This document shows, piece after piece, positions 1 to 64,000 of a DNA stretch of 64,000 bases. The stretch comes from Halobaculum gomorrense (GTDB lineage: Archaea; Halobacteriota; Halobacteria; Halobacteriales; Haloferacaceae), in contig NZ_FQWV01000002.1 in NCBI RefSeq assembly GCF_900129775.1, forward strand, positions 124,001 to 188,000. Direction: 5' to 3'. The position numbers were made by a program, and so were the translations under genes. Under the pieces are notes generated by a model, which did no database searches, had not been told where the DNA came from, and saw only the letters and a program-made list of their open reading frames with translations. The first letter of the stretch is position 1. Each line of letters starts with the position of its first letter.

Positions 1-836
1 AATCGCACCTCACCGGGAGTCTTCGGGGCGACGAGCGTCGTCCGAAGCCGCTTCGTCTCACCGTCCGCAAGCTCGATCTGCTCTGTCCCCAGGATCACCC
101 CCGCACCGTTCGCCTGCTCGCGCGTCACGACGAGGGTGTACGCTTGTGTCGTGTCCTCCTCGTTGTGTACCGTCGCCACGACAGTGGCAGACGTCCCCGG
201 AGTGAGCGTCTCCGGATAGTCGTCGGCGGTGAGTCGCCCCTGCTCCGTCTCCGACAGCAGACTCAGCTCCGTGTAGGTCTGCTCCGGCGCCGGTGCCGCC
301 AGTAGACCGATAAACAGTATCGTTACCACGCCGACCAGCGCCCACTGCTTCCGGGAATCCCGATTGAGAGCGGTCGAAAGCGTCGGTCTCGGTAGACGGT
401 CGGTAACCCGTCGCTTCGGAGTCCATCCGCCGTCAGCCGTCGGCTTCGGCGCTTGCTGGCCTGTGCTGAGGGTCTGGAGTAACGACATGCCGAGGAGTGC
501 GCCGGTCAGTAACACCAACGCCGTGAGCAGCCGACCGAACGTGATCCGCCCCGTGAACTCGTTGATAATCAGCGCGACCACGGCGACGATAGCTGGTGAC
601 GTACCGATGGACACCGCGAGACGCGTCCGGGGCGAAAGGCTCTCGTCGCCGGTCGACTGGAACAGCACCGTCTGGAGTGCGTAGCCGGGAAGCAAGAACA
701 CCAGTAGTGTCGCCGCAACGAGGCGGACCGACGATCCGGATAAATACGGCTGGAATGTCACTGCCGCCGCGACACTCAGCAGTACCAAGCCACCGGCCTG
801 CACGTATGTCAGCGCACGAGTCCCGCCCACCCTCAC
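1..836 (-). CDS. DUF1616-like membrane protein, C-terminus beyond window
   Basis: The frame opens with a GTG at 834-836 that overlaps the TGA of the MoxR gene (GTGA), and it stays open to the window edge (about 278 codons). The first ~115 residues hold about four hydrophobic segments, including LVLLSVAAAVTFQPYL and LVAATLLVFLLPGYALQ. A hydrophilic linker and another membrane segment (ALVGVVTILFIGLLAAP) follow. The visible C-terminal part is a beta-rich, Ig-like domain with a TPGTSATVVATVHNEE stretch. A membrane half followed by such a domain is the layout of haloarchaeal DUF1616 proteins, which often sit in S-layer or surface-polysaccharide regions. The GTG start makes the gene easy to miss. 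Family assignment is by layout only. Confidence 0.7.
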   Translation of the reverse strand, partial: MRVGGTRALTYVQAGGLVLLSVAAAVTFQPYLSGSSVRLVAATLLVFLLPGYALQTVLFQSTGDESLSPRTRLAVSIGTSPAIVAVVALIINEFTGRITFGRLLTALVLLTGALLGMSLLQTLSTGQQAPKPTADGGWTPKRRVTDRLPRPTLSTALNRDSRKQWALVGVVTILFIGLLAAPAPEQTYTELSLLSETEQGRLTADDYPETLTPGTSATVVATVHNEEDTTQAYTLVVTREQANGAGVILGTEQIELADGETKRLRTTLVAPKTPGEVR

Positions 837-1936
837 TCACCACCGTCAGTAGCGAGCGATGCGTCGGGTGTCGACGGCGTTGTGGGGAGCGTCGTCGCGT
901 CTACGACCTCGTTGAGTACGTTCCGTGCCGCCTCGGTGTCACCGTTTGTGGCCTGTTCGACGGTGATCCGGTGACAGAGTGCGTCGACAGCCACCTGCTC
1001 GACATCCTCGGGGAGGACGTACGACCGCCGCTCGATCGCGGCCCGTGCCTTGGCGGCTCGCTGGACGCCGATGAGCGCACGCGGCGACGGTGCCGCAGTG
1101 ACGCGGCTGTCCGTCTCGAGTGACCGCAAGAGCGCGACGAGATACTGCTTGATCGGGGCAGAGACGTGAATCGCATCGACGAGTCGCTGCGCGCTGCGCA
1201 CCGCCGCCGGCGTCAACGGGTACTCTGATGCCTGGCGACGGCGACGTTCCTCACCCCGCCCGCGCTGGTCGGCAGTGGCTAGGATGTCCACCAGCGCGTC
1301 GTCACTGCTCGGCGCCGAGACGGTGAGATGGAACATAAACCGGTCGAGTTGCGACTCGGGTAGTGGATACGTTCCTGCCATCTCGAGCGGATTCCGTGTT
1401 GCTACTATGAAAAACGGAGTCGGGAGCGAACGCGTCTCGCCGTCGGTTGAGACGTGTCCTTCTTCCATCGCTTCAAGCAGGGCCGCCTGTGCCTTCGGCA
1501 TCGCCCGGTTGATCTCGTCAGCGATGACGGCGTTGCTGAACACGGGTCCACGGCGGAACTCGAACGCCCCCGCCTGCTCGTTGTAGAGTTGCGTGCCAGT
1601 GATGTCTGCAGGCAGGGTATCCGGTGTGAGCTGAATACGGGCGGCCGGGAGTCCGGCCGCGGTTGCAACTCGCGTGGCGATGGTGGTCTTTGCAACACCG
1701 GGTGCCCCTTCGAGTAGCACGTGTCCGCCAGCGAGAAGCGCCGTCGTTAGCTGCGTGACGACCGCCTCCTGTCCCACGACTGCCTCGCCGACAGTTTGTT
1801 GAAGCCGCTCGTGGAGCGTTGCTGGTGTGAGGTCAGCGGAGGCAGGTGACAGCGCACGCTCCTCGGACATCGGGTAGACGAACGGGTCTCTGCCTACGTC
1901 GCGGCGAGACGTTCGAGGCGAGGTGTTCTCGGGCAT
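833..1936 (-). CDS. MoxR-family AAA+ ATPase
   Basis: AAA+ ATPase of the MoxR type, cytoplasmic chaperone-like proteins thought to assemble or activate neighbouring surface or metal-enzyme complexes. Walker A GAPGVAKT lies at residues 77-84, Walker B VIADEINRA near 137-145, sensor-1 IVATRNP near 177-183, and the C-terminal lid with SPRALIGVQRAAKA follows. An internal Met at position 23 (MSEERALS, start 1870) may be the true start, since the first 22 residues are poorly structured. The stop overlaps the DUF1616-like gene and two membrane-protein genes lie upstream on the same strand. This is the common MoxR/DUF58/DUF4350 type of cluster; a DUF58 gene may lie beyond the edge. Confidence 0.93.
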   Translation of the reverse strand: MPENTSPRTSRRDVGRDPFVYPMSEERALSPASADLTPATLHERLQQTVGEAVVGQEAVVTQLTTALLAGGHVLLEGAPGVAKTTIATRVATAAGLPAARIQLTPDTLPADITGTQLYNEQAGAFEFRRGPVFSNAVIADEINRAMPKAQAALLEAMEEGHVSTDGETRSLPTPFFIVATRNPLEMAGTYPLPESQLDRFMFHLTVSAPSSDDALVDILATADQRGRGEERRRRQASEYPLTPAAVRSAQRLVDAIHVSAPIKQYLVALLRSLETDSRVTAAPSPRALIGVQRAAKARAAIERRSYVLPEDVEQVAVDALCHRITVEQATNGDTEAARNVLNEVVDATTLPTTPSTPDASLATDGGE

Positions 1937-2008
1937 CGGGTAGGGGTATCTCTGCTTACAGTAGGTGACGTGGTATACCCTGCGTCACTCGCAGGTGGGT
2001 GCGGAAGG

Positions 2009-2947
2009 TTACCTCAAAGTGAACTTGAGCACCGCACTATCCGAACCGGACTCTCCGTCCCGGGTGGAGATCCACGCACCGAGCCAGACGAGCACGACAC
2101 CTCCACCGCAGAATAGCGATAACCCGAACAGCGTCCCGCGCGGTGTGTTCAGACCGAGGCGGAGTTGCGTGACAGGGGGAAAGCCGGCCGTCTGCGGGTA
2201 GACGAGCATCGCGCCGTCCTCGGTCAACGTGCGAGCCAGTTGTCGGTTGCCTTCGACCTGCCACTGGCCGTTGGTGAGCAAACTCGCATCGCCCACGACA
2301 ATTACCTGCCCCACTCCAACCGGCTCCGCGACCGCGACCGGGTAACTCCCTCGTGGCTCGGCCGCTCCGAGTTGCCCGTCGCCGTTGAGGTCACGCCCGG
2401 CCGGAACCGACCACGCGAGAACCCGTCTCGTCGTGCTGTCGCTGGAGTCGGTGACGCCGAGCGGCTTCGCAGCGTTGACTTGGACACTGGTGAATCCGAG
2501 GGCGTCGTCACCCCTATCTGCTACGACAAACTGTGTGGGACTCGCTGATTCTTGCTCGGTCGCGAGGAGATAGCCAGCCGCGATTCGCGTTTCCACGTCC
2601 AGTGCCGCGAGCAACTGGTTCGACCGCTCGTCCTCGGTGAGTATCACGACCTGTCCTCCGCTATCGAGATGACGGGTGAGCGCAGCCACATCGGCGGTCG
2701 TCACGTCACCACCGCCTCCGACGACGATTACGGTTTCCGGCGTCGCCCCGCCGTCTACACTGGTGTAGGATAGTATGACGCCCGCACGGCTGGCATCGAC
2801 GAGCCGACTCGTTCCTGCGTCACCGTGGTTGTACGGATCAAGCGGTGCGTCCGTCGCGGTCAGTGTTCCGACGAGTAATATGAGCACGACGACGGCGAGC
2901 CCGACGACGAGCAGTGCAACCCACCGCTCGGTTCTGTATCGACTCAT
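2009..2947 (-). CDS. DUF4350 domain-containing membrane protein
   Basis: A 312-residue protein with an N-terminal anchor (residues ~10-32, VALLVVGLAVVVLILLVGTL), an external globular domain, and a C-terminal membrane segment near 265-290. The middle has the glutamine-amidotransferase-like fold features of DUF4350: ETVIVVGGGGDVTTADVAAL, then GGQVVILTEDE, and VGQVIVVGDASLLTNG, which resembles the DUF4350 core. The known family accompanies MoxR ATPases; its biochemical role is unknown. The start overlaps the end of the next upstream gene by ATGA (2944-2947), so the two are probably translationally coupled. Confidence 0.8.
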   Translation of the reverse strand: MSRYRTERWVALLVVGLAVVVLILLVGTLTATDAPLDPYNHGDAGTSRLVDASRAGVILSYTSVDGGATPETVIVVGGGGDVTTADVAALTRHLDSGGQVVILTEDERSNQLLAALDVETRIAAGYLLATEQESASPTQFVVADRGDDALGFTSVQVNAAKPLGVTDSSDSTTRRVLAWSVPAGRDLNGDGQLGAAEPRGSYPVAVAEPVGVGQVIVVGDASLLTNGQWQVEGNRQLARTLTEDGAMLVYPQTAGFPPVTQLRLGLNTPRGTLFGLSLFCGGGVVLVWLGAWISTRDGESGSDSAVLKFTLR

Positions 2948-3252
2948 CCGAGTACTCCGGACTCTCGGACGAGTCGCACTACCTCACTTGTCAACACGAT
3001 GGCGACAACGATACCTGCGCCCTGTATCACGCGCCAGACGCGCCGCTCCCACCCGCGCGCTGTTTCCGTCGGGAGATGGAGTTCCGCCACTACTGCACTC
3101 AGCACGTACACTACGAGGAGATACGCCGGGAGAGACTCGACGCCCACTGCAGCTAACGCGAGCAGCGCGCACCCGGACACGAGGAACTGAGCGAACAGAA
3201 ACGACTCCTGTGACCTCGTGTAGCCGTCTGAGCTCCGTCCTCGATTCAGCAT
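2944..3252 (-). CDS. Small membrane protein upstream of DUF4350
   Basis: A 102-residue protein with about three hydrophobic stretches (FLFAQFLVSGCALLALAAVG, AYLLVVYVLSAVVAEL and GAGIVVAIVLTSEVV). No family is recognised with confidence. It is the first visible gene of the MoxR operon. The 113-base gap to the divergent gene at 3366 must hold both promoters. It could be a membrane subunit of the MoxR-associated complex; this is inferred from position only. Confidence 0.65.
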   Translation of the reverse strand: MLNRGRSSDGYTRSQESFLFAQFLVSGCALLALAAVGVESLPAYLLVVYVLSAVVAELHLPTETARGWERRVWRVIQGAGIVVAIVLTSEVVRLVRESGVLG

Positions 3253-3365
3253 CTACCAGTAGTGACACCGCACTCAATCCCAACGAGTAGGTATCCTCGA
3301 GGTAACACGCACGGATAGGGTCGAGCCAACTCCTTGGCTACTACTATTCCTCCTCATGGAGGTGT

Positions 3366-4355
3366 ATGAACAGGTCGCAACGTCGACTTCCCGATATTGG
3401 TGGCTTCCTTCGCGAGACGGCTACCACGGTTCGTCGGGAGGGGGTGGCCGGACTCTCAGTGCCGGCCCGTGCATTCTACCACAAACTCCTCCAGCAGGGC
3501 TCTCGAATCACCCCTCCCGGTCGCTCGATATACGAGAAAGACTGGGACGTACTCGTCGTCCTCGACGCCTGTCGGTACGACCTCTTCGCCGCCGCCGTAT
3601 CGTCACCCGACACGGACTTTGCGTTCGTCGACCGCGGCTCGCTCGCGGCAACCCGCTCGGTGGAGAGTGCGACTCGCCCCTGGATGCGCCGGACGTTCGG
3701 CCCCGGGGTCGAGGGGGTCGAACAGACGCACTACGTCGTCGGGAGCCCGTGGTCGTCACTGCAACTCGATGAGTCGTGGTTCGCATCGCTCGACCCCGTC
3801 TGGCAGGATGCGTGGGACGACGACCACGGGACGCTCCTGCCTGAAACAGTGACGGACCGGGCACTCGCTGCCAGCCGCGAGGTGGACTTCGACGCCGGAG
3901 AGCGGCTCCTCGTCCACTATATGCAGCCACACTGTCCGTTCATCGATAGTCCGGACATCGCGACGCCGAAGGCGGCCGACGGCTTCACCGATGCGGCCGA
4001 GCGTGACGTCTGGACGCGGTTACAGGCAGGCGAGGTGAGCCTCGATGAAGTCCGGGACGGCTACCGGGCCAACCTCGACCTCGCGCTGGTCGAGGTTGAG
4101 CGACTCCTGCACGGCATCGACAGCGAGCGGGTGATCATCACCTCGGATCACGGCAATGCAACCGGGGAGTACGGCCTGTACGGTCACCCCGAGTCGATGC
4201 CGTTCGACTGTCTGCGAGAGGTTCCGTGGTTCGAGACGACCGCCATCGACACGGGAGAACGCCCATCGAGCGGACGTGTGCGATCGGACCCCACGTCGGC
4301 GGAGCCGACCGATGATGACATCGAGACTCGGCTGCGGGCACTCGGTTACCGGTGA
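3366..4355 (+). CDS. Alkaline phosphatase superfamily (sulfatase-like) hydrolase
   Basis: A 329-residue enzyme with the metal-site pattern of the alkaline phosphatase/sulfatase superfamily: VLVVLDACRYD (Asp67) at the N-terminal site and IITSDHGNATGEYG (Asp261, His262) plus YGHP (His274) at the C-terminal site. There is no signal peptide, so it probably acts in the cytoplasm or at the inner membrane face. In haloarchaea such proteins sit among glycosyltransferase genes and are thought to modify or hydrolyse phosphate or sulfate esters on glycans. A GGAGG lies three bases before the ATG. The next gene begins six bases after the stop, so the two are co-transcribed. Substrate unknown. Confidence 0.85.
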   Translation: MNRSQRRLPDIGGFLRETATTVRREGVAGLSVPARAFYHKLLQQGSRITPPGRSIYEKDWDVLVVLDACRYDLFAAAVSSPDTDFAFVDRGSLAATRSVESATRPWMRRTFGPGVEGVEQTHYVVGSPWSSLQLDESWFASLDPVWQDAWDDDHGTLLPETVTDRALAASREVDFDAGERLLVHYMQPHCPFIDSPDIATPKAADGFTDAAERDVWTRLQAGEVSLDEVRDGYRANLDLALVEVERLLHGIDSERVIITSDHGNATGEYGLYGHPESMPFDCLREVPWFETTAIDTGERPSSGRVRSDPTSAEPTDDDIETRLRALGYR

Positions 4356-4361
4356 CACACG

Positions 4362-5696
4362 ATGAGTGAAATCCAGCCCCACACCGACGCGGCGACGTTC
4401 GACGGCCAACACATCTGCTTCATTACCAACCTCTATCCACCGGAGACGATTGGTGGGGCCGAAACCTCCGTCCGAACGGTCGCAGAAGCACTCGTCGAAC
4501 GGGACTACGAGGTGTCGGTCATCACGACAGCTACCAGCGACGATGCTCGGGCCGGCGATGGGTCGTTCCGTGAGCGACAGAACGGCGTCTCCGTCCACCG
4601 GTTCACGCCATGGAACCTCTACACGCCGTTCGAGTACCGCGAGCAACCCGGCTGGAAGAAGCCACTGATGCACCTGATCGACCTCTGGAACCCACAGGCT
4701 AGCCGGACAGTGAACCACCTGCTCGGTGACCTTGCGCCCGATATCGTCCACGTCCACAACTTCGGTGGGCTCTCACCAGCCGTGTTCAGCGCAGCAGCCG
4801 CTCACGCCCCCGTTGTCCAGACGCTCCACGACTACCGTCTGCTCCACGTCGATCCTGGGATGTTCGTGGGTGGCGCACAGCGGGAACTCAACGTGTTGAT
4901 GCGCCCGTTCCGGGCGTACAACCGTCGGACTGTCGAACCCTATCTCGATCGGGTGTTGGCGCCTTCTCGGTTTATGATCGACCAACACGAGGAGGCGGGG
5001 TTCTTTGCGGACACCCCGACGGCCGTGCTTCGCCTCGGGGTGCCCCGTGACGACCGTACGACGCCCGGAGCCGTGGCCGACCCACCGCGGATTCTCTTCG
5101 TCGGCCAACTCGCTCGCCCCAAAGGTGTGGATGTGCTGCTTGATGCGCTGGCACATCTCGACTCGGACATCCGGGTGGACATCGTGGGGCGTGGAGAGGC
5201 CAGAGAGCAACTCGAAGCACAGGCAGCCGGAGACGAGCGGGTGACGTTCCACGGGTTCGTGAGCGAGACCGACCTCGCAGCGTTCTACCGGGAGGCAACC
5301 GTCACCGTCGTCCCGTCTCGCTGGAACGACAACTCCCCGATGGTTATCTATGAATCGCTGGCCCGGGCCACACCGGTCGTCGGCAGCGATATGGGTGGGA
5401 TTCCCGAACTCATCGACACGCCAGGCGACGACGCATCAACGACGGGACGCGTCGTTCCGCCCGAAGACCCGGTCGCGTTGGCTACCGCTATCGAATCGGT
5501 CTGCCGGACGGCGCCGCACGTCGAGAGTCAGGCGGCATATGCACGGGCCGAGGACTACACGCTGAGTACCCACCTCGACCGCCTGCTTGCCCACTACGCG
5601 GCCTGTTCCGATGAGTCGAGAGTCGTGCCCGACACAACGGACGGCAGGAGCGAGCGCACAGTACCGCAGAACGGGCCACCAGCGTCGATCCGCTGA
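4362..5696 (+). CDS. Glycosyltransferase family 4
   Basis: Retaining GT-B glycosyltransferase of 444 residues. The acceptor domain opens with CFITNLYPPETIGGAETSV (~19-37). The donor-nucleotide domain begins near 245 with ILFVGQLARPKGVDVLLDAL. The PSRWNDNSPMVIYESLARA region carries the E-x7-E type nucleotide-sugar site, followed by TPVVGSDMGGIPEL. It is cytosolic and soluble by sequence. It lies directly after the phosphatase-like gene and overlaps the next gene by one base (TGATG), so it probably adds a sugar to the same surface glycan. Confidence 0.92.
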   Translation: MSEIQPHTDAATFDGQHICFITNLYPPETIGGAETSVRTVAEALVERDYEVSVITTATSDDARAGDGSFRERQNGVSVHRFTPWNLYTPFEYREQPGWKKPLMHLIDLWNPQASRTVNHLLGDLAPDIVHVHNFGGLSPAVFSAAAAHAPVVQTLHDYRLLHVDPGMFVGGAQRELNVLMRPFRAYNRRTVEPYLDRVLAPSRFMIDQHEEAGFFADTPTAVLRLGVPRDDRTTPGAVADPPRILFVGQLARPKGVDVLLDALAHLDSDIRVDIVGRGEAREQLEAQAAGDERVTFHGFVSETDLAAFYREATVTVVPSRWNDNSPMVIYESLARATPVVGSDMGGIPELIDTPGDDASTTGRVVPPEDPVALATAIESVCRTAPHVESQAAYARAEDYTLSTHLDRLLAHYAACSDESRVVPDTTDGRSERTVPQNGPPASIR

Positions 5697-7501
5697 TGAC
5701 GAACGAGCGACCGCCCGAGGCAGAGACGGTACCCCCCTCACTCGGAGCCGTCGCGCTGTACCTCGGGCTGTATCTACTCACCACTGTCGTCGTCTTTCGT
5801 GCCGGTTCGTTCGTTCCGGAGGGTACCGGATACGTACTTTTGATGGCACTGTTTGTCATCCCGCTCGGACTGGCCGAGCGGGGCCACCTCACGCCGGCGT
5901 GGGAGGTGTTCTTCCTGTTTGCGACGCCGCTGCTCCCTATCCTCGTCGTGATCGACCCGTTCGAGGCGGGACTGTTCGGCTACGATGCGTACTCGTTCAC
6001 CATCCCGGCGCTCGAGTACCTTCGGAACGGTACCTCGATCGGGGCGTTCGTCAACGCCGACGGTGACTGGCCGGCGTTCTATGCCGTTGCCCTCGCCTTC
6101 CAGCAACTCGCCGGCGTCGATACCGGGTTCCTGTCCAAGTATTTCCCGCTGTTCGTCGTCGCCATCCCGTTCGTCGTCTATGCCGGGGTCGACCTCCTCG
6201 CATCCAGACGCATCGCGTTCTACACCGGGATGGCCGTCGCCTCGACCCGCACACTCGTCCTGTTCGAAGTGAAGTTCGTCGACGAGACGATTGCGGTGCT
6301 GTTGTTCTTTACCGCCATCCTCTACCTCGCACTCGCCACACGCGAGCGGCGAGCAGTCGTCGGGCTGGCCGTGGTGATCGCCGCGCTGGCGCTGACACAC
6401 CACGCCACCTCGGCCTTCTTCGGTATCCTGCTGGCGTGTATGCTCGGTGCGAGTCTCATCGAGCGGGTGCCACTTCCGGGTGTGCTTGCCCGCCGCCTCT
6501 ACCCACGACGGGGGAGACCGATCGACATCGGAATCACCGGCACCGTCGTCGTGGCGTTCGGCGTCGGGGCCGTGTTCTTCTTTCTCGCCCCACAGGTGAC
6601 GACAGAGCTGGTGAACACGGCCTACGGAGCACTCTTCGAGGGACAACAGACGGCAGCGCCGGTCCAGTCTAGCGGCGGTGGCGGTATCTTCTCGGTGAGC
6701 GGGGTTCCTCCGCGGCAACTCGTTTCTCGCGCGGCGATTTTGGTGTTCGCGCTGATGGCCGGGGTGACGGCATTCGGCGTCCTGACGCGGTACGATGCGG
6801 CCTACTGGGAGGTCGGATGGGTCGGGGCAGCCGGTATCTTCGCGATGCTGTACTTCGCCTCCCTCGTCGGCGGTCGGGTCGTCCCACTCGATCCGATCCG
6901 GATTCTGTTGTTTCTCGTGGCGACTATTACACCGCCAACGCTGAGTGTCATCTCGCGGGCCCAGCTACCGTCCAGACTGTCCCGATTGGCGTCTGAACGA
7001 CGCGTTTTCTCTGTCATTCGGAGTGTCGTCGCAGTTCTCATCGTGAGCGCCCTGATCCTGACCCAAGTCGCTGCGTTCGATCCACATATCCTCTACACGA
7101 ACCCCGACGAGACGGTGATCGGAGAGGGCCATCATACGAGCGCCCAATTCGGGGCGAGTCAGTGGACGGAGCGCCACTACTCCGGCGCGGTGCTCGGTGC
7201 CGAGCGGAGTCTCTGGGTCGCGTACGACAACAACTATCGCAACCCGGTACACGGTGAGGGTGCCTGTAAGTCGCTTCTAACCGTGTGGCGACCGGAGACT
7301 GGTGACGCTCGCCCGTCGAACGTGTCGGTAGTCTTTGACAGTACAGGCGTCTCGCTAACGCGGGCTGACACCGAGCCGTACATCCCCGGGAAAGCATCGA
7401 ACACGCAGGCATCACCGAACTACAACTCCGGGCCACCGGAGTGTGGAACGTTCGTCCGCTCGAAGTTCGTAAAGGGAGAACACTCGGGAACGTCCCGATG
7501 A
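5696..7501 (+). CDS. Polytopic membrane protein, GT-C glycosyltransferase-like
   Basis: A 601-residue integral membrane protein with about 12-13 hydrophobic segments in the first ~460 residues, then a soluble domain of ~130 residues. The first large loop after two to three helices contains PFEAGLFGYDAYSF, and a later helix has ALTHHATSAFFG, giving paired acidic and His residues. That layout is common in GT-C fold enzymes that use lipid-linked sugars, but no specific family signature was recognised. The C-terminal domain is tyrosine- and asparagine-rich (YDNNYRNPVHGEGACKS). The one-base overlap with the GT4 gene implies a shared role in surface glycan assembly. A flippase or polymerase is an alternative. 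Confidence 0.75.
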   Translation: MTNERPPEAETVPPSLGAVALYLGLYLLTTVVVFRAGSFVPEGTGYVLLMALFVIPLGLAERGHLTPAWEVFFLFATPLLPILVVIDPFEAGLFGYDAYSFTIPALEYLRNGTSIGAFVNADGDWPAFYAVALAFQQLAGVDTGFLSKYFPLFVVAIPFVVYAGVDLLASRRIAFYTGMAVASTRTLVLFEVKFVDETIAVLLFFTAILYLALATRERRAVVGLAVVIAALALTHHATSAFFGILLACMLGASLIERVPLPGVLARRLYPRRGRPIDIGITGTVVVAFGVGAVFFFLAPQVTTELVNTAYGALFEGQQTAAPVQSSGGGGIFSVSGVPPRQLVSRAAILVFALMAGVTAFGVLTRYDAAYWEVGWVGAAGIFAMLYFASLVGGRVVPLDPIRILLFLVATITPPTLSVISRAQLPSRLSRLASERRVFSVIRSVVAVLIVSALILTQVAAFDPHILYTNPDETVIGEGHHTSAQFGASQWTERHYSGAVLGAERSLWVAYDNNYRNPVHGEGACKSLLTVWRPETGDARPSNVSVVFDSTGVSLTRADTEPYIPGKASNTQASPNYNSGPPECGTFVRSKFVKGEHSGTSR

Positions 7502-7633
7502 ACAGCTCTAAGAGCGTACTGACCGTCAGTCCAATATCGTCAATGATTGTGTGTGTCGTCGGTGTCACCACTATCTCGATAGCTCTCTGCCACGCGCCCG
7601 GCGAGTACGGTACGTGCCGTCCACGTCAGTGAT

Positions 7634-8173
7634 ATGTTCCCGATAGAACACTTCCTCGTCGCTTTCCTCCCCGTCCTGATGTATGTCCTCGTAATCGACA
7701 GACGTCTCCCGACTGTTCGTCTCGTGGCCGTTGCGTTCATCGGGAGTCAGTTTCCCGACCTGGTCGACAAACCCCTTGCGTATCAGTTCGGCCTGATTCC
7801 GTCCGGACGCGTCTTCATGCACTCATTACCGATCGCGCTGCCGTTCTTGATTGGTACTGTCATCTACGGGTGGCAGACGGAGCGAAATCGCCTGAGTGTG
7901 GGTTTTGCCTTCGCGTACGTGTCTCATCTTGTGGCCGACAACTACGGCCCACTGTTCGGGCCGCACCCACGGATTCGACCGGATCTTCTGTGGCCGTTTG
8001 CCGATCCGGTCTCGCGACCCGACGTTCCATCGTGGGCCGGCGTTGGCGGGATACATATAAGACTCTGGACAGGGTTCTCACTTCTCGTCTTGTTGGTAAC
8101 TGGAACACTAGTTCTCGCCGACCTGTGGCGAAGACTCCGGGGAAACCCACACGTATCCGAGACAGGCGACTGA
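7634..8173 (+). CDS. Membrane-bound metal-dependent hydrolase (YdjM/DUF457-like)
   Basis: A 179-residue membrane protein with four to five helices and the conserved polar residues of the YdjM family: His6 (IEHFLVAF), QFPDLVDKPLAY with two aspartates, FMHSLP, and SHLVADNYGPLF. Those His/Asp residues are thought to bind metal within the membrane. The function in archaea is unknown; these genes often accompany polysaccharide or lipid-envelope genes, as here. A 132-base gap separates it from the upstream gene, so it may have its own promoter. Confidence 0.8.
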   Translation: MFPIEHFLVAFLPVLMYVLVIDRRLPTVRLVAVAFIGSQFPDLVDKPLAYQFGLIPSGRVFMHSLPIALPFLIGTVIYGWQTERNRLSVGFAFAYVSHLVADNYGPLFGPHPRIRPDLLWPFADPVSRPDVPSWAGVGGIHIRLWTGFSLLVLLVTGTLVLADLWRRLRGNPHVSETGD

Positions 8174-8294
8174 TCGGCAGACAACTCGATTTCGCCGATC
8201 GTGTCCATGCGGCAGTCCGGTAGGACTGTACTCCGCTTTGCTACCACCCAGGTAACCTGCGGGTAACACTACGCGGTCTCCTGTATCGTACCGC

Positions 8295-9524
8295 GTGGCT
8301 GTGACACTTCTAACGTATCATTCACTCATAGTGGTGGTCTTGGACGCCGTCGTTTCGATCGTTTTGTGGGTTGTGACCAGCTTCTATATCGCCGGTAACA
8401 TGTACTGGGTCTATCAGTTGTTGGCCGGGGTTGTAACGTACACCTCCCCGGCGCCATTGCACGGCGGATACGCGGTTGAAGTCCGGATTGTGACAATCGG
8501 CAACGAGTCGGCTGTCACCGAGACGGTTCGCAACCTTCCGCCCGAGTTGGACCGTCGATATGTTATTTCCGAGGAGCCAATTGAGGTTCCGGGAGCGGAA
8601 GTGCTGGTTGTTCCCGACGAGTTTGAGTCCAAGGCTGTAAATAAGGGAAGAGCATTAGAGTGGGCACGTCAAGCGGTGCCGTGTCAGCGCGAATACGTCC
8701 TGTACCTGGATGAGGATAGCCATATGGACGGGTTTAGTGGCCTCCCTGACAGCGACATCGTACAGTTCACCGAACAGCCACGGCGGACGACGAGCCTCCT
8801 TGCCCACCTCTGTGAGATAAACCGTATGGGGTTCCAGATCGAACAGCGAGGATTCCAGTCGGCCACTGTCCCACTTTACACGTGGGGTGGTGGCGTGGCC
8901 ATTCGCAGTTCCATCGAGGATGCGGTGACGTGGGACTATTCCACGCTGATCGAGGATACGGTGTTCACGTGGCGGGCGTTCGTCGAACTACCTGAGCAGC
9001 CGTCGTTCAGTGTGTTGTCCGAAACGATATCGGGTCAGTCTCCCCCGAGCCTTTTTGATATGATACGCCAGCGCCGTCGGTGGATCAGTGGGAGCCGAGA
9101 GAACAATACGATCCTCTCGCTTGATCGGGTCATTATGTACGGACTACGCGATCTGTCGTGGTCGGTTACGGCAGCCGTCCCGCTGTTTTTGTTCTTAGGA
9201 AATCTCCCTGGCGTAGACGTGTTCGCGTGGCAGATACATCAGGGGATTTCAGTCGTGTTGCTCTCGTTCGTGTTTGTCTGGGTTGGTATCGGTATCTGGC
9301 AGGTGCGTCCGACGCCTGCTATTGCGGGCCTCAGCCTTGTACTGGCGCCTGTTACGAGTGTTCTCCACTCGGTTGGCGCGTTGTGGGGACTCGTCTCGCC
9401 TCCCGACTCGTTCGACGTGACCACGAAGGCTGACGAGGTGACCAATCAGCCACCGCAGCACTACCGCACAACCACGGACGAACACCCACCACGACATCAT
9501 TACAGGGACGCGAACGATGACTAA
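8295..9524 (+). CDS. Membrane glycosyltransferase family 2 (processive synthase type)
   Basis: A 409-residue GT2 protein with the D,D,D,QxxRW signature of processive synthases such as cellulose, mannan and hyaluronan synthases. LYLDEDSHMD (139-141) is the metal/UDP or GDP site, TLIEDTVFTW (220-221) the catalytic acidic pair, and RQRRRW (259-263) the QxxRW motif. Membrane helices flank the domain (residues ~8-45, ~275-300, ~310-375). The start is a GTG; GTG at 8331 is an alternative. The 3' end overlaps the glycanase gene by eight bases. By family it should polymerise and extrude a beta-linked glycan. Base composition is less GC-rich than the core genes. Confidence 0.88.
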   Translation: MAVTLLTYHSLIVVVLDAVVSIVLWVVTSFYIAGNMYWVYQLLAGVVTYTSPAPLHGGYAVEVRIVTIGNESAVTETVRNLPPELDRRYVISEEPIEVPGAEVLVVPDEFESKAVNKGRALEWARQAVPCQREYVLYLDEDSHMDGFSGLPDSDIVQFTEQPRRTTSLLAHLCEINRMGFQIEQRGFQSATVPLYTWGGGVAIRSSIEDAVTWDYSTLIEDTVFTWRAFVELPEQPSFSVLSETISGQSPPSLFDMIRQRRRWISGSRENNTILSLDRVIMYGLRDLSWSVTAAVPLFLFLGNLPGVDVFAWQIHQGISVVLLSFVFVWVGIGIWQVRPTPAIAGLSLVLAPVTSVLHSVGALWGLVSPPDSFDVTTKADEVTNQPPQHYRTTTDEHPPRHHYRDANDD

Positions 9525-10500
9525 ACGCGTCGGCCAGTCGGATCATAGTGACGTGTTACTCGGCGTATTTCCCGGCGAATCGGAGCGTCTTCGGACGATT
9601 CGCGCCTTTCAGGCGTGGCTCAGCCGTCCACTTGATGTTGTGACGACGTTCATCAGGACCGACGTCCCGGCGTCGTATCGACGGGAGTTCGTCACGCGGT
9701 ATCTCTCAGCCATCGTTGATGCGGGACTCGTACCACTCCTCACGTGGGAGCCTTTCGGTTTCGAGATCAGTTCGGACGCGTCTCCTGTTCGATCGATCAA
9801 CGAAGGCCGCGTGGACGACGAGATACATCAGTGGGCGGAGTTGCTACGAAGGTGGCTCTCCGAGTCGTCCGACCGTACAGTGATCTTTCGGCCCGCTCAC
9901 GAGATGAACGGTACGTGGTATCCGTGGAGTGCCGGTCACGGCACCACCCCCGAGGAGTATACCCGAATGTGGCGTCGCCTCTTCGAGGCGTTTGCGGACG
10001 CCGGTGTGCCGAGAGAGCGGGTTGATTGGATGTGGTGTATCAACGTCACCGACGGAACGTGTGTACCCCCGTTCGAGTATTTCCCGGGCGAGCAGTACGT
10101 CGACTGGATCGGGGTCGACGGGTACAATTTCGGTGACAGCCAGCCGTGGAGCTCGTGGCAATCACCGGAAGCAGTGTTCGAGCAGACGTTAGCGGCGGTG
10201 AATGCCGAGACGAACCTGCCACTCGCGATCCCAGAGACCGGATGCTCGTCAGCCTACAATAGCAAGCGCCGGCCGCTCCGAAAGTCACAGTGGCTTGTCG
10301 ACGCGTTCGAACTGTTCAACGAGTACGGAGTGGAACTGGTCGGGTGGTTCAATATGTCGAAAGAGACGGACTGGACGGTACTCGAACCGGTTTCATCGGA
10401 CACGGCAACAATCCGCAAACAAATAGAATTGAACGGTCGACAGTACGATTGTTACCCACGATTTAACCAGGTCTCTGCGCGCATCTGTGGCAAGGACTGA
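9517..10500 (+). CDS. Glycoside hydrolase family 26-like beta-glycanase
   Basis: A 327-residue (beta/alpha)8 hydrolase resembling GH26 beta-mannanases. The acid/base glutamate lies in IFRPAHEMNGTWYPWS (Glu129) and the nucleophile in LAIPETGCSS (Glu240). DWIGVDGYNFGDS is the usual strand-6 region. No signal peptide, Tat motif or anchor is visible, so the enzyme should stay inside the cell or act where the growing chain leaves the synthase. The eight-base overlap with the GT2 gene argues for coupled translation. Partner hydrolases of this kind are known in synthase-dependent exopolysaccharide systems (for example BcsZ with cellulose synthase). A beta-mannan-like product is inferred. Confidence 0.87.
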   Translation: MTKRVGQSDHSDVLLGVFPGESERLRTIRAFQAWLSRPLDVVTTFIRTDVPASYRREFVTRYLSAIVDAGLVPLLTWEPFGFEISSDASPVRSINEGRVDDEIHQWAELLRRWLSESSDRTVIFRPAHEMNGTWYPWSAGHGTTPEEYTRMWRRLFEAFADAGVPRERVDWMWCINVTDGTCVPPFEYFPGEQYVDWIGVDGYNFGDSQPWSSWQSPEAVFEQTLAAVNAETNLPLAIPETGCSSAYNSKRRPLRKSQWLVDAFELFNEYGVELVGWFNMSKETDWTVLEPVSSDTATIRKQIELNGRQYDCYPRFNQVSARICGKD

Positions 10501-10682
10501 GCAAAAGAAGTGCCGGATACTGACACTCCTAGCAAATCCGCTGCTGACCGGACATCCGAAGACTCACGCAATGTGTACAATGTAGCCTGTTATAAGATAT
10601 CTCAGTGACTCTTGAGCCCAAACTGCTCCCGATGCGGCCGTATGCATTGAGATGGCCAGTCTCAACTATTCCACTGCACACC

Positions 10683-10902
10683 ACCGTCCACAACCTCGGA
10701 GGATGGCTTTGATGTGTGCCTTCTGTTCATATGGAGGACCTGTGAAACAGGAGCTGTCTTGCGGTTCCGTAATTTTATCACTCAGAAAACTTTTCTGAGC
10801 GACATACTCCGCGACTGCAGCCTAATCGCCGGACGAAAGACTATCCATCCACAGACCACGTGAAAATAAGGCACGCATCAAAATCCAAACTCCGAAACTC
10901 TG
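10683..10902. repeat. 220-bp tandem repeat, copy 1
   Basis: First of two head-to-tail 220-base units in a gene-free, AT-richer stretch between two convergent genes. It begins ACCGTCCACAACCTCGGAGG and ends CTCCGAAACTCTG. It contains a perfect palindrome, CTCAGAAAA-C-TTTTCTGAG (10781-10799), which would form a nine-pair stem. The stretch 10501-10682 before it shows no gene, only a small inverted repeat (TTGAGA/TCTCAA, about 10647-10665). Confidence 0.9.
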
Positions 10903-11122
10903 ACCGTCCACAACCTCGGAGGATGGTTTTGATGTGTGCCTTCTATTCGTGCAAAAATACTGTGAAAATAGAGCTTTCATGCGGTTCTCATTTTATATCA
11001 GCAAGAAAACTTTTCTGAGTGGTATATTCTGTGACTGTCTACTAATCGCCAGACACAAGCCCGCCCATCCGCAGAAAGCGTAAAAATAAGCCACGCATCA
11101 GATCCCATCCTCCGAAACTCTG
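10903..11122. repeat. 220-bp tandem repeat, copy 2
   Basis: Second unit, exactly 220 bases after the first and without net insertions or deletions; roughly four-fifths identical by eye. The first 24 bases differ at one position and the last dozen are identical. TCGGAGGATGG at its left end and CCATCCTCCGA near its right end form an 11-base inverted repeat, while copy 1 has lost the right arm. The central palindrome is only partly kept (GCAAGAAAACTTTTCTGAG). On the minus strand both copies keep an 18-codon frame (11042-11098, and 10822-10878 in copy 1), but substitutions are not biased to silent sites. It ends eight bases before the stop of the next gene. Confidence 0.9.
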
Positions 11123-11130
11123 CACCGTGC

Positions 11131-12201
11131 CTACCGCTGCGACCCGCGGAGAATAAGCGGCCCGATCGCGAGCGTGCGCTTGGCGACGGTGGCGATCCGC
11201 GCGATGTACGACACGAGCAGGAGGAACGGGAGCACCGAAACGGTGAACGCGGCGGCGACCAGCCAGAGCACGTTCGCGACACCCAGGGTATCGCCGGGGA
11301 CGGGTCCGCTCCCGAAGAACGCGAGCGTGCCCCCGGCGACGACGAGCGCGGGAATCGCGACGTAGAGGATGAGCTGCGAGAGGTCGATCAGCGCCCACTG
11401 GAAGTAGAGCGTCTTGATGTGCTCGCGCGCGGGGCCGAACATCGACAGCGCAGTCCGGAGCTCGGTGAGGAGCCGGTCGGTGTCCTCGTCCATTGCTGCC
11501 GCGTGGTCGGCGGCGATCCGTTCCACCTGAAAGATCTTCCAGCCGTAGTTGAAATCGAGGGCGGCGAACAGCACGTCGAACTCCCCGAAGGTCGCGCCGT
11601 CGAGGCGGTCTCCGACGGTGTCGGCATTGCCGGTGAGGCTCTCGGTGAACTCGTCGACCTCCTCGCGTAGGTCGTCGTCGTCGCTGTCGGATACCGAGTC
11701 ACGCAGCGCTTCCGCGAGCTGCTTGGTCTCGTCCACCAGCCCCTGAAGGAACGCGGAGGGATCCACTGGCGTCGGACCGTCGTACGCGTCGTTGACGAAC
11801 GCGCGGAAATCCATCGTGTTGCTCATCCGTCGGTGCTGGTCGCCGAGGGGGCCGTTCTCCTGGGAGATGACCAGCTGACTGATCGTGACGACGAGCGTCG
11901 TCCCCGTGATGATCGCCCCGAGGAGCGTCGAGAACATGGTCCCCTTCGTGTCGCCAGTCCCGAGGTTCGCCGAGACGCCGAGGACCGTCCCGATCCCGAC
12001 GAAGGCGGCGAACACTCCGACGGCGAGCGCGCCGGTTATCAACAGCCGGTTCGCCTTGAGCAGCACCCACAGCTTGACGCGCCGTTCGTTCGCCCGTTCG
12101 CGCATCGTGTTCGCCGTCGAAATCTCCGTGTCGCCCGCGGTATCGATCTCCGTGTCGGCCCCGGCGTCCGCGTCGACCCCGGCGTCGGGATCGACGCTCA
12201 T
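11131..12201 (-). CDS. Hypothetical four-helix membrane protein
   Basis: A 356-residue protein of unknown family. Residues ~1-35 are acidic with Asp/Ala repeats. Two helices follow (LLITGALAVGVFAAFVGIG and MFSTLLGAIITGTTLVVTIS), then a soluble acidic domain of ~160 residues, and two C-terminal helices (LILYVAIPALVVAGGTLAFF and LWLVAAAFTVSVLPFLLLV). The ATG at 12199-12201 overlaps the upstream TGA (ATGA), which fixes the start; an in-frame extension further upstream would overlap the DUF4177 gene. Two helix pairs around a cytoplasmic domain could suggest a channel or sensor; no function can be assigned. Confidence 0.85.
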   Translation of the reverse strand: MSVDPDAGVDADAGADTEIDTAGDTEISTANTMRERANERRVKLWVLLKANRLLITGALAVGVFAAFVGIGTVLGVSANLGTGDTKGTMFSTLLGAIITGTTLVVTISQLVISQENGPLGDQHRRMSNTMDFRAFVNDAYDGPTPVDPSAFLQGLVDETKQLAEALRDSVSDSDDDDLREEVDEFTESLTGNADTVGDRLDGATFGEFDVLFAALDFNYGWKIFQVERIAADHAAAMDEDTDRLLTELRTALSMFGPAREHIKTLYFQWALIDLSQLILYVAIPALVVAGGTLAFFGSGPVPGDTLGVANVLWLVAAAFTVSVLPFLLLVSYIARIATVAKRTLAIGPLILRGSQR

Positions 12202-12383
12202 CGCTCGGTGGGTCGCTTGAACACGAGGTACTTGGTCCCACCGCCGACGTAATCGACGGTGTCGACCAGTTCCCATCCCTCCTCACCGAGCTCGTTCAGC
12301 TCGGTCTTCGGATCTGTCGCCTCCTTCTGGGTCGCCCCGCGCGGCGGCTGTAACGTCTCGTATTCCCACGCTCCGGATGTCAT
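12198..12383 (-). CDS. DUF4177 domain-containing small protein
   Basis: A 61-residue protein with the DUF4177 pattern: WEYETLQPP at the start, LNELGEEGWELVDTVD in the middle, and KYLVFKRP at the end. The aromatic/Gly-Glu-Glu-Gly-Trp-Glu core is the hallmark of this family of unknown function. It is the first gene of a two-gene operon with the four-helix membrane protein, coupled by ATGA overlap. Confidence 0.85.
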   Translation of the reverse strand: MTSGAWEYETLQPPRGATQKEATDPKTELNELGEEGWELVDTVDYVGGGTKYLVFKRPTER

Positions 12384-12440
12384 GGTCGTACATCCGGAGC
12401 GAGTGTAAAAAGCGCACCCGTCGGTCGACGCGGCGTCGAC

Positions 12441-12749
12441 TCACTCCGTCGGGCCGGCCGCCGACTGCACGCGCCACCCGCCTTCAACCGTCCCCGAGCG
12501 CTCGACCAACTCCACGACCGTCTCGTCGCCGACGCGGGTTCCGCCCTCGACGGCCTCGACGCGGACGGTGAGGTCCAGTGAGTCGCCGCAACAGCCGATG
12601 TCGACGAACTCCTCGCGCTCGTCGCCGACGCTCGGTTTGTTGAGCATCCGCCGGAGGTAGTTCCGGTAGCGGTCCGTCCGGATCTGGTCGCGGCCCCACT
12701 CGCTCAGGCCGTCCGGAAACGAGAGGACCACGCGCGCGGCGTCGTTCAT
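12441..12749 (-). CDS. Conserved haloarchaeal hypothetical protein (DUF7968-like)
   Basis: About 102 residues from MNDAARVVLSFPDGLSEWG. An earlier ATG at 12764 adds five residues. It has a hydrophilic alpha/beta pattern with RYRNYLRRMLNKPSVGDE, and a CCGDSLDLTVRVE segment whose adjacent cysteines could bind metal or be redox active. Similar short proteins are common in haloarchaea, but no function is known. It is probably a single-gene unit read toward the DUF4177 operon. Confidence 0.7.
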   Translation of the reverse strand: MNDAARVVLSFPDGLSEWGRDQIRTDRYRNYLRRMLNKPSVGDEREEFVDIGCCGDSLDLTVRVEAVEGGTRVGDETVVELVERSGTVEGGWRVQSAAGPTE

Positions 12750-13084
12750 ACGGACTGGAGGCACGCTGTCTACATCGACCTGTCGCCGCTGTGTTCGGCC
12801 GGCGTCACTCCGCCGACAACGACGGCCGCCCGTCGAGCCGGTCGTCGGGAGCCGCTCGCGTGACGGGCCGACTGCCGCGAATCAGATTTCGTATCGTATG
12901 ATACGGTGTATATTTGGGTGCGATACCGACGGCTCGCCCGGCCGGCGGCGAGCGGGGAGCGAGGGTGGCGGTAGTGTCGCCGCGCCGCAGCCTCGGTATC
13001 GGTGCGGAATCCGCTCGAAACCGGCTGAAACGGCGGTAGTCGTGAAAAAGAAGGCTTATTCGGGGCGCGGGGGGACCGAAACGC
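12750..13084. promoter_or_regulatory. Gene-free interval upstream of secF
   Basis: No convincing gene in these 335 bases. Two possible control signals are visible. A perfect 11-base palindrome, CGTAT-G-ATACG (12895-12905), lies next to TATATTT at 12909-12915. A TATA-like CTTATT at 13055-13060 sits about 27 bases before the secF ATG, which would give a leaderless secF-secD transcript. The distal palindrome has no assigned regulator. Confidence 0.45.
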
Positions 13085-13963
13085 ATGGCTCGATTCGAGG
13101 TACCGGAAGTCGATTACACCCGGTACTCCAACCGGCAACTCGCCGCGATACCGCTCGTGGTGTTGACCGCGGCCCTCCTCGTCATCGGCGGCGCGTACGC
13201 GACGACGGGCGCGCCGGTCGACCCCGGGCTCGACTTCACCGGCGGGACGGAGCTGCGGGTCGCCGTCGACGCTCCGAGCGACGCACAGGCACGCGAACGG
13301 ATCGACGAGGCGTTCGCCGCGACGCCCGACTCCGTCCAACAGGTCGGCGGCGGCGACGTGTACGTCATCACGTTCGAGTCGACCGAGGCGGAGCCCGGCC
13401 AGTTGGAGGCGCAAGCCGAGGAAGCCGGCTTCACTATCCGCTCGATCGATTCGGTCTCGGCGAGCTTCGGGTCGGACACGCAGCGGCTCGCACTGCTGGG
13501 CGTCGGCGTCGCGTTCGCCGGGATGGCCGCGTTGGTGTTCGCGCTGTTCCGGACGTTCGTGCCGAGCGTCGCGGTCGTCGTGTCTGCGTTCTCCGACATC
13601 GTGATCCCCGTCGCGCTGATGAACCTCCTCGGTATCGAACTCACGCTCGGGACCGTCGCCGCGCTGCTCATGCTCATCGGTTACTCCGTCGACTCCGACA
13701 TCCTCCTGAACAACAGCGTGCTCCGCCGCTCGGGCGATTTCTACGAGTCCACCTACCGCGCGATGCGCACGGGCGTCACGATGACGGTCACGTCGCTGGC
13801 GGCGATGGCCGTGATGGCCGTGGTCGCCGGCGTGTACGGGATCGGCCTGCTCGCCAGCATCGGGACCATCCTCGTGTTCGGGCTGGCCGCCGACCTGATG
13901 AACACGTACCTGCTCAACGTGTCGCTGCTTCGCTGGTACAAATTCGAGGGGGTGGCGAGATGA
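13085..13963 (+). CDS. secF: Protein translocase subunit SecF
   Basis: A 292-residue SecF of the archaeal Sec complex, which assists export through SecYEG. One N-terminal helix (LAAIPLVVLTAALLVIGGAY) precedes PVDPGLDFTGGTELRV, the conserved D-F-T-G-G segment. A periplasmic-type domain and five helices from ~135 onward follow, including LMLIGYSVDSDILLNN, the proton-channel-like helix 4 region of SecD/F proteins. The stop overlaps the secD start by ATGA. The secF-secD order is the usual haloarchaeal one, reversed from most bacteria. Confidence 0.97.
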   Translation: MARFEVPEVDYTRYSNRQLAAIPLVVLTAALLVIGGAYATTGAPVDPGLDFTGGTELRVAVDAPSDAQARERIDEAFAATPDSVQQVGGGDVYVITFESTEAEPGQLEAQAEEAGFTIRSIDSVSASFGSDTQRLALLGVGVAFAGMAALVFALFRTFVPSVAVVVSAFSDIVIPVALMNLLGIELTLGTVAALLMLIGYSVDSDILLNNSVLRRSGDFYESTYRAMRTGVTMTVTSLAAMAVMAVVAGVYGIGLLASIGTILVFGLAADLMNTYLLNVSLLRWYKFEGVAR

Positions 13964-15528
13964 GCGCGTGGGAGACGGTCAAGGACAACTGGCGCGTCGT
14001 CCTGCTGGTGTTCATGCTGGTGCTCTCGACCGTATTCCTCTTCGCGCCGGCGTTCGACAGCACGGCGAACGCGGCCGCGGCGCAGGAGAACCCGACGAAC
14101 CTGAAGTACGGCCTCCAGCTGTCGGGCGGGACGCGCATCCGCGCGCCGCTCGTCGGCGTCACGGCGGAGGGCGTCCAGTTCGGCAACCAGTCGACGGCCG
14201 AGGTCGAACGCGCCGTCGCCGCCGAACTCCCGAACGCCGACAGCGCCGACGTGATCGCGCGGCGGACGGCCGGGAGCGCGACCGGCACGGTCGAACTCGT
14301 CGCGGACAACGCGACCCAACAGCGGCTCGCGAACGCGCTCGACGCCGCAGGCTTCGAGTACGAGACGGTTCGCGACGGCGTCACGGAGGCGACCCGCGAG
14401 CAGACGGTCGCCGTGTTGCGCTCGAAGATCAACGCCGCGGGGCTCTCCGGCGGGACGGTCCAGACGGTTGAGACGATCAGCAACGAGCACTTCGTGCTCA
14501 TCGAGGTGCCGAACCAGGACCGCAGCGAGGTGGTCGACATCGTGAACTCTCGCGGGACCGTCCAGATCGCCGCGTACCACCGGGTCACGCGCAACAACAC
14601 GACCCGGTACGTGAACACGACCGTCATCACGCAGGAGGACTTCCAGACGGTCGGGACCGCCCAGCAGGGCGGGCAGGGGACGGGTCCGCACGTCCCGGTC
14701 TCGATCAAGCCGAGCGAGGCCGAGCGCGTCCAGCGGCTGTTCGTCCAGACGGGCGTCGCGGGACAGGGCGGCACCGACTGCAGCTACCGGCAGAGCCCGC
14801 AGTCGACGGAGCCGTGTATCCTCGTCATCCGCGACGGGAACGTCGTCTCCTCGTTCGGGATGAACCCCTCGCTGGCGCAGTCGATGCACAACGACGAGTG
14901 GGCTCAAGACCCGCAGTTCATCCTCGTCACCGGCTCGTTCGAGCGGGCGCAGGCGGTCAGCATCGACCTCCGCGCCGGTGCGCTCCCGGCGGCGCTGGCG
15001 CTTGACGAGGGAACCACCTCCTCGATCAGCGCCGCACAGGGTGAGAACTTCAAGCGCGACTCGCTCATCATCGGCCTCCTCGCGGTGCTCACGGTCGCGG
15101 GCGTCGTCTTCGCCCGCTACAGCCGGCCGCAGGTCGCCGCGCCGATGGTCGTCACCGCGCTCTCGGAGGTCGTCATCCTCCTCGGGTTCGCGGCATTCAT
15201 CCAGTACCCGCTGGACCTGTCGGTCATCGCCGGGTTCATCGCCGTCATCGGGACCGGGGTCGACGACCTCGTGATCATCGCCGACGAGGTGATGGCGGAG
15301 GGCGCCGTGAACTCCCGGCGCGTCTTCGAGTCGCGCTTCCGCAAGGCGTTCTGGGTCATCGGCGCCGCCGCCGCGACGACGATCGTCGCGATGTCGCCGC
15401 TGGCGTTCCTCTCGCTCGGCGACCTCCAGGGCTTCGCCATCTTCACGATCCTCGGCGTGCTCGTCGGCGTGCTCGTCACCCGGCCGGCCTACGGCGACAT
15501 CCTCCGGGCGCTGCTGACCGACCGCTGA
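13960..15528 (+). CDS. secD: Protein translocase subunit SecD
   Basis: A 522-residue SecD partner of SecF. The start is the ATG at 13960 overlapping the secF stop. The frame also happens to be open ~350 codons upstream, but that stretch runs antisense to the secF coding pattern. An N-terminal helix (VVLLVFMLVLSTVFLF) is followed by LKYGLQLSGGTRIRAPL, the SecD LGLDLxGG-equivalent. A long external domain and five C-terminal helices follow, with FIAVIGTGVDDLVIIADEV as the conserved helix-4 segment. Confidence 0.97.
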   Translation: MSAWETVKDNWRVVLLVFMLVLSTVFLFAPAFDSTANAAAAQENPTNLKYGLQLSGGTRIRAPLVGVTAEGVQFGNQSTAEVERAVAAELPNADSADVIARRTAGSATGTVELVADNATQQRLANALDAAGFEYETVRDGVTEATREQTVAVLRSKINAAGLSGGTVQTVETISNEHFVLIEVPNQDRSEVVDIVNSRGTVQIAAYHRVTRNNTTRYVNTTVITQEDFQTVGTAQQGGQGTGPHVPVSIKPSEAERVQRLFVQTGVAGQGGTDCSYRQSPQSTEPCILVIRDGNVVSSFGMNPSLAQSMHNDEWAQDPQFILVTGSFERAQAVSIDLRAGALPAALALDEGTTSSISAAQGENFKRDSLIIGLLAVLTVAGVVFARYSRPQVAAPMVVTALSEVVILLGFAAFIQYPLDLSVIAGFIAVIGTGVDDLVIIADEVMAEGAVNSRRVFESRFRKAFWVIGAAAATTIVAMSPLAFLSLGDLQGFAIFTILGVLVGVLVTRPAYGDILRALLTDR

Positions 15529-15600
15529 GGTCGGCCCGGCACGGGCCGGCCCGACCGTCGCGGCGAACCGCTTTTCATCCGCCGCCGTGATTCGCCGCCT

Positions 15601-15903
15601 GTGCCCTCCGAGCCAGCCGATCGCTCCGACAGCGGCGACGGCCCGCCGACCGAGGACGAACTCGAGCGCGTCGTTCGCCGCGTCGTCCGCGAGGAACTCG
15701 ACGCGCGCGCCGACCGACCCGGCTCCGTGTGGACGCTCCTGGCCGGAGCGATCGCCGGCCTGTTCGTGCTGGTTCCGCTCTCCGGGGTCGTCCTCGGGAC
15801 GCTGGCGGACGCGGGCGTCCCCCTTCCCGTCCTCGCGGTCGCGTCGTTGCTCGCCGCGGGCGCGCTCGTCGCCTACGGCTGGCGGCTGCCGCCGTTTCGC
15901 TGA
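15601..15903 (+). CDS. Small two-helix membrane protein
   Basis: A 100-residue protein starting at GTG. Residues ~1-40 are acidic and helical (DELERVVRRVVREELDARAD) and probably cytoplasmic. Two helices follow (VWTLLAGAIAGLFVLVPLSG and LPVLAVASLLAAGALVAYGW). No family recognised. It lies 72 bases after secD and may be read through from it. Confidence 0.7.
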   Translation: MPSEPADRSDSGDGPPTEDELERVVRRVVREELDARADRPGSVWTLLAGAIAGLFVLVPLSGVVLGTLADAGVPLPVLAVASLLAAGALVAYGWRLPPFR

Positions 15904-15987
15904 TTCCGCCGCTTCCGATCCGCGTCGCTGTCGGGCGATTCAGAGCGCGACGGTCGATCGCGCGAGACCGACGACCGCACGCGCGAG

Positions 15988-16698
15988 TCAGAACTCGTCG
16001 AGGGCTGACTGCTCGTTCGCGGCGAGCACGTCCTCGCAGGTGCTCCACGACCGGCGCGCGCACTCCGGCAGGTCGCCCTCGCGGGCAACGAACTCCCGCA
16101 GGAACTCGCGGGTGGTCGGATCGGAGGGGTAGCCGCTGCCGATGCCGTCGTAGCCGCGGTCGCGGTAGGCGGCGTCCAACTCGGCGACAATCCGGTCGCG
16201 TTCCACCTTCGCGATCACGCTCGCGGCGGCGACGACCGGGAACGACTCGTCGGCGCCGTGTTCGGCCGTCACGTCGATGTCGGCTCCCGCGGCCGCATCG
16301 GCGACGGCGTCCTCGTCGGGCGCGTTCTCGTCGCTTCCGCCGGCAGCGACCGCGTCGGCGACGCGGTCGGCGAACCGCGACTCGCGCACGTCGCCGGCGT
16401 CGACGACCGCGCGGTCGCCGCCCCGGGCGACCCGCGCGAGTGCCTCGGCCTGCCCCACGACGGTGAGAGAGTTCATGTCCGCTGCGGGGTCGTCGATGCG
16501 GTCGACCGAGATCACGGAGACCGCGACGGCAACGCGGTCGTCGCCGCGGAGGGCGGTGTCGAGTGCCTCGCGCCTCGCCGGCGAGAGGCGCTTGGAGTCG
16601 TCAACGTCCGCGGGGATCGCCGTGGGATCGGCGCGGACCGCCGCGGCGACCATCGGTCCCAGCACCGGTCCCTTCCCCGCCTCGTCTGCGCCGAGCAT
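15988..16698 (-). CDS. rnhB: Ribonuclease HII
   Basis: A 236-residue type 2 RNase H that cleaves RNA in RNA/DNA hybrids, including single ribonucleotides left in DNA. GADEAGKGPVLGPMV at residues 3-17 holds the first catalytic Asp-Glu pair, VVDAGDV (about 99-105) the third acidic residue, and AAASVIAKVERDR the Asp/Lys region; SGYPSDPTTREFL is the type 2 C-terminal motif. A haloarchaeal acidic insertion (~115-140, Asp/Ala rich) lengthens it. It lies three bases after pus10 and is co-transcribed with it. Confidence 0.96.
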   Translation of the reverse strand: MLGADEAGKGPVLGPMVAAAVRADPTAIPADVDDSKRLSPARREALDTALRGDDRVAVAVSVISVDRIDDPAADMNSLTVVGQAEALARVARGGDRAVVDAGDVRESRFADRVADAVAAGGSDENAPDEDAVADAAAGADIDVTAEHGADESFPVVAAASVIAKVERDRIVAELDAAYRDRGYDGIGSGYPSDPTTREFLREFVAREGDLPECARRSWSTCEDVLAANEQSALDEF

Positions 16699-16701
16699 GG
16701 C

Positions 16702-18141
16702 TCACTCCCCGTCGGCGTCGGTGTCGGGATGCCCGTCCTCGCCGTCCAGAAAGAAGCCGGGGCGCTCGAACGGCTCCTCGGCCCCTTCGACGGCGAGCAC
16801 GTCGAGCGCCGTCACCGTGGCGTCGACGCCGAGCAGGCCCGCGAGGCTCGGTTCGGTCCGGCCCTCGTCGCCGGAGATCAGCTCCTTGATGTAGAGGCCG
16901 CCGGCGCCGTGGACCTCGACGGTCGCGTGGCGGGCGTCCTCCAACTCGCCCGTGACCTCGTGGGCGACGCGGGTCCGCGTCTTCGCGGCGCGGCGGTGGT
17001 CGACGCGGTTCGGCGTGTACTGCTCGATGGTCTCCCCGTCGAGGTCGTCGACGGCGTCGACCAGCTCGCCGGCGGTCACGTCGCCCCCGAACTCCACCTG
17101 TGCGCGGTAGCGCTTGGTCGCGTCGAGCTCCTTCACGCGCTCGACCATGTCGTGGGTGCAGCGGCGCAGGCCCTCAACCTCGACGTTCCCGTCGGCGAAG
17201 GCGTTGATGTCGCCCTCCAGCCGATCCGCGTCGATCTCGCGGCGCCGTGGCTCGTCCACCTCGATCACGAACGGACGCCCGGTGCCGAGCATCAGGGCGT
17301 CCACGTCCTCGCGGCCCGCGCCGTGGAACGTCGAATCGACGCCCTCCATTACGTCCTCGACGACGGGGGCAGTGAGCTGTTCGACGCTCTCGTCGTACAG
17401 GTAGCCTGAGCCGCCGCAGGTGTCGCACTGTTCGCGCCCCTGGCGGCCGGAGCCGCGGCAGTCAGAACAGGGCCACTCTGTCTGGGGAATGTCCCGCTCC
17501 AGTTTGCGGTAGCGGCCGTACACGTGCGCGGAGTTGACCGTCGCCTCGACGCGGTCGGCGTCCACGTCGAGGAGGAACTGGACGTGCGGGCGCTCGAAGT
17601 CGACCTCGGTGTCGGTGACGTGGCCGACGCGTTTGCCGACCTCGCGGTTGAGCTCCTTGCGGAGCGGTTCGCCCGCGTCGGGGTCCATGCCGGCGTCCTC
17701 GCGGAGCAGTCGGTCGTTCTCCTCGGCCAGCGGCGGCACGCGGGTGCCGACCTGGTAGGTGGCGTACTCGTAGTCTGCGACCGCGTCGGCGGCGCGCTCG
17801 GCGAATTCGTCGAGGCGCTCGAACACCCCCTCGCACACCCAGCAGTCGCCGTCGGCGCCGCCCTCGTAGTCGGTGTCGTCCGCGAGCGCGACGGCGACGC
17901 GGAGGCCGCGGCCGCGCTCGTGGTTGCCGAGGCCGAACGAGCGCTCGGCGAACGGGCGGCCGAGGCAGTGGTCACACAGCGGGCCCGTCGCGAGGAGCGC
18001 TCGGGCGGTGTCGAGCACGTCGGAAGCTGCGCGCTCCCCGGTGGCGTCGGCGTCGACGGCTTCGTCCGCGTCGGGGTCCGCGTCGACGGCTTCGTCCGCG
18101 TCGGGGTCGGACGCGTCCGGGGGAGCGTCGGAGTCGGTCAT
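16702..18141 (-). CDS. pus10: tRNA pseudouridine(54/55) synthase Pus10
   Basis: A 479-residue archaeal Pus10, which makes pseudouridine 54 and 55 in the tRNA T loop. Zinc pairs CDHC (56-59) and CWVC (100-103) flank the N-terminal THUMP-containing part. CSDCRGSG and CDTCGGSGYLYDESVE form the second CxxC-rich insert. The catalytic aspartate is in GAGREDVDALMLGTGRPF (~275-291). The ATG at 18139-18141 is chosen because upstream codons are arginine-rich noise. The first ~35 residues contain a duplicated Asp/Ala-rich decapeptide matched by a direct DNA repeat. TrmY at 33.4 kb acts on the product of this enzyme. Confidence 0.94.
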   Translation of the reverse strand: MTDSDAPPDASDPDADEAVDADPDADEAVDADATGERAASDVLDTARALLATGPLCDHCLGRPFAERSFGLGNHERGRGLRVAVALADDTDYEGGADGDCWVCEGVFERLDEFAERAADAVADYEYATYQVGTRVPPLAEENDRLLREDAGMDPDAGEPLRKELNREVGKRVGHVTDTEVDFERPHVQFLLDVDADRVEATVNSAHVYGRYRKLERDIPQTEWPCSDCRGSGRQGREQCDTCGGSGYLYDESVEQLTAPVVEDVMEGVDSTFHGAGREDVDALMLGTGRPFVIEVDEPRRREIDADRLEGDINAFADGNVEVEGLRRCTHDMVERVKELDATKRYRAQVEFGGDVTAGELVDAVDDLDGETIEQYTPNRVDHRRAAKTRTRVAHEVTGELEDARHATVEVHGAGGLYIKELISGDEGRTEPSLAGLLGVDATVTALDVLAVEGAEEPFERPGFFLDGEDGHPDTDADGE

Positions 18142-18242
18142 ACCCGCCCTCGTTGCGGCGGGCGGTAGGCCCTTTCGGTCGCGAGCGGAGGCGCCGATGG
18201 TCGGGCGGCCGATCACAGTCGAACCGCCACGCGGATCGGAGG

Positions 18243-18524
18243 TTACGAGCAGGTCTGGGCGCCGAACAGGGATTTCAGGAAGTCGGGGACGGGCAGCGAG
18301 CCGATCAGGTCGGAGACGAAGTCGGGGACGACGGAGTCGAGGAGGCCGCCGACGAACCCGGGCGGCCCGGCGTCGCCGCTCGGGCCCGCCTCGGCGTTCT
18401 CGCAGTCGTCGATCTGTTTGTCGGTGCCGCCGGGCTGGGCCGCGGCCGCCGCCGGGGCGAGCGCGAGGCCCGCCACGACGAGCAGCGCGGTCAGGAGCCG
18501 GACGGCGCTCGTGTTCGGTCTCAT
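18243..18524 (-). CDS. Small secreted protein, Sec-type signal peptide
   Basis: A 93-residue protein with a clear signal peptide (residues ~8-30, LLTALLVVAGLALAPAAAAA), then a short proline/glycine-rich mature part with CENAEAGPSGDAGPPG and a C-terminal VPDFLKSLFGAQTCS. The two mature cysteines could form a disulfide. Met at 18524 is preferred because it places the signal peptide at the N-terminus; an ATG at 18554 is in frame. No family recognised. Confidence 0.7.
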   Translation of the reverse strand: MRPNTSAVRLLTALLVVAGLALAPAAAAAQPGGTDKQIDDCENAEAGPSGDAGPPGFVGGLLDSVVPDFVSDLIGSLPVPDFLKSLFGAQTCS

Positions 18525-18617
18525 CACGGTCGATCCCACGTCCTGATCGGACAAGAACGCGCACGGCCGAAAACCCGGATTCCGACGGAATGAATCCGGA
18601 TTAAGCCGGCTGTGCGG

Positions 18618-18977
18618 TCATTCGCCGGCGACGGCGGCGCCGTCGGTGCCGTTGCCGGCACGCTCCGCGTTCCGGCCCGCCCGAGAATCGCCACGCGATT
18701 CTCGAACATCGGGCGGGACCGAGCGGACGGCCGTCACCGAGACGTCCGTCACGCCGAACTGCTCGGCGAGCGCGTCGGCGACAGCCTCGCGGTCCTCGCC
18801 GGCGTCGCCGGCGAGCGCGACGGTGGCGTCGGCCTCGACGGTGAGGTCGTTGAGGCCGGGTTGGAGGCCGCGGATGTCGAGGGACTCGACGGCGTCGACC
18901 GCGTCGGCGCGGCGGAGCTTCGATTCGGCACCCTCGGCGAGATTGCCGGGTGCGGCTCTGGACACTGCGATGGTCAT
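18618..18977 (-). CDS. Hypothetical protein with BON-like alternation
   Basis: About 119 residues from MTIAVSRAAPGNLAEG; an upstream ATG at 19013 is possible. A compact alpha/beta part (KLRRADAVDAVESLDIRG, NDLTVEADATVALAG, DALAEQFGVTDVSVTAV) alternates helix and strand in a pattern like short BON- or ferredoxin-like folds. The last ~35 residues are low complexity, and the DNA there contains a 14-base inverted repeat, CGAGAATCGCCACG-like, around 18680-18710. Function unknown; confidence is mainly in its being coding. Confidence 0.5.
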   Translation of the reverse strand: MTIAVSRAAPGNLAEGAESKLRRADAVDAVESLDIRGLQPGLNDLTVEADATVALAGDAGEDREAVADALAEQFGVTDVSVTAVRSVPPDVRESRGDSRAGRNAERAGNGTDGAAVAGE

Positions 18978-19163
18978 GCTGGCGTCGGCCAGTCGATGTC
19001 GGTGGACCGACATAGACTCCCTGCGCGGCTCGAACGCGACTGCGGGCCTTCCCGGGGAGCGGGTCGGCCGCGCGAGCCGGCTGACGGGGTCACGGGGGTC
19101 TGAACGGTAGGTGGAAAACGGCGTCCGCCTCCGCTCGGGTGCGCCCCGAGACGCGTCGCCGGA

Positions 19164-19358
19164 TCACGCGGCGATGGAGACGGACGGTCCGTACACGGAG
19201 GCGATGTTCCCCGCGGCTGCACCCGCACCGATCCCCGCCACATTCGCCTTCGGCGCGGCGAACGCGACACGGACGGCGGCGGGGGCGCCGGCGACCGACC
19301 ACCCGCTCCCGTCGCTACCGTGTCGCGAACGGGGTGTGAGGGTGGTGTGGTCGGTCAT
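19164..19358 (-). CDS. Small Gly/Ala-rich protein, unknown
   Basis: A 64-residue frame beginning MTDHTTLTPRSRHGSDGSG and ending in a glycine/alanine-rich segment (AGIGAGAAAGNIASVYGPS). It is not recognised. Two signals favour expression: a GGAGG six bases before the ATG, and an AT-rich TTAATAATTA element about 35-45 bases upstream on the same strand. A plus-strand frame over the same bases has no such signals. Between 19014 and 19163 nothing is seen. Confidence 0.42.
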   Translation of the reverse strand: MTDHTTLTPRSRHGSDGSGWSVAGAPAAVRVAFAAPKANVAGIGAGAAAGNIASVYGPSVSIAA

Positions 19359-19474
19359 CGGGAGCCTCCGTGGTTCGTCGTATCATCGCCGATGCGGGCG
19401 TAATTATTAATAGTTACTCCGCAGTGACAGCTGTTGGCAAGGGAGCCTCAGCGGGCGAGATTTTCGGCGGAACG

Positions 19475-19483
19475 TTTATCATA
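19475..19483 (+). promoter_or_regulatory. TATA box for the 42-codon ORF and tfb
   Basis: TTTATCATA is centred about 29 bases before the ATG at 19508, the usual archaeal TATA-to-start distance. It is embedded in GTTTATCATAAAC, a near-palindrome. The transcript should begin at or within a few bases of the ATG, so the mRNA would be leaderless and the downstream tfb GTG would be reached only after the short ORF. Confidence 0.6.
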
Positions 19484-19507
19484 AACACCTCGTTGAAAGT
19501 AATCGAA

Positions 19508-19636
19508 ATGCCGGCACGTACGCAGCGGTCCGGGACCGATCAGACCCAGTCGCCCGCCGCAGACCGCGGGGGTACAACTCGGTCGAACGCGGCTGCCGTG
19601 ATCCCGGAAACGGGTTCGACGCGAGCGAGTCAGTGA
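19508..19636 (+). CDS. Leaderless 42-codon ORF coupled to tfb
   Basis: Encodes 42 residues beginning MPARTQRSGTDQTQSP and ending GSTRASQ, hydrophilic and Ser/Thr/Arg-rich, with no known fold. Its stop codon overlaps the GTG start of the TFB gene (GTGA, 19633-19636) in another frame. The TATA box spacing places its ATG at the 5' end of the message. It may be a regulatory leader peptide whose translation controls TFB synthesis, or simply the route to a coupled start. Alternatively it is an N-terminal piece of TFB split by a frameshift, but it contains no zinc-ribbon cysteines. Confidence 0.5.
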   Translation: MPARTQRSGTDQTQSPAADRGGTTRSNAAAVIPETGSTRASQ

Positions 19637-20580
19637 CGACCAGGCGACGCGAGCGCGAGCGTCAAGCCGATCGCGATCTCGAGACGGTCGACCCCGACGA
19701 GGTCGACGAGGACGAACTCATTCGCACCGACGACGGCGAGGTGATGCATGAGCCAACGGGACTCATCGTCGACGAGGACACCGTCGACCGCGGGCCGGAG
19801 TGGCGGGCGTTCAACGCCACCGAGCGCGACCGCAAGAGCCGGGTCGGCTCGCCGATGACCCAGACGATGCACGACAAGGGGCTGACGACGAGCATCGACT
19901 GGCGCAACCGCGACGCCAGCGGCCGACAGCTCTCGGCGGAGAAGCGCTCCCAGATGGAGCGGCTCCGCACGTGGCAAGAGCGGATCCGCACGCAGGACGC
20001 CGGCGAGCGCAACCTCCAGTTCGCGCTCTCGGAGGTCGAGCGGATGTCCTCCGCGCAGGGCGTGCCGAAGTCGGTCCGCGAGGTCGCGTCGATGATCTAC
20101 CGCCGCGCGCTGGAGGAGGATCTGATCCGCGGGCGGTCGATCGAGGCGATGGCGACGGCGAGCCTCTACGCCGCCTGCCGGCAGGAGGGGATCCCCCGCT
20201 CGCTCGATGACTTCGTCGGCGTCGCACGCGTCGAGCGTCGGGAGATCGCCCGGGCATACCGCTACATCTCCGGCGAACTCCGCCTCGCGCTGAAGCCGGT
20301 CGACCCCGCCGGGCACGTCCCGCGGTTCTGCTCGGAGCTGTCGCTGCCCGAGGAGGTGAAGCGCCGCGCTACCCGCATCGTCGACGAGACGACCGCGCAG
20401 GGGCTGCACGCCGGGAAGTCGCCGACGGGGTTCGCCGCGGCGGCGATCTACCTCGCGTCGATGCTCTCGGACGAGAAGCGGACCCAGTCGGAGATCGCGG
20501 ACGTGGCCGACGTGACCGTCGTCACGGTCCGGAACCGGTACAAAGAACAGATGGACGCCGTCGAACTCGGCACGCTCTGA
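19633..20580 (+). CDS. tfb: Transcription factor TFB paralogue with degenerate zinc ribbon
   Basis: A 315-residue TFB, the archaeal TFIIB homologue that bridges TBP-DNA and RNA polymerase. The B-finger/linker core DRGPEWRAF (53-61) and MTQTMHDKGLTTSIDW are intact. Two cyclin repeats follow (~105-200 and ~205-310), with RNLQFALSEVERM, VRGRSIEAMATASLYAA-type helices (read here as IRGRSIEAMATASLYAA) and the C-terminal helix-turn-helix SEIADVADVTVVTVRNRY. The zinc-ribbon segment (residues ~18-45) has no cysteines: the usual second CxxC is replaced by MHEPT before GLIVDED. GTG is the start. Confidence 0.93.
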   Translation: MTTRRRERERQADRDLETVDPDEVDEDELIRTDDGEVMHEPTGLIVDEDTVDRGPEWRAFNATERDRKSRVGSPMTQTMHDKGLTTSIDWRNRDASGRQLSAEKRSQMERLRTWQERIRTQDAGERNLQFALSEVERMSSAQGVPKSVREVASMIYRRALEEDLIRGRSIEAMATASLYAACRQEGIPRSLDDFVGVARVERREIARAYRYISGELRLALKPVDPAGHVPRFCSELSLPEEVKRRATRIVDETTAQGLHAGKSPTGFAAAAIYLASMLSDEKRTQSEIADVADVTVVTVRNRYKEQMDAVELGTL

Positions 20581-20608
20581 CGGCGGCGCAGACGCTCCCG
20601 TTCCTGCC

Positions 20609-20902
20609 CTACTCGCCGTTCATCGGCGACCCGCCGTCGGCCGCGGCCTCTCCCGTCGCGTCGGCCGACGCCGCGGCGTCGCCGGCGAGCGCGCGCGCTC
20701 CGCGGTCGGTGATCCGATAGATCCGCTCGGCGGTCGCCGCCTCAACGAATTCGCGCTGCTCCAGCGTCGCGATCCGCCGCTCCACGAGCGGGATGTGAAG
20801 GCCGGTGTTCGCGGCGATGAGCGCGGGGTAATCGACGCCGCCGTCCCGCAGGTGGCGCAACACGCGCTCGTCCGCGTCGGAGAGATCCGTCGGTGTTCGC
20901 AT
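20609..20902 (-). CDS. Winged-helix DNA-binding protein (PhiH1-repressor type)
   Basis: A 97-residue regulator. LSDADERVLRHLRDGGVDY, then LIAANTGLHIPLVERRIATL (helix-turn-helix), then FVEAATAERIYRITDRG (wing) match the short winged-helix proteins related to the phage PhiH1 repressor in haloarchaea. An Ala/Asp-rich tail of ~25 residues ends it. It reads leftward, away from the M28 peptidase gene. The imperfect palindrome just upstream of its start suggests autoregulation. Confidence 0.8.
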   Translation of the reverse strand: MRTPTDLSDADERVLRHLRDGGVDYPALIAANTGLHIPLVERRIATLEQREFVEAATAERIYRITDRGARALAGDAAASADATGEAAADGGSPMNGE

Positions 20903-20908
20903 CCTCTA

Positions 20909-20923
20909 TGGTATTAGTTACCA
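20909..20923. promoter_or_regulatory. Imperfect palindrome at the wHTH gene promoter
   Basis: TGGTATTAGTTACCA is an inverted repeat with five of six arm positions paired around a TAG centre, starting seven bases before the repressor ATG. On the minus strand it overlaps the AT-rich TAACTAATACC, which would be near the transcription start. A dimeric winged-helix repressor could bind here; binding is inferred. Confidence 0.4.
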
Positions 20924-21027
20924 CAATACATGAACCTGTCGGGGCGGTCCCGGACGGTCCTGCGGAATCGCCAGCCTGTTGGGCCGGGACCCGGTGACTC
21001 AAGGGGGTCGCAGCGAACTCACGGCCA

Positions 21028-22377
21028 ATGCGACTGTCGAACGCGGCCGTGGGAGACGCACAGACGAGCGGGTTCGCGTGGGACGTGCTCACCGATCTGG
21101 TCGACGTGGGCAACCGGATGGCCGGACAGGCGGGCGAACGACGGGGCGCTGAGGTCGTGCGCGACGCCTTCGAGCGCGCCGGCGCCCGCGAGACCCGGCT
21201 CAAGGTGTTCGAGATCCCCGGCTGGTGGCGCGGGTCCTCGTCGCTGACGGTCCACGACCCGCACGAGCGAACCCATGACGGGCAGCAGGACGTGCTCGCG
21301 CTCCCCGGCTGCCCGGCGGGCGAGGCGACGGGGCGCGTCGTCGACGTGGGCGACGGCACCTACGAGGAGTTCGAGGAGAAGGCCGACGAGCTCGACGGCG
21401 CCGTCGCGATGGCCTCCTCGGCGACGCCGGAGTCGGTGGACCGGTGGATCCACCGGATGGAGAAGTACGTCAACGCCGCCGACCACGGCGCCGTCGCGTT
21501 CGTCTTCCGCAACCACGTCGAGGGGTCGGTCCCCCCGACCGGCGAGGTCGGCTACCACGAGCGCCCGGGGCCGATCCCCGCCGTCGGCGTCTCCCGGGAG
21601 GTCGGCGAGCGGCTCGCCCGGTACGCCGAGGAGGACTGCGAGGCGACCGTCTCGGTCGAGTGCCGCAACGAGCCAACGACCTCGGTCAACGCCGAGGCGG
21701 AGGTCGGCCCCGACACCGACGAACACGTGCTCGTCACCGCGCACGTCGACGCCCACGACATCGCCGACGGCGCCAACGACAACGGCGCGGGCTCGGCGCT
21801 GGTCGCGGAGGTGGCTCGGCTCCTCTCGCGCGAGGACGTTGACCTCGACACCCGCGTGCGGCTCATCACCTTCGGCTCCGAGGAGATCGGGCTGTGGGGC
21901 GCGTACCACTGCGCGGAGACCACCGACCTCGACGACCTGCGGTGCGTCGTCAACCTCGACGGCGCGTGTAGCTCCCGGAACCTCAGGGTGGGGACGAACG
22001 GCTTCGAGGCGATGGGCGCGGTGTTCGAGGCGGTGACCGACGACCTCGACGCCACGCTCTCGACCGACGACACGATCTCTCCGCACGGCGACCAGTGGGC
22101 GTTCGTGCAGGAGGGCGTCCCCGCCGTGATCACTTCGACCACGTCCGAGCGGTCCGGCCGCGGCTGGGGACACACCCACGCCGACACGCTGGATAAGCTC
22201 GACTCCCGCGATCTGCGCGACGTGGCCGTCCAAGTCGCCGAGGCCGCCGCGCGGTTCGCGTCCGACGATGTTGACACGCAACACAAGAGCCGTCAGGAAC
22301 TGCGTGACGCCATCGACCAGGGGTACGAACAGGAGCTGCGGATGGGCGGCCGCTGGCCGTACGACGACTTGGAATAG
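21028..22377 (+). CDS. M28 family zinc metallopeptidase with PA domain
   Basis: A 449-residue aminopeptidase-type enzyme. The co-catalytic zinc ligands are visible: TAHVDAHD (His239), DGANDNGAG (Asp251), FGSEEIGLWG (Glu285-286), NLDGAC (Asp311) and GHTHADTLDK for the last histidine. Residues ~95-215 form an inserted protease-associated domain, as in M28 exopeptidases. No signal peptide is visible, so it is probably cytosolic and may finish peptides brought in by the importer encoded from 23.2 kb. A M28 carboxypeptidase is an alternative. Confidence 0.92.
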   Translation: MRLSNAAVGDAQTSGFAWDVLTDLVDVGNRMAGQAGERRGAEVVRDAFERAGARETRLKVFEIPGWWRGSSSLTVHDPHERTHDGQQDVLALPGCPAGEATGRVVDVGDGTYEEFEEKADELDGAVAMASSATPESVDRWIHRMEKYVNAADHGAVAFVFRNHVEGSVPPTGEVGYHERPGPIPAVGVSREVGERLARYAEEDCEATVSVECRNEPTTSVNAEAEVGPDTDEHVLVTAHVDAHDIADGANDNGAGSALVAEVARLLSREDVDLDTRVRLITFGSEEIGLWGAYHCAETTDLDDLRCVVNLDGACSSRNLRVGTNGFEAMGAVFEAVTDDLDATLSTDDTISPHGDQWAFVQEGVPAVITSTTSERSGRGWGHTHADTLDKLDSRDLRDVAVQVAEAAARFASDDVDTQHKSRQELRDAIDQGYEQELRMGGRWPYDDLE

Positions 22378-22424
22378 CCCACACTGGCGGCCCGTTCGGG
22401 CCGCGTGCTCCGGTCGCCGCGTCC

Positions 22425-23159
22425 CTACTGCGGCCCGGCGTCGAGAAACTCGCCGAGGTCGTCCATCACCTTCCCCTCGGCGCGCGCGAGGTGCTCCCAC
22501 GCCGTCGTCGTCCCGACGCCGAGTTCGTCGGCGACGTCCTCCACGCCGGCGTCCTTCTCGTGGCCGTAATACCCCGCCCTGATCGCCGTCGCGAGCGCCT
22601 CGCGCTGGCGTTGGGTGAGGTCGTGGAGGGCCCCGACCTGCTCGAACCGCGACGAGGGTTCGAGTTCGCGGGTGTCGACCTGCCGGACGAGTCGCACGTC
22701 GTTGCCGCGCGATTCGAGCGCCTCGATGATCGTCGAGAGATCGTCGCCTTCCTCCAGGTACAGCGTCCAGCGTTCCCACCCGCCGGTGATCACCGTTCCC
22801 GTGCGGTAGTGCACGCCGAGTTCGGCGAACTGCTCTGCGATGCTGTCCCACTCGCGGGCGTTGAACGTCAGCGCGACGAAGACGGTCGGCTCGCCTAACG
22901 GAGTCACCGGCTCGGCGGCGACGATCGGGTCGCCGTCGCGGAAGTCGTCGATGAACTTCGGCACGGTCTCGGGGTCGCCGCTCACCTCGATTATCCGCTT
23001 GCGTTCGGTCGTTCGGCCCGTCATCGACGACACCGACCGCATCGTCACGCTGGGGTAGCGCTCGGACACTCGGCACTCCGGTTGCCCGTTGTGTTTGACC
23101 TTCAGCGTCACCTCTCGCATTCGGTCGCTCATCCGCTCGGTTCCAGTCTCCTCGGCCAT
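22425..23159 (-). CDS. HTH-10 (Bat-type) transcriptional regulator
   Basis: A 244-residue regulator of the haloarchaeal bacterio-opsin-activator-like group. The N-terminal sensor half contains an alpha/beta domain (TVFVALTFNAREWDSIAEQF, GVHYRTGTVITGGWERWTLY). The C-terminal HTH_10 domain has LTQRQREALATAIRAGYYGH and VEDVADELGVGTTTAWEHLARAE, the typical helix-turn-helix. A second Met at residue 10 is another possible start. The gene is divergent from the peptide importer with only 54 bases between, making it a candidate local regulator of that operon. Confidence 0.88.
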   Translation of the reverse strand: MAEETGTERMSDRMREVTLKVKHNGQPECRVSERYPSVTMRSVSSMTGRTTERKRIIEVSGDPETVPKFIDDFRDGDPIVAAEPVTPLGEPTVFVALTFNAREWDSIAEQFAELGVHYRTGTVITGGWERWTLYLEEGDDLSTIIEALESRGNDVRLVRQVDTRELEPSSRFEQVGALHDLTQRQREALATAIRAGYYGHEKDAGVEDVADELGVGTTTAWEHLARAEGKVMDDLGEFLDAGPQ

Positions 23160-23213
23160 GGCCCAAATCTATTCGGGGTCATCTTGAACCCGTCGACTGT
23201 GCTTGTGTGTCAC

Positions 23214-24896
23214 ATGGATCCGGAACCGGAAAACGAAGAAGAGTTCACTGACGAAGCACTGAGTGGGCCGGTCGTCGACCGGCGCACGACCACCGCCCTG
23301 CTGAGCGCGGCGGGGCTGGGAGCACTGGCCGGCTGTACGAGCGGTGACTCGGGCCAGTCGACCACTACCAGCGGGTCTGGTGACGGCACCGCTGGAGAGA
23401 CGGACACGCCCAAGCCGGAGACGAAGCAAGGCGGCCGCCTGAAGGCCGGCTGGTTCACGGGCAGTATCGACGTGCTGGACCCGCCGTACATCAGCGTCGG
23501 CCAGTACTTCCAGGTGGCGGCGAACATCTTCAACGGCCTCGTCACGCTGAAGAAGGACCTCACCGTCCGCGGCGACCTCGCCAAGGACTGGGAGGTCACG
23601 AACGGCGGGAAGACGTTCACCTTCCAACTGCGCGAGGGCGTCACCTTCCACAACGGGACGGAGTTCACCGCCGAGGACGTGCGCTACACGATCAACCGCA
23701 CCATCTCGAAGGAGACGCCCGCCGCGCCGAAGCTGTCGACGCTGGAACCCGTCGACGAGGGCGGCGTCGTCGTCGAGGACGACTACACGGTGACGCTCAA
23801 CTTCGAGAAGGCGATGGCCCCGGCGCTCATCTACCTCACCCGGGGTCCCGGCCGTGCGGCGACTATCGTCTGCAAGGAGGCGATCGAAGAGATGGGCGCG
23901 GAGGCGTACAAGACCTCCCCGGTCGGCACCGGTCCGTTCAAAGTCGCCAACCACGACGTGGGGTCGGAGCTGAAACTCGACGCCTACGACGACTACTTCG
24001 CCACCGACGAGGAGGGGACGCAGCTCCCCTACCTCGACGGGGTCGACATCACGCCGATCCCGGAGGCGGCCCAGGTCGTCAACGCGCTGAAGGCGGGCGA
24101 CATCCACTTCTCGAACCTCGTGCCCCTGCAGAACGTCTCGCAGGTCGAGAAGGCGAACGAGGTGAAGAAGCTGCAGGCACCCGGTGTCAACTGGCTCGGA
24201 CTGGCGATGAACCAGAAGCGCGAACCGTTCGCCTCGAAGAAAGCGCGTCGGGGGATCGCGAAGGTGATCGACAACGAGGCCTACGTCGACACCGCCTACT
24301 TCGGCAACGCGCTCCCGGCGAAGGGCCCGATCAACAAGGCGACCGGCTGGGTCTGGCGCGAGGACAAGCCGGACGACCAGGCGTACGCCCCGGAGGAGGG
24401 CAAACAGCTCCTCGAGGAGGCGGGTGCCGACGGTGCCAGCTTCTCCATCCTGACGACGAAGGGGAGCCTCCGCGCGGCGAAGGCGATGCGCCAGCAGTTC
24501 ACCAGCGCCGGCCTGGACGTCGACATCGAACAGGTCACTTCCTCGACGTACTGGGACCGCTACGCCAAACTGGACTACGACGTGACTATCTCCGGCTCCG
24601 TCGGCGACCCCGACCCCGACCAGTCGCTGTGGAACTTCTACCGGTCGGACGGCCCCTGGAACTGGGTCGCATACGAGGACGAGGACGTGAACCAGTGGCT
24701 CGCCGACCAGCGCCGGGCGCTGGATCGGGACAAGCGCGCTGACATCCTCCACAAGATCGAAGACCGCCTCATCGCGGACGTCCCGCACGTGTACCTCTCG
24801 CACCGCGACGACATCGCTGCCCGCCGGCCGACGGTGAAGGGGTTCACTCACATCCCCTACATGCGTAACTTCCACACCGTCTACCTCGACGAGTGA
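23214..24896 (+). CDS. Dipeptide/oligopeptide ABC transporter substrate-binding lipoprotein
   Basis: A 560-residue extracytoplasmic binding protein of the SBP_bac_5 family. The N-terminus has a Tat motif (VVDRRTTTALLS) and lipobox ALAGC (Cys41), so it is folded, exported and lipid-anchored. A Gly/Ser/Thr spacer follows, then GDLAKDWEVTNGGKTFTFQLREG-type family sequence (shown here in parts: GDLAKDWEV, FTFQLREGVTFHNG). ATG at 23214 is chosen because it puts the Tat motif at the N-terminus. It is the first gene of a five-gene importer operon with one- to four-base overlaps. Confidence 0.95.
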   Translation: MDPEPENEEEFTDEALSGPVVDRRTTTALLSAAGLGALAGCTSGDSGQSTTTSGSGDGTAGETDTPKPETKQGGRLKAGWFTGSIDVLDPPYISVGQYFQVAANIFNGLVTLKKDLTVRGDLAKDWEVTNGGKTFTFQLREGVTFHNGTEFTAEDVRYTINRTISKETPAAPKLSTLEPVDEGGVVVEDDYTVTLNFEKAMAPALIYLTRGPGRAATIVCKEAIEEMGAEAYKTSPVGTGPFKVANHDVGSELKLDAYDDYFATDEEGTQLPYLDGVDITPIPEAAQVVNALKAGDIHFSNLVPLQNVSQVEKANEVKKLQAPGVNWLGLAMNQKREPFASKKARRGIAKVIDNEAYVDTAYFGNALPAKGPINKATGWVWREDKPDDQAYAPEEGKQLLEEAGADGASFSILTTKGSLRAAKAMRQQFTSAGLDVDIEQVTSSTYWDRYAKLDYDVTISGSVGDPDPDQSLWNFYRSDGPWNWVAYEDEDVNQWLADQRRALDRDKRADILHKIEDRLIADVPHVYLSHRDDIAARRPTVKGFTHIPYMRNFHTVYLDE

Positions 24897-25852
24897 TGTG
24901 GCGGTACATCGCGAAGCGCGTCGCCCATGCCGTCTTCGTGATGTGGCTAGTGGCGACGACGGTGTTCTTCGGGCTCCGGTTCGTGCCGGGCGGACCGGTA
25001 CGGGCGATGCTCGGACAGGAGGCGACCCCGGAAGCGGTCGCGGCGTTGCGCGCGGAACTCGGGCTCGACCGTCCGCTCCCAGTCCAATACATCGACTGGA
25101 TGACCGACCTCGTCGTGCTCGACCTCGGTCGGAGCATCACGTCGAGCACCAAGGTTTCCGCGCTCATCGCCGAAGCCGCGCCAAAGACGCTCTCAATCGC
25201 GTTCATCGGCGTCATGCTCGGGCTCGCAATCGCCATCCCCGCGGGTGTGCTCGGCGCGACTCGTCGCAACGAGCTGGCGGACTACGCGGCGACGCTCGCG
25301 GCGTTCGTCGGCATCTCGATGCCCGCGTTCTTCGTGGGGATCCTGCTGGCCATCGTCTTCGGCGTCTGGCTCGGGTGGCTCCCGGTCCTGGGATACGTCC
25401 CGATCTCGGAGGGCGTCGTCCCCTGGCTCGAACACCTGCTGTTGCCAAGCATCGCCGTTGGGCTGCCGTACGCCGCGGGGGTCACCCGGATGATGCGATC
25501 GTCGCTCATCGAGACGCTTGACGAGGGGTACATGCGCACCGCGCTCGCCAAGGGCGTCTCTTCCCGGACGCAACTGTACAAGCACGCGATGCAGAACGCG
25601 CTCATCCCCGTCGTCACGATCGCGGGTATCCAACTCGCGCTCGTGCTCGGGGGGAGCGTCACCGTCGAGATCGTCTTCGGTATCCAGGGGCTCGGTCGGT
25701 TGCTCGTCAACTCGATCCTCGAACGCAACTACCCGGTGACGCAGGTCACTATCTTGCTGATCTCCGGGGTCTTCGTCTTCATGAACCTGCTCGTCGACAT
25801 CGTCTACACCGCGATCGACCCGCGCATCCGCTACGGGGGTGAGGCGGCGTGA
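24896..25852 (+). CDS. dppB: Peptide ABC transporter permease (DppB type)
   Basis: About 318 residues, six helices. It begins MWRYIAKRVAHAVFVMW and has the long external loop after helix 1 (PGGPVRAMLGQEATPEAV) and ELGLDRPLPVQYIDW characteristic of DppB/OppB. The EAA-like cytoplasmic motif is YMRTALAKGVSSRTQLYKHA, which contacts the ATPases. The ATG at 24896 overlaps the previous stop by one base (TGATG); GTG three bases earlier is possible. Confidence 0.94.
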   Translation: MWRYIAKRVAHAVFVMWLVATTVFFGLRFVPGGPVRAMLGQEATPEAVAALRAELGLDRPLPVQYIDWMTDLVVLDLGRSITSSTKVSALIAEAAPKTLSIAFIGVMLGLAIAIPAGVLGATRRNELADYAATLAAFVGISMPAFFVGILLAIVFGVWLGWLPVLGYVPISEGVVPWLEHLLLPSIAVGLPYAAGVTRMMRSSLIETLDEGYMRTALAKGVSSRTQLYKHAMQNALIPVVTIAGIQLALVLGGSVTVEIVFGIQGLGRLLVNSILERNYPVTQVTILLISGVFVFMNLLVDIVYTAIDPRIRYGGEAA

Positions 25853-26934
25853 CCGAACGCGACGCCGACGCCCGTCCCGAGGCGGACGCGTCCGCACAGC
25901 CGACCGACCACCCGCCCCGCGCCGACGGCGGGACCGAGACGTCCGACGGGGGCGTCGCCGACACGACCTTCGGCACCCGCCGCGGAGAGTTCGGCGTCGG
26001 CGAGGTCCCTCCGGAGTACGAGACCGAATCGACCGTTGAAGAACACCGATCGACGCTCGAGCGGATCGTCCGGACGCTCCGGCGAGACCGGCTCGCGCTC
26101 GCGGGCGCTATCTTCGTGCTCCTGTTCGTCGTCGTCGCCGTGTTCGCGCCGTACGTCGCGCCGCACGGCCCCGAGGAGACCTTCGGGCTCATGAAGCCGC
26201 CGCTGAGCGAGTCCGTCGGCGACTTCGACGGCGACGGGCAGACCGAGACGGTGACGCACTACCTCGGCACCGACTCCTTCGGCCACGACCTGCTCACGCG
26301 GATCATCTACGGGGCGCGCGTCTCGCTTCTCGTCGCGCTGGCGACCGTCGGAGTCGCGTTCTCCATCGGGACGACGCTCGGCATCGTCGCCGGCTACTAC
26401 GGGGGCTGGATCGACAGCGTGATCATGCGGTACGTCGACTTCCAGTGGGCGTTCCCGGAGATCATCCTCGGGGTCGGCATCATCGCGGTGATGGGCGGCC
26501 TCGGCGTCGTGAACGTGGTGCTTGCAATCGGTATCGCGTTCATCGACGACTTCGCCCGGATAATTCGCGGGGAGGTGCTCTCGATACGCGAGGAAGAGTA
26601 CATCACCGCCGCCCGGGCCGTCGGGATGGGCGACCTCCGCATCATGTTCAAGGAGATGGTTCCGAACGCGATCGCCCCCCTGATCGTCCAGGCGACGCTG
26701 ATGATCCCGCTCGCCATCCTCGCGGAGGCGGGCCTCTCGTTCCTGGGGCTGGGCGTGAAGCCCACGACCCCGACGTGGGGTCTGCTCATCTCCGACGGGC
26801 GGCAGTTCATCTCGCGAGCCCCGTGGATCTCCGTGATACCCGGGCTGGCGATCATGCTCGTCGTGCTCGCGTTCAACACGCTCGGGGACGGCCTGCGCGA
26901 CGCGTTCGACATCAGCCAGTCGGAGGTGGAGTGA
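25849..26934 (+). CDS. dppC: Peptide ABC transporter permease (DppC type)
   Basis: A 361-residue permease. An acidic, proline/asparagine-poor N-terminal tail (~70 residues) precedes helix 1 (LALAGAIFVLLFVVVAVFAP). HYLGTDSFGHDLLTRIIYG is the classic DppC/OppC signature, and EYITAARAVGMGDLRIMFKE the EAA loop. There is a short Asp-rich insert (SVGDFDGDGQTETV) resembling a calcium-loop sequence within the external segment. GTG start overlaps the dppB stop by four bases. Confidence 0.94.
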   Translation: MTERDADARPEADASAQPTDHPPRADGGTETSDGGVADTTFGTRRGEFGVGEVPPEYETESTVEEHRSTLERIVRTLRRDRLALAGAIFVLLFVVVAVFAPYVAPHGPEETFGLMKPPLSESVGDFDGDGQTETVTHYLGTDSFGHDLLTRIIYGARVSLLVALATVGVAFSIGTTLGIVAGYYGGWIDSVIMRYVDFQWAFPEIILGVGIIAVMGGLGVVNVVLAIGIAFIDDFARIIRGEVLSIREEEYITAARAVGMGDLRIMFKEMVPNAIAPLIVQATLMIPLAILAEAGLSFLGLGVKPTTPTWGLLISDGRQFISRAPWISVIPGLAIMLVVLAFNTLGDGLRDAFDISQSEVE

Positions 26935-26935
26935 C

Positions 26936-28210
26936 GTGGCCACCGAACCGCCAGTCGAACGACCGAATCGGGCGGGCGGTCGCGACCCGCTGCTCGAGGT
27001 CGGCGGCCTGCAGACCCAGTTCCCCGTCGAGCGGGGAACCGTCGAGGCGGTCGCGACTGCGGACCTCTCGATCGAACCCGGTGAGATCGTCGGACTCGTC
27101 GGCGAATCCGGCTCCGGCAAGTCCGTGCTCGCCCAAAGCCTCATGGGCATGGTCGAAGCGCCCGGCGAGGTCGTCGGCGGCGTCGTCGCGCTCCGCGACA
27201 GCGACCTCGTCCGCGAGTTCGCCGCGGCGTTCCCCGACGCCGTCACCGACGTGAGCGAGGAGGACCTCGCGCTGGTTCGGGCGGACGAACCCGCGATCAC
27301 CTCCGACGCGGAAGCGGCGGCGACGCTCGCCGGCCCCGGCGAGTTCGTGTTCGTCGAATCGCGCGACGCGGACGGCGATCCCGAGGCGGGCTTCGTCGAC
27401 GTGCGCCGCGCGCCCGAGGCGGCGCTCCAGCGCCTCCGCGGCGGTCGGATCTCGATGGTGTTCCAGGACCCGATGAACTCGATGAACCCGACGCTCACCG
27501 TCGGCGAGCAGATCGCAGAGACCGTCCGACTCCACCAGGACGTCGGCGAGTCGGTGTCGCTGCCGGCGGAACTCAAGCGGAAGATCGTCGGTGCCGCCAA
27601 GAACGGCGAGGCGTGGCGACGCGCCATCGAGATGCTCGAGGCCGTCGAGATCCCGGAGGCCGAGGCGCGAGCGGACGACTTCCCGCACGAGTTCTCGGGC
27701 GGGATGCGCCAGCGCGCCATGATCGCCATGGCGCTGTCGTGTGAGCCGGACCTGCTCATCGCGGACGAGCCCACGACGGCGCTCGACGTGACGATCCAGG
27801 CGCAGATCCTCGACGAACTCACGGCGCTGAAGGACGCGTTCGACACGTCGATCCTGCTCATCACGCACGACCTCGCCGTCGTCGCGGAGACGTGCGACCG
27901 CGTGAACGTGATGTACGCGGGGGAGATCGTCGAACGCGCGCCGGCCGACGAACTGTTCGCCAACCCGCAACACCCCTACACGCAGGGCCTCATCGCGAGC
28001 ACGCCCCGTGTCTCGAACCCGGACGACGAGATCGAACCCATCCAGGGGAACGTCCCCGACCTCATCGACGTCCCGTACGCGTGCCACTTCGCGCCCCGGT
28101 GTCCCGAGTCAGAGCGCGAGTGCTTCGAGCGGGAGCCGGACTTCCGGGAGGTGGGCGAGTCCCACGAAGCGGCCTGCCTGCGGCGCGGTCCGCCGGGTGA
28201 TCGGCTATGA
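26936..28210 (+). CDS. dppD: Peptide ABC transporter ATP-binding protein (DppD type) with insert
   Basis: A 424-residue ATPase. Walker A GESGSGKS (57-64), Q-loop [12 protein letters not shown] (~174-185), signature [13 protein letters not shown] (~248), Walker [13 protein letters not shown], and the C-terminal oligopeptide-transporter domain with [15 protein letters not shown] cysteines. The gap between Walker A and the Q-loop is about 113 residues, roughly 60 more than usual; the extra, acidic segment (~85-160) would protrude from the nucleotide-binding core. GTG start, one base after the dppC stop. Confidence 0.93.
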
Positions 28211-29586
28211 GCGCCGACGGCGACCAGGCTCCGGCGGCCGGCTCCACCGGGAAGTCGGCGAACGCGTCGACCGGCGACTTCGCAGACGCGGAGACGGTGC
28301 TGGAGGCCGACGGCCTGGAGAAGTACTTCAGCCAATCCGACAGCATATTCGACCGCCTCCTCGGTGGCGGCGGGAAGGTGCGTGCGGTCGACGGCGTCGA
28401 CCTCGAATTGCGAACCGGAGAGACGCTCGCCGTCGTCGGCGAGTCCGGCTGCGGCAAGTCGACGCTTGGACAGGCGCTGCTCAACCTCCACAAGCCGACC
28501 GGCGGGGCCGTCCGCTACCGCGGCGAGGACATCACCGGCCTCTCCGGCCGCGACATGCGGCCGTATCGGGCGGAGATCCAGATGATCTTCCAGGACCCGT
28601 TGGCGTCGCTCAATCCGCGCCAGACGGTCGGGGAGATCCTCACCGCTCCCATGGAGGTCCACGGGATCGGCGACTCGAAGGCGGACCGTCGCGACCGCGC
28701 CCGCGACCTGCTCGAGCGGGTCGGTCTGGAGGCCCGCCACGTCGACCGCTATCCTCAGCAGTTCTCCGGCGGGCAACAGCAGCGCGTCGGCATCGCCCGC
28801 GCGCTCGCGGTCGAACCCGACGTGATCGTCGCCGACGAGCCCGTGTCGGCGCTGGACGTGAGCGTCCAGGCGCAGATCCTGCAACTCCTGGAGGACCTCC
28901 AGGCGGAGTTCGACCTCTCGTTACTGTTCATCACGCACGACCTCTCTGTCGTCCGGCACGTGGCCGACCGGGTCGCGGTGATGTACCTCGGCGAGATCGT
29001 CGAGACCGCGCCGACTGACGCCCTGTTCGAGACGCAACACCACCCCTACTCGGAGGCGCTGCTGTCTGCCGTCCCGCGGATCGACCCCGACGCCCGCGGC
29101 GGGCGTATCGTGCTCGAAGGGAACGTTCCCTCGCCGATCAACCCTCCCGAAGGCTGTCGGTTCCACACCCGGTGTCATCGGGTGATCCCGCCGGCCGACT
29201 GGGAGGCCGACCAGGCGGCGTTCCGACGGGCGTTCACCTTCCGCAACCGCGTCGAGTCGGGCGCGGTCGACCCCGAGGCCGCCCGCCGCCGCCTCGAGGC
29301 GGAGGGCGAACCGAGCGACGACGACGCGGTCGCGGCGCACCTCCTCGAGACGTCGCTCCCGGGATCGCCGTCGGACCTCCCGTCGGCGACCCGCGAGGCC
29401 CTCGAGGAGGCGGCCGACCTGCTCGTCGCCGGCGACGAGGCGGACGCGGTCGATCGGCTCGCGTCCGTGCTCTCGTCCCCGTGTCAAGACGAGACGCCGG
29501 CGGTCGTCGAACCGGATCCGGACCGGACGGCGGCGTGTCACCGCACAGACCCGGACGCGCCGGGATCGCCGCCTGCGGACGACTGA
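28207..29586 (+). CDS. dppF: Peptide ABC transporter ATP-binding protein (DppF type)
   Basis: A 459-residue partner ATPase. Walker [10 protein letters not shown] (78-86), Q-loop [16 protein letters not shown], signature [15 protein letters not shown], Walker [13 protein letters not shown] and His-loop [12 protein letters not shown]. The family ends near residue 350 with [15 protein letters not shown]. Here ~110 further acidic residues follow, rich in Glu/Ala/Asp, with predicted helices and three cysteines ([15 protein letters not shown]). The ATGA overlap with dppD ends the operon. Confidence 0.93.
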
Positions 29587-29686
29587 AGTCCTGTACGGCA
29601 GAACCGACGCGACCGGTCGAGGCGCGACCGGTCGCGACTCCGTTTTCGTGGTGGACGGCTTCGACTCGTCGCCGTCGCCTCACTCC

Positions 29687-29725
29687 CGTCGACTCACTTC
29701 CGTCGACTCACTTCCGTCGACTCAC
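29687..29725. repeat. 14-bp tandem repeat, about 2.8 copies
   Basis: CGTCGACTCACTTC is repeated at 29687-29700 and 29701-29714, then partly at 29715-29725. It lies between two convergent genes (the importer operon and the DUF1028 gene). No stable hairpin terminator is seen beside it. Confidence 0.8.
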
Positions 29726-29753
29726 CGCCTTCGAGCCGCCGCCTCGGCTCCAG

Positions 29754-30434
29754 TCAGTCGAAGATCCGCGACTTCTTCTCCTCGGTGAACTCGCCGCTCG
29801 CGGCTTCGGCGGCCTCGTAGACCCGCCGGAGTTCCGCGAGCGGATCGCCGTGTTCGTCGACGCGGAGGTCGTGGTAGGCCGTCGTCTTCGGCGCTTTCAC
29901 GGCGACCGCCGCCGAGGAGTGGCCGCGCTTGTCGCCGCCGCCGTCGCGCCCGGCGTCGAGCGCGTCGAGCAACCGCGGGACGAGATCGGCGTCGGGGACG
30001 GGGTCGTTCGACGCCGCCTCGGCCCCGTCGAGGAACGCGTCCGCGGCGGCGTCGAGCGTCTCCCCGTTCGCGAGCATGTTGCCGGCGGCCGTGACGCCCG
30101 CGTCTCGACGGACGAGGTCGCCGGACCACTCCTCGCAGCCGTCGCCGGTGAACGCGAAGGCCCCGCCGTCGGCGTCGACGCCGTGGAGTTGTCGGAGGTC
30201 GCTGTCCTCGTCGCGAGCCAGCAGTCCGGGAAGCGCGTCCTCGACGCCGATGTCGTCGAGGAGGGCGATCCCGCGCCGGCCGAGTCGGACGTTCACGAAA
30301 CTCTGGGTGCTGACGGCCCCGCGGTGACTCACGTACGGTGCGAGCGCCCCCACCGCGGGCGCGTCGGTCGCGACGCCGACGCCGAACGCCGGCCCCTCTG
30401 GTGTTTCTGCGCGGACGCAGACTGAGAACGTCAT
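29754..30434 (-). CDS. DUF1028 domain protein (Ntn-hydrolase-like)
   Basis: A 226-residue protein of the DUF1028 family, whose N-terminal sequence (TFSVCVRAETPEGPAFGVGV, APYVSHRGAVSTQS) resembles Ntn hydrolases, with a nucleophile probably exposed after Met removal or at Ser/Cys near the start (MTFSVC). HSSAAVAVKAP is the conserved central block. The family often lies beside peptidases and gamma-glutamyltransferases. It is divergent from the Ggt gene here, 86 bases away. Peptide or amide hydrolysis is inferred. Confidence 0.85.
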   Translation of the reverse strand: MTFSVCVRAETPEGPAFGVGVATDAPAVGALAPYVSHRGAVSTQSFVNVRLGRRGIALLDDIGVEDALPGLLARDEDSDLRQLHGVDADGGAFAFTGDGCEEWSGDLVRRDAGVTAAGNMLANGETLDAAADAFLDGAEAASNDPVPDADLVPRLLDALDAGRDGGGDKRGHSSAAVAVKAPKTTAYHDLRVDEHGDPLAELRRVYEAAEAASGEFTEEKKSRIFD

Positions 30435-30520
30435 ATCCGGGAGTCTGACCGGTGGCGGATAGGCGAACCGCCGAAAGTATTCGGTAACACGCTTTCAGGA
30501 CCGCGGGGGATTCTTTCGGT

Positions 30521-32158
30521 ATGAACGGCCCAGATATCGATCAGTTTTCGTCTCGACGCTCGACGGTGTACGGGCAGCGAGGCGTGGTCGCGACCAGCCA
30601 GCCGCTCGCCTCCCAAGCCGGCGTCTCCGTGCTCGAGGACGGCGGCAACGCCTTCGACGCGGCCGTCGCGACCGCCGCGGCGCTGAACGTCGTCGAACCC
30701 ACATCCACGGGGCTGGGCGGCGACGTGTTCGCGCTGTACCGCACGGCCGACGGCGAGGTCGGCGCGATGCGCTCCTGTGGCCCGGCGCCCGCCGAGGCGA
30801 CAATCGAGAACATGCGCGAGGCGGTCGCGGCGGAGGAGGACGTCGCCCCGGCGGACGCCGAGATGCCGGACACGGGAGCGCACGCGGTGACGGTGCCCGG
30901 AACCGCCCGGGGGTGGGAGGTCACTGCCGAGCGGTTCGGCGAGAAGTCGCTCGGCGAGCTGCTCCGACCGGCGATCCGCTACGCGACAGAGGGCTACCCC
31001 GTCTCGGAGGTCGTCTCCGCGCAGTGGCACCACGGCGAGGACCTCTTCGAGACCGACAACGCCCGCGAGGCGTTTCTCTTCGACGGCGAGGCGCCCGACG
31101 TGGGCCAACACGTCACGCTCCCGAAGCTGGGGGCGTCGATGGAGCTGATCGCTCAGGAGGGCGCCGACGTGGTGTACGAGGGTGAGATCGCCGAACAGAT
31201 CGCCGCCGAGGTGCAAGCGCAGGGCGGCCTCCTCACCGTCGACGACCTCGCCGAGTTCGAGCCGGAGTTCCCCGACCCGGTCTCGACGACGTACAACGGC
31301 ACCGAGGTGTACGAACTGCCGCCGAACAACCAGGGGCTCATCGCGCTGGAGGCGCTCAACATCGCCGAGGAGCTCGGGGCCGGCGAGTACGACTACGACT
31401 CTCCGGAGCGCGTCCACTACTTCTCGGAGGCGCTGAAGCTGGCGTTCCACGACGGCCACCGGTACATCACCGATCCGGAGTTCGAAGAGCACCCGCCGCT
31501 GGCGTCGAAGGAGTGGGCCGCCACGCGCGCCGAGGAGGTCGGTGAGGAGTGCAACGACGACGTCAGCTTCGGCGTCCCGGACGCCAACGCCGAGGACGCG
31601 GACACGGTGCTGCTTTGCGTCGCCGACGACGAGGGCAACGTCGTCTCGTTCATCAACTCCCGGTTCGCCGGTTTCGGCTCGGGACTCGTCGCGGGCGACA
31701 CGGGTATCGCGCTCCAGAACCGCGGGTCGTCGTTCTCGCTCGACGAGGAGCACCCGAACGCGCTCCGGCCCGGCAAGCGTCCGTTCCACACGCTGATTCC
31801 GGGGCTCGTCGACTTCGCGCCGGCGGAGGACGCCCGCGACGACTGGGCCGCCTTCGGCGTCATGGGCGGCTACATGCAACCGCAGGGGCACGTCCAGGTC
31901 GTCTCCAACATCGTCGATTACGGGATGCCGCTGCAGGCGTCGCTCGACGGCGCACGCTGGCGCTACCGGGAGGAGGGGAGCCTTGCGCTCGAACCGCAGT
32001 TCGACTCGCACGTCGCCGCAAAACTCGTCCGCAAGGGCCACGACGTGAAGACGCTCCCGCCGGCGCTGTTCGGCGGCGCGCAGATCGTCCGGAACGAGGA
32101 CGGCGTCCTGTCGGGGGCGACGGAGCCCCGCAAGGACGGCAACGCGCAGGGGTACTGA
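30521..32158 (+). CDS. ggt: Gamma-glutamyltransferase
   Basis: A 545-residue Ntn hydrolase that cleaves or transfers gamma-glutamyl groups and self-cleaves into two subunits. The N-terminal nucleophile of the small subunit is Thr362 in AEDADTVLLCVADDEGNVVS. NVVEPTSTGLGGDVFAL (57-72), HAVTVPGTARGWEV and the oxyanion/substrate loop GSSFSLDEEHPN support it. No signal peptide is seen, so a cytosolic role is likely. Haloarchaea keep gamma-glutamylcysteine as a main thiol, a plausible substrate. It stands beside DUF1028 and the peptide importer. Confidence 0.95.
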   Translation: MNGPDIDQFSSRRSTVYGQRGVVATSQPLASQAGVSVLEDGGNAFDAAVATAAALNVVEPTSTGLGGDVFALYRTADGEVGAMRSCGPAPAEATIENMREAVAAEEDVAPADAEMPDTGAHAVTVPGTARGWEVTAERFGEKSLGELLRPAIRYATEGYPVSEVVSAQWHHGEDLFETDNAREAFLFDGEAPDVGQHVTLPKLGASMELIAQEGADVVYEGEIAEQIAAEVQAQGGLLTVDDLAEFEPEFPDPVSTTYNGTEVYELPPNNQGLIALEALNIAEELGAGEYDYDSPERVHYFSEALKLAFHDGHRYITDPEFEEHPPLASKEWAATRAEEVGEECNDDVSFGVPDANAEDADTVLLCVADDEGNVVSFINSRFAGFGSGLVAGDTGIALQNRGSSFSLDEEHPNALRPGKRPFHTLIPGLVDFAPAEDARDDWAAFGVMGGYMQPQGHVQVVSNIVDYGMPLQASLDGARWRYREEGSLALEPQFDSHVAAKLVRKGHDVKTLPPALFGGAQIVRNEDGVLSGATEPRKDGNAQGY

Positions 32159-32204
32159 AACGGAGCGCGCCCCGCATCGGCGAGCCGCACCGATGCAATG
32201 AGGG

Positions 32205-32211
32205 TTTATCA
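32205..32211 (+). promoter_or_regulatory. TATA box before the truncated lipoprotein ORF
   Basis: TTTATCA is centred about 27 bases before the ATG at 32235, the spacing of a leaderless haloarchaeal promoter. It suggests the short lipoprotein-like frame is, or recently was, transcribed. Confidence 0.5.
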
Positions 32212-32234
32212 GCCGTCGCCGCCAACCTCGGGCC

Positions 32235-32525
32235 ATGCGAGACCCGCTCACACGCCGCGACGCCCTCCGCGCGATGACCGCCGCAGGGCTGACCGGACTG
32301 ACCGCTGTCGCCGGTTGCGCCGGAGCGCCCGCCGCTTCGTCTGCCTGTCCCGTCCTTCGCCCGTCTGTTCCGTTCGGCCTGCTTTCCTCCGTTCGTTCGG
32401 CGGTCGAACCGCGGCGGATCTCTGGAAGTCGCAGGCGCGGTCGCGGCGGCAGTGCGGCGACGTCGCGGCGGCGGTGCGGCGACGTCGCTGCGGCGGTGTG
32501 GCGACGTCGCGGGCGCGGGATTTAA
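32235..32525 (+). pseudogene. Tat lipoprotein remnant (signal peptide without mature domain)
   Basis: The first ~30 residues are a textbook Tat/lipoprotein leader: LTRRDALRAMTAAGLTGLTA with lipobox VAGC at Cys31. After APAASSACP the frame becomes arginine-rich, low-complexity sequence and runs through a 22-base tandem repeat whose length is not a multiple of three. No homology-like mature domain follows in any frame before the next gene. It is read as a decayed or truncated lipoprotein gene with a surviving promoter, and a very short lipopeptide is the alternative. Confidence 0.5.
32452..32515. repeat. 22-bp tandem repeat, about 2.9 copies
   Basis: GTGCGGCGACGTCGCNGCGG-type units at 32452-32473, 32474-32495 and 32496-32515, differing at a few positions. 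The GCGACGTCGC core of each copy is a perfect ten-base palindrome, so three possible hairpins or protein sites stand in a row. The array ends just before TTTAATC at 32520, the likely TATA region of the next gene. Confidence 0.8.
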
Positions 32526-32550
32526 TCCCGCGCGCCCCCTCTCGCCGGTC

Positions 32551-33072
32551 ATGCGGCGCATCTACGAGTCGGAGGCCCTCCGGCGGGACGACGACGACCC
32601 CTTCTCGCCCAACGAGAGCGACACGGCTGACGGCTCACACGTCAACTGGACGAACGTGAGCCACGCGCTGTTCCCGTCGAGCCTGCGAGCCCGCGCCATC
32701 GCCGTCGACGTGGAGACGGACAAGTCGCGGTACGCCCCCGACGAGCCGGTCCGGTTCCAGGCGACCTTCCGCAACCGCCTGCCGCTGCCCGTCTCGCTGG
32801 TGACGGAGACGCCCCTTCGGTGGACCTGGACCGTGGACGGCCTGCCGGAGGCGTCCGAGGTGTACGAGCCGCCGGAGCCGAAGCGGACCCGGTTCGATTT
32901 CGCCCGGAGCGAGCGCAAGCGGTTCCACCGCCGGTGGCCCCAGCGGATCCGCGAGCGCGAGGACGAGTGGCGGGCCGCCGACCCCGGCGAGCACACCATC
33001 ACGGTGCGGATCGGTGCCGTCGACGGGGCCGACCACCTCGTCGCCGAGGAGACGTTCACGGTCGAGCGGTAG
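32551..33072 (+). CDS. Conserved haloarchaeal beta-sandwich protein (DUF7974-like)
   Basis: A 173-residue protein with an Ig-like pattern: IAVDVETDKSRYAPDEPV, then FQATFRNRLPLPVSLVTE, and a C-terminal GEHTITVRIGAVDGADHLV strand set. The central WTWTVDGLPEASEVYEPP and basic FDFARSERKRFHRRW segments are distinctive. Such proteins are widespread in haloarchaea without known function; no signal peptide is present. ATG at 32551 is chosen over the in-frame repeat-derived extension. TTTAATC lies about 30 bases upstream. Confidence 0.75.
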   Translation: MRRIYESEALRRDDDDPFSPNESDTADGSHVNWTNVSHALFPSSLRARAIAVDVETDKSRYAPDEPVRFQATFRNRLPLPVSLVTETPLRWTWTVDGLPEASEVYEPPEPKRTRFDFARSERKRFHRRWPQRIREREDEWRAADPGEHTITVRIGAVDGADHLVAEETFTVER

Positions 33073-33140
33073 CCCGCGGACGGTCGCGAGCGTCGACAGT
33101 TGCGTGCGTCGTCGCCGCGAGCGCGGTCGTCGCTGTCACC

Positions 33141-33320
33141 GTGGCTGTTGTCGCCGTGGCTGTTGTCGCCGCGGCTGTCGTCGTCGCGGCTGCCGTCGCC
33201 GTGGCTGTCGTCGTCGCGGCTGCCGTCGCCGTGGCTGTCGTCGTCGCGGCTACCGTCGCCGCGGCTGTCGTCGTCGCGGCTACCGTCGCCGCGGCTGTCG
33301 TCGTCGCGGCTGCCGTCGCT
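33141..33320. repeat. Minisatellite: two 15-bp then five 30-bp units
   Basis: Two perfect 15-base units (33141-33170, GTGGCTGTTGTCGCC) are followed by five 30-base units (33171-33320) of the form GTGGCTGTCGTCGTCGCGGC plus TGCCGTCGCC, with a few substitutions. All periods are multiples of three. Read on the minus strand from an ATG at 33323 they would encode Ser-Arg-Asp-Asp-Asp-Ser-Arg-Gly-Asp-Gly repeats, but that frame then runs antisense through the upstream gene, so coding is doubtful. It fills the interval between that gene and trmY. Confidence 0.9.
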
Positions 33321-33392
33321 CATCGAACGGTCTCGTCGCTCCTTCCTCGCCGAGTCGGCGGAGCTAAGCCGTCCGCCTCCGCCCCTTGGACC

Positions 33393-33983
33393 ATGCGCCA
33401 GTTCGTCGTCTGCGGCCACGACGCGCCGACGACCCCCGACTTCAGCCTCGACGACCTCGCGGGCGGCGCGGGCCGCCTCGATCTCCTCTGCCGGTGCGTG
33501 AACGCCGGCCTGTTCCTCTCGCACGGCATCCGCGAGGACAGCCGCGTTCACCTCGTGCTCGCCGACGAGTACACCGTCCGCTTCGAGGGCGCGACGGCCC
33601 GGGGGCTCCACCCCGACGAGCGCACGACGGCTGCGCGGGTCCGTGACGCGCTCGACGCGCGCGAGGACGCGATCGGCCACATGCCCGCGGAGGTCTCGCC
33701 CGGTGTGGAGCTGTACCGAATGGGCCTCTCGGAGATCCTCGGTGCGCTCGACGGCACGCTTATTCACCTACATGAAGACGGCGACCCGGTCGCGTCGGTC
33801 GAACCGCCCGAGGGCGCCGTGTTCGTCCTCTCGGACCACTCCGACTTCACAGCGGGCGAAGCGGATCTGCTCGCCGAGCGCGCGGACGAACGCGTCCGCC
33901 TTGGGCCCGAGGCGATCCACGCCGACCACGCGATCGCGGTCGCGAACAACTACCTGGACACCGACGGCTACGAGCGGTACTGA
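33393..33983 (+). CDS. trmY: tRNA (pseudouridine(54)-N1)-methyltransferase TrmY
   Basis: A 196-residue SPOUT methyltransferase that adds a methyl group to pseudouridine 54, giving the archaeal m1-pseudouridine. The start MRQFVVCGHDAPTTPDFSL, LDLLCRCVNAGLFLSHGIR and HLVLADEYTVRFEG are characteristic; the C-terminal knot carries PPEGAVFVLSDHSDFTAGE and LGPEAIHADHAIAVANNYLD. It uses the product of Pus10 (encoded at 16.7 kb) and lies just upstream of a tRNA gene. Confidence 0.95.
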   Translation: MRQFVVCGHDAPTTPDFSLDDLAGGAGRLDLLCRCVNAGLFLSHGIREDSRVHLVLADEYTVRFEGATARGLHPDERTTAARVRDALDAREDAIGHMPAEVSPGVELYRMGLSEILGALDGTLIHLHEDGDPVASVEPPEGAVFVLSDHSDFTAGEADLLAERADERVRLGPEAIHADHAIAVANNYLDTDGYERY

Positions 33984-34086
33984 GGGCTCGACGGCGGATC
34001 TCCTCCCTGCGTCGCTCGGGGCCGAGACCCGGCGGCTGCCCGGGGTTCGGAAGCCTTAACAGAGCGGCTCGCGTCCCTTCGTGTGC

Positions 34087-34159
34087 GGGCCGGTGGGGTA
34101 GCTTGGTATCCTTCGGCCTTCGGGTGGCCGTAACCGCGATTCAAATTCGCGCCGGCCCA
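34087..34159 (+). tRNA. tRNA-Pro (CGG)
   Basis: A complete cloverleaf: acceptor GGGCCGG pairs with CCGGCCC (seven pairs), discriminator A; anticodon stem CGGCC/GGCCG with loop TTCGGGT and anticodon CGG at 34121-34123; T stem CGCGA/TCGCG with loop TTCAAAT. The D arm is short with a G-U pair and one T-T mismatch. CCA is not encoded. An AT-rich CCTTAACA about 35 bases upstream could be its TATA box. A minus-strand virus-like region begins seven bases beyond the 3' end. Confidence 0.93.
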
Positions 34160-34165
34160 CTACCC

Positions 34166-34843
34166 CTATATATTATTTGGAGAGTTACCTGACAGGTAGC
34201 CGCCGCTGTGCGGGGTGGTCCGCGCGAGCGCTCCCGCCGCGTCGCCGGTTATCTCGCTGGACTCCTCCGGCTCGTCGAGGATCTCGCTGACCTCGTCCTC
34301 GGAGTAGCCGCAGGCGTTCTAGAGGTACTCGCAGGCGTCTGGGTCGCCGTGCTCGCAGTGGTCGTGCGCGTGGTTGCAGCCCTCTTTCTGCTCGCGAGCG
34401 GCCGCGTTCGCCTGTCGCTCGGCGTCGCGCCCGTCGGGTTCGCATGGGGCGCCGCCGCCCTCGCGTCCGGACTCGCGCATCACCTGGCGGTGTTCGTCGA
34501 CGGTGAGCGACGGATCGAAGTGCGCCGTCCAGTCGCTCACGCCGTGCTTCTGTGCCAGCGCCTTGATCGAGCGCGCATACGGCACGTTCACGCCGTCTTT
34601 CGAGAAATCGATCCGGTCGCGCTCGGCGTCAGTGAGCGGCACCTGGCCGGCCTCGTCCTCGCGCAGCGCCAGCCCCTCGTCCGATTCGGCGCGGGCCTGC
34701 TCGATCAGGTGGTCGGGCGCGTCGCTCACGAAGTGGACCGTCCGCATCCGGGCGTCGTCGTCGACGGGGCAGACGTACTCGTCCCCGTTCTCGCGGAAGC
34801 GGTCGGCCGTCGCCTTCTCGGCGAACTCGATCCCGATGCTCAC
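34166..34843 (-). pseudogene. Virus/plasmid-type protein interrupted by an in-frame TAG
   Basis: The frame encodes 174 residues from MSIGIEFAEKATADRFREN to CEHGDPDACEYL and meets TAG at 34319-34321. The same frame then continues 50 codons (NACGYSEDEVSEILDEPEES to NNI) before the next TAG at 34166-34168. The sequence on both sides is equally protein-like, and the Cys/His-rich segment CNHAHDHCEHGDPDACEYL resumes with a further Cys after the stop, so a likely CAG or GAG codon became TAG. The protein resembles no family I can name. The start overlaps the zinc-finger gene (ATGA). Confidence 0.7.
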
Positions 34844-34986
34844 GCTTCACCTGGGCAGCGGTAGCGGCACACCTCGCGCCCGTCGGCGTCGGTGGTGCAC
34901 ACCAGCTCGTGCTCGGCGTTCGACCGACCGCAGTCCGGGCAGGTGGCCCCGACGCGCAGGGGGTTCCGCTCGTCGGGTTCAGGCAT
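34840..34986 (-). CDS. Small CPxC zinc-finger protein
   Basis: A 48-residue microprotein with two cysteine pairs, CPDC (residues 16-19) and, after a Thr/Asp-rich turn, CTTDADGREVCRYRC. This gives a plausible four-cysteine zinc site of the short CPxCG type that is abundant in haloarchaea and their viruses. The start overlaps the end of the truncated gene upstream by eight bases and its stop overlaps the next gene by ATGA, so the three were one operon. Confidence 0.7.
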   Translation of the reverse strand: MPEPDERNPLRVGATCPDCGRSNAEHELVCTTDADGREVCRYRCPGEA

Positions 34987-35207
34987 TGTCGAGCGACTCG
35001 CCCGTGTACGCTTCGAGCGCCTCGACGGCCGACGCGGGCACGTCGTCGTGCTCCTCGAGATTCCCCGGTTCGCCCGCGCCGCGGTACTCGATCCCGTCGG
35101 CGGTCTCCTCGAAGGGGTGCGGGTACGCCTCGCCGGTCGCGTCCTCGACGGGGACGATGTGGTAGGTGTGCTGTCCGTCCGATTCCTTCCGGTGTAGGGT
35201 AGAAACG
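34979..35207 (-). pseudogene. 5'-truncated gene of a virus/plasmid-like operon
   Basis: A protein-like frame reads LHRKESDGQHTYHIVPVED, then ATGEAYPHPFEETADGIEY and ends AYTGESLDNA at TGA 34979-34981. It is hydrophilic and acidic, like its neighbours. Upstream of about 35200 no ATG or GTG occurs in this frame and the predicted residues turn Arg/Pro-rich, so the 5' part seems to be lost or replaced. The overlap with the zinc-finger start is typical of a compact viral operon. No family recognised. Confidence 0.5.
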
Positions 35208-35344
35208 CATATACGGCTCGTGAAGGTCGCTCGTGGGGGATAACGGCGTCTTGCGACAGTAGGAGAGCGCCCCGGTGTGGACGGTACGCGAGCGTACCGA
35301 ACGACCGGGAGGTTATCATCTCGGGGTCGTTATTTCCGCTCGCG

Positions 35345-35632
35345 ATGAGCGAGACACAATCGGGTAGTGATGATAGAGCCGAGCGGACGGCGCACACCGA
35401 CCGCACGGCCGAGGCGGCGACGGAGACCGGGATGACCTGGTACGAGCAGGACGCGAGCGCGCAGGACTACAACGGGAGCGTGCGTACGGTGTGGCCTCAG
35501 CCGTGGGCGCGGGCGGCGGGCGTCGGACACAAGACAGACGTGACGGCAGTCGTCCACGTGCCGACCGGGGCGATGGTGTCCCTGCCGCCGGGGCTGTCGC
35601 TGGATGAGTTCCTCTCGACGGTCCAGCAGTAG
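35345..35632 (+). CDS. Hypothetical 95-residue protein
   Basis: An acidic N-terminal ~30 residues rich in Thr/Glu/Ala, then a compact segment with VRTVWPQPWARAAGVGHKTD and AVVHVPTGAMVSLPPGLS. Not recognised. It lies directly upstream of the toxin-antitoxin pair and points the same way, 46 bases from the antitoxin start. Confidence 0.6.
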   Translation: MSETQSGSDDRAERTAHTDRTAEAATETGMTWYEQDASAQDYNGSVRTVWPQPWARAAGVGHKTDVTAVVHVPTGAMVSLPPGLSLDEFLSTVQQ

Positions 35633-35659
35633 GACGCCCCCCGAAAAGTTCTCCACCGT

Positions 35660-35676
35660 GTATGCAGTACGCATAC
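35660..35676. promoter_or_regulatory. Palindromic operator candidate before vapB
   Basis: GTATGC-AGTAC-GCATAC is a perfect inverted repeat with six-base arms and a five-base spacer. It ends two bases before the antitoxin ATG. VapB-type antitoxins repress their own promoters at such repeats, so this is a likely autoregulatory site. Confidence 0.65.
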
Positions 35677-35678
35677 GC

Positions 35679-35876
35679 ATGAGTACCAGCATCCGAGTGA
35701 CCGACGAGACGAAGCGGAAGCTGTCGAAGTTGAAACGGGACGACGAAACATGGGACGAGTTCCTCGATCGGCTCGCGAACAACGAGGAGCCGATCAACGT
35801 CGGTGCGTGGTCCGACGAAGAAGCGGAGCGTGCGCGTGACGCGGTCGATCGCTCGCGGGAGAGTTTCGAGCGGTGA
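35679..35876 (+). CDS. vapB: VapB-type antitoxin (ribbon-helix-helix/DUF7557-like)
   Basis: A 65-residue antitoxin starting MSTSIRVTDETKRKLSKLKR, the strand-helix pattern of ribbon-helix-helix DNA-binding proteins, followed by DETWDEFLDRLANNEEP and an acidic C-terminal tail that should wrap the toxin. ATG at 35679 is preferred to upstream frames because it directly follows the operator. The stop overlaps the toxin GTG (GTGA). Confidence 0.85.
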   Translation: MSTSIRVTDETKRKLSKLKRDDETWDEFLDRLANNEEPINVGAWSDEEAERARDAVDRSRESFER

Positions 35877-36265
35877 CGTTCCTCGACTCCTCGGTCATCA
35901 TCGACATGCTCGCCGGCGTCGACGAGACGGTCGCGTTCGTCGAGGACCAAGGCGGCCCGTATCTCACGTCTACTATCTGTGTGTACGAGGTGCTGGAGGG
36001 GAAGCTCGGTGCGGGATCGACGGACGTGGCGGCCGCCCGCGAGGACTTCGGTGGTGTCACCGCACTCGACCTGACGGAGGCGCTCTCACTCGAAGCGGCC
36101 CGGCTTCAGGATCAGCTCCTCGACGACGGACAGCCCATGGCCGCCCGAGATCTTCTCATCGCCGCGACAGCACGCTCGACCGGCGACCACCTCGTCGTCG
36201 CAGATAGCGACTTCCAGACGGACGTGCTGGAGTCGTACCTCACCGTGACGAACCTGCGCGAGTAA
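35873..36265 (+). CDS. vapC: VapC-type PIN-domain toxin ribonuclease
   Basis: A 130-residue PIN-domain protein. Acidic residues for metal binding: Asp5 in TFLDSSVII, Glu in VYEVLEGKLG, Asp in AARDLLIAATARSTG, and Asp in VVADSDFQ. Toxins of this family cut tRNA or rRNA when freed from the antitoxin. GTG start couples its translation to vapB. All four acidic positions look intact, so the system is probably functional. Confidence 0.9.
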   Translation: MTFLDSSVIIDMLAGVDETVAFVEDQGGPYLTSTICVYEVLEGKLGAGSTDVAAAREDFGGVTALDLTEALSLEAARLQDQLLDDGQPMAARDLLIAATARSTGDHLVVADSDFQTDVLESYLTVTNLRE

Positions 36266-36317
36266 CGAGCAGCGTTTCACGGAGTACAAGACCGGAACGC
36301 GTTGAATAGATCCTGCC

Positions 36318-36480
36318 CACCCACCTTTTGCTGCGCTCGGAGCCTCCGGCTCCTCGCTTGCAAAATGTGGATCAAAAGCACTGCGTCACCCCCTCAGCGC
36401 GGCGAAGCCGCGCTTCGAGGGTTCCTTGGCCCGCTCGCTCGCTGCGCTCGCTCGCGGTGGGTGAACGACCTATATCTAAC
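36318..36480. other. Gene-free structured interval with hairpins
   Basis: No coding frame is supported between 36266 and 36678. The stretch is full of inverted repeats: TTTTGC...GGAGCC-TCC-GGCTCC...GCAAAA (about 36328-36366), the perfect hairpin at 36397-36413, and CGCTCGCTCGCTGCGCTCGC-type repeats (about 36430-36455). Such hairpin-rich GC tracts are often seen beside replication or mobile genes of haloarchaeal plasmids and viruses; a MITE-like origin is inferred. A short frame from 36599 looks protein-like for 27 codons only. Confidence 0.5.
36397..36413. terminator. Hairpin GCGCGGC-GAA-GCCGCGC
   Basis: A perfect seven-pair stem with a three-base loop, about 130 bases after the vapC stop. 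No T-run follows, so the role as terminator is only a suggestion; it could instead be part of a repeat element. Confidence 0.35.
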
Positions 36481-36678
36481 ACCAACTCTTCGCTGACCGC
36501 AGTTTCACAGAGGTACAAGCCTGTCAAATCCAGCCCGCCAGCACCCCGGCTGGGGACAGTTTCTAGGTCGTCCATGTCAAACGGCTTTCCAGCGAGACAT
36601 GAGTTGGAAACGCGATCCCCTCACCGAGGACGAGTTGGACGATCTCCTGGCGGCCGCCGACGAGTTCGATCTCACCGA

Positions 36679-37776
36679 TCAGTCGTCATCCTCGTCATCG
36701 TCTTTCTCATCGTCCTCATCATCTTCTTCCCGATCGTTGGCCCCGTCGTCATCGCCGTCTCCGGTCTCCTCATTCTCCGCATCTTCCTCCTCGTCTTCGT
36801 CGTCGCTCTCGCCGTCCTCCTCACGGTCGCCCTCGTGTCCGTCGTCACCGGACGGCCCGGCGTCTTCGAGCGGGCCAGCATCCTCTGGCGCCCCAGAATC
36901 TTCGGGTGGCCCGGCGTCTTCGGGCGGCCCGGCATCGTCTGGCGGCCCGGCGTCCTCGGAGGGGGTCTCGTCGCCATCGGCGCCGCCGCTCTCGCCGTCG
37001 TTTCCGCCGGAACCGCCGATATCGTTGGCGCGTTCACCGCATCTCCCGCTTCTGATGCGGATCGGCTCGCCGAGTGCGAGCGACACGCGCTTGACGCCGC
37101 GGTCGGTGGCCGAGAGGAACTGCCAGTCGGTCACGCTTCCGTTGTAGTGGACTCCGAAGAGGTCGGCGGCCTCGTTGAACGCGGGATCGATCGTCACGTC
37201 GGCGTCGCTTTCGAGCGGCCGAAAGACGCCGCCGTCCGTGCGGCCGGCCGCCCAGGTCCAACTGACGCGCTGCGGATCGCCGCCGAGGGACCACTCGTCG
37301 TAGTTAGACGGGGCCTGGTACAGATCGTCCTTGATGACCCACGCGCCGTCGGCCGGCAGTCCGCCGATCGCGAACGTGACCGACCCACCGTCCCGGCTGC
37401 CGTCGCCGCCGTGAACGAGGACCAGGCTCACCCCGTGCGGCCCCTCGTACAGGAATCCGATACTGGTGTCGGCGCGCTGGAGGTCGCTCGTTCCAGCGGA
37501 GCTGTACCGATCCCCGTCGCCGGCGACCGCGCCGTTCGCCTCGGAGACGTACTCCGGCGGGAGTTGATACTCGTAGAACTGCTCGGCGGTGAGCGTCCCG
37601 CGGATCGGCCGCAGCGGGACACACGTCGACCCCTGTTCGAGGACGTACGACGCGTCCGACTCCGCGGCGGCCGACCGCCGGCCGAGCGCGGTCGTCGCGC
37701 CGATCGTTGCCAGCGCCGTCAGCACGTGGCGCCTGCTCCATCCTCGATCGCGTTCCTCGCCGTCCTCTCTCATCAC
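36679..37776 (-). CDS. Tat-exported protein with long acidic repetitive tail
   Basis: A 365-residue secreted protein. A Tat signal (WSRRHVLTALATIGATTALG) is followed by a globular domain of ~210 residues without recognised family (LVLVHGGDGSRDGGSVTFAI, DGAWVIKDDLYQAPSNYDEW, FGVHYNGSVTDWQFLSATD). From ~260 on the sequence is a low-complexity tail: Gly/Glu/Asp, then hexapeptides of the type PPEDAG about six times, then a nearly pure Asp/Glu run to the end. The tail could bind cations or hold a salt-rich coat. It sits 156 bases downstream of the archaellin gene on the same strand. Confidence 0.8.
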   Translation of the reverse strand: MMREDGEERDRGWSRRHVLTALATIGATTALGRRSAAAESDASYVLEQGSTCVPLRPIRGTLTAEQFYEYQLPPEYVSEANGAVAGDGDRYSSAGTSDLQRADTSIGFLYEGPHGVSLVLVHGGDGSRDGGSVTFAIGGLPADGAWVIKDDLYQAPSNYDEWSLGGDPQRVSWTWAAGRTDGGVFRPLESDADVTIDPAFNEAADLFGVHYNGSVTDWQFLSATDRGVKRVSLALGEPIRIRSGRCGERANDIGGSGGNDGESGGADGDETPSEDAGPPDDAGPPEDAGPPEDSGAPEDAGPLEDAGPSGDDGHEGDREEDGESDDEDEEEDAENEETGDGDDDGANDREEDDEDDEKDDDEDDD

Positions 37777-37931
37777 CCGCGACGCTACGCGAACCTGACG
37801 GTTCGTTATCCAGTGCCTGCGCCGTCTGCGGCCGCGGGCGGCGATGGGTCAGCGATACGTGTCTCGCCCATTCAGCGCCGACCGGCGTCGCCACTCCCGA
37901 TGAAGCGAACCGAGAGAAGAGAGGAGCCGGC

Positions 37932-38531
37932 TTACAGCTCGACGGCTTCCTTGTTCCCGAGCGACTCGGGCACGGTGAACCGGATGCTGGTCGTCGCCCC
38001 AGCCATCGTGTTGATCTTGATCGTCACTTCGGAGCCCTCCTCGAGGTTGCCCGCGGCGAAGTCGTTGACGTCGAAGATGTACTGCAGGCGGTCGTCGTTG
38101 TCGTTGAGGACGGGCGCGCTCGCGTCGCTGTCCTTGACGACATCGTAGGTGAACACGTCACCGCTGGCGGCCGACGTGTTGTCGAAGTCGCTCGCGGCGA
38201 TGAGCTGGTACGTTCCGCTCGGACCGATCCACGTCACCGTCGTGTTCTGCAGGTCGATCTCCCCGGCGCCGGCACCCGGCGTGACCGTCACGTTGACGAA
38301 GTCGACGGTGTCGCCGCTGACGTTCCCGACGGTCGCGACCTCCTGCACGCGGTCGCTGACCTGTTTACTGCTCTGTTGGCCCGTTTCCTGCGACTTGCTC
38401 TGAAGGAAGCCGGCGGTGTTGATCAGGACGCCGGCGGCGATCGCCGCCACCAGCACCATTGCGATGAACACGATGAGCGTCCCGATGCCCACCTGCCCGC
38501 GCTCTTCTTCGTCCGTAATGAACTCGAACAT
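37932..38531 (-). CDS. Archaellin (archaeal flagellin)
   Basis: A 199-residue filament protein. The class III signal peptide ends in [17 protein letters not shown]; PibD/FlaK-type peptidase would cut after the Gly before QVGIG. The hydrophobic N-terminal helix ([20 protein letters not shown], then [10 protein letters not shown]) packs in the filament core. The outer domain has several N-glycosylation sequons (NVS, NVT, NTT, NTS). Met at 38531 fits the family; ATG at 38546 adds five residues. No arlCDEFGHIJ genes lie nearby, so this is a stand-alone copy. Confidence 0.93.
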
Positions 38532-38599
38532 TGGTTGGTTGTCCACTCCCAGTATCGGAGTGTCTCGGCGTACCGATACCGTACATTAATCGCTACTGC

Positions 38600-38612
38600 T
38601 CTAATTATTAGA
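38600..38612. promoter_or_regulatory. Perfect palindrome between archaellin and kinase genes
   Basis: TCTAAT-T-ATTAGA is a perfect 13-base palindrome in the 161-base divergent intergenic region. It lies between the candidate TATA elements of the archaellin (TTAATGTA on the minus strand, about 38583-38590) and of the kinase gene (ATACTTAT, about 38617-38624), where a bound dimer could affect both. Confidence 0.45.
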
Positions 38613-38692
38613 ATAGATACTTATGCTGTACGGAGATGCACGTCGGATCGACGGACAGTTGTGTCCCCTAGGCGCACCCCGACCCGAGCGAG

Positions 38693-39199
38693 ATGTCCGA
38701 CGCCACGCGGCTCGTCGTCGTCTGCGGTCTTCTGGGTGCGGGCAAGACCACGGTCGCGGAGGCGGTCACCGACCGCGTCGACGCGACGATGATCCGGACC
38801 GATATCGTCCGAAAGGACCTGTTCTCCGACCCCGAGTACACGAGCGATGAATCGCAGCGGACCTACGACGCAGTGTTCGATCGCGCGTCGTCGACGCTCG
38901 CCGACGGAACGTCGCTCGTCCTTGACAGGACGTTCCGCCACGCGGCCCGGCGGGACCGGGCGCGCTCGGTCGCCGCCGGCGCCGCCGGCGCCGACGCGCC
39001 GCTCGACCTGCTCCGGGTCGCCTGCGACGAGCCGACCACGAAGACCCGGATCGGATCGCGGGAGGGCGACGCCTCCGACGCCGACGTGGCGGTGTACGAC
39101 CTCCTCAGTGAGGAGTTCGAACCGATCGACGACCCGCTCGTCGTCGACAACTCGGGCGATCTCGACGCGACCCTCGCGCGCGTCAGAGAGCTGTTCTGA
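38693..39199 (+). CDS. P-loop kinase/AAA family ATPase
   Basis: A 168-residue P-loop protein. Walker A is VVVCGLLGAGKTTVAEAV (Gly-Ala-Gly-Lys-Thr near 15-19); TDIVRKDLFSDPEYTSDES and LADGTSLVLDRTFRHAARRD resemble gluconate kinase/zeta-toxin-like small-molecule kinases, with ATTKTRIGSREGDASDADV-like lid sequence (here PTTKTRIGSREGDASDADV). Cytosolic; the substrate is unknown. It stands alone, divergent from the archaellin. Confidence 0.85.
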   Translation: MSDATRLVVVCGLLGAGKTTVAEAVTDRVDATMIRTDIVRKDLFSDPEYTSDESQRTYDAVFDRASSTLADGTSLVLDRTFRHAARRDRARSVAAGAAGADAPLDLLRVACDEPTTKTRIGSREGDASDADVAVYDLLSEEFEPIDDPLVVDNSGDLDATLARVRELF

Positions 39200-39302
39200 G
39201 TCCGGACGGTGCCGTCGGGACCGACCCGGATCATCGACCGGAGTCCGTCGACGACACCGCGAGACCGAAGGCTTTTGCTCGGTGCACGGCTGGCGTTCAC
39301 CG

Positions 39303-40649
39303 ATGAGCACACGCGCGGTCGAGTTGGTCCTCGCGGGCGTCCTCCTGTTCGGGCTCACTGTCGCCGGCAGCGCGCTGGCCGCGCCGGATCGCTCGACCGC
39401 CCCCGCGGCCGCTGACGGGACCGAGCGCGCGACGCTCGTGGGGTCGCAGGGCGGCGGGACGGGTTGGCACGAGTACGGCAGCGTCTACCTCCTCAACGGC
39501 ACCGACGTGGAGTGGCGCGAGGGCTCCGCGAACAGCTACTTCGACGTGCAGCGCCTCCCCGACGGCCGCGTGCTCGCGGGGTTCATGGACGGGGGGTACG
39601 AGGAGTGCGGCCCCTACCAAGCGCCGTGTACCCGAACCGGCTTCCGGATCATCGACCCCGACGCCGACGGCGGCCCGAGGGTCGTCGAGGAGTACAGCTT
39701 CCCCGTGCGCTCACAGTCGAACAGCGAGGTCCACGACGCCGAGCCCCTCCCAGGCGGCCGGTTCGTCATGACCGACATGGACCACGAGCGGATCCTGGTC
39801 GTCGAGGACAGCGCGGTGACGTGGACGTGGAACGCCTCCACGCTCTACGACGCGCCCGCCGACCCGACGCGCACCGACTGGCTCCACATCAACGACGTCG
39901 ACCGCATCGGCGAGGACCGGTTCCTCGTGTCTGTCCGCAACGCGAACCAGTTGGCGATCGTCGAGCGCACCGACGACGGCGGCAGCGAGGTCGTCGAGAT
40001 CATCAACGAGGACGCCGAGGGCTCCTCGGACGACTCCTGCACCGGGAACGGGCAGCTGCGCGACACCGACGGCGACGGCGACGTTCGCTGCGGCGACCCG
40101 GCGATTTTGAACCACCAGCACAACCCGCAGTGGCTGGGCGACGGCGCGGTGCTCGTGGCGGACTCCGACAACGACCGCGTGGTCGAACTCCACCGGAGCG
40201 ACGACGGCGACTGGGAGGTCGCGTGGGTCGTCGGGAGCGTCGACGGCCGATCGCTCCACTGGCCGCGCGATGCCGACCGCCTCGCGAACGGACACACGCT
40301 GATCACGGACACGCTGAACAAGCGGATCGTCGAGATCGACGAGAACGGCACCGCCGTCTGGTCGTACCCGACCGAGCGGATCCCGTACGAGGCCGACCGC
40401 GTCCCGCGAGAGTACCAGGGGAGCGAGCGCGACCTCCCGCTGGCGACCGGCGACGGCGTGACCCTCGACGGCGGGGAGGCGAGCGAGTCTGGCGTCCCCG
40501 TGCTGTCGACGCTCGTCGTCGGCGTCCGCGCGGCCGCGCCGTGGGCGCCCGTCTGGTTCGGCGAGACGCAGGTCGGGCTCACGCTCGTGTCGCTCGCGCT
40601 CGTGCTCGCGGGCGGCGCCACCGCGGTTCGAGCCCGGCTGCGCGGCTGA
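39303..40649 (+). CDS. Arylsulfotransferase (ASST)-like beta-propeller protein
   Basis: A 448-residue exported protein. A Sec-type signal (ELVLAGVLLFGLTVAGSALA) and a C-terminal anchor (VGLTLVSLALVLAGGATAV) hold an external propeller with repeated blades such as DVQRLPDGRVLAGFMDGG, EPLPGGRFVMTDMDHERI and DADRLANGHTLITDTLNKRI. HINDVD, NHQHNPQWL and SLHWPRDAD carry the histidines placed like the active site of aryl-sulfate sulfotransferases. Whether it transfers sulfate or is only a propeller scaffold is uncertain. ATG at 39303. Confidence 0.8.
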   Translation: MSTRAVELVLAGVLLFGLTVAGSALAAPDRSTAPAAADGTERATLVGSQGGGTGWHEYGSVYLLNGTDVEWREGSANSYFDVQRLPDGRVLAGFMDGGYEECGPYQAPCTRTGFRIIDPDADGGPRVVEEYSFPVRSQSNSEVHDAEPLPGGRFVMTDMDHERILVVEDSAVTWTWNASTLYDAPADPTRTDWLHINDVDRIGEDRFLVSVRNANQLAIVERTDDGGSEVVEIINEDAEGSSDDSCTGNGQLRDTDGDGDVRCGDPAILNHQHNPQWLGDGAVLVADSDNDRVVELHRSDDGDWEVAWVVGSVDGRSLHWPRDADRLANGHTLITDTLNKRIVEIDENGTAVWSYPTERIPYEADRVPREYQGSERDLPLATGDGVTLDGGEASESGVPVLSTLVVGVRAAAPWAPVWFGETQVGLTLVSLALVLAGGATAVRARLRG

Positions 40650-40707
40650 GACTGCGACGGCGCGACTTCTGTCACGCTTTTCCCGACGGCGCACCGACCC
40701 GACCCCG

Positions 40708-41310
40708 ATGACCGACGACAGCGACGCCGGCCGCGGAGGTGCCGCCGGCGGCGACGGAGCTAGGGACGACCTCGCGTGGGAGACGTTCGGCGGCGACACC
40801 GACTACTCGTGTCCCGGGTTCGACGTGCGCCGCGACGACGTTCGCCTGCCCGACGGCACCGAGACCGACTTCCACTACGTCGACGAGCCGCCGGCGGTGG
40901 TGATCCTCCCGTTCACACCCGACGGCGACGTGGTGCTCGTCGAGGAGTGGCGACAGGCCGTCGGGCGGGTGAACCGCGGGCTCCCGGCCGGAACCGTCGA
41001 GGACGACGACGCGGACCTCGCGGCCGCGGCGCGGCGGGAGCTGCGCGAGGAGACCGGCCACGAGGCCGCGTCGGTCGAGCGACTCCTGACGGTCGAGCCG
41101 GCGAACGGCTTCGCCAACTCCGTTCACCATTACTTCCTCGCGCGCGAGTGCACCCAGGCCGCTGAGGCGGACCTCGATCTCGACTTCAACGAGAGCATCC
41201 GGCCGGTGACGACCGACTACGAGGGCTTCCGCGACGCGGTGTTCGCCGGCGAGGTCCGCGACGGGCGGGCAGTCATCGGCGTGTCGGCGTACGAGAACGG
41301 GGACGGGTAG
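40708..41310 (+). CDS. NUDIX hydrolase (ADP-ribose pyrophosphatase type)
   Basis: A 200-residue NUDIX enzyme. The NUDIX box GTVEDDDADLAAAARRELRE with EETG following has a one-residue insertion and Asp in place of the first Glu, but REL-EETG is intact. VVLVEEWRQAVGRVNRGLPAG is the substrate loop typical of ADP-ribose/nucleoside-diphosphate-sugar hydrolases. An acidic Gly-rich N-terminal extension (~25 residues) is haloarchaeal. Cytosolic. Confidence 0.9.
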   Translation: MTDDSDAGRGGAAGGDGARDDLAWETFGGDTDYSCPGFDVRRDDVRLPDGTETDFHYVDEPPAVVILPFTPDGDVVLVEEWRQAVGRVNRGLPAGTVEDDDADLAAAARRELREETGHEAASVERLLTVEPANGFANSVHHYFLARECTQAAEADLDLDFNESIRPVTTDYEGFRDAVFAGEVRDGRAVIGVSAYENGDG

Positions 41311-41424
41311 CCGCCCCGAGCGGCCGCGCCCGGGACGCCCGCCGGCGGCGTTGGGAGCATCGAAGCGGCGAGGGCGCGGCCCCCGAGCGGCAAGGGTCTT
41401 GACGCCCCCGGCCGTACCGGGGGT

Positions 41425-42204
41425 ATGGTCACAGTTCCCGCGAACGTCCGCGCCGTCGCGAGCGGCTACGGCCTCGGTATCGGCGGCGCGGTGCTCGCGC
41501 TCGCGCTCTCGCTGGTCGGCGTCCTCGCGCTCACGCTCGCGGGGGTCGCGTCGCTGCCGGCCCGGCTCGGCGTGCTGCTGGTGCTCGGTCAGTACGTCCC
41601 GTTCATCGGCTTCCCCCTCGCGTACCTCCGCTGGCGCGGCTTCGACTGGGCCGGCGTCCGCGAGTACTTCGGGATCGAGGTGCCCTCGCTGCGCGAACTC
41701 GCACTCGTCGTCGTCGGCTTTCTCGCCGTGCTCACGCTCACCCTCGGCACCGCCATCGTCGTGACCGAGGTGCTCGGGCTGACGCCGGCGAGCAACTCCG
41801 CCGGCGAGCTCGCCCAGGACGTGCCCTCGCTGGTGCCGGTGCTCGTCCTCGCCTCGCTGCTCGTCATCGGCCCCAGCGAGGAGACGCTGTTCCGCGGCAC
41901 CGTCCAGAACCGCCTGCGCGAGACGCTCCCGGCGCCGGCCGCGATCGTGTTGACGGCCGCGCTGTTCGCCGCGGTCCACGTCACCGCGCTCACGGGGTCG
42001 CTCGGCGCCCGCGCGACGACGATCGTAATCTTGTTCATCCCCAGCCTCGTGTTCGGTCTCGTCTACGAGCACACGCGAAACCTCGTCGTGCCAGCGCTGA
42101 TCCACGGGATCTGGAACTCGTTCGTCTTCCTCTCCATCTACGCGAGCGTCGCGCTCGGCGACGGGACGGGCTCGGGCGCGGCCGCCGTGGTCCCGCTCGT
42201 GTGA
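41425..42204 (+). CDS. CPBP (CAAX-type) intramembrane metalloprotease
   Basis: A 259-residue membrane protein with about seven helices. The CPBP/ABI motifs are present: GPSEETLFRGTVQNRLRE (Glu-Glu and Arg), LTAALFAAVHVTAL (His), and LIHGIWNSFVFL (His/Asn). These form an intramembrane glutamate/histidine protease active site; substrates in archaea are unknown. It overlaps nothing and precedes tgtA by 107 bases. Confidence 0.92.
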   Translation: MVTVPANVRAVASGYGLGIGGAVLALALSLVGVLALTLAGVASLPARLGVLLVLGQYVPFIGFPLAYLRWRGFDWAGVREYFGIEVPSLRELALVVVGFLAVLTLTLGTAIVVTEVLGLTPASNSAGELAQDVPSLVPVLVLASLLVIGPSEETLFRGTVQNRLRETLPAPAAIVLTAALFAAVHVTALTGSLGARATTIVILFIPSLVFGLVYEHTRNLVVPALIHGIWNSFVFLSIYASVALGDGTGSGAAAVVPLV

Positions 42205-42311
42205 GGCTCGTCGGCGGGTGACGCGTCTCCGGGTCGCGGGACCGCGATCCCGCCGCGGTCGTCGCGACCGTCGAGCGATACCCTTACTCGCGTCCCCGGA
42301 CACTCCCGGAC

Positions 42312-43847
42312 GTGCGCGACCACTTCGAGATCCGGGACCACGACGCCGCCGGCCGCATCGGGGAGTTGACCGTCCCCCGCGCCGGCGTCACCGTCGAGAC
42401 CCCCGCTCTCCTCCCGGTGATCAACCCCAACATCGAGACGATCGACCCGGGCCGCCTCCGCTCGGAGTTCGGCGCGGACATGCTGATCACCAACTCCTAC
42501 ATCATCCGCACGACCGACGACGTGCGCGAACAGGCGCTGGAGGAGGGGCTCCACGAGCTGCTGGGCTTCGACGGGGCGATCATGACCGACTCGGGAAGCT
42601 TCCAGTTGGCCGAGTACGGCGAGATCGACACGACGACGACGGAGATTCTGGAATTCCAGCGCGACATCGGCAGCGACATCGGCACGCCCGTCGACATTCC
42701 CACGCCGCCGGACGCGAGTCGCGAGCGGGCCGAGTCCGACCTCGAGGTCACCCGTCGGGCGCTCGCGGACGCCGAGGCCGTCGACGCCGGCGACATGCTG
42801 GTCAACGCACCGGTGCAGGGCAGCACGTACCCGGATCTCCGCGAGCGGGCCGGACGGGAGGCCGCTGCGACGGACCTCGACGTGTTCCCGGTCGGCGCGG
42901 TCGTCCCGATGATGAACGGCTACCGCTACGACGCCATGGTCGACGCCGTCGCCGCCGCGAAGCGCGGCCTCGCGGAGGACTGCCCCGTCCACCTGTTCGG
43001 CGCGGGCCACCCGATGATGTTCGCGCTGGCGGTCGCGCTCGGCTGTGACCTGTTCGACTCCGCGGCGTACGCGCTGATGGCGCGCGACGGGCGCTACCTC
43101 ACGGTGTCCGGCACGGAGCAGTTGGACGACCTCGACTACCTCCCGTGTTCGTGTCCAATCTGCCACGAGCATACGCCCGATGAACTCCGTGATACGGAGG
43201 GTGACAAGCAGGAGCGACTGCTCGCCGAGCACAACCTCCACGTCACCTTCGAGGAACTCCGGCGCGTGAAGCAGGCCATCCGCGACGGCGACCTGCTGGA
43301 GCTCGTCGAGAAGCGCGCCCGCGGCCACCCCGCGATGCTCGACGGCTACCGCGCGCTGCTGGCGCACGCCGACCAACTGGAACGTATCGACAGCGCCTCG
43401 AAGGGCACGTTCTTCGACGTCTCTCACGAGTCGGCCGACCGACCCGAGGTCCGTCGCCACCACGACCGCCTCGCGCGCCTGTCGGTGCCCGACTCGCTGC
43501 TGTGTTCGGAGTACGGCGAGCCCTCGGAGCACGACTACGACGCGGTGTGGCGGGTCGTCCCGCCCTTCGGCCCATTCCCGCGCGCGCTCTCGGAGACGTA
43601 CCCGCTCACCGCAGAGGTGCCCGACCGCACCGACGCCGCCGCCGAACGCGCCGCCGCCGAGGGCATCGCGGCGCTCGCGGCGGCGAACCCCGACGCCGAG
43701 ATCACCCTCGCTCACCGCGACTGGGGCGCCGAGGCGCTGGGGGTCGTTCCCGAGTCGGTGACGCTGGAGGACCTGCACGCGGGCCCCGACGGCGAGCACG
43801 CGCCTGCGAGCGAGGGTACGGCCGAATCCCGAAGCGAAAGCGAATAA
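42312..43847 (+). CDS. tgtA: tRNA-guanine(15) transglycosylase (archaeosine)
   Basis: A 511-residue enzyme that swaps G15 of tRNA for preQ0, the first tRNA step to archaeosine. The catalytic core begins at the GTG with [20 protein letters not shown] and contains [17 protein letters not shown] (catalytic Asp) and the zinc site [18 protein letters not shown]. The C-terminal region past ~370 is shorter than in some homologues; RNA-binding PUA sequence is not evident, being carried by the next gene. arcS lies 24 bases downstream. Confidence 0.96.
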
Positions 43848-43871
43848 CGGCCCGACCGCGGATACCGGGCC

Positions 43872-45650
43872 ATGACCGACTACTTCGAGGTCCACGAGCG
43901 GGACGGGGCCGCCCGAATCGGGGAACTCCGCCTCGATTCGCCCCTGCGGACCCCGGCGCTCGCGGACGACGTGGTCCGCGACGCCGGGTCGCTGTGGAAC
44001 CGCGAGCGCGACCTCCTGGACGGGGACGACGCCGCGCTCACGATCCTCCCGCACCGCGCGTACCCGGCCGGCACGCGCGAGGAGGTCATAGACGCGTTCG
44101 CCCCCGACTACGCCGATTCGGCCGCCGCCGTCGACGGCCCGACCGCCGCCGTGATCACGAGCGACGCGCCCGCCGCCGGCGACGCCGCCGACGCGGGGGT
44201 CGACGCCTACGTACTCTCGAACGCACAGGGCGTCGTCGGCCACGCCTCGGCGTTCGTCGACGCGGTCGTCGACGTGCGCGAGACGGTCCCCGCCGACACC
44301 GCGCTGTACCTCTCCGGGGTCGCCACGCCGCTGAACGTCGCCACGCTCGCGTACGCCGGCGTCGACCTCGTCGACGCCAAGCGCGCGCGGGTGAAGGGAA
44401 GCCAGGGGAAGTACCTCACCGACGAGGGCGAACGCTTCCTGGAGGACCTGGACGAACTGCCGTGCTCGTGTCCCGTCTGTCAGGTGCCCCGCGAGGAGTT
44501 CGACCGCGCCGCCTGCGAGGAACACAACGTGAACGCGCTGGAGGCGGAACTGCGTCGCGTCCGCCGACGCATCCGCGAGGGTCGCCTCCGCGACTACGTC
44601 GAGGGGCAGGCCCGACACGAGCAGTGGCTCACGGCGACGTTCCGGGAGTTCGACCAGCAGTACGGCTACACCGAGGCGCGCGCGCCGGTCGCCCGCAACA
44701 ACGAACTCACGGCCGCCACCGGCGACACCATCCGCCGGCCGGAGATCCAGCGGTTCGCCCAGCGCGTCTCCGAGCGCTACGTCAACCGCTTCCGCAACCC
44801 CCTCGTGCTGGTGCCGTGTTCGGCCAGGAAGCCGTACTCCGAGAGCCAGAGCCACGGGCAGTTCCACGACGCGATCCAGTTCCGCGCACATCTCGCGTCG
44901 ATGACCTCGCCCATCGGCGTCGTCCCGCAGGAACTCGAACTCACCTACCCCGCCCAGCACTACGACACCGTCGTGACGGGGCGCTGGAGCGAGGACGAAA
45001 AGGAGTTCGTCGCCGAGGTCCTGCGCCGCTACCTCGAACGCAACGAGTACCCGCGCGTCATCGCGCACGTCCCCGAGGACGGCTACCGCGACATCTGCGA
45101 GCGCGTCGAGAAAGCGGTCGACGTGCCCTTCGAGTACACCGTCGAGGACCACCCGACGACGACCGAGTCCATCGGGAACCTCATGTCGACGCTCGACGGC
45201 GAACTGAAGTACTCGAAACGCGAGCGCCAGCACAACACCGTCCGGGCCATCGCCGACTACATGCTCGGCGACGGCGCCGGCGACGACCTGTTCGACGAAC
45301 TGAACACGCGCTCGCGGTACCCCAAGCTTCAGGTCCGCGACGACGACGAGGAACTGCTTGCGACGATGGTCCCCACCTACGGCGCGCTGGCGTTCACCCT
45401 CGCGGGCGCCCGCCGGTGGGTCGACAGCGACGCGCCGACCAAGACCGTCGAGATCGACGCGTTCGTCCCGCAGGGGAGCGTACTCGCGCCCGGCGTCGTC
45501 GACGCGGACGACGGCATCCGCGTCGGCGACGAGGTCGTCGTCGAGGGACCGGCGGCGTTCGCCGTCGGCCGCGCGGAGATGCACGGCGCGGAGATGCGGT
45601 CGTCGACCCGCGGCGTCGCCGTCGACGTTCGCCACAGCGAGGAGCTGTAG
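43872..45650 (+). CDS. arcS: Archaeosine synthase ArcS
   Basis: A 592-residue amidotransferase-family enzyme that converts preQ0 at position 15 to archaeosine. The N-terminal half is a TGT-like paralogue lacking the TGT active-site aspartate pattern; LPCSCPVCQVPREEF keeps the zinc cysteines. The ArcS-specific motif is VLVPCSARKPYSESQSHGQF (~315-335). The C-terminus from ~515 is a PUA-type RNA-binding domain (KTVEIDAFVPQGSVLAPGVV). It forms an operon with tgtA. Confidence 0.96.
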   Translation: MTDYFEVHERDGAARIGELRLDSPLRTPALADDVVRDAGSLWNRERDLLDGDDAALTILPHRAYPAGTREEVIDAFAPDYADSAAAVDGPTAAVITSDAPAAGDAADAGVDAYVLSNAQGVVGHASAFVDAVVDVRETVPADTALYLSGVATPLNVATLAYAGVDLVDAKRARVKGSQGKYLTDEGERFLEDLDELPCSCPVCQVPREEFDRAACEEHNVNALEAELRRVRRRIREGRLRDYVEGQARHEQWLTATFREFDQQYGYTEARAPVARNNELTAATGDTIRRPEIQRFAQRVSERYVNRFRNPLVLVPCSARKPYSESQSHGQFHDAIQFRAHLASMTSPIGVVPQELELTYPAQHYDTVVTGRWSEDEKEFVAEVLRRYLERNEYPRVIAHVPEDGYRDICERVEKAVDVPFEYTVEDHPTTTESIGNLMSTLDGELKYSKRERQHNTVRAIADYMLGDGAGDDLFDELNTRSRYPKLQVRDDDEELLATMVPTYGALAFTLAGARRWVDSDAPTKTVEIDAFVPQGSVLAPGVVDADDGIRVGDEVVVEGPAAFAVGRAEMHGAEMRSSTRGVAVDVRHSEEL

Positions 45651-45754
45651 GGCGGGCGGTCCGGCACCACCCACGCCCCTGTCGTTGCCGCGTCGCCTCC
45701 GGCCGCCCCGCCCGCGAAGCGAACGCATACAACGCTCCCCCCGAATCCTCGCGT

Positions 45755-47818
45755 ATGACAGACGACGACGCGACGGCGGGAACGCGCGTCGGCGTCGACG
45801 TGGGCGGCACGTTCACGGACCTCGTGACGGTCCGGGACGGCCGGGTCCGCGTCGACAAGACGCCGTCGACGCCCGCAGCACCCGACGAGGGCGTGGTGAC
45901 CGGCCTCCGCGGGGTCGACGCCCCGCTTTCGGAGGTGGGCTTTCTCGGCCACGGGACGACCGTCGCGACGAACGCCGTGCTGGAGGGCGAGTGGGCCGAC
46001 ACCGCGCTGGTCACGACCGAGGGCTTCCGCGACGCCCTGGAGATCGGCCGCCAGACGCGCCCGGACATCTACGACTTCGAGGCGACCAAGCCCGACCCGG
46101 TGGTCCCGCGCGACCGCCGGTTCGAGGTGCCAGAGCGGGTCGACGAGCGCGGCGAGGTGCTCCGCCACCTCGACGAGGCCGCCGTCCGCGACCGCGCCCG
46201 CGACCTCCGGGAGTCGGGCGTTGACTCCGTCGCCGTCTCCCTGCTGTTCTCCTTCGAGCACCCCGCCCACGAGCGTCGCGTCCGCGAGATCCTGCGCGAG
46301 GAGGGCGTCGACGCCAGCGTCTCGCTCTCCTCTGACGTGCTCCCGGAGATCCGCGAGTACGAGCGTACCCTGACGACCGCGATGAACGCCGCGCTCAAGC
46401 CCGTGATTGACGCGTACCTCGGGTCGCTTGCGGACGCGGTCGCGGACCTCGGGATCGACGCGCCCCTCCGGGTGATGGGGTCGAACGGCGGGCTGATGGC
46501 GGCCGACGCCGCCCGCGAACGCCCCGTCGACACCCTCCTCTCGGGCCCCGCGGCGGGCGTCCGCAGCGCCACCCACGTCGCCGAGCGCCGCGGCGTCGAC
46601 GACCTGATCACGATAGACATGGGCGGCACCTCCTGTGACGTGAGCCTCGTGCGCGACGGCGACCCGCTGGTCACGACAGACACCGAGGTCGGCGACTACC
46701 CCGTCTCGGTGCCGACCGTCGACATCCACACCGTCGGCGCCGGCGGCGGCTCGATCGGCCACGTCGACGCGGGCGGCGCCCTGCGGGTCGGCCCGCGCTC
46801 GGCGGGCGCACAGCCCGGCCCCGTCTGCTACAACCGCGGCGGCACCGAGCCGACCGTCACCGACGCCCACCTCGTGCTCGGCCGGATCGACCCCTCGGGC
46901 TTCCTCCCGGACGCGCTCGGCCGCGACGCCGACGCCGTCCGCGACGCCTTCGCCCCGCTGGCGGAGGCCGTCGCCGGCGACTCCGACGCGACCGAGGCCG
47001 CCGCACGCGGCCTGCTCGACGTGGCGAACGCGAACATGCGCCGGGCGCTGCGCGTCGTCAGCGTCGAGCGCGGCTACGACCCCCGCGAGTTCGCGCTCGT
47101 CGCCTTCGGCGGCGCGGGGCCGCTACACGCGACCGCGCTCGCGGACGCGCTGGAGGTTCCCGAGGTCGTCGTCCCGCGGGCCGCGGGCGTCCTCTCGGCG
47201 CTCGGGCTGCTCATCAGCGACGTGGTGTACGACTACTCCACGTCGATGGTGCGCCGCTGGGACGACGTGGATCCGGCGGCCCTCCGCGACGCCTACGGCG
47301 AGTTCGAGGCCGAGGGCCGGGCGGAACTGCGCGACGCCGGCCGCGCGGACGACGCGATGGCGTTCGAGCGCACGCTCGACCTGCGCTACGCCGGGCAGTC
47401 GTTCGACCTGTCGGTGCCCGTCGAGGGCGACCTCGCGGGCGACGAACTCGACGCGGTCACCGAGCGCTTCCACGCGGCCCACGAGCGCCGGTACGGCCAC
47501 GCCTCGCCCGAGGAGCCCGTGGAACTGGTGACCGTCAGACTCCGCGCCCGTGGGCTCGTCGAACCGCCCGAACTCGCGGTCGAGGAGCGCGACGGCGACC
47601 CCGACGACGCGATCCGGACGACCCGTCGGGTCGGCTTCGGCGACGGCGACCGCGACACGCCGGTGTACGACCGCCGGCGCCTGCCGACGGACGCGGCGTT
47701 CGACGGGCCCGCCGTCGTCGAGGGGAAAGAGAGCACCGTCGTCGTCCACCCCGGCCAGCGGGCGCGCGTGGACGGCGACGCGAACCTGGTCGTCGAGACC
47801 GGGGGTGACGGCGCATGA
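45755..47818 (+). CDS. hyuA: Hydantoinase/oxoprolinase subunit A
   Basis: A 687-residue ATP-dependent ring-opening enzyme subunit of the HyuA family, which acts on hydantoins, N-methylhydantoins or 5-oxoproline. The actin-like ATP site begins VGVDVGGTFTDLVTVRDG; the family motifs GHGTTVATNAVLEG, SNGGLMAADAARERPVDT, LLSGPAAGVRSATHVAE and ITIDMGGTSCDVSL follow, with ALVAFGGAGPLHATALADAL near 450. ATG at 45755 gives the usual length; the frame is open far upstream over the arcS gene. The stop overlaps hyuB by ATGA. Confidence 0.95.
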   Translation: MTDDDATAGTRVGVDVGGTFTDLVTVRDGRVRVDKTPSTPAAPDEGVVTGLRGVDAPLSEVGFLGHGTTVATNAVLEGEWADTALVTTEGFRDALEIGRQTRPDIYDFEATKPDPVVPRDRRFEVPERVDERGEVLRHLDEAAVRDRARDLRESGVDSVAVSLLFSFEHPAHERRVREILREEGVDASVSLSSDVLPEIREYERTLTTAMNAALKPVIDAYLGSLADAVADLGIDAPLRVMGSNGGLMAADAARERPVDTLLSGPAAGVRSATHVAERRGVDDLITIDMGGTSCDVSLVRDGDPLVTTDTEVGDYPVSVPTVDIHTVGAGGGSIGHVDAGGALRVGPRSAGAQPGPVCYNRGGTEPTVTDAHLVLGRIDPSGFLPDALGRDADAVRDAFAPLAEAVAGDSDATEAAARGLLDVANANMRRALRVVSVERGYDPREFALVAFGGAGPLHATALADALEVPEVVVPRAAGVLSALGLLISDVVYDYSTSMVRRWDDVDPAALRDAYGEFEAEGRAELRDAGRADDAMAFERTLDLRYAGQSFDLSVPVEGDLAGDELDAVTERFHAAHERRYGHASPEEPVELVTVRLRARGLVEPPELAVEERDGDPDDAIRTTRRVGFGDGDRDTPVYDRRRLPTDAAFDGPAVVEGKESTVVVHPGQRARVDGDANLVVETGGDGA

Positions 47819-49665
47819 GCGACGACGGAGCCGGCGGCGGCGCCGCCGACGGCGCGGACGCGGGCGACGCCAGCGGCGTCGACTCGGTCACCCTCGAGGT
47901 GATCCGCAACGGCTGTGAGGCGGTCGCCGAGGAGATGAACGCGACGCTCGTGCGGACGGGCTACTCGCCCAACATCAAGGAGCGCCGGGACTGCTCGACG
48001 GCGCTGTTCGACGCCGACGGCGAGATGATCGCGCAGGCGGAGACGATGCCGGTCCACCTCGGCGCGATGCCGTACTCGGTCGCTGCGGCGGTCGAGGCGT
48101 TCCCGCCGGAGTCGCTCTCGCCGGGCGACTCGGTGCTGCTGAACGACCCGTTCCGCGGCGGCGCGCACCTCCCGGACCTGACGCTGGTGACGCCGATATT
48201 CGGCGACGGGGCGACCGGCGAGGGAGAGGCCGGCGAGGGAGGGGCCGGCGAGGTGGCGAACGAGGTGATCGCCTTCGCCGCGAACCGCGCACACCACGCC
48301 GACATCGGCGGGTCGACCGCCGGGTCGGTCGCCGCGGACTCGACGGAGATCTACCAGGAGGGGCTACGCATCCCGCCGGTGAAGTTCGAGGAGGGGACCG
48401 GGGAGGTCGCCGAGGACGGAACACCCGAGGGCGAGGTGCGCGAGGACATGTTGTCGATGATCCTCGCGAACGTCAGGACGCCCGAGGAGCGCCGCGGCGA
48501 CCTCCGCGCGCAGGTGGCCGCCAACGCGACCGGGCGGCGTCGATTCCGGGAGTTGGCGGCCGAACACGGCGACGACCTCGCGCCCGCGCTGGCGGAGATC
48601 AAGGACTACTCCGAGCGCCGGATGCGCGCCGAACTCTCAGAGCTGCCGGACGGCAGCTACGAGTTCGCCGACGCGCTCGACGACGACGGCCGCGGCAACG
48701 AGGACCTGGTCGTCGACGTGACACTCACCGTCGCCGGCGACGAGGTGACCGTCGACTTCACCGGGACGGCCGACCAGACCGAGGGACCGATAAACGCGGT
48801 CCTCGCGGTGACCGCGTCGGCGACGTACTACGCCGTCCGCTGCGTGACGGACCCGGACATCCCGCCGAACCACGGCTGTTACCGCCCGATCGAGGTCGTC
48901 GCGCCCGAGGGGACCATCGTGAACCCGAGGCTCCCCGCGGCGGTCGTCGGCGGCAACCTGGAGACGAGCCAGCGCGTCACCGACGTGGTGTTGGGCGCGC
49001 TCGCGAAGGCGGACCCAGAGGGCGTCGTCGCCGCCTGCCAGGGCACGATGAACAACGTCACGCTCGGCGGCACCGACCCGCGGGGCGACGACCCGACGCC
49101 GTACGCCTTCTACGAGACGCAGGGCGGCGGCTTCGGCGGTCGCGCGGGCGGGGACGGGATGGACGGCGTCCACGTCCACATGAGCAACACGCTGAACACG
49201 CCCGCCGAAGTGCTGGAGACGGCCTACCCCCTCCGGATCGAGCGCTACGAACTCCGCACCGACTCCGCCGGCGCGGGCGCACACCGCGGCGGCCTCGGCC
49301 TCCGGCGCGACATCCGCGTCCGCGACCACACCGCCCGCTTCAGCCTGCTCGCCGAGCGCCACGAGTCGCACCCGTACGGCCTCGCCGGCGGCGGCGAGGG
49401 GGCGAACGGCGCGGCGTACCTGGTGGACAGCGCGGGCGACGAACTCGAACGGCTGCCCGCAAAGCACACCCGCGACCTCCCCGCCGGCTCCGTCGTCAGC
49501 GTGCGCACGCCCGGCGGCGGCGGCTACGGTGACCCCGCCGAGCGCGACGCCGACGCGATCCGGCGCGACCTCCGCCTCGGGAAATTGACCTCTGAGGCGG
49601 CGCGCGAGCGGTACGGGTACGAGGTCGACGGAGATCGTGACGGTGACACGGACGACCGAGACTGA
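47815..49665 (+). CDS. hyuB: Hydantoinase/oxoprolinase subunit B
   Basis: A 616-residue HyuB partner. It starts with a short Gly/Ala/Asp-rich tail, then DSVTLEVIRNGCEAVAEEMN; ADIGGSTAGSVAADSTEIYQ and DFTGTADQTEGPINAVLAVT are characteristic, and GGGGYGDPAERDADAIRRDL ends it. A Gly/Glu insert (~130-145) follows TLVTPIFGDGA and is low complexity. With HyuA it may hydrolyse 5-oxoproline, which would match the Ggt product chain; alternatively it uses hydantoins. Confidence 0.94.
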   Translation: MSDDGAGGGAADGADAGDASGVDSVTLEVIRNGCEAVAEEMNATLVRTGYSPNIKERRDCSTALFDADGEMIAQAETMPVHLGAMPYSVAAAVEAFPPESLSPGDSVLLNDPFRGGAHLPDLTLVTPIFGDGATGEGEAGEGGAGEVANEVIAFAANRAHHADIGGSTAGSVAADSTEIYQEGLRIPPVKFEEGTGEVAEDGTPEGEVREDMLSMILANVRTPEERRGDLRAQVAANATGRRRFRELAAEHGDDLAPALAEIKDYSERRMRAELSELPDGSYEFADALDDDGRGNEDLVVDVTLTVAGDEVTVDFTGTADQTEGPINAVLAVTASATYYAVRCVTDPDIPPNHGCYRPIEVVAPEGTIVNPRLPAAVVGGNLETSQRVTDVVLGALAKADPEGVVAACQGTMNNVTLGGTDPRGDDPTPYAFYETQGGGFGGRAGGDGMDGVHVHMSNTLNTPAEVLETAYPLRIERYELRTDSAGAGAHRGGLGLRRDIRVRDHTARFSLLAERHESHPYGLAGGGEGANGAAYLVDSAGDELERLPAKHTRDLPAGSVVSVRTPGGGGYGDPAERDADAIRRDLRLGKLTSEAARERYGYEVDGDRDGDTDDRD

Positions 49666-49801
49666 CCTGCCGCGGATCAACTCTCCCTCGCCTTCTGATG
49701 GCTTCCGGCGTGGGCTGAGACGGACGGCGTGAGTCGAAATAAGGGCTACTGGGAGTGAGAACGTTGTATACAGCCGGTTCGCCGGAGCTCGATCGGCTCG
49801 G

Positions 49802-51691
49802 TCAGGTGAGTCCCCAGAAGAACGCGATCCCGAGGATCGTGACGACCGAAAGGAGGAGTTGTAGCGGGGCACCGACGCGGGCGTAATCCGAGAACTTGTA
49901 GCCGCCGGGGCCGTAGACGAAGAGGTTCGTCTGGTAGCCCACGGGCGTGATGAACGCGGTGGACGCGGCGAAGGTGACCGCGAGGATGAACGCGAAGGGA
50001 TTGCCGCCGACCTCCTGTGCGGTCTTGACGGCGACGGGGATCATGAGGACGACGCTGGCGTTGTTCGAGATGACGCTCGTGATGAGGCCGGTCGCGATGT
50101 AGAACACCCACAGAACGCCGATGACGGGCAGGAATGTTCCCGTGAGGGCGATGATCGACCCGATGTACGTCGCTGCGCCCGTCTGTTCAAGCGCGATGCC
50201 GAGCGGGATGACTCCCGCCAGGAGGAGAATGACGCTCCAGTCCACCCCGTCGTAGATCTCTCCGGGCTTGATGACGCCGGTGACGACCATGGCGACGACG
50301 CCGGCGAGTGCGGTCTGGACGATGCTCACGTCGACAGCGGCGAACGCGTCGATCCCGGTGGCCGAGGCGAGGGGCCCCCAGGGCATACCGACGAGGCCGA
50401 CGACGGCGATGATGATCCCGACGGCCCACGGGATCTTCTCCGTGCGGTAGTCCGCGGTCTCCGATTCGTGTGCGACGATGAAGTCCGGGTTCGACGAGAG
50501 CCGGTCGATGCTGTCGGACGGGGCCTGGACGAGGAGGGTGTCGCCGACGCGGAGTTTGACGTTGTCGAGTCGACTCCGGATCGTCTCACCGCCCGAGCGG
50601 AACGCGAGGACGCTCGCGTCGTACCGCTCGCGGAACGAGGAGGTCGTGAGCGTCTCCCCGAGAAGCGAGGAGCCGGACTGGATGACGATCTCGACGAGCG
50701 CCTGTGTCTCATCGTCGGTCTCGAGTTCCGAGTCGGTGGGCGGAGTGCCGACGAGATTGAGTCCTTCGAGTTCGCGGAGGGACCCGAGCGTCTCGCGGTC
50801 GGTTCGGATCGTGAGGATGTCGCCGGCGCGGATCCGCTTGCCGCCGATCCCCTCGAAGTACGTCTCGCCGTCGCGGAGGATCTGCATGATGTCCGCGTCG
50901 AACTGGGACTCGTCGATGGCGTCTGCGACCGTCTTCCCCACGATGGAGGCGTCATCTCGGACGACGACCTCGGTGACGTAGTTCTGGAGTTCGTACTCCT
51001 CGATGTAATCCTCTCTGGCGGGGACGCGTTCAGGGAGGAGTCGATGGCCGATCGTCATGAGGTAGATTGACCCGGTGACGAGCACGACGACACCGAGGCC
51101 GGTGAAGGTGAACATCGAGAACGACCGACCGATGAGCCGCTCGGAGACGCTCGAGGCGAGAAGGTTCGTGGACGTTCCGATGAGCGTGAGCATCCCGCCG
51201 AACATGGAGGCAAACGAGAGCGGGATGAGCAGTTTGGAGGGAGAGGTGTTCCCCTTGTGTGCGAGATCGGAGATGACGGGAACGAGGATCGCGACGACCG
51301 GCGTGTTGTTGATGAATCCCGAGACCGGGCCGGCGACGGCGATCGTCGCCCCGAGTTGCTTGCGCTGGCTGTTCCCGGCGAACGTCGCCATCTTCCGCCC
51401 GAGGATCTGGACGATGCCGGTCTGACTGATGCCGGTGCTGAGGATGAGCATCGCCAGTACGGCGACGGTCGCAGTGCTGGAGAAGCCGGAGATCCCCTCC
51501 GTGACGGAGACGTTCGTCCACGGAGACAGGAGGGTAAGCAAGACGATGGTGAATATCGCCGTGACGTCGATCGGGAGGAGTTCCGTGACGAAAAGAAACA
51601 GCACGAGCAGGACGATACCGAACACGACGAGCATGCCCGTCGTAACCGGCGGGATCGTCTCGGCCTGCGCTGGAAGCGCTGCGAGACTCAT
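49802..51691 (-). CDS. SLC13-type anion transporter with two TrkA-C domains
   Basis: A 629-residue symporter-type protein of the SLC13/DASS group for sulfate, dicarboxylates or phosphate. About six helices precede and six follow a cytoplasmic insert. SFASMFGGMLTLIGTSTNLL is the first SNT-type substrate motif and ITSVISNNASVVLMIPVAVK the second. The insert (~225-405) carries two RCK-C (TrkA_C) domains, NYVTEVVVRDDASIVGKTVA and ALVEIVIQSGSSLLGE, which can sense ligands. A TATA-like ATATATC about 20 bases before the ATG suggests a leaderless message. Confidence 0.92.
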   Translation of the reverse strand: MSLAALPAQAETIPPVTTGMLVVFGIVLLVLFLFVTELLPIDVTAIFTIVLLTLLSPWTNVSVTEGISGFSSTATVAVLAMLILSTGISQTGIVQILGRKMATFAGNSQRKQLGATIAVAGPVSGFINNTPVVAILVPVISDLAHKGNTSPSKLLIPLSFASMFGGMLTLIGTSTNLLASSVSERLIGRSFSMFTFTGLGVVVLVTGSIYLMTIGHRLLPERVPAREDYIEEYELQNYVTEVVVRDDASIVGKTVADAIDESQFDADIMQILRDGETYFEGIGGKRIRAGDILTIRTDRETLGSLRELEGLNLVGTPPTDSELETDDETQALVEIVIQSGSSLLGETLTTSSFRERYDASVLAFRSGGETIRSRLDNVKLRVGDTLLVQAPSDSIDRLSSNPDFIVAHESETADYRTEKIPWAVGIIIAVVGLVGMPWGPLASATGIDAFAAVDVSIVQTALAGVVAMVVTGVIKPGEIYDGVDWSVILLLAGVIPLGIALEQTGAATYIGSIIALTGTFLPVIGVLWVFYIATGLITSVISNNASVVLMIPVAVKTAQEVGGNPFAFILAVTFAASTAFITPVGYQTNLFVYGPGGYKFSDYARVGAPLQLLLSVVTILGIAFFWGLT

Positions 51692-51953
51692 ATCTCGGTT
51701 TTCAGATATATGTTCATACGGTAGCTATGAATTCTATATGCATAAGTTATGGTATTCCATCCAGCGCGTTCCCAGCCGTGCATCCGAACGAGTGTCGCGC
51801 TCCCGCCGGCTCGGCGTAACGGGTACATCACCGACACCCGTGCACGGCCTTCGCGATCGATGCAGGCACCGGCGCTATCGATCGTCGCGACAGCTACCGG
51901 ACTCTGCCACGGGGTGAGATATAAATAAAAATGCACAGCACTTCGACATCTGT

Positions 51954-52358
51954 TCAGGCGCAGGCGTTTCGTATGTCCCCTTTAATTATCATTGTTGTGA
52001 CGTTGGAGTTCGTCACTTGGTAGACCACGGTTGTTTCTAGACCGTCGACCGCTCCGCTGGAACCGCCATCGCAACTGTACTCATACGAATACGGCATGTT
52101 CACTCGAACGTTGACTCCCGAGTTATTGTCGTTCACAACGACCGCATCCGGTTCCCCATAGGTGCTGACGCTACTGCTGGTGATGTAGCTCGCGTTCTCC
52201 AGTGTCTGAGTCACACGCGCCTTTTCGGCGCTGAGCGCCCGTTCTCTCGCTTCTTCGTCAGTAACGGGGTCGGTACTACCAATCCCCGCACAGCCAGCAC
52301 AGGCGATTAGCAGGGAAATTCCTATCAGGGAACCAATTTGCGACGTCACGAGCCACAC
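51954..52358 (-). CDS. Small lipoprotein
   Basis: A 134-residue lipoprotein. GSLIGISLLIACAGCAG is a signal peptide with lipobox at the second or third Cys. The mature part is Ser/Thr/Asn-rich (SYITSSSVSTYGEPDAVVV, then NNSGVNVRVNMPYSYEYSCD), ending in a cysteine pair that could form a disulfide. It is less GC-rich than neighbours. GTG at 52358 is used; a GTG at 52349 fits the TATA-like ATTTAAT (about 52372-52378) better, giving a leaderless start. No family recognised. 51692-51953 holds only promoter-type AT-rich DNA. Confidence 0.7.
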   Translation of the reverse strand: MWLVTSQIGSLIGISLLIACAGCAGIGSTDPVTDEEARERALSAEKARVTQTLENASYITSSSVSTYGEPDAVVVNDNNSGVNVRVNMPYSYEYSCDGGSSGAVDGLETTVVYQVTNSNVTTMIIKGDIRNACA

Positions 52359-52648
52359 AGCCGAGAGAACGATTAAATATTTTCTGACAGCTACTGGCTA
52401 TTACAAAAGAGCAACACCGATCAGTTTGCACACCTTCGTTCCTACCTGCCGGTCGTTTCACGCTGGATTGCCTACGAGGGCTGCGTGCCCAGACAACCGT
52501 CACCACACGGGCGAAGACCCTGTGCGCCCGCGACGGGACCGTCCGAGAGCCGATCCCCACACCGTGCACGCGGGCAGCACGGGGCAGGTCCGAATCGGAC
52601 CGTCGGCGGCACGAAGAGATTTAGCCGCCGGCGCTGGAGGAAGCGAAC

Positions 52649-53164
52649 ATGCTCGACGTAGGCGACGACGCTCCCGACGTGACCGCACCGATGGCGACCC
52701 CCGAGGCGGCCGCAACCACCGACCGCGGCAGTTACACCAGCGACGACGTGGCCGAGTTCTCCCTCGCGACTGCCCTCGCCGACGGTCCGGTCGTCCTCGC
52801 GTTCTATCCCGGCGTGTTCTCGCGCACCTGCACGAAAGAGCTGTGTCAGCTCCGAGATTGGAAGGCCGACCTCTCGGCGCTCGACGCGCCGGTGTACGGC
52901 GTCAGCGCCGACACCCCGTGGTCGCTGCTCGCGTTCGTCGACGAGTATGACATCGCGTACCCGCTCGTCTCGGGGTTCAACAACTCGGTGATCGCCGACT
53001 TCGGGGTGCGCCGGGAAAGCGGGCTCATGGCGGGAATCGCCGACCGCGCGGTGTTCGTGGTCGCCCCCGACGGAACCGTGACGTACACGTGGCGGGCGAC
53101 CGAGCCGCTGACGTTCCCGGACACCGACGAGGTGGAGGGGGCGGTCGCGGCGGCCGCCGAGTAG
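52649..53164 (+). CDS. Peroxiredoxin (AhpC/TSA-Bcp type)
   Basis: A 171-residue thioredoxin-fold peroxidase. The peroxidatic cysteine is in VLAFYPGVFSRTCTKELCQL, with a second cysteine four residues later that may be resolving, as in Bcp-type enzymes. It reduces peroxides using thiols. The other thioredoxin-fold strands (VYGVSADTPWSLLAFVDEYD) are intact. Monocistronic; the interval before it (52359-52648) holds no supported gene. Confidence 0.93.
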   Translation: MLDVGDDAPDVTAPMATPEAAATTDRGSYTSDDVAEFSLATALADGPVVLAFYPGVFSRTCTKELCQLRDWKADLSALDAPVYGVSADTPWSLLAFVDEYDIAYPLVSGFNNSVIADFGVRRESGLMAGIADRAVFVVAPDGTVTYTWRATEPLTFPDTDEVEGAVAAAAE

Positions 53165-53238
53165 GTCGCCGCCGGCGGCGTCTCGCCGACTCTCGCCCGT
53201 GGCGCAAGCTACTCGGTTCCCGACCCGAACTGACTAGT

Positions 53239-53982
53239 ATGCCTCTCGCACCCGAGGACACCCTCCCGACTGAGGGCCTCGTCTGCGTCGTCGGCGCCGG
53301 CGGCAAGAAGACGACCCTGTACGCGCTCGCGAACCGGATCGACCGCGCGGTCGTCACCGCGACGGTCCGGATCCCGATCTTCGACGATCACGTCGCGCGC
53401 GTCGCGGTGAGCGAGGACCCGCTCGACGCGCTCGACGAGGCGGCGGCATCGGACTTCCCGCTCGGGCTCGTCCCCGAGCGCGAGCGCGACGACCGCTACC
53501 TCGGGTACGACCGGGGAGCCGTCGCCGACCTCGCGGCCACCCACGACGGCCCCGTCCTCGTGAAGGCCGACGGCGCGCGGATGCGCGAGTTCAAAGCGCC
53601 CAGCGACCGCGAGCCGCAGATCCCCGCGAGCGCCGACGCGGTCGTGCCGATCGCCGCCGCGCACGTCGTCGGCGAACCCCTCACGGACGAGCGGGTCCAC
53701 CGCCCCGAGCAGGTCGCCGCGATCGCGGGAATCGACGAGGGCGACGAGGTCACGGCCGAAGCGGTCGGAGCGGTGCTCGCGTCGCCAGCGGGCGGGCTGA
53801 AGGCCGTCCCCGACGGTGCCGAGGCGGTCGCGCTGGTGAACAAGGTCGACGACGCGGAAGACGAGGCCGTCGCCCGCGAGATCGCCGCCGCGTCGCTCGA
53901 CGCCGACGCGGCGGGGCGACTCGACCGGGTCGTGCTCGCGGCGCTCGGTGAGGGGCGAATCGTCGACGTGATCGAGGCGTGA
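53239..53982 (+). CDS. yqeC: YqeC-like selenium/molybdenum cofactor protein
   Basis: A 247-residue P-loop-type protein. LVCVVGAGGKKTTLYALAN is the modified phosphate-binding loop of YqeC, a family linked to selenium-dependent molybdenum hydroxylases. LVKADGARMREFKAPSDREP is the second conserved block. In bacteria it accompanies SelD/XdhC-like genes, not seen here. It lies convergently with a MobA gene and just before an AOR-family gene, consistent with molybdenum or tungsten cofactor use. Confidence 0.8.
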   Translation: MPLAPEDTLPTEGLVCVVGAGGKKTTLYALANRIDRAVVTATVRIPIFDDHVARVAVSEDPLDALDEAAASDFPLGLVPERERDDRYLGYDRGAVADLAATHDGPVLVKADGARMREFKAPSDREPQIPASADAVVPIAAAHVVGEPLTDERVHRPEQVAAIAGIDEGDEVTAEAVGAVLASPAGGLKAVPDGAEAVALVNKVDDAEDEAVAREIAAASLDADAAGRLDRVVLAALGEGRIVDVIEA

Positions 53983-54015
53983 GCCGTCCGTCCGGCCCCG
54001 CGAGGGATCGGCCGG

Positions 54016-54714
54016 CTACGACAGCGACGCCGCGGCCGCCTCGAGCTCCTCGACGGTGTTGAGGTTCTCGAAGGTCCGGTCGTCGACGCCGAGCGCGTCG
54101 AGGTCGTCGGCGCCCACCTCGGCGTAGTCAAGTTCGAACAGCGGCGCGATGATCTTTCGGTCGCCGCGTTCGAGCGCGGCGTCGCAGGCGTCGGCCATCA
54201 GCCCCGCGCGGTACGCCGCGTGGGTCGTCTGGAACCACTGGTCTTCGACGCGGGGGACGACGGCGTTGAGGCGGTCCCCGTCGGCGTTCCCGCGTCCGAA
54301 CCCGTCGCGCTCGCCGGTGCGCTCGGCGTCGGCGCCGCCCGCCAGCCGGTCGAACAGCGCGTCGACGAGCGACGGGTCGACGAACGGCATATCGCAGGCG
54401 ACGACGAACGCAGGGGCGTCGGTCCCGCCCCACCCCTCGACGCCGCGGAGAGCGGTCCGGATGCCGGCCATGGGCCCCTCGTCCGGTTCGGGGTCCTCGG
54501 CGTAGCGGACGGGGTTCGGGTATCCCTCCATGGCGTCGGCGATCGCCGCGCGCTGGTCCGCGCGGCAGTTGACGACCAGCCGGTCGGTCGCGTCCGCGAG
54601 CCGGTCGGCGACGCGCCGGATCATCGGGATGCCCGCGAGGTCGGTCACGGCCTTGTCGCGGTCGCCGAACCGGGTCGAGCGCCCGCCGGCGATGACGGCG
54701 GCGTAGCGGATCAC
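54016..54714 (-). CDS. mobA: Molybdenum cofactor guanylyltransferase
   Basis: A 232-residue nucleotidyltransferase that adds GMP to molybdopterin to form the guanine-dinucleotide cofactor of DMSO-reductase-type and related enzymes. The GTP site AAVIAGGRSTRFGDRDKAV is N-terminal. DPEPDEGPMAGIRTALRG and FVVACDMPFVDPSLVDALF (metal Asp) follow, and FENLNTVEELE ends it. GTG at 54712-54714 puts the GTP loop at residue ~7; the longer upstream frame is Arg/Ala-rich noise. Divergent from the AOR-like gene. Confidence 0.94.
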   Translation of the reverse strand: MIRYAAVIAGGRSTRFGDRDKAVTDLAGIPMIRRVADRLADATDRLVVNCRADQRAAIADAMEGYPNPVRYAEDPEPDEGPMAGIRTALRGVEGWGGTDAPAFVVACDMPFVDPSLVDALFDRLAGGADAERTGERDGFGRGNADGDRLNAVVPRVEDQWFQTTHAAYRAGLMADACDAALERGDRKIIAPLFELDYAEVGADDLDALGVDDRTFENLNTVEELEAAAASLS

Positions 54715-54826
54715 GAGTGCACCTGCATCGCGCCGGGTAAAAAGGCCTGCGGGGGGACGGGCGGCGAGCCAGCGGGGCTCGCCCCCTGGCAAACCCTTAT
54801 CGGCGTCGACCGTTTCCACGCTGACG

Positions 54827-56590
54827 ATGACACGGACCCGGGTGCTTCGCGTCGATCTCTCGGCGGGAGCGCTCGCCTTCGAGGCGGTCCCCGAGGAACG
54901 ACGCCGCCGTTACCTGGGCGGCAAGGGGCTCGGCGCCCGGTACCTGTACGACGAGCTGTCGCCCGGGGCGGACCCGCGCGGCCCCGAGAACCTGCTCGGG
55001 TTCATGCTCGGTCCGCTCTCGGGGGCACTCCCCGGCGAGTCGCGCTACGCCGCGGTGACGAAGTCGCCGCTGACGGGCGCGTTCCTCGACTCCTACTCCG
55101 GAGGGACGTTCCCCGACCGCCTCGCCGGATCGCTTCCCGACTGCCTCGGCGTGCTGGTGACGGGCGCAGCCGACGAGCCGACGGCGCTGGTCGTCGGCGA
55201 CGGCGAGCCGCGACTGGAGTCGGCGGCCGACCTCACGGGCGCCGACACCGTCGAGACGGCCGAGGCGTACCCCGACGCGGCGGTCGCGTGCGTCGGCCCC
55301 GCCGGCGAGCGCGAGGTGGCGTACGCGACCATCGCGTCCGACGCCGGCGACCACCACGCGGGCCGCGGCGGCGCCGGCGCGGTGATGGGCTCGAAGCACC
55401 TCAAGGCGGTCGTCGCGCACGGCGAGGCGACGGCGGTGCCAGACGAACTCGCCGATCTGCACGCCGAGTACGCCGACGCGTTCGCCGCCGACGACGCCGG
55501 CAAGTGGCAGACCGCCGGCGAGACGCTGGAGTCGATCGACTTCGCCGCCGAGGTGGGCGTGTTGCCCGCGAACGGCTGGCGAGACACCGCGAACGAGGTC
55601 GGCGACATCGGCATCGAGGCGGCCGCCGAGGCCGCAGTCGAGCGCGAACATCCAGAGGACGACGTGCCCGGGGGCTTTCGCGTCGAGACCGACGACGGCG
55701 AGACGGTCCCCCGCGGGGCCGCGCCGATGACGCTCGGCGCGGGGCTGGGGATGGACGACTTCGACGCCGTCGCGGCGCTGGGTGAGGCGTGCGACCGCCT
55801 CGGCGTCGACGTGATCACCGCCGGCAACGCCGTCGCGTGGGCGGTCCGCGCGGGCGAGGTCGACTTCGAGTTCGGCGACGAGGAGGGCGCCCGGCGGCTG
55901 ATCGGGCGGATCGCCCGACGACCGGACGGCGACGAGCTGGCGGACGCGCTCGCGGAGGGCGTCGACGCCGCCGCCGAGCGCTACGGCGCGGGCGACTACG
56001 TGCCGACGGTGAAGTCGATGGAGCTGCCCGCGTACGACCCCCGCGGCGCGCTCGGGATGGCGTTGGCGTACGCGACCGCCGACCGCGGGGGCTGTCACCG
56101 CCGCGCGCGCCCCATCGAGGAGGAGGTGTTCCGCGAGGACTGGGACACCGCCCGCCGGGTCGAGGCGGTCGTGGGCGCGCAGAACGCCCGCGCGGTGCTG
56201 TGGAGCCTCGTCGTCGACGACTTCGCCGGCGAGACGCTGTGGGACGATCTGGGCGCCGAATGGCTCGACGCCCTCGGCGTCCCGCACGACGACCTCCGCC
56301 GCGTCGGCGACCGCGTGTGGACGCTCGTGCGCCTGTTCAACGCTCGCGAGGGGTTCGACCGCGCGGCCGACACGCTCCCGCCGCAGTTCGCCGAGCCCCT
56401 GCCCGAGGGCGAGGCGCCGGCGGCGGGGCGCGCCGTCGATCCCGAGTCGTTCGAGCGCCTGCTCAACGCTTACTACGCCGCCCGCGGGTGGGACAACCGC
56501 GGGCTCCCGACGGCCGACCGGTGTTCGAGGCTGGACCTTCCGACCGACGCGCTCGACCGCCCCGCCGACCGCCCGCAAGCCGACGACTGA
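54827..56590 (+). CDS. AOR-family protein lacking the iron-sulfur cysteines
   Basis: A 587-residue member of the aldehyde ferredoxin oxidoreductase family. The N-terminal pterin half is clear (LGGKGLGARYLYDELSPGAD, VTKSPLTGAFLDSYSGG) and the pterin-binding HHAGRGGAGAVMGSKHLKAV (176-195) is intact. GMDDFDAVAALGEACDRLGV and PAYDPRGALGMALAYATADR also match. But the CxxCxxxC cluster motif expected near residues 275-295 is absent (the segment reads EDDVPGGFRVETDDGE), and no Cys lies near the fourth ligand site (VLWSLVVDDF). Only five scattered Cys exist. It may bind a metal-pterin without a cluster, or be an assembly or storage protein. Confidence 0.85.
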   Translation: MTRTRVLRVDLSAGALAFEAVPEERRRRYLGGKGLGARYLYDELSPGADPRGPENLLGFMLGPLSGALPGESRYAAVTKSPLTGAFLDSYSGGTFPDRLAGSLPDCLGVLVTGAADEPTALVVGDGEPRLESAADLTGADTVETAEAYPDAAVACVGPAGEREVAYATIASDAGDHHAGRGGAGAVMGSKHLKAVVAHGEATAVPDELADLHAEYADAFAADDAGKWQTAGETLESIDFAAEVGVLPANGWRDTANEVGDIGIEAAAEAAVEREHPEDDVPGGFRVETDDGETVPRGAAPMTLGAGLGMDDFDAVAALGEACDRLGVDVITAGNAVAWAVRAGEVDFEFGDEEGARRLIGRIARRPDGDELADALAEGVDAAAERYGAGDYVPTVKSMELPAYDPRGALGMALAYATADRGGCHRRARPIEEEVFREDWDTARRVEAVVGAQNARAVLWSLVVDDFAGETLWDDLGAEWLDALGVPHDDLRRVGDRVWTLVRLFNAREGFDRAADTLPPQFAEPLPEGEAPAAGRAVDPESFERLLNAYYAARGWDNRGLPTADRCSRLDLPTDALDRPADRPQADD

Positions 56591-56602
56591 GACACCTCAG
56601 CG

Positions 56603-57556
56603 ATGCCAGACAAGATCGACCTCGACGAACTCGACGTACAGCCCGACGACGACGACGAGCGGCCCAACCGCGGCGACTGGTTCTGGGGCGACGACGACGG
56701 TGACGCCTCTGGGGACCCGAGCGACTCGGAGGACGGACCCAGCGACCTGGAGGACGAACCCAGCGGCGGCGATGGTGACGCGTCGCCGGCAGCCGCCCCG
56801 ACTGCGGGCGGCGCGGGAGGGACCGACGACGGCGACGGCGGCGGCACTGGCGGCTGGCGCTCGGGCGCCGCCCGCGCGGAGGAGTTGGGCGCCGACGAGC
56901 CGGAGCCGACGGAGTACGACGACGACCTGGGCGCGGACCTCTCGTCGTCGACGCCGCGGGTGCCGTACGCGGACGACGACAGGCCCGTCGGCATCCCCCG
57001 CGAGGGCGGGGGCGGCGGCGGCGTCTCCGCGGACGCGCGCGAGGAAGAGACGCAACAACAACCTGAGGCGACCGGTCCGCACGGCGAGACGAAAAGCGAG
57101 ATGACGATGGCGCTGTCGTACCGCGCGGTGCGTTCGCTCGCGAACCTCCACGCCGCGCTCGCGGACGCCGAGACGTGGACCGACTACGTCGGCATCGTCG
57201 GCGACGTGGACGCCCACGTGATCAACAAGTTCCAGCGCGACAACCGGCTCGACCTCGACTTCTTCAACGGGACCGGCACCGGGCCGGGCGAGCGGCTGGA
57301 GGAGGTCGGACCGAACTCGATGTTCCACGCCGAGCGGATGGTGCTCGTCGGCGTCGAGGCCGCCGGCGAGCGCGCGTGGGCCGAGCGGGCCGACTGGGAG
57401 TTCGTTCCGCTCTCGGAGGCCGCGGAGGCGTCGGGGTGGGCGCTCGCAGACGACGCCGAGGCGGGGGCCGGCGACGACGCCGTCGGCGACGATGAGGGCG
57501 CGAGCGGGGCCGACGCCACCGGCGGCGACGACGAGGACGGCGACGCCGCGAACTGA
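56603..57556 (+). CDS. Conserved haloarchaeal protein with acidic linker (DUF7124-like)
   Basis: A 317-residue cytosolic protein. Residues 1-165 are a low-complexity Asp/Glu/Gly/Ser linker with a few tryptophans (NRGDWFWGDDDG, GTGGWRSGAARAE). Residues ~165-265 are a compact domain, MTMALSYRAVRSLANLHAAL, then WTDYVGIVGDVDAHVINKFQ and SMFHAERMVLVGVEAAGERA. The C-terminal ~45 residues are again acidic. The central domain is widely conserved in haloarchaea; function unknown. It lies 12 bases after the AOR-like gene and may be co-transcribed. Confidence 0.8.
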   Translation: MPDKIDLDELDVQPDDDDERPNRGDWFWGDDDGDASGDPSDSEDGPSDLEDEPSGGDGDASPAAAPTAGGAGGTDDGDGGGTGGWRSGAARAEELGADEPEPTEYDDDLGADLSSSTPRVPYADDDRPVGIPREGGGGGGVSADAREEETQQQPEATGPHGETKSEMTMALSYRAVRSLANLHAALADAETWTDYVGIVGDVDAHVINKFQRDNRLDLDFFNGTGTGPGERLEEVGPNSMFHAERMVLVGVEAAGERAWAERADWEFVPLSEAAEASGWALADDAEAGAGDDAVGDDEGASGADATGGDDEDGDAAN

Positions 57557-57631
57557 CGGTCGCGGCGGCCGAGACGCTCGGCGGTCGATCCGGAGATACA
57601 CTTTTTGCGATGCCCGTGCGATGGTGTCGCT

Positions 57632-57898
57632 ATGGGACTTCGAACCGCCGTTTCACAGAGCTGGGTGCTGACCGCGATGGCCACCGGGATCGGCCTGTGG
57701 TGCGCCTACACCGCCGTCCAGGCGTTCGCAGCGATCGAGAGCCTCTGGACGTTCACGGGGTCGTACGTGGGGCAAAACGCCGTCGGCGGTCTCGCGGGCG
57801 TCGCGGTGCTCGCCGGCATCGTCGCGCTGCTGCTCGTCTTCTTCGGCGAGCTGGGTCAGACGGATCCGGCGCCGCAGACGTGGCCGCCCGAGGAGTGA
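57632..57898 (+). CDS. Small two-helix membrane protein (DUF7534-like)
   Basis: An 88-residue protein with two helices (WVLTAMATGIGLWCAYTAVQ and AGVAVLAGIVALLLVFFGEL) and a short proline-rich C-terminal tail (TDPAPQTWPPEE). ATG at 57632 is preferred to an ATG at 57605 that would add a Cys-rich, unlike start. Family assignment is tentative. Confidence 0.7.
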   Translation: MGLRTAVSQSWVLTAMATGIGLWCAYTAVQAFAAIESLWTFTGSYVGQNAVGGLAGVAVLAGIVALLLVFFGELGQTDPAPQTWPPEE

Positions 57899-58009
57899 CG
57901 CTGCGCCCGAACGGCGCCGCGTTCGTCCGTCGTTCGGCGCTGTGTCCCGAACCGGCGAGTGACCCCGCCGAGGGACAAGGCTAACAGGCCTGATTCCGTT
58001 CGTCCGTCC

Positions 58010-58147
58010 ATGCAGTACGAGTGCGTCGACTGCGGCACGATGACTCGCGTCGGCTGCCCGGAGGGGACGGTACAGCGTGAATGTCCCGTCTGCGAGACCG
58101 TGACGGCCTGGGAGCCCGCGTTCGAGGGAGAGGGGGTGTCGTTCTGA
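58010..58147 (+). CDS. Rubredoxin-like zinc-ribbon microprotein
   Basis: A 45-residue protein beginning MQYECVDCGTMTRVGCPEG, with a second pair in ECPVCETVTAWEPAF. CxxC-CxxC spacing of about 18 residues gives a complete zinc or iron ribbon, and the extra Cys in GCPEG lies between. The C-terminus ends FEGEGVSF. It is one of the typical haloarchaeal zinc-finger microproteins. The TGA shares a base with the next ATG (TGATG). Confidence 0.75.
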   Translation: MQYECVDCGTMTRVGCPEGTVQRECPVCETVTAWEPAFEGEGVSF

Positions 58148-58494
58148 TGGCGATCACGTTCGAGCCCAGCGACCGCCTCGTCGCGGCCGCCGGCGAGTGG
58201 GCCGACCAGCGCATGATGGACGACGAGGAGGCCCTGGAGGTGAAACTCGAGCAGGCGCTCCTGGAGATCGAGCACCTGGTCTCCGGAGGAACCGAGGTCA
58301 CCTTCGAGGTGGAAGACGGCGGCGAGCGGGTCCGGTTCGCCCCGAGCGACGACCTCGCGACGTTCCTCTCGCGCCAGGCCGAGGAGTCGGGGCTGTCGAC
58401 CGAACGTCTGCTCCGCCTCCACGTCGACCTGTTCGCGAACGTGTTCCTCGACGAGGACGGCCAGCGCCCGGACAACGCGCCGCCGACCGAGTAG
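58147..58494 (+). CDS. Hypothetical protein coupled to the zinc-ribbon gene
   Basis: A 115-residue acidic protein. It has a helical N-terminal half (DRLVAAAGEWADQRMMDDEE, ALEVKLEQALLEIEHLVSGG), then strands with VTFEVEDGGERVRFAPSDDL and a helix ESGLSTERLLRLHVDLFANV that resembles a small helix-turn-helix. No family recognised. One-base overlap with the upstream zinc-ribbon gene suggests a two-gene unit. Confidence 0.72.
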   Translation: MAITFEPSDRLVAAAGEWADQRMMDDEEALEVKLEQALLEIEHLVSGGTEVTFEVEDGGERVRFAPSDDLATFLSRQAEESGLSTERLLRLHVDLFANVFLDEDGQRPDNAPPTE

Positions 58495-58630
58495 CGGCCC
58501 CGGATTCCGAACGAGTGACTGCCTCGCCGGGTTCGACGGTTCCCGCGGTCCGGGAACGACTCCGCGACTGCGGGAACCGCCCCACCCTGGTTTTTCACGC
58601 CACCCCGTACGTCCACGTGGGTGACAACCG

Positions 58631-58798
58631 ATGCCTGCGACACCGACGAAACCCGCGACGATCGCCCGGCAGGATCGCCTCGGAACCGCCGCAGAAGCGC
58701 TCGCGACCGCGCTCGCGCTGGCCGGCGTCGCCGGCCACGTGGCGCTCGCGCTCGCCGCGATCACGTTTCTCGCAGGCGTGATCCCGGCGCTTCTGTGA
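58631..58798 (+). CDS. 55-residue membrane protein
   Basis: MPATPTKPATIARQDRLGTA is followed by a hydrophobic stretch of ~30 residues (LATALALAGVAGHVALALAA, then ITFLAGVIPALL) that can form one long or two short helices. A TTTTTCA element lies about 35 bases upstream. It is short but has the right promoter spacing and an uninterrupted frame. Function unknown. Confidence 0.5.
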   Translation: MPATPTKPATIARQDRLGTAAEALATALALAGVAGHVALALAAITFLAGVIPALL

Positions 58799-58865
58799 CC
58801 GACGGACGTACATCGACGCCGGCGACGGGACAACAGCTAAGTTCTCGGCTTCTGATCGTCAGTGC

Positions 58866-59024
58866 ATGGCGACCGAGGACACCGGCTGGCGGCCGACGGG
58901 CGGACTGCAGCAGTACAAGGGCTACGAGGTCTGGGAGTACGACCACGGCCCCCAAGAGGAGAACCAAGGCGAGACCGACGGCGAGGTCGATCTTGACGGC
59001 ACCGAGCGACTCGACGACGAGTAA
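58866..59024 (+). CDS. 52-residue acidic microprotein
   Basis: MATEDTGWRPTGGLQQYKGY followed by EVWEYDHGPQEENQGETDGE and an Asp/Glu end (LDGTERLDDE). The aromatic-rich front (Trp, two Tyr, Trp, Tyr) and acidic back are like other haloarchaeal microproteins. A frame this acidic and free of Arg runs is unlikely to be antisense noise. Function unknown. Confidence 0.55.
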   Translation: MATEDTGWRPTGGLQQYKGYEVWEYDHGPQEENQGETDGEVDLDGTERLDDE

Positions 59025-59083
59025 CGGTATCGGACGGGACAACGCGACGACGCGCTGTATCCCGCTGCGGCCGACGCGCCGAC

Positions 59084-60277
59084 TCAGGTGACCGTCAGTG
59101 GAAACGCCCGTTTCTCGCGCGGCGGCACGACGAAGTTCGCTCGCTTCGTCGTCGAGATGACGTTGAGGATGCCGTTGTTCTCGCGGTCGGTGATGTTGGG
59201 GTGGTCGTCGCGTAGGTACCAGCCGTTCATCGACTTGCGCGTCCGCCGGAAGTGGTCGAGGATCCGCTGGTAGCTGAGGAAGTGGACGCCGGTCACGCCG
59301 CCGTCGACGGTGTTGAAGTCGCGTCGGAGCAGCAGCGGCTTCCCGTCGCGGCGGACGCGCGCGACCTTTTCGTGGTGGCCGACGCTGCCGTGCTCGCGGG
59401 CGTGTTCGCGGACCTCGTCGGCGAACGGAACGTCCGTCGTCAACTCGGCCACGTCCTCGGGGGAGAACTCCGACGAGAACATCTTGTGCACGCGGTCGGC
59501 CTCGTCGAAGTCGAACCACGTCGGGAGGTCGAAACTGATGTGCGAGAGGTGGGCGGTCGTGCCGCCCGCGAGCGGGCCGTCGGGGATGGCGATCGCGTCC
59601 TCAGTCGCCTGGCTCCCCTCGCGTCCGGAAAAGAACCCCGAGAACATCGGAGCGTCCGCCTCCAACCCCTCGACGTCGACGTGCTCGGCCGGAAGCCCCT
59701 CGCCGAGGAAGCCCGTCCGGCGGTCGCGGCGGACGAACACGTCAGCGAGGGTGTGGTCGACCGGTTCGCCGTTCAGCTCGTTGCGCGCCCCGAACAGCGC
59801 GCTCTCGGCGGCCGGGAGGTGGGAGGGCACGTCGGATTCGAGCACGAGCAGCGCATCGAACCGCTGAAGCTCCTCGTCGTCGGTGCGGGTGAGCACTGTC
59901 GGGTGCTCGATCGGGACGCGTCCGAGCGCGTCGTTGTCCGCAAAGTACTTCGACCCCCATGCGAGCGCGTGGAACAGCCCGTCCGGCGCCCAGTCGAAGG
60001 CGCGCTCGACCCCGCGGAGGGCGCGCTCGACCGTCTCGGCGGCCCGCTGAGACGGCGACGCCTTGAGGTCGAGCAGGAGGAGCCGTCGATGGCGCGCCTG
60101 CAACACGTTGCCGTCGGTGTCGCGACGGAGGACATCGTGCTGGGCGTACTGCCTGCTCGGAACCGGGTGCGGGTTGGCATCGAGCGGGAGCCCCGGCGGA
60201 GAACCGGTGGCGCAGCCCGCGACGCCGACCCCCGCGGTGGCGGCGAGCTTCCCGAGCATGCTCCGTCTGGACGGCAT
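59084..60277 (-). CDS. DyP-type peroxidase-like Tat lipoprotein (DUF7405-like)
   Basis: A 397-residue exported lipoprotein. PSRRSMLGKLAATAGVGVAG with Cys after (VAGC) gives a Tat motif and lipobox. The C-terminal half resembles dye-decolourising peroxidases: GSVGHHEKVARVRRDGKPLL with a candidate proximal histidine, LLRRDFNTVDGGVTGVHFLS, and YQRILDHFRRTRKSMNGWYL. No GxxDG motif typical of DyP is seen, so haem binding is uncertain. ATG at 60277 puts the Tat motif first. Alone and convergent with the small-protein genes. Confidence 0.7.
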   Translation of the reverse strand: MPSRRSMLGKLAATAGVGVAGCATGSPPGLPLDANPHPVPSRQYAQHDVLRRDTDGNVLQARHRRLLLLDLKASPSQRAAETVERALRGVERAFDWAPDGLFHALAWGSKYFADNDALGRVPIEHPTVLTRTDDEELQRFDALLVLESDVPSHLPAAESALFGARNELNGEPVDHTLADVFVRRDRRTGFLGEGLPAEHVDVEGLEADAPMFSGFFSGREGSQATEDAIAIPDGPLAGGTTAHLSHISFDLPTWFDFDEADRVHKMFSSEFSPEDVAELTTDVPFADEVREHAREHGSVGHHEKVARVRRDGKPLLLRRDFNTVDGGVTGVHFLSYQRILDHFRRTRKSMNGWYLRDDHPNITDRENNGILNVISTTKRANFVVPPREKRAFPLTVT

Positions 60278-60409
60278 TCGTGGATGTACAAGAGATACGC
60301 GAGCAAAAGGGTTCGGTCGGTCGAGAACCGCGGTCGATCGCGATCGGACTCTCGCCTGCACGGGCTCGGCACAAACGCTATGGGTTCACGGACCGACCCG
60401 TCTCCTATC

Positions 60410-60550
60410 ATGGGCGGAATCCACGCCAACCTCCCGCTCGCGCTGGAGCCCGCGTTCCTGCTGCTCGGGGTGGGGCTCGTGGTGCTCGCGCTAGCGACGT
60501 ACGATGCGTACCGGTCGTACGGCGCGACCGGGGGTGAGATGGATGAGTAG
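60410..60550 (+). CDS. 46-residue single-helix membrane protein
   Basis: MGGIHANLPLALEPAFLLLG runs into a helix VGLVVLALATYDAYRSYGAT and ends GGEMDE. An earlier in-frame ATG at 60379 is possible. It is the first of three overlapping small membrane genes; its stop region overlaps the next start by eight bases. A one-helix subunit of a membrane complex is likely; identity unknown. Confidence 0.6.
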   Translation: MGGIHANLPLALEPAFLLLGVGLVVLALATYDAYRSYGATGGEMDE

Positions 60551-60860
60551 CCCCGCGGCGAAGGCGGACGACGCGGCCCACTCGGTCGGTTCCGGGGGAG
60601 ACGAGGAGGGACCGACTGGACTGGCTCGGACGCTGTACTGGGTTCGAGTCGGGGCGTACTCGCTGGCGTCGCTGGTGGCGCTGTCGCTCCTCATGGTCGG
60701 CACCGTCGCCGTCATCGCCGAGGTCAAGGGGACGTGGCACTGGGCGATCCACCTCGAATCGACGATCAGCTACATGGGCGTCTTCACGGGCGGACTGCTC
60801 GCGCTGCTGGTGCCGCTGCTGGCCGTCTCGCTGGCCGCGCGGGTGGTGTACGATGTCTGA
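60543..60860 (+). CDS. Small membrane protein, middle gene of a three-gene set
   Basis: A 105-residue protein with an acidic Gly/Ser N-terminal tail (~30 residues), helix YWVRVGAYSLASLVALSLLM, then IAEVKGTWHWAIHLESTISY with two histidines near the membrane face, and a second helix pair GVFTGGLLALLVPLLAVSLA. The histidines could bind haem or metal; unproven. Its end overlaps the next gene by eight bases. Confidence 0.68.
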   Translation: MSSPAAKADDAAHSVGSGGDEEGPTGLARTLYWVRVGAYSLASLVALSLLMVGTVAVIAEVKGTWHWAIHLESTISYMGVFTGGLLALLVPLLAVSLAARVVYDV

Positions 60861-61143
60861 GGCAGCCGGGTCCGACCGACCCAGCGCGCGGTGGGTCGCT
60901 CGGGCGTTCGCGGCCCTGTCGGTCGTCGGACTCCTCGTCACCGTCGCCGGTGTCGCCGCGGTGGCGATCGCCGCGGAGTCGATCGGGCGGAAGACGTGGG
61001 GCGCGTACTTCGCGATGGAACAGGCAATGGCGCTTGGGACGCCGGTCGCGGTGACGTTCGCGGGGCTGTCGGTGCTGGGCGGCTTCGCGGTCGTGTACAC
61101 CGCCGCCGACGGGGAGCGATTGATGGATTCCGTCGACGATTGA
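60853..61143 (+). CDS. Small membrane protein, third gene of a three-gene set
   Basis: A 96-residue protein with two helices (AFAALSVVGLLVTVAGVAAV and PVAVTFAGLSVLGGFAVVYT) and a soluble linker AESIGRKTWGAYFAMEQAMA. It resembles its upstream neighbour in layout, as if the two derive from a duplication. It converges on the TorD-type gene, 39 bases away. Confidence 0.68.
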   Translation: MSEAAGSDRPSARWVARAFAALSVVGLLVTVAGVAAVAIAAESIGRKTWGAYFAMEQAMALGTPVAVTFAGLSVLGGFAVVYTAADGERLMDSVDD

Positions 61144-61182
61144 CGACGGCTTGACTACTCTCTGCGGAGGCTCCCGGTCGGT

Positions 61183-61815
61183 TCAGGCAACCTGTGCGAC
61201 GATCTCGTCCTCGAACTCGACGAGCCCGAGCAGGATCTCCGCGGCCGCGAGGAACAGGTCGTTGTCCGTCTCCTCGTGCACGTCGTCGACGGCGGCCTCA
61301 ACCCACGTCGTCAGGTGGGTGTCGAGGAACACGCGCTCGTAGCCGAACGCCTCCTCCATCCCCTGCCGCTGCTTGTCGACGAGCCACCGCAGGAACGCCA
61401 ACTCGACGGCGACGAAGTCGTTCTCCTCGCCGTACTCCTCGGGGGGCTGCCAGCCGGCCGCGGAGTAGCTCGACTCCACCTCCGCGAGTCCCTGCCCGAT
61501 GAAATCGGTGTCGTCGCGGTAGTACGTCTCGTGCAGCAGCACGGGCGGGCGGGGGCCGACGAAGACGGTGGTGTACTTCTGTTTCACGTCGGCGTACAGC
61601 TCGTCGCGGTCGGCGTCCGCGTTCGCCTCGACGAACGCGCGCACGTGGTCGAACCCGGCGTCGAGGTGGTCGTTCACGTGGTCCTCCGGGACCCGAACGT
61701 CGCCCGACAGCAGCCGGTCGAGGAACTCCCGCGACGGCGTGTCATGGAAGACCTCGATGGGGAAGTCGATCAGCTCGATCCGGGCGTCGTAGACGGCGAG
61801 TTCGTCGGTGCTCAT
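61183..61815 (-). CDS. TorD/DmsD-type molybdoenzyme chaperone
   Basis: A 210-residue all-helical cytosolic protein. YTTVFVGPRPPVLLHETYYR carries the E/D-x-H-P-like core region of TorD chaperones, followed by SSYSAAGWQPPEEYGEENDF, VAVELAFLRWLVDKQRQGME and FLDTHLTTWVEAAVDDVHEE. These proteins hold apo-molybdoenzymes and proofread their Tat signals until the cofactor is inserted. The ATG at 61815 is preferred. It follows the multi-cluster protein by 20 bases; its client enzyme is outside the window. Confidence 0.9.
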   Translation of the reverse strand: MSTDELAVYDARIELIDFPIEVFHDTPSREFLDRLLSGDVRVPEDHVNDHLDAGFDHVRAFVEANADADRDELYADVKQKYTTVFVGPRPPVLLHETYYRDDTDFIGQGLAEVESSYSAAGWQPPEEYGEENDFVAVELAFLRWLVDKQRQGMEEAFGYERVFLDTHLTTWVEAAVDDVHEETDNDLFLAAAEILLGLVEFEDEIVAQVA

Positions 61816-61835
61816 GGTGTGTCTCGTCGGGTCGC

Positions 61836-63986
61836 TTATCTGTTGTCGAACAGCAGGGCGGCGCGGCAGTCGCCGCAGTACTCGAAGACGCTGTGCTCGG
61901 AGTCGGGGGCGACCCCGGAGACGAGGTCGCCGACCTCGGACTCGATGTGCTCGGCGGAGGCGGCGGAGGTGAAAGGCGTCCCGCAGCGGACGCACTTCAG
62001 CATCTCCCCCTCGTGGACCGTCTCCCAGCGCGGATCGTCGCCGGCGGCGGCGCCCTCGCCCGCGGTCCGGTTCTCTGGCAGCCGCGAGAGGTCGAGCCCC
62101 CGATCCATCGTGATCGCCGTCTCGGGACACCCCTCCTCGCAGAGGCCGCAGTTGACGCAGTCCTCGTGGGCGAACTGGAGGTCTCCGTCGTCGGTCCGAC
62201 GGATGGCGTCGGTCGGGCACAGCGTCGAACATGTCGGGGTGAGGTTGCAGGCGTCCGAGACCGACATCACGCCGAAGTCCTTCAGCCCGCGGATCGCGTC
62301 GCGCTCGGGATCGGTGAACTCGACGATCCGCCGGACCGATTCGAGCGTCCAGTCGTGGCTGTTGTACTCGGGGTTGGGCTTGTCCGCGCGGACGACGCCG
62401 GTGGAGCGGTGCTCGCCCTCCGGCACCGGGTTCGGGTCGAGCGTCAGCTCCGTGAACTGGGACAGCTCCTCCGCGAACGCGCCGGGGTCGTCCGGATCCG
62501 GCGCGAAGAAGGCGACGCGCTCGCCGAGGCCCAGGTCGCTCGTCGCGCGGTTGAGGCGCTCGACCAGCTCGGCCTTCGGGTCCGGACCGGAGTGGAGGCA
62601 GTCGCCGCCGCAGCCGACGATCGCGACGCCGGCGGCGCCCGCGGCGAGGGCGTGCATGACGTGCCCCTCGCCGACGGTGTCGGTGCAGTTCACCTCGACG
62701 GGGAGCACCGGCGGGTAGGCGATGTCCTCGCCGGCGGCGGCGCGGCGGCCGTACTCGTCGAGCGCGGCCGCGGCGCGCTCGTCGCAGGTGAACGCGACCA
62801 CCGGCGTCTCGATGCCGCCGTCGCCGCCGGTGAACGGCCAGATGCCGCCGTCGTCGGTCTCGCGGCTGAGCAGCGCCTCGACCTCGCGGGCGATCCGCTC
62901 GTTCGAGGGCTCCCGGAGCGAGACCGCGCCCGTGGGACACGAGGAGGTGCACGCCCCGCAGTTCTTGCAGGCCGCGAGGTCGAACGCGACCTCGTCGACG
63001 GCGGGGCGCTCGACGGCCTCGTGGGGACACGCGTCGACGCAGGCGGTGCAGCCCTGTTGGCCCGACTCGCCCGCGGCGCACACGTCCATCTCCAGATCGA
63101 GGTACTTCGGCTTCGTGACCCCGCCCAACAGCGACTCGACGGCGGCGACGGTGCCGGCGTCGACCGGGCCGGTGTAGTAGCCGATGCGCCCCCCGCGGGC
63201 CGTCGACGTGCCGGCGGGGTCGATCACCTGGTCGGCGTCGACGGTTCGCGTGACGCCCGACAGGTCGATCGCGTCCGTCGGGCAGCACTCGGTCCACTCC
63301 CCGTCCGGGGCGTCGGGGTGGATGTCGACGGGGCGGCGGGTGATCATCCCGTCTGGACCCTCCTGCACGCACTTCATGCAAGAGATGCAGTCCTCGGTGA
63401 CGCGGGCCTCGACCTGCACCTCGAACTCGCCGAAGCGCCCCTCGACGGCGACGAGGCGACCCCGCTCGACGGTCACGTCCGAGAGATCCGCTTCCGCATC
63501 GGCGTACTCGGCGCCGTCGGCGAGCAGTGTCACCTCGGCGGAATCGGCCAGCGCGGCCGCGCTCTCGGCGTCGCCGACGACCAGCACGTGCTCGCCGGCC
63601 TCGCGCTCGACGGTCCGCTCGCCGGCCTCGTGTTCGAGACCGGTCCGGCGCGCGTTTATCAGCCGCGCCGTCTTGTCGGTGGCGTCGTCGCGCTCGTGGA
63701 CCCAGCCGGCGCGCTCGCGGTGGTCCACGAACGCCGCGGCCTCCGGATGGAGCCCCTTCGACTCGACGAGGTCGTCGAACTTCGCCTTACAGCCGTCGTC
63801 GCACGCGCCGACGACGAGCTGGTCGAGGTCGTACTCGTCGATCAGCCCGTCGACGGCGGGCAGCGCGTCCCGGCACAGCAGCTCCGAGGATGCCACGACC
63901 TCGACGTCGCGGACCCCGTCGCGCACCGCCTCGAGATCCACGTCGCAGGTCCCGCCGCACGAGCAGACGAATGCCCCGACGTTCAT
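61836..63986 (-). CDS. HdrA/MvhD-like multi-cluster iron-sulfur protein
   Basis: About 716 residues. N-terminal GAFVCSCGGTCDVDL and LVVGACDDGCKAKFDDLVES resemble HdrA, but the FAD-binding GxGxxG segment is replaced by a short VLVVGDAESAAALAD. Four Fe4S4 sites follow as CxxCxxC-type sets: CISCMKC, CTACVDACP, CKNCGACTSSCP and CVNCGLCEEGCP, plus CNLTPTCSTLCP. An MvhD-like domain lies between (VVAFTCDERAAAALDEYG, VEVNCTDTV, AIVGCGGDCLHSG). The C-terminus is a zinc-ribbon (CVRCGTPF ... CGDCRAALLF). It should carry electrons to or from the TorD client. A Met at 63998 is also possible. Confidence 0.88.
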   Translation of the reverse strand: MNVGAFVCSCGGTCDVDLEAVRDGVRDVEVVASSELLCRDALPAVDGLIDEYDLDQLVVGACDDGCKAKFDDLVESKGLHPEAAAFVDHRERAGWVHERDDATDKTARLINARRTGLEHEAGERTVEREAGEHVLVVGDAESAAALADSAEVTLLADGAEYADAEADLSDVTVERGRLVAVEGRFGEFEVQVEARVTEDCISCMKCVQEGPDGMITRRPVDIHPDAPDGEWTECCPTDAIDLSGVTRTVDADQVIDPAGTSTARGGRIGYYTGPVDAGTVAAVESLLGGVTKPKYLDLEMDVCAAGESGQQGCTACVDACPHEAVERPAVDEVAFDLAACKNCGACTSSCPTGAVSLREPSNERIAREVEALLSRETDDGGIWPFTGGDGGIETPVVAFTCDERAAAALDEYGRRAAAGEDIAYPPVLPVEVNCTDTVGEGHVMHALAAGAAGVAIVGCGGDCLHSGPDPKAELVERLNRATSDLGLGERVAFFAPDPDDPGAFAEELSQFTELTLDPNPVPEGEHRSTGVVRADKPNPEYNSHDWTLESVRRIVEFTDPERDAIRGLKDFGVMSVSDACNLTPTCSTLCPTDAIRRTDDGDLQFAHEDCVNCGLCEEGCPETAITMDRGLDLSRLPENRTAGEGAAAGDDPRWETVHEGEMLKCVRCGTPFTSAASAEHIESEVGDLVSGVAPDSEHSVFEYCGDCRAALLFDNR

Positions 63987-64000
63987 CGTCGGAGTCAACG

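Follow-up and report, generated by a model that had tools for sequence, protein, structure and literature searches.

A membrane GT2 glycosyltransferase gene overlapping the gene of a leaderless GH26 hydrolase in Halobaculum gomorrense, and related pairs in haloarchaea

Within a 64,000-nucleotide stretch of the Halobaculum gomorrense genome (contig NZ_FQWV01000002.1, positions 124,001 to 188,000; hereafter the window), a membrane GT2 glycosyltransferase and a GH26 hydrolase that carries no export leader are encoded by overlapping genes (Table 1), and linked pairs of the two families recur in other haloarchaea with shared evolutionary distances. The eight-base overlap had been noticed in an earlier sequence-only reading of this DNA and was borne out by the ORF coordinates. 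The preferred explanation, with a probability of roughly 0.5, is a GT2 producing a glycan of beta-linked hexose and a GH26 that trims or clears this product, in the window organism on the cytosolic side of the membrane; we infer product, substrate, and location alike.

Table 1. Features of the overlapping GT2 and GH26 genes (window coordinates)
Feature	Coordinates	Strand	Details
Membrane GT2 glycosyltransferase	8295..9524	+	GTG start, 409 aa, PF13632
GT2 DxD motif	8709..8720	+	DEDS, residues 139-142
GT2 QxxRW motif	9069..9083	+	QRRRW, residues 259-263
Overlap of GT2 3' end and GH26 5' end	9517..9524	+	8 bases
Leaderless GH26 hydrolase	9517..10500	+	ATG start, 327 aa, PF02156, nearest CtLic26A lichenase
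GH26 E129, putative acid/base	9901..9903	+	RPAHEMN, aligns with CtLic26A E109
GH26 E240, putative nucleophile	10234..10236	+	IPETG, aligns with CtLic26A E222

The two enzymes and their nearest relatives

The GT2 protein matched PF13632 at 6.4e-10 (39.6 bits; curated cut-off 27), and this profile, the GT-A fold of its model, the DxD motif, and the QxxRW motif together place it in the GT2 family. It further contains K117, WGGG (197-200), and ED (220-221), which, along with DED (139-141), Q259, R260, and W263, were invariant among 28 relatives. Hydropathy indicated one N-terminal and approximately three C-terminal membrane segments, and the structural model (pLDDT 88), a minimal cellulose-synthase-like fold, placed one transmembrane helix at the N terminus followed by helices at 276-301, 312-337, and 341-367, which are fewer predicted transmembrane helices than in known processive synthases. 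Fold comparison of the model returned Z-scores of 22.6 for hyaluronan synthase, 22.1 for BcsA, and 20.0 for PcManGT, a GT2 of Pyrobaculum calidifontis (6yv7), the two synthases scoring somewhat above PcManGT and across more residues; the highest target-normalised TM-score was that of PcManGT (0.57-0.58). Hyaluronan synthase (8snc) and BcsA (9b8v, 4p00) share with the window GT2 the GT-A core, QxxRW, and C-terminal membrane helices, but identity is 10-14% and the window protein has no PilZ match. PcManGT shares the minimal cellulose-synthase-like fold and a similar length, but is 12% identical. We know of no polymer product and no GH26 partner of PcManGT. The enzyme was titled an N-glycan mannosyltransferase, and experimental confirmation of that function failed (PMC8993221). 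Since the model matches both the synthases and PcManGT and the membrane segments are few, the GT2 is a candidate processive synthase at most; the processive-synthase motifs noticed in the sequence-only reading are present, but QxxRW is no proof of processivity and the model resembles PcManGT as well.

The partner protein matched PF02156 far above the curated cut-off (3.9e-15, 56.4 bits versus 20.2), and its model (pLDDT 88) adopts a barrel fold with a Z-score of 33.4 over 269 residues to CtLic26A (Endoglucanase H of Clostridium thermocellum; 2bvd, 2cip), at 29% identity. E129 and E240 both align with glutamates of CtLic26A and were invariant among 24 relatives, such that the family membership and the intact catalytic pair proposed beforehand were upheld. 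CtLic26A belongs to a degrader of plant polysaccharide; unlike it, the window GH26 has no leader and is encoded next to a GT2. The proposal of a beta-mannan-like product fared worse. In phmmer, CtLic26A scored 3e-31 as compared to 8e-9 for the best mannanase, and the fold Z-score of 33 to CtLic26A exceeded those to mannanases (22-25); mannanases are not the closest relatives of known activity. Beta-mannan was dropped as the default GH26 substrate because CtLic26A, the closest relative with a solved structure, is a lichenase. A published GH26 phylogeny likewise sets lichenases apart from two mannanase branches (PMC6556568). Judged by sequence and model, the description “GH26-like” can be sharpened to an enzyme nearest the lichenase CtLic26A, with hydrolytic activity predicted.

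Linkage of the pair and location of the hydrolase

Linkage, defined as a distance within 2 kb, was surveyed in a sample of 293 genomes of the window's order. GH26 was found in 34 genomes, GT2 in 92, and both within 2 kb in 19; a linked GT2 is thus present in 19 of the 34 GH26-positive genomes and absent from 15. The linked pairs span at least five families (f1, f5, f12, f14, and f17) and occur in three relative orientations (tandem, divergent, and convergent), so that the expected conservation of the pair in other genomes was found. On the GT2 tree, the link was gained or lost at least five times. Pairwise GT2 and GH26 distances correlated with r = 0.97 for 18 pairs and 0.91 for 11 dereplicated pairs (permutation p = 2e-4), a correlation that can arise from genes travelling together without an enzymatic link. 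Linkage counts, trees, and distances describe a hydrolase with conserved linkage to a synthase-like GT2, as expected of a synthase-associated hydrolase. Among the 19 linked loci compared, no other gene beside the pair was common to loci outside close relatives, and no transporter recurred. Approximately 73 of the 92 GT2-positive genomes have no linked GH26, indicating that the hydrolase is not obligatory. Neighbors of GH26-free GT2 genes were read by eye, and some of them profiled, for another hydrolase in place of GH26; none resembled a glycoside hydrolase. Across 247 sampled genomes of the phylum, GT2 matches were restricted to the window's own order. At loci L055-L059, the GH26-free GT2 holds a conserved position by a gene resembling methylthioadenosine phosphorylase, joined in L057-L059 by a gene resembling ScpA, both recognized by eye only.

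No export signal could be read in the frame of the window GH26, in agreement with the sequence-only reading. Upstream of the ATG at 9517, the frame remains open for 25 codons, which are polar and contain neither a start codon nor a hydrophobic segment; a leader was therefore not missed through the choice of start, and a missed start codon with leader is excluded. Having no leader, the window GH26 is most likely a cytosolic enzyme acting at the inner membrane face. Among the 19 paired GH26 enzymes, 13 have a Tat-type N terminus with a lipobox (nine Halococcus-genus loci, G014, G040, G133, and G099) and six are leaderless (the window, G072, G108, G183, G260, and G123); an exported or anchored hydrolase of the BcsZ/CcsZ type is accordingly encoded in 13 paired loci and not in the window or the other five. 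Eight of the nine Halococcus-genus loci also encode a second, leaderless GH26 convergently beside the Tat-lipoprotein GH26. Leaderless GH26 domains contain a mean of 4.4 cysteines as compared to 1.0 in leadered domains (p = 5e-5, a value that ignores shared ancestry), and about three changes on the tree suffice to explain the leaderless enzymes. The higher cysteine content is an independent hint of a reducing compartment, the cytosol.

Bacterial parallels were drawn from the best 80 loci obtained when a genome collection was scanned with the GH26 alignment, and counts describe that selection rather than bacteria overall. As a test of neighbors, the haloarchaeal GT2 profile was too narrow and returned few, whereas CesA-like seeds returned many. 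Of the 70 bacterial GH26 frames with a leader in this selection, 26 have a GT2 no more than 1.5 kb away. In three MAGs (L117 and L136, labeled Thermodesulfobacteriota on the tree, and L141, placed in Myxococcota), a leaderless, cysteine-rich GH26 directly follows or overlaps a CesA-like GT2; the gene row of L141 (2831-7559) comprises a BcsS-like gene, a CesA-like GT2 with a SPOR domain, the leaderless GH26, and a PEP-CTERM protein. These three GH26 enzymes form their own clade, and a 100/100 branch divides it from the haloarchaeal enzymes; the leaderless arrangement beside CesA-like GT2 genes therefore most likely arose independently in bacteria. An inward-facing GH26 had been considered unusual in an archaeon. 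A leaderless, probably cytosolic enzyme is indeed unusual next to the exported hydrolases associated with synthases, but it is neither the archaeal rule, given 13 Tat lipoproteins among 19, nor exclusive to archaea, given the three bacterial MAGs. A natural GT2-GH26 fusion in one frame of 946 aa was identified with Pfam in Ca. Blackburnbacteria (L140:8186-11023), and L116 resembles it, with the GH26 part detected by the local profile only. A different joining was seen in Halococcus morrhuae (L086:3094-7047), where a 1318 aa protein combines subtilase and GH26 domains; similarly long frames are present in other Halococcus-genus genomes.

Readings of the pair and known systems

Under the preferred reading, the GT2 and GH26 would make up a compact unit of synthase and hydrolase. 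The GT2, whose active site is expected to lie on the inner side of the membrane, would build or extend a beta-linked, hexose-rich glycan, probably with beta-1,4 bonds, and the GH26 would be a dedicated endo-hydrolase of this product. The window GH26 may cut mis-primed, prematurely released, or untranslocated chains at the inner face or, alternatively, determine how long an intermediate becomes in the cytosol or on a lipid; in related lineages the partner would be placed outside as a Tat lipoprotein, or be present in both forms. A tentative generalization, held with rather less than even confidence, is that cytosolic GH26 enzymes of a recurrent class, in haloarchaea and some bacteria, act at the inner face of membrane GT2s and edit or clear glycan prior to or in the course of export, the opposite of the usual outside partner. 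To our knowledge, hydrolases that partner polysaccharide synthases are usually described as working on the outer side of the membrane.

The main rival is a GT2 that resembles PcManGT in being a non-processive, short-chain transferase. It would extend a lipid-linked oligosaccharide by one or a few sugars on the cytosolic side of the membrane, with the GH26 trimming or recycling lipid-linked or released oligosaccharides and no exopolysaccharide being made. The top TM-score of PcManGT and the short transmembrane region that it shares with the window GT2 are consistent with such an enzyme, as is the majority of GT2 genomes without a linked hydrolase, and a cytosolic partner would be sensible while the glycan is still inside. 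The higher Z-scores to hyaluronan synthase and BcsA over more residues argue in the other direction, as do the near or full invariance of QxxRW among GT2 relatives and the bacterial GH26 relatives beside CesA-like GT2 genes, once with BcsS, and we regard this rival as somewhat unlikely.

That the GH26 is instead a cytosolic salvage enzyme digesting beta-gluco- or manno-oligosaccharides taken up by the cell, with its GT2 neighborhood reflecting joint transfer of glycan genes, would account for the missing leader and for a GC3 of the pair (0.66-0.69) below the 0.87-0.96 of downstream genes, consistent with acquisition. This appears improbable, as the linkage persists across orientations and neighborhoods in which nothing else is conserved, no transporter or other gene recurs beside the pair, and the enzyme in most linked loci is an exported lipoprotein. 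Export by a leader-independent route, with the GH26 acting outside as an ordinary BcsZ-like release enzyme, draws on the exported GH26 of sister lineages and on the signal/anchor of the synthase-associated hydrolase CcsZ (PMC7710045). The upstream frame without a hydrophobic segment and a cysteine content differing from that of exported relatives make such a route very improbable.

Hydrolase genes inside synthase units, with a proposed role in trimming or release, are represented by BcsZ (GH8) and CcsZ (GH5) (PMC7710045). The window resembles these systems in pairing a hydrolase gene with a synthase-like gene, but the glycoside hydrolase families differ, and the N-terminal signal/anchor of CcsZ has no counterpart in the window GH26. 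WpsE is a GH26 of the Actinoplanes missouriensis wps-1 cluster, discussed as Wzx/Wzy-type, and no Wzx/Wzy-dependent cluster with GH26 had been characterized before (PMC13390465); like the window, this polysaccharide cluster holds both GH26 and GT2 genes, but not as an overlapping two-gene unit. In the literature searched, with subscription papers mostly outside its reach, we found no haloarchaeal GH26/GT2 pairs, no archaeal egghead-like enzymes, and no inward-facing GH26 partner of a synthase. Hydrolase-synthase pairs (BcsZ, CcsZ) and a GH26 in an actinomycete cluster are known, and the inward-facing GH26 partner is apparently new. A partner that is internal in certain lineages and external in others provides a natural comparison for the role of the hydrolase, and specific genes, among them a Halococcus locus encoding both forms, can now be named for haloarchaeal glycans of largely obscure synthesis.

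Surroundings of the pair in the window

The nearest relative of the window's pair is that of Halobacterium sp. TGN-42-S1, not the pair of the same-genus genome G260; the window GT2 is also near that of G234. Neither GT2 nor GH26 had a match in three genomes of the same genus. The YdjM-like, GT2, and GH26 genes (window 7634-10500) have a GC content of 57-58% and a GC3 of 0.65-0.69, as compared to 0.87-0.96 in downstream genes. A nearest pair outside the genus, the absence of the pair from three same-genus genomes, and the lower GC suggest that the pair was acquired. The GT4, phosphatase/sulfatase-like, and polytopic genes upstream had been assigned tentatively to the same pathway, an assignment that was rejected, as none of the four upstream genes was found again in pair loci. 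The upstream polytopic gene occurs in 4 of 117 genomes, and the sulfatase-like family in 92 of 117, which is too common to be informative; in G108, the polytopic gene adjoins a sulfatase-like gene on contig C5, and the GT2-GH26 pair is on C1. Directly 3' of the GH26 gene, two tandem MITE-like copies (window 10683-11122) of an element of approximately 215-220 bp, whose inverted ends are imperfect, were observed, and the genome's other contigs hold about 10 more copies, several of them 98-100% identical.
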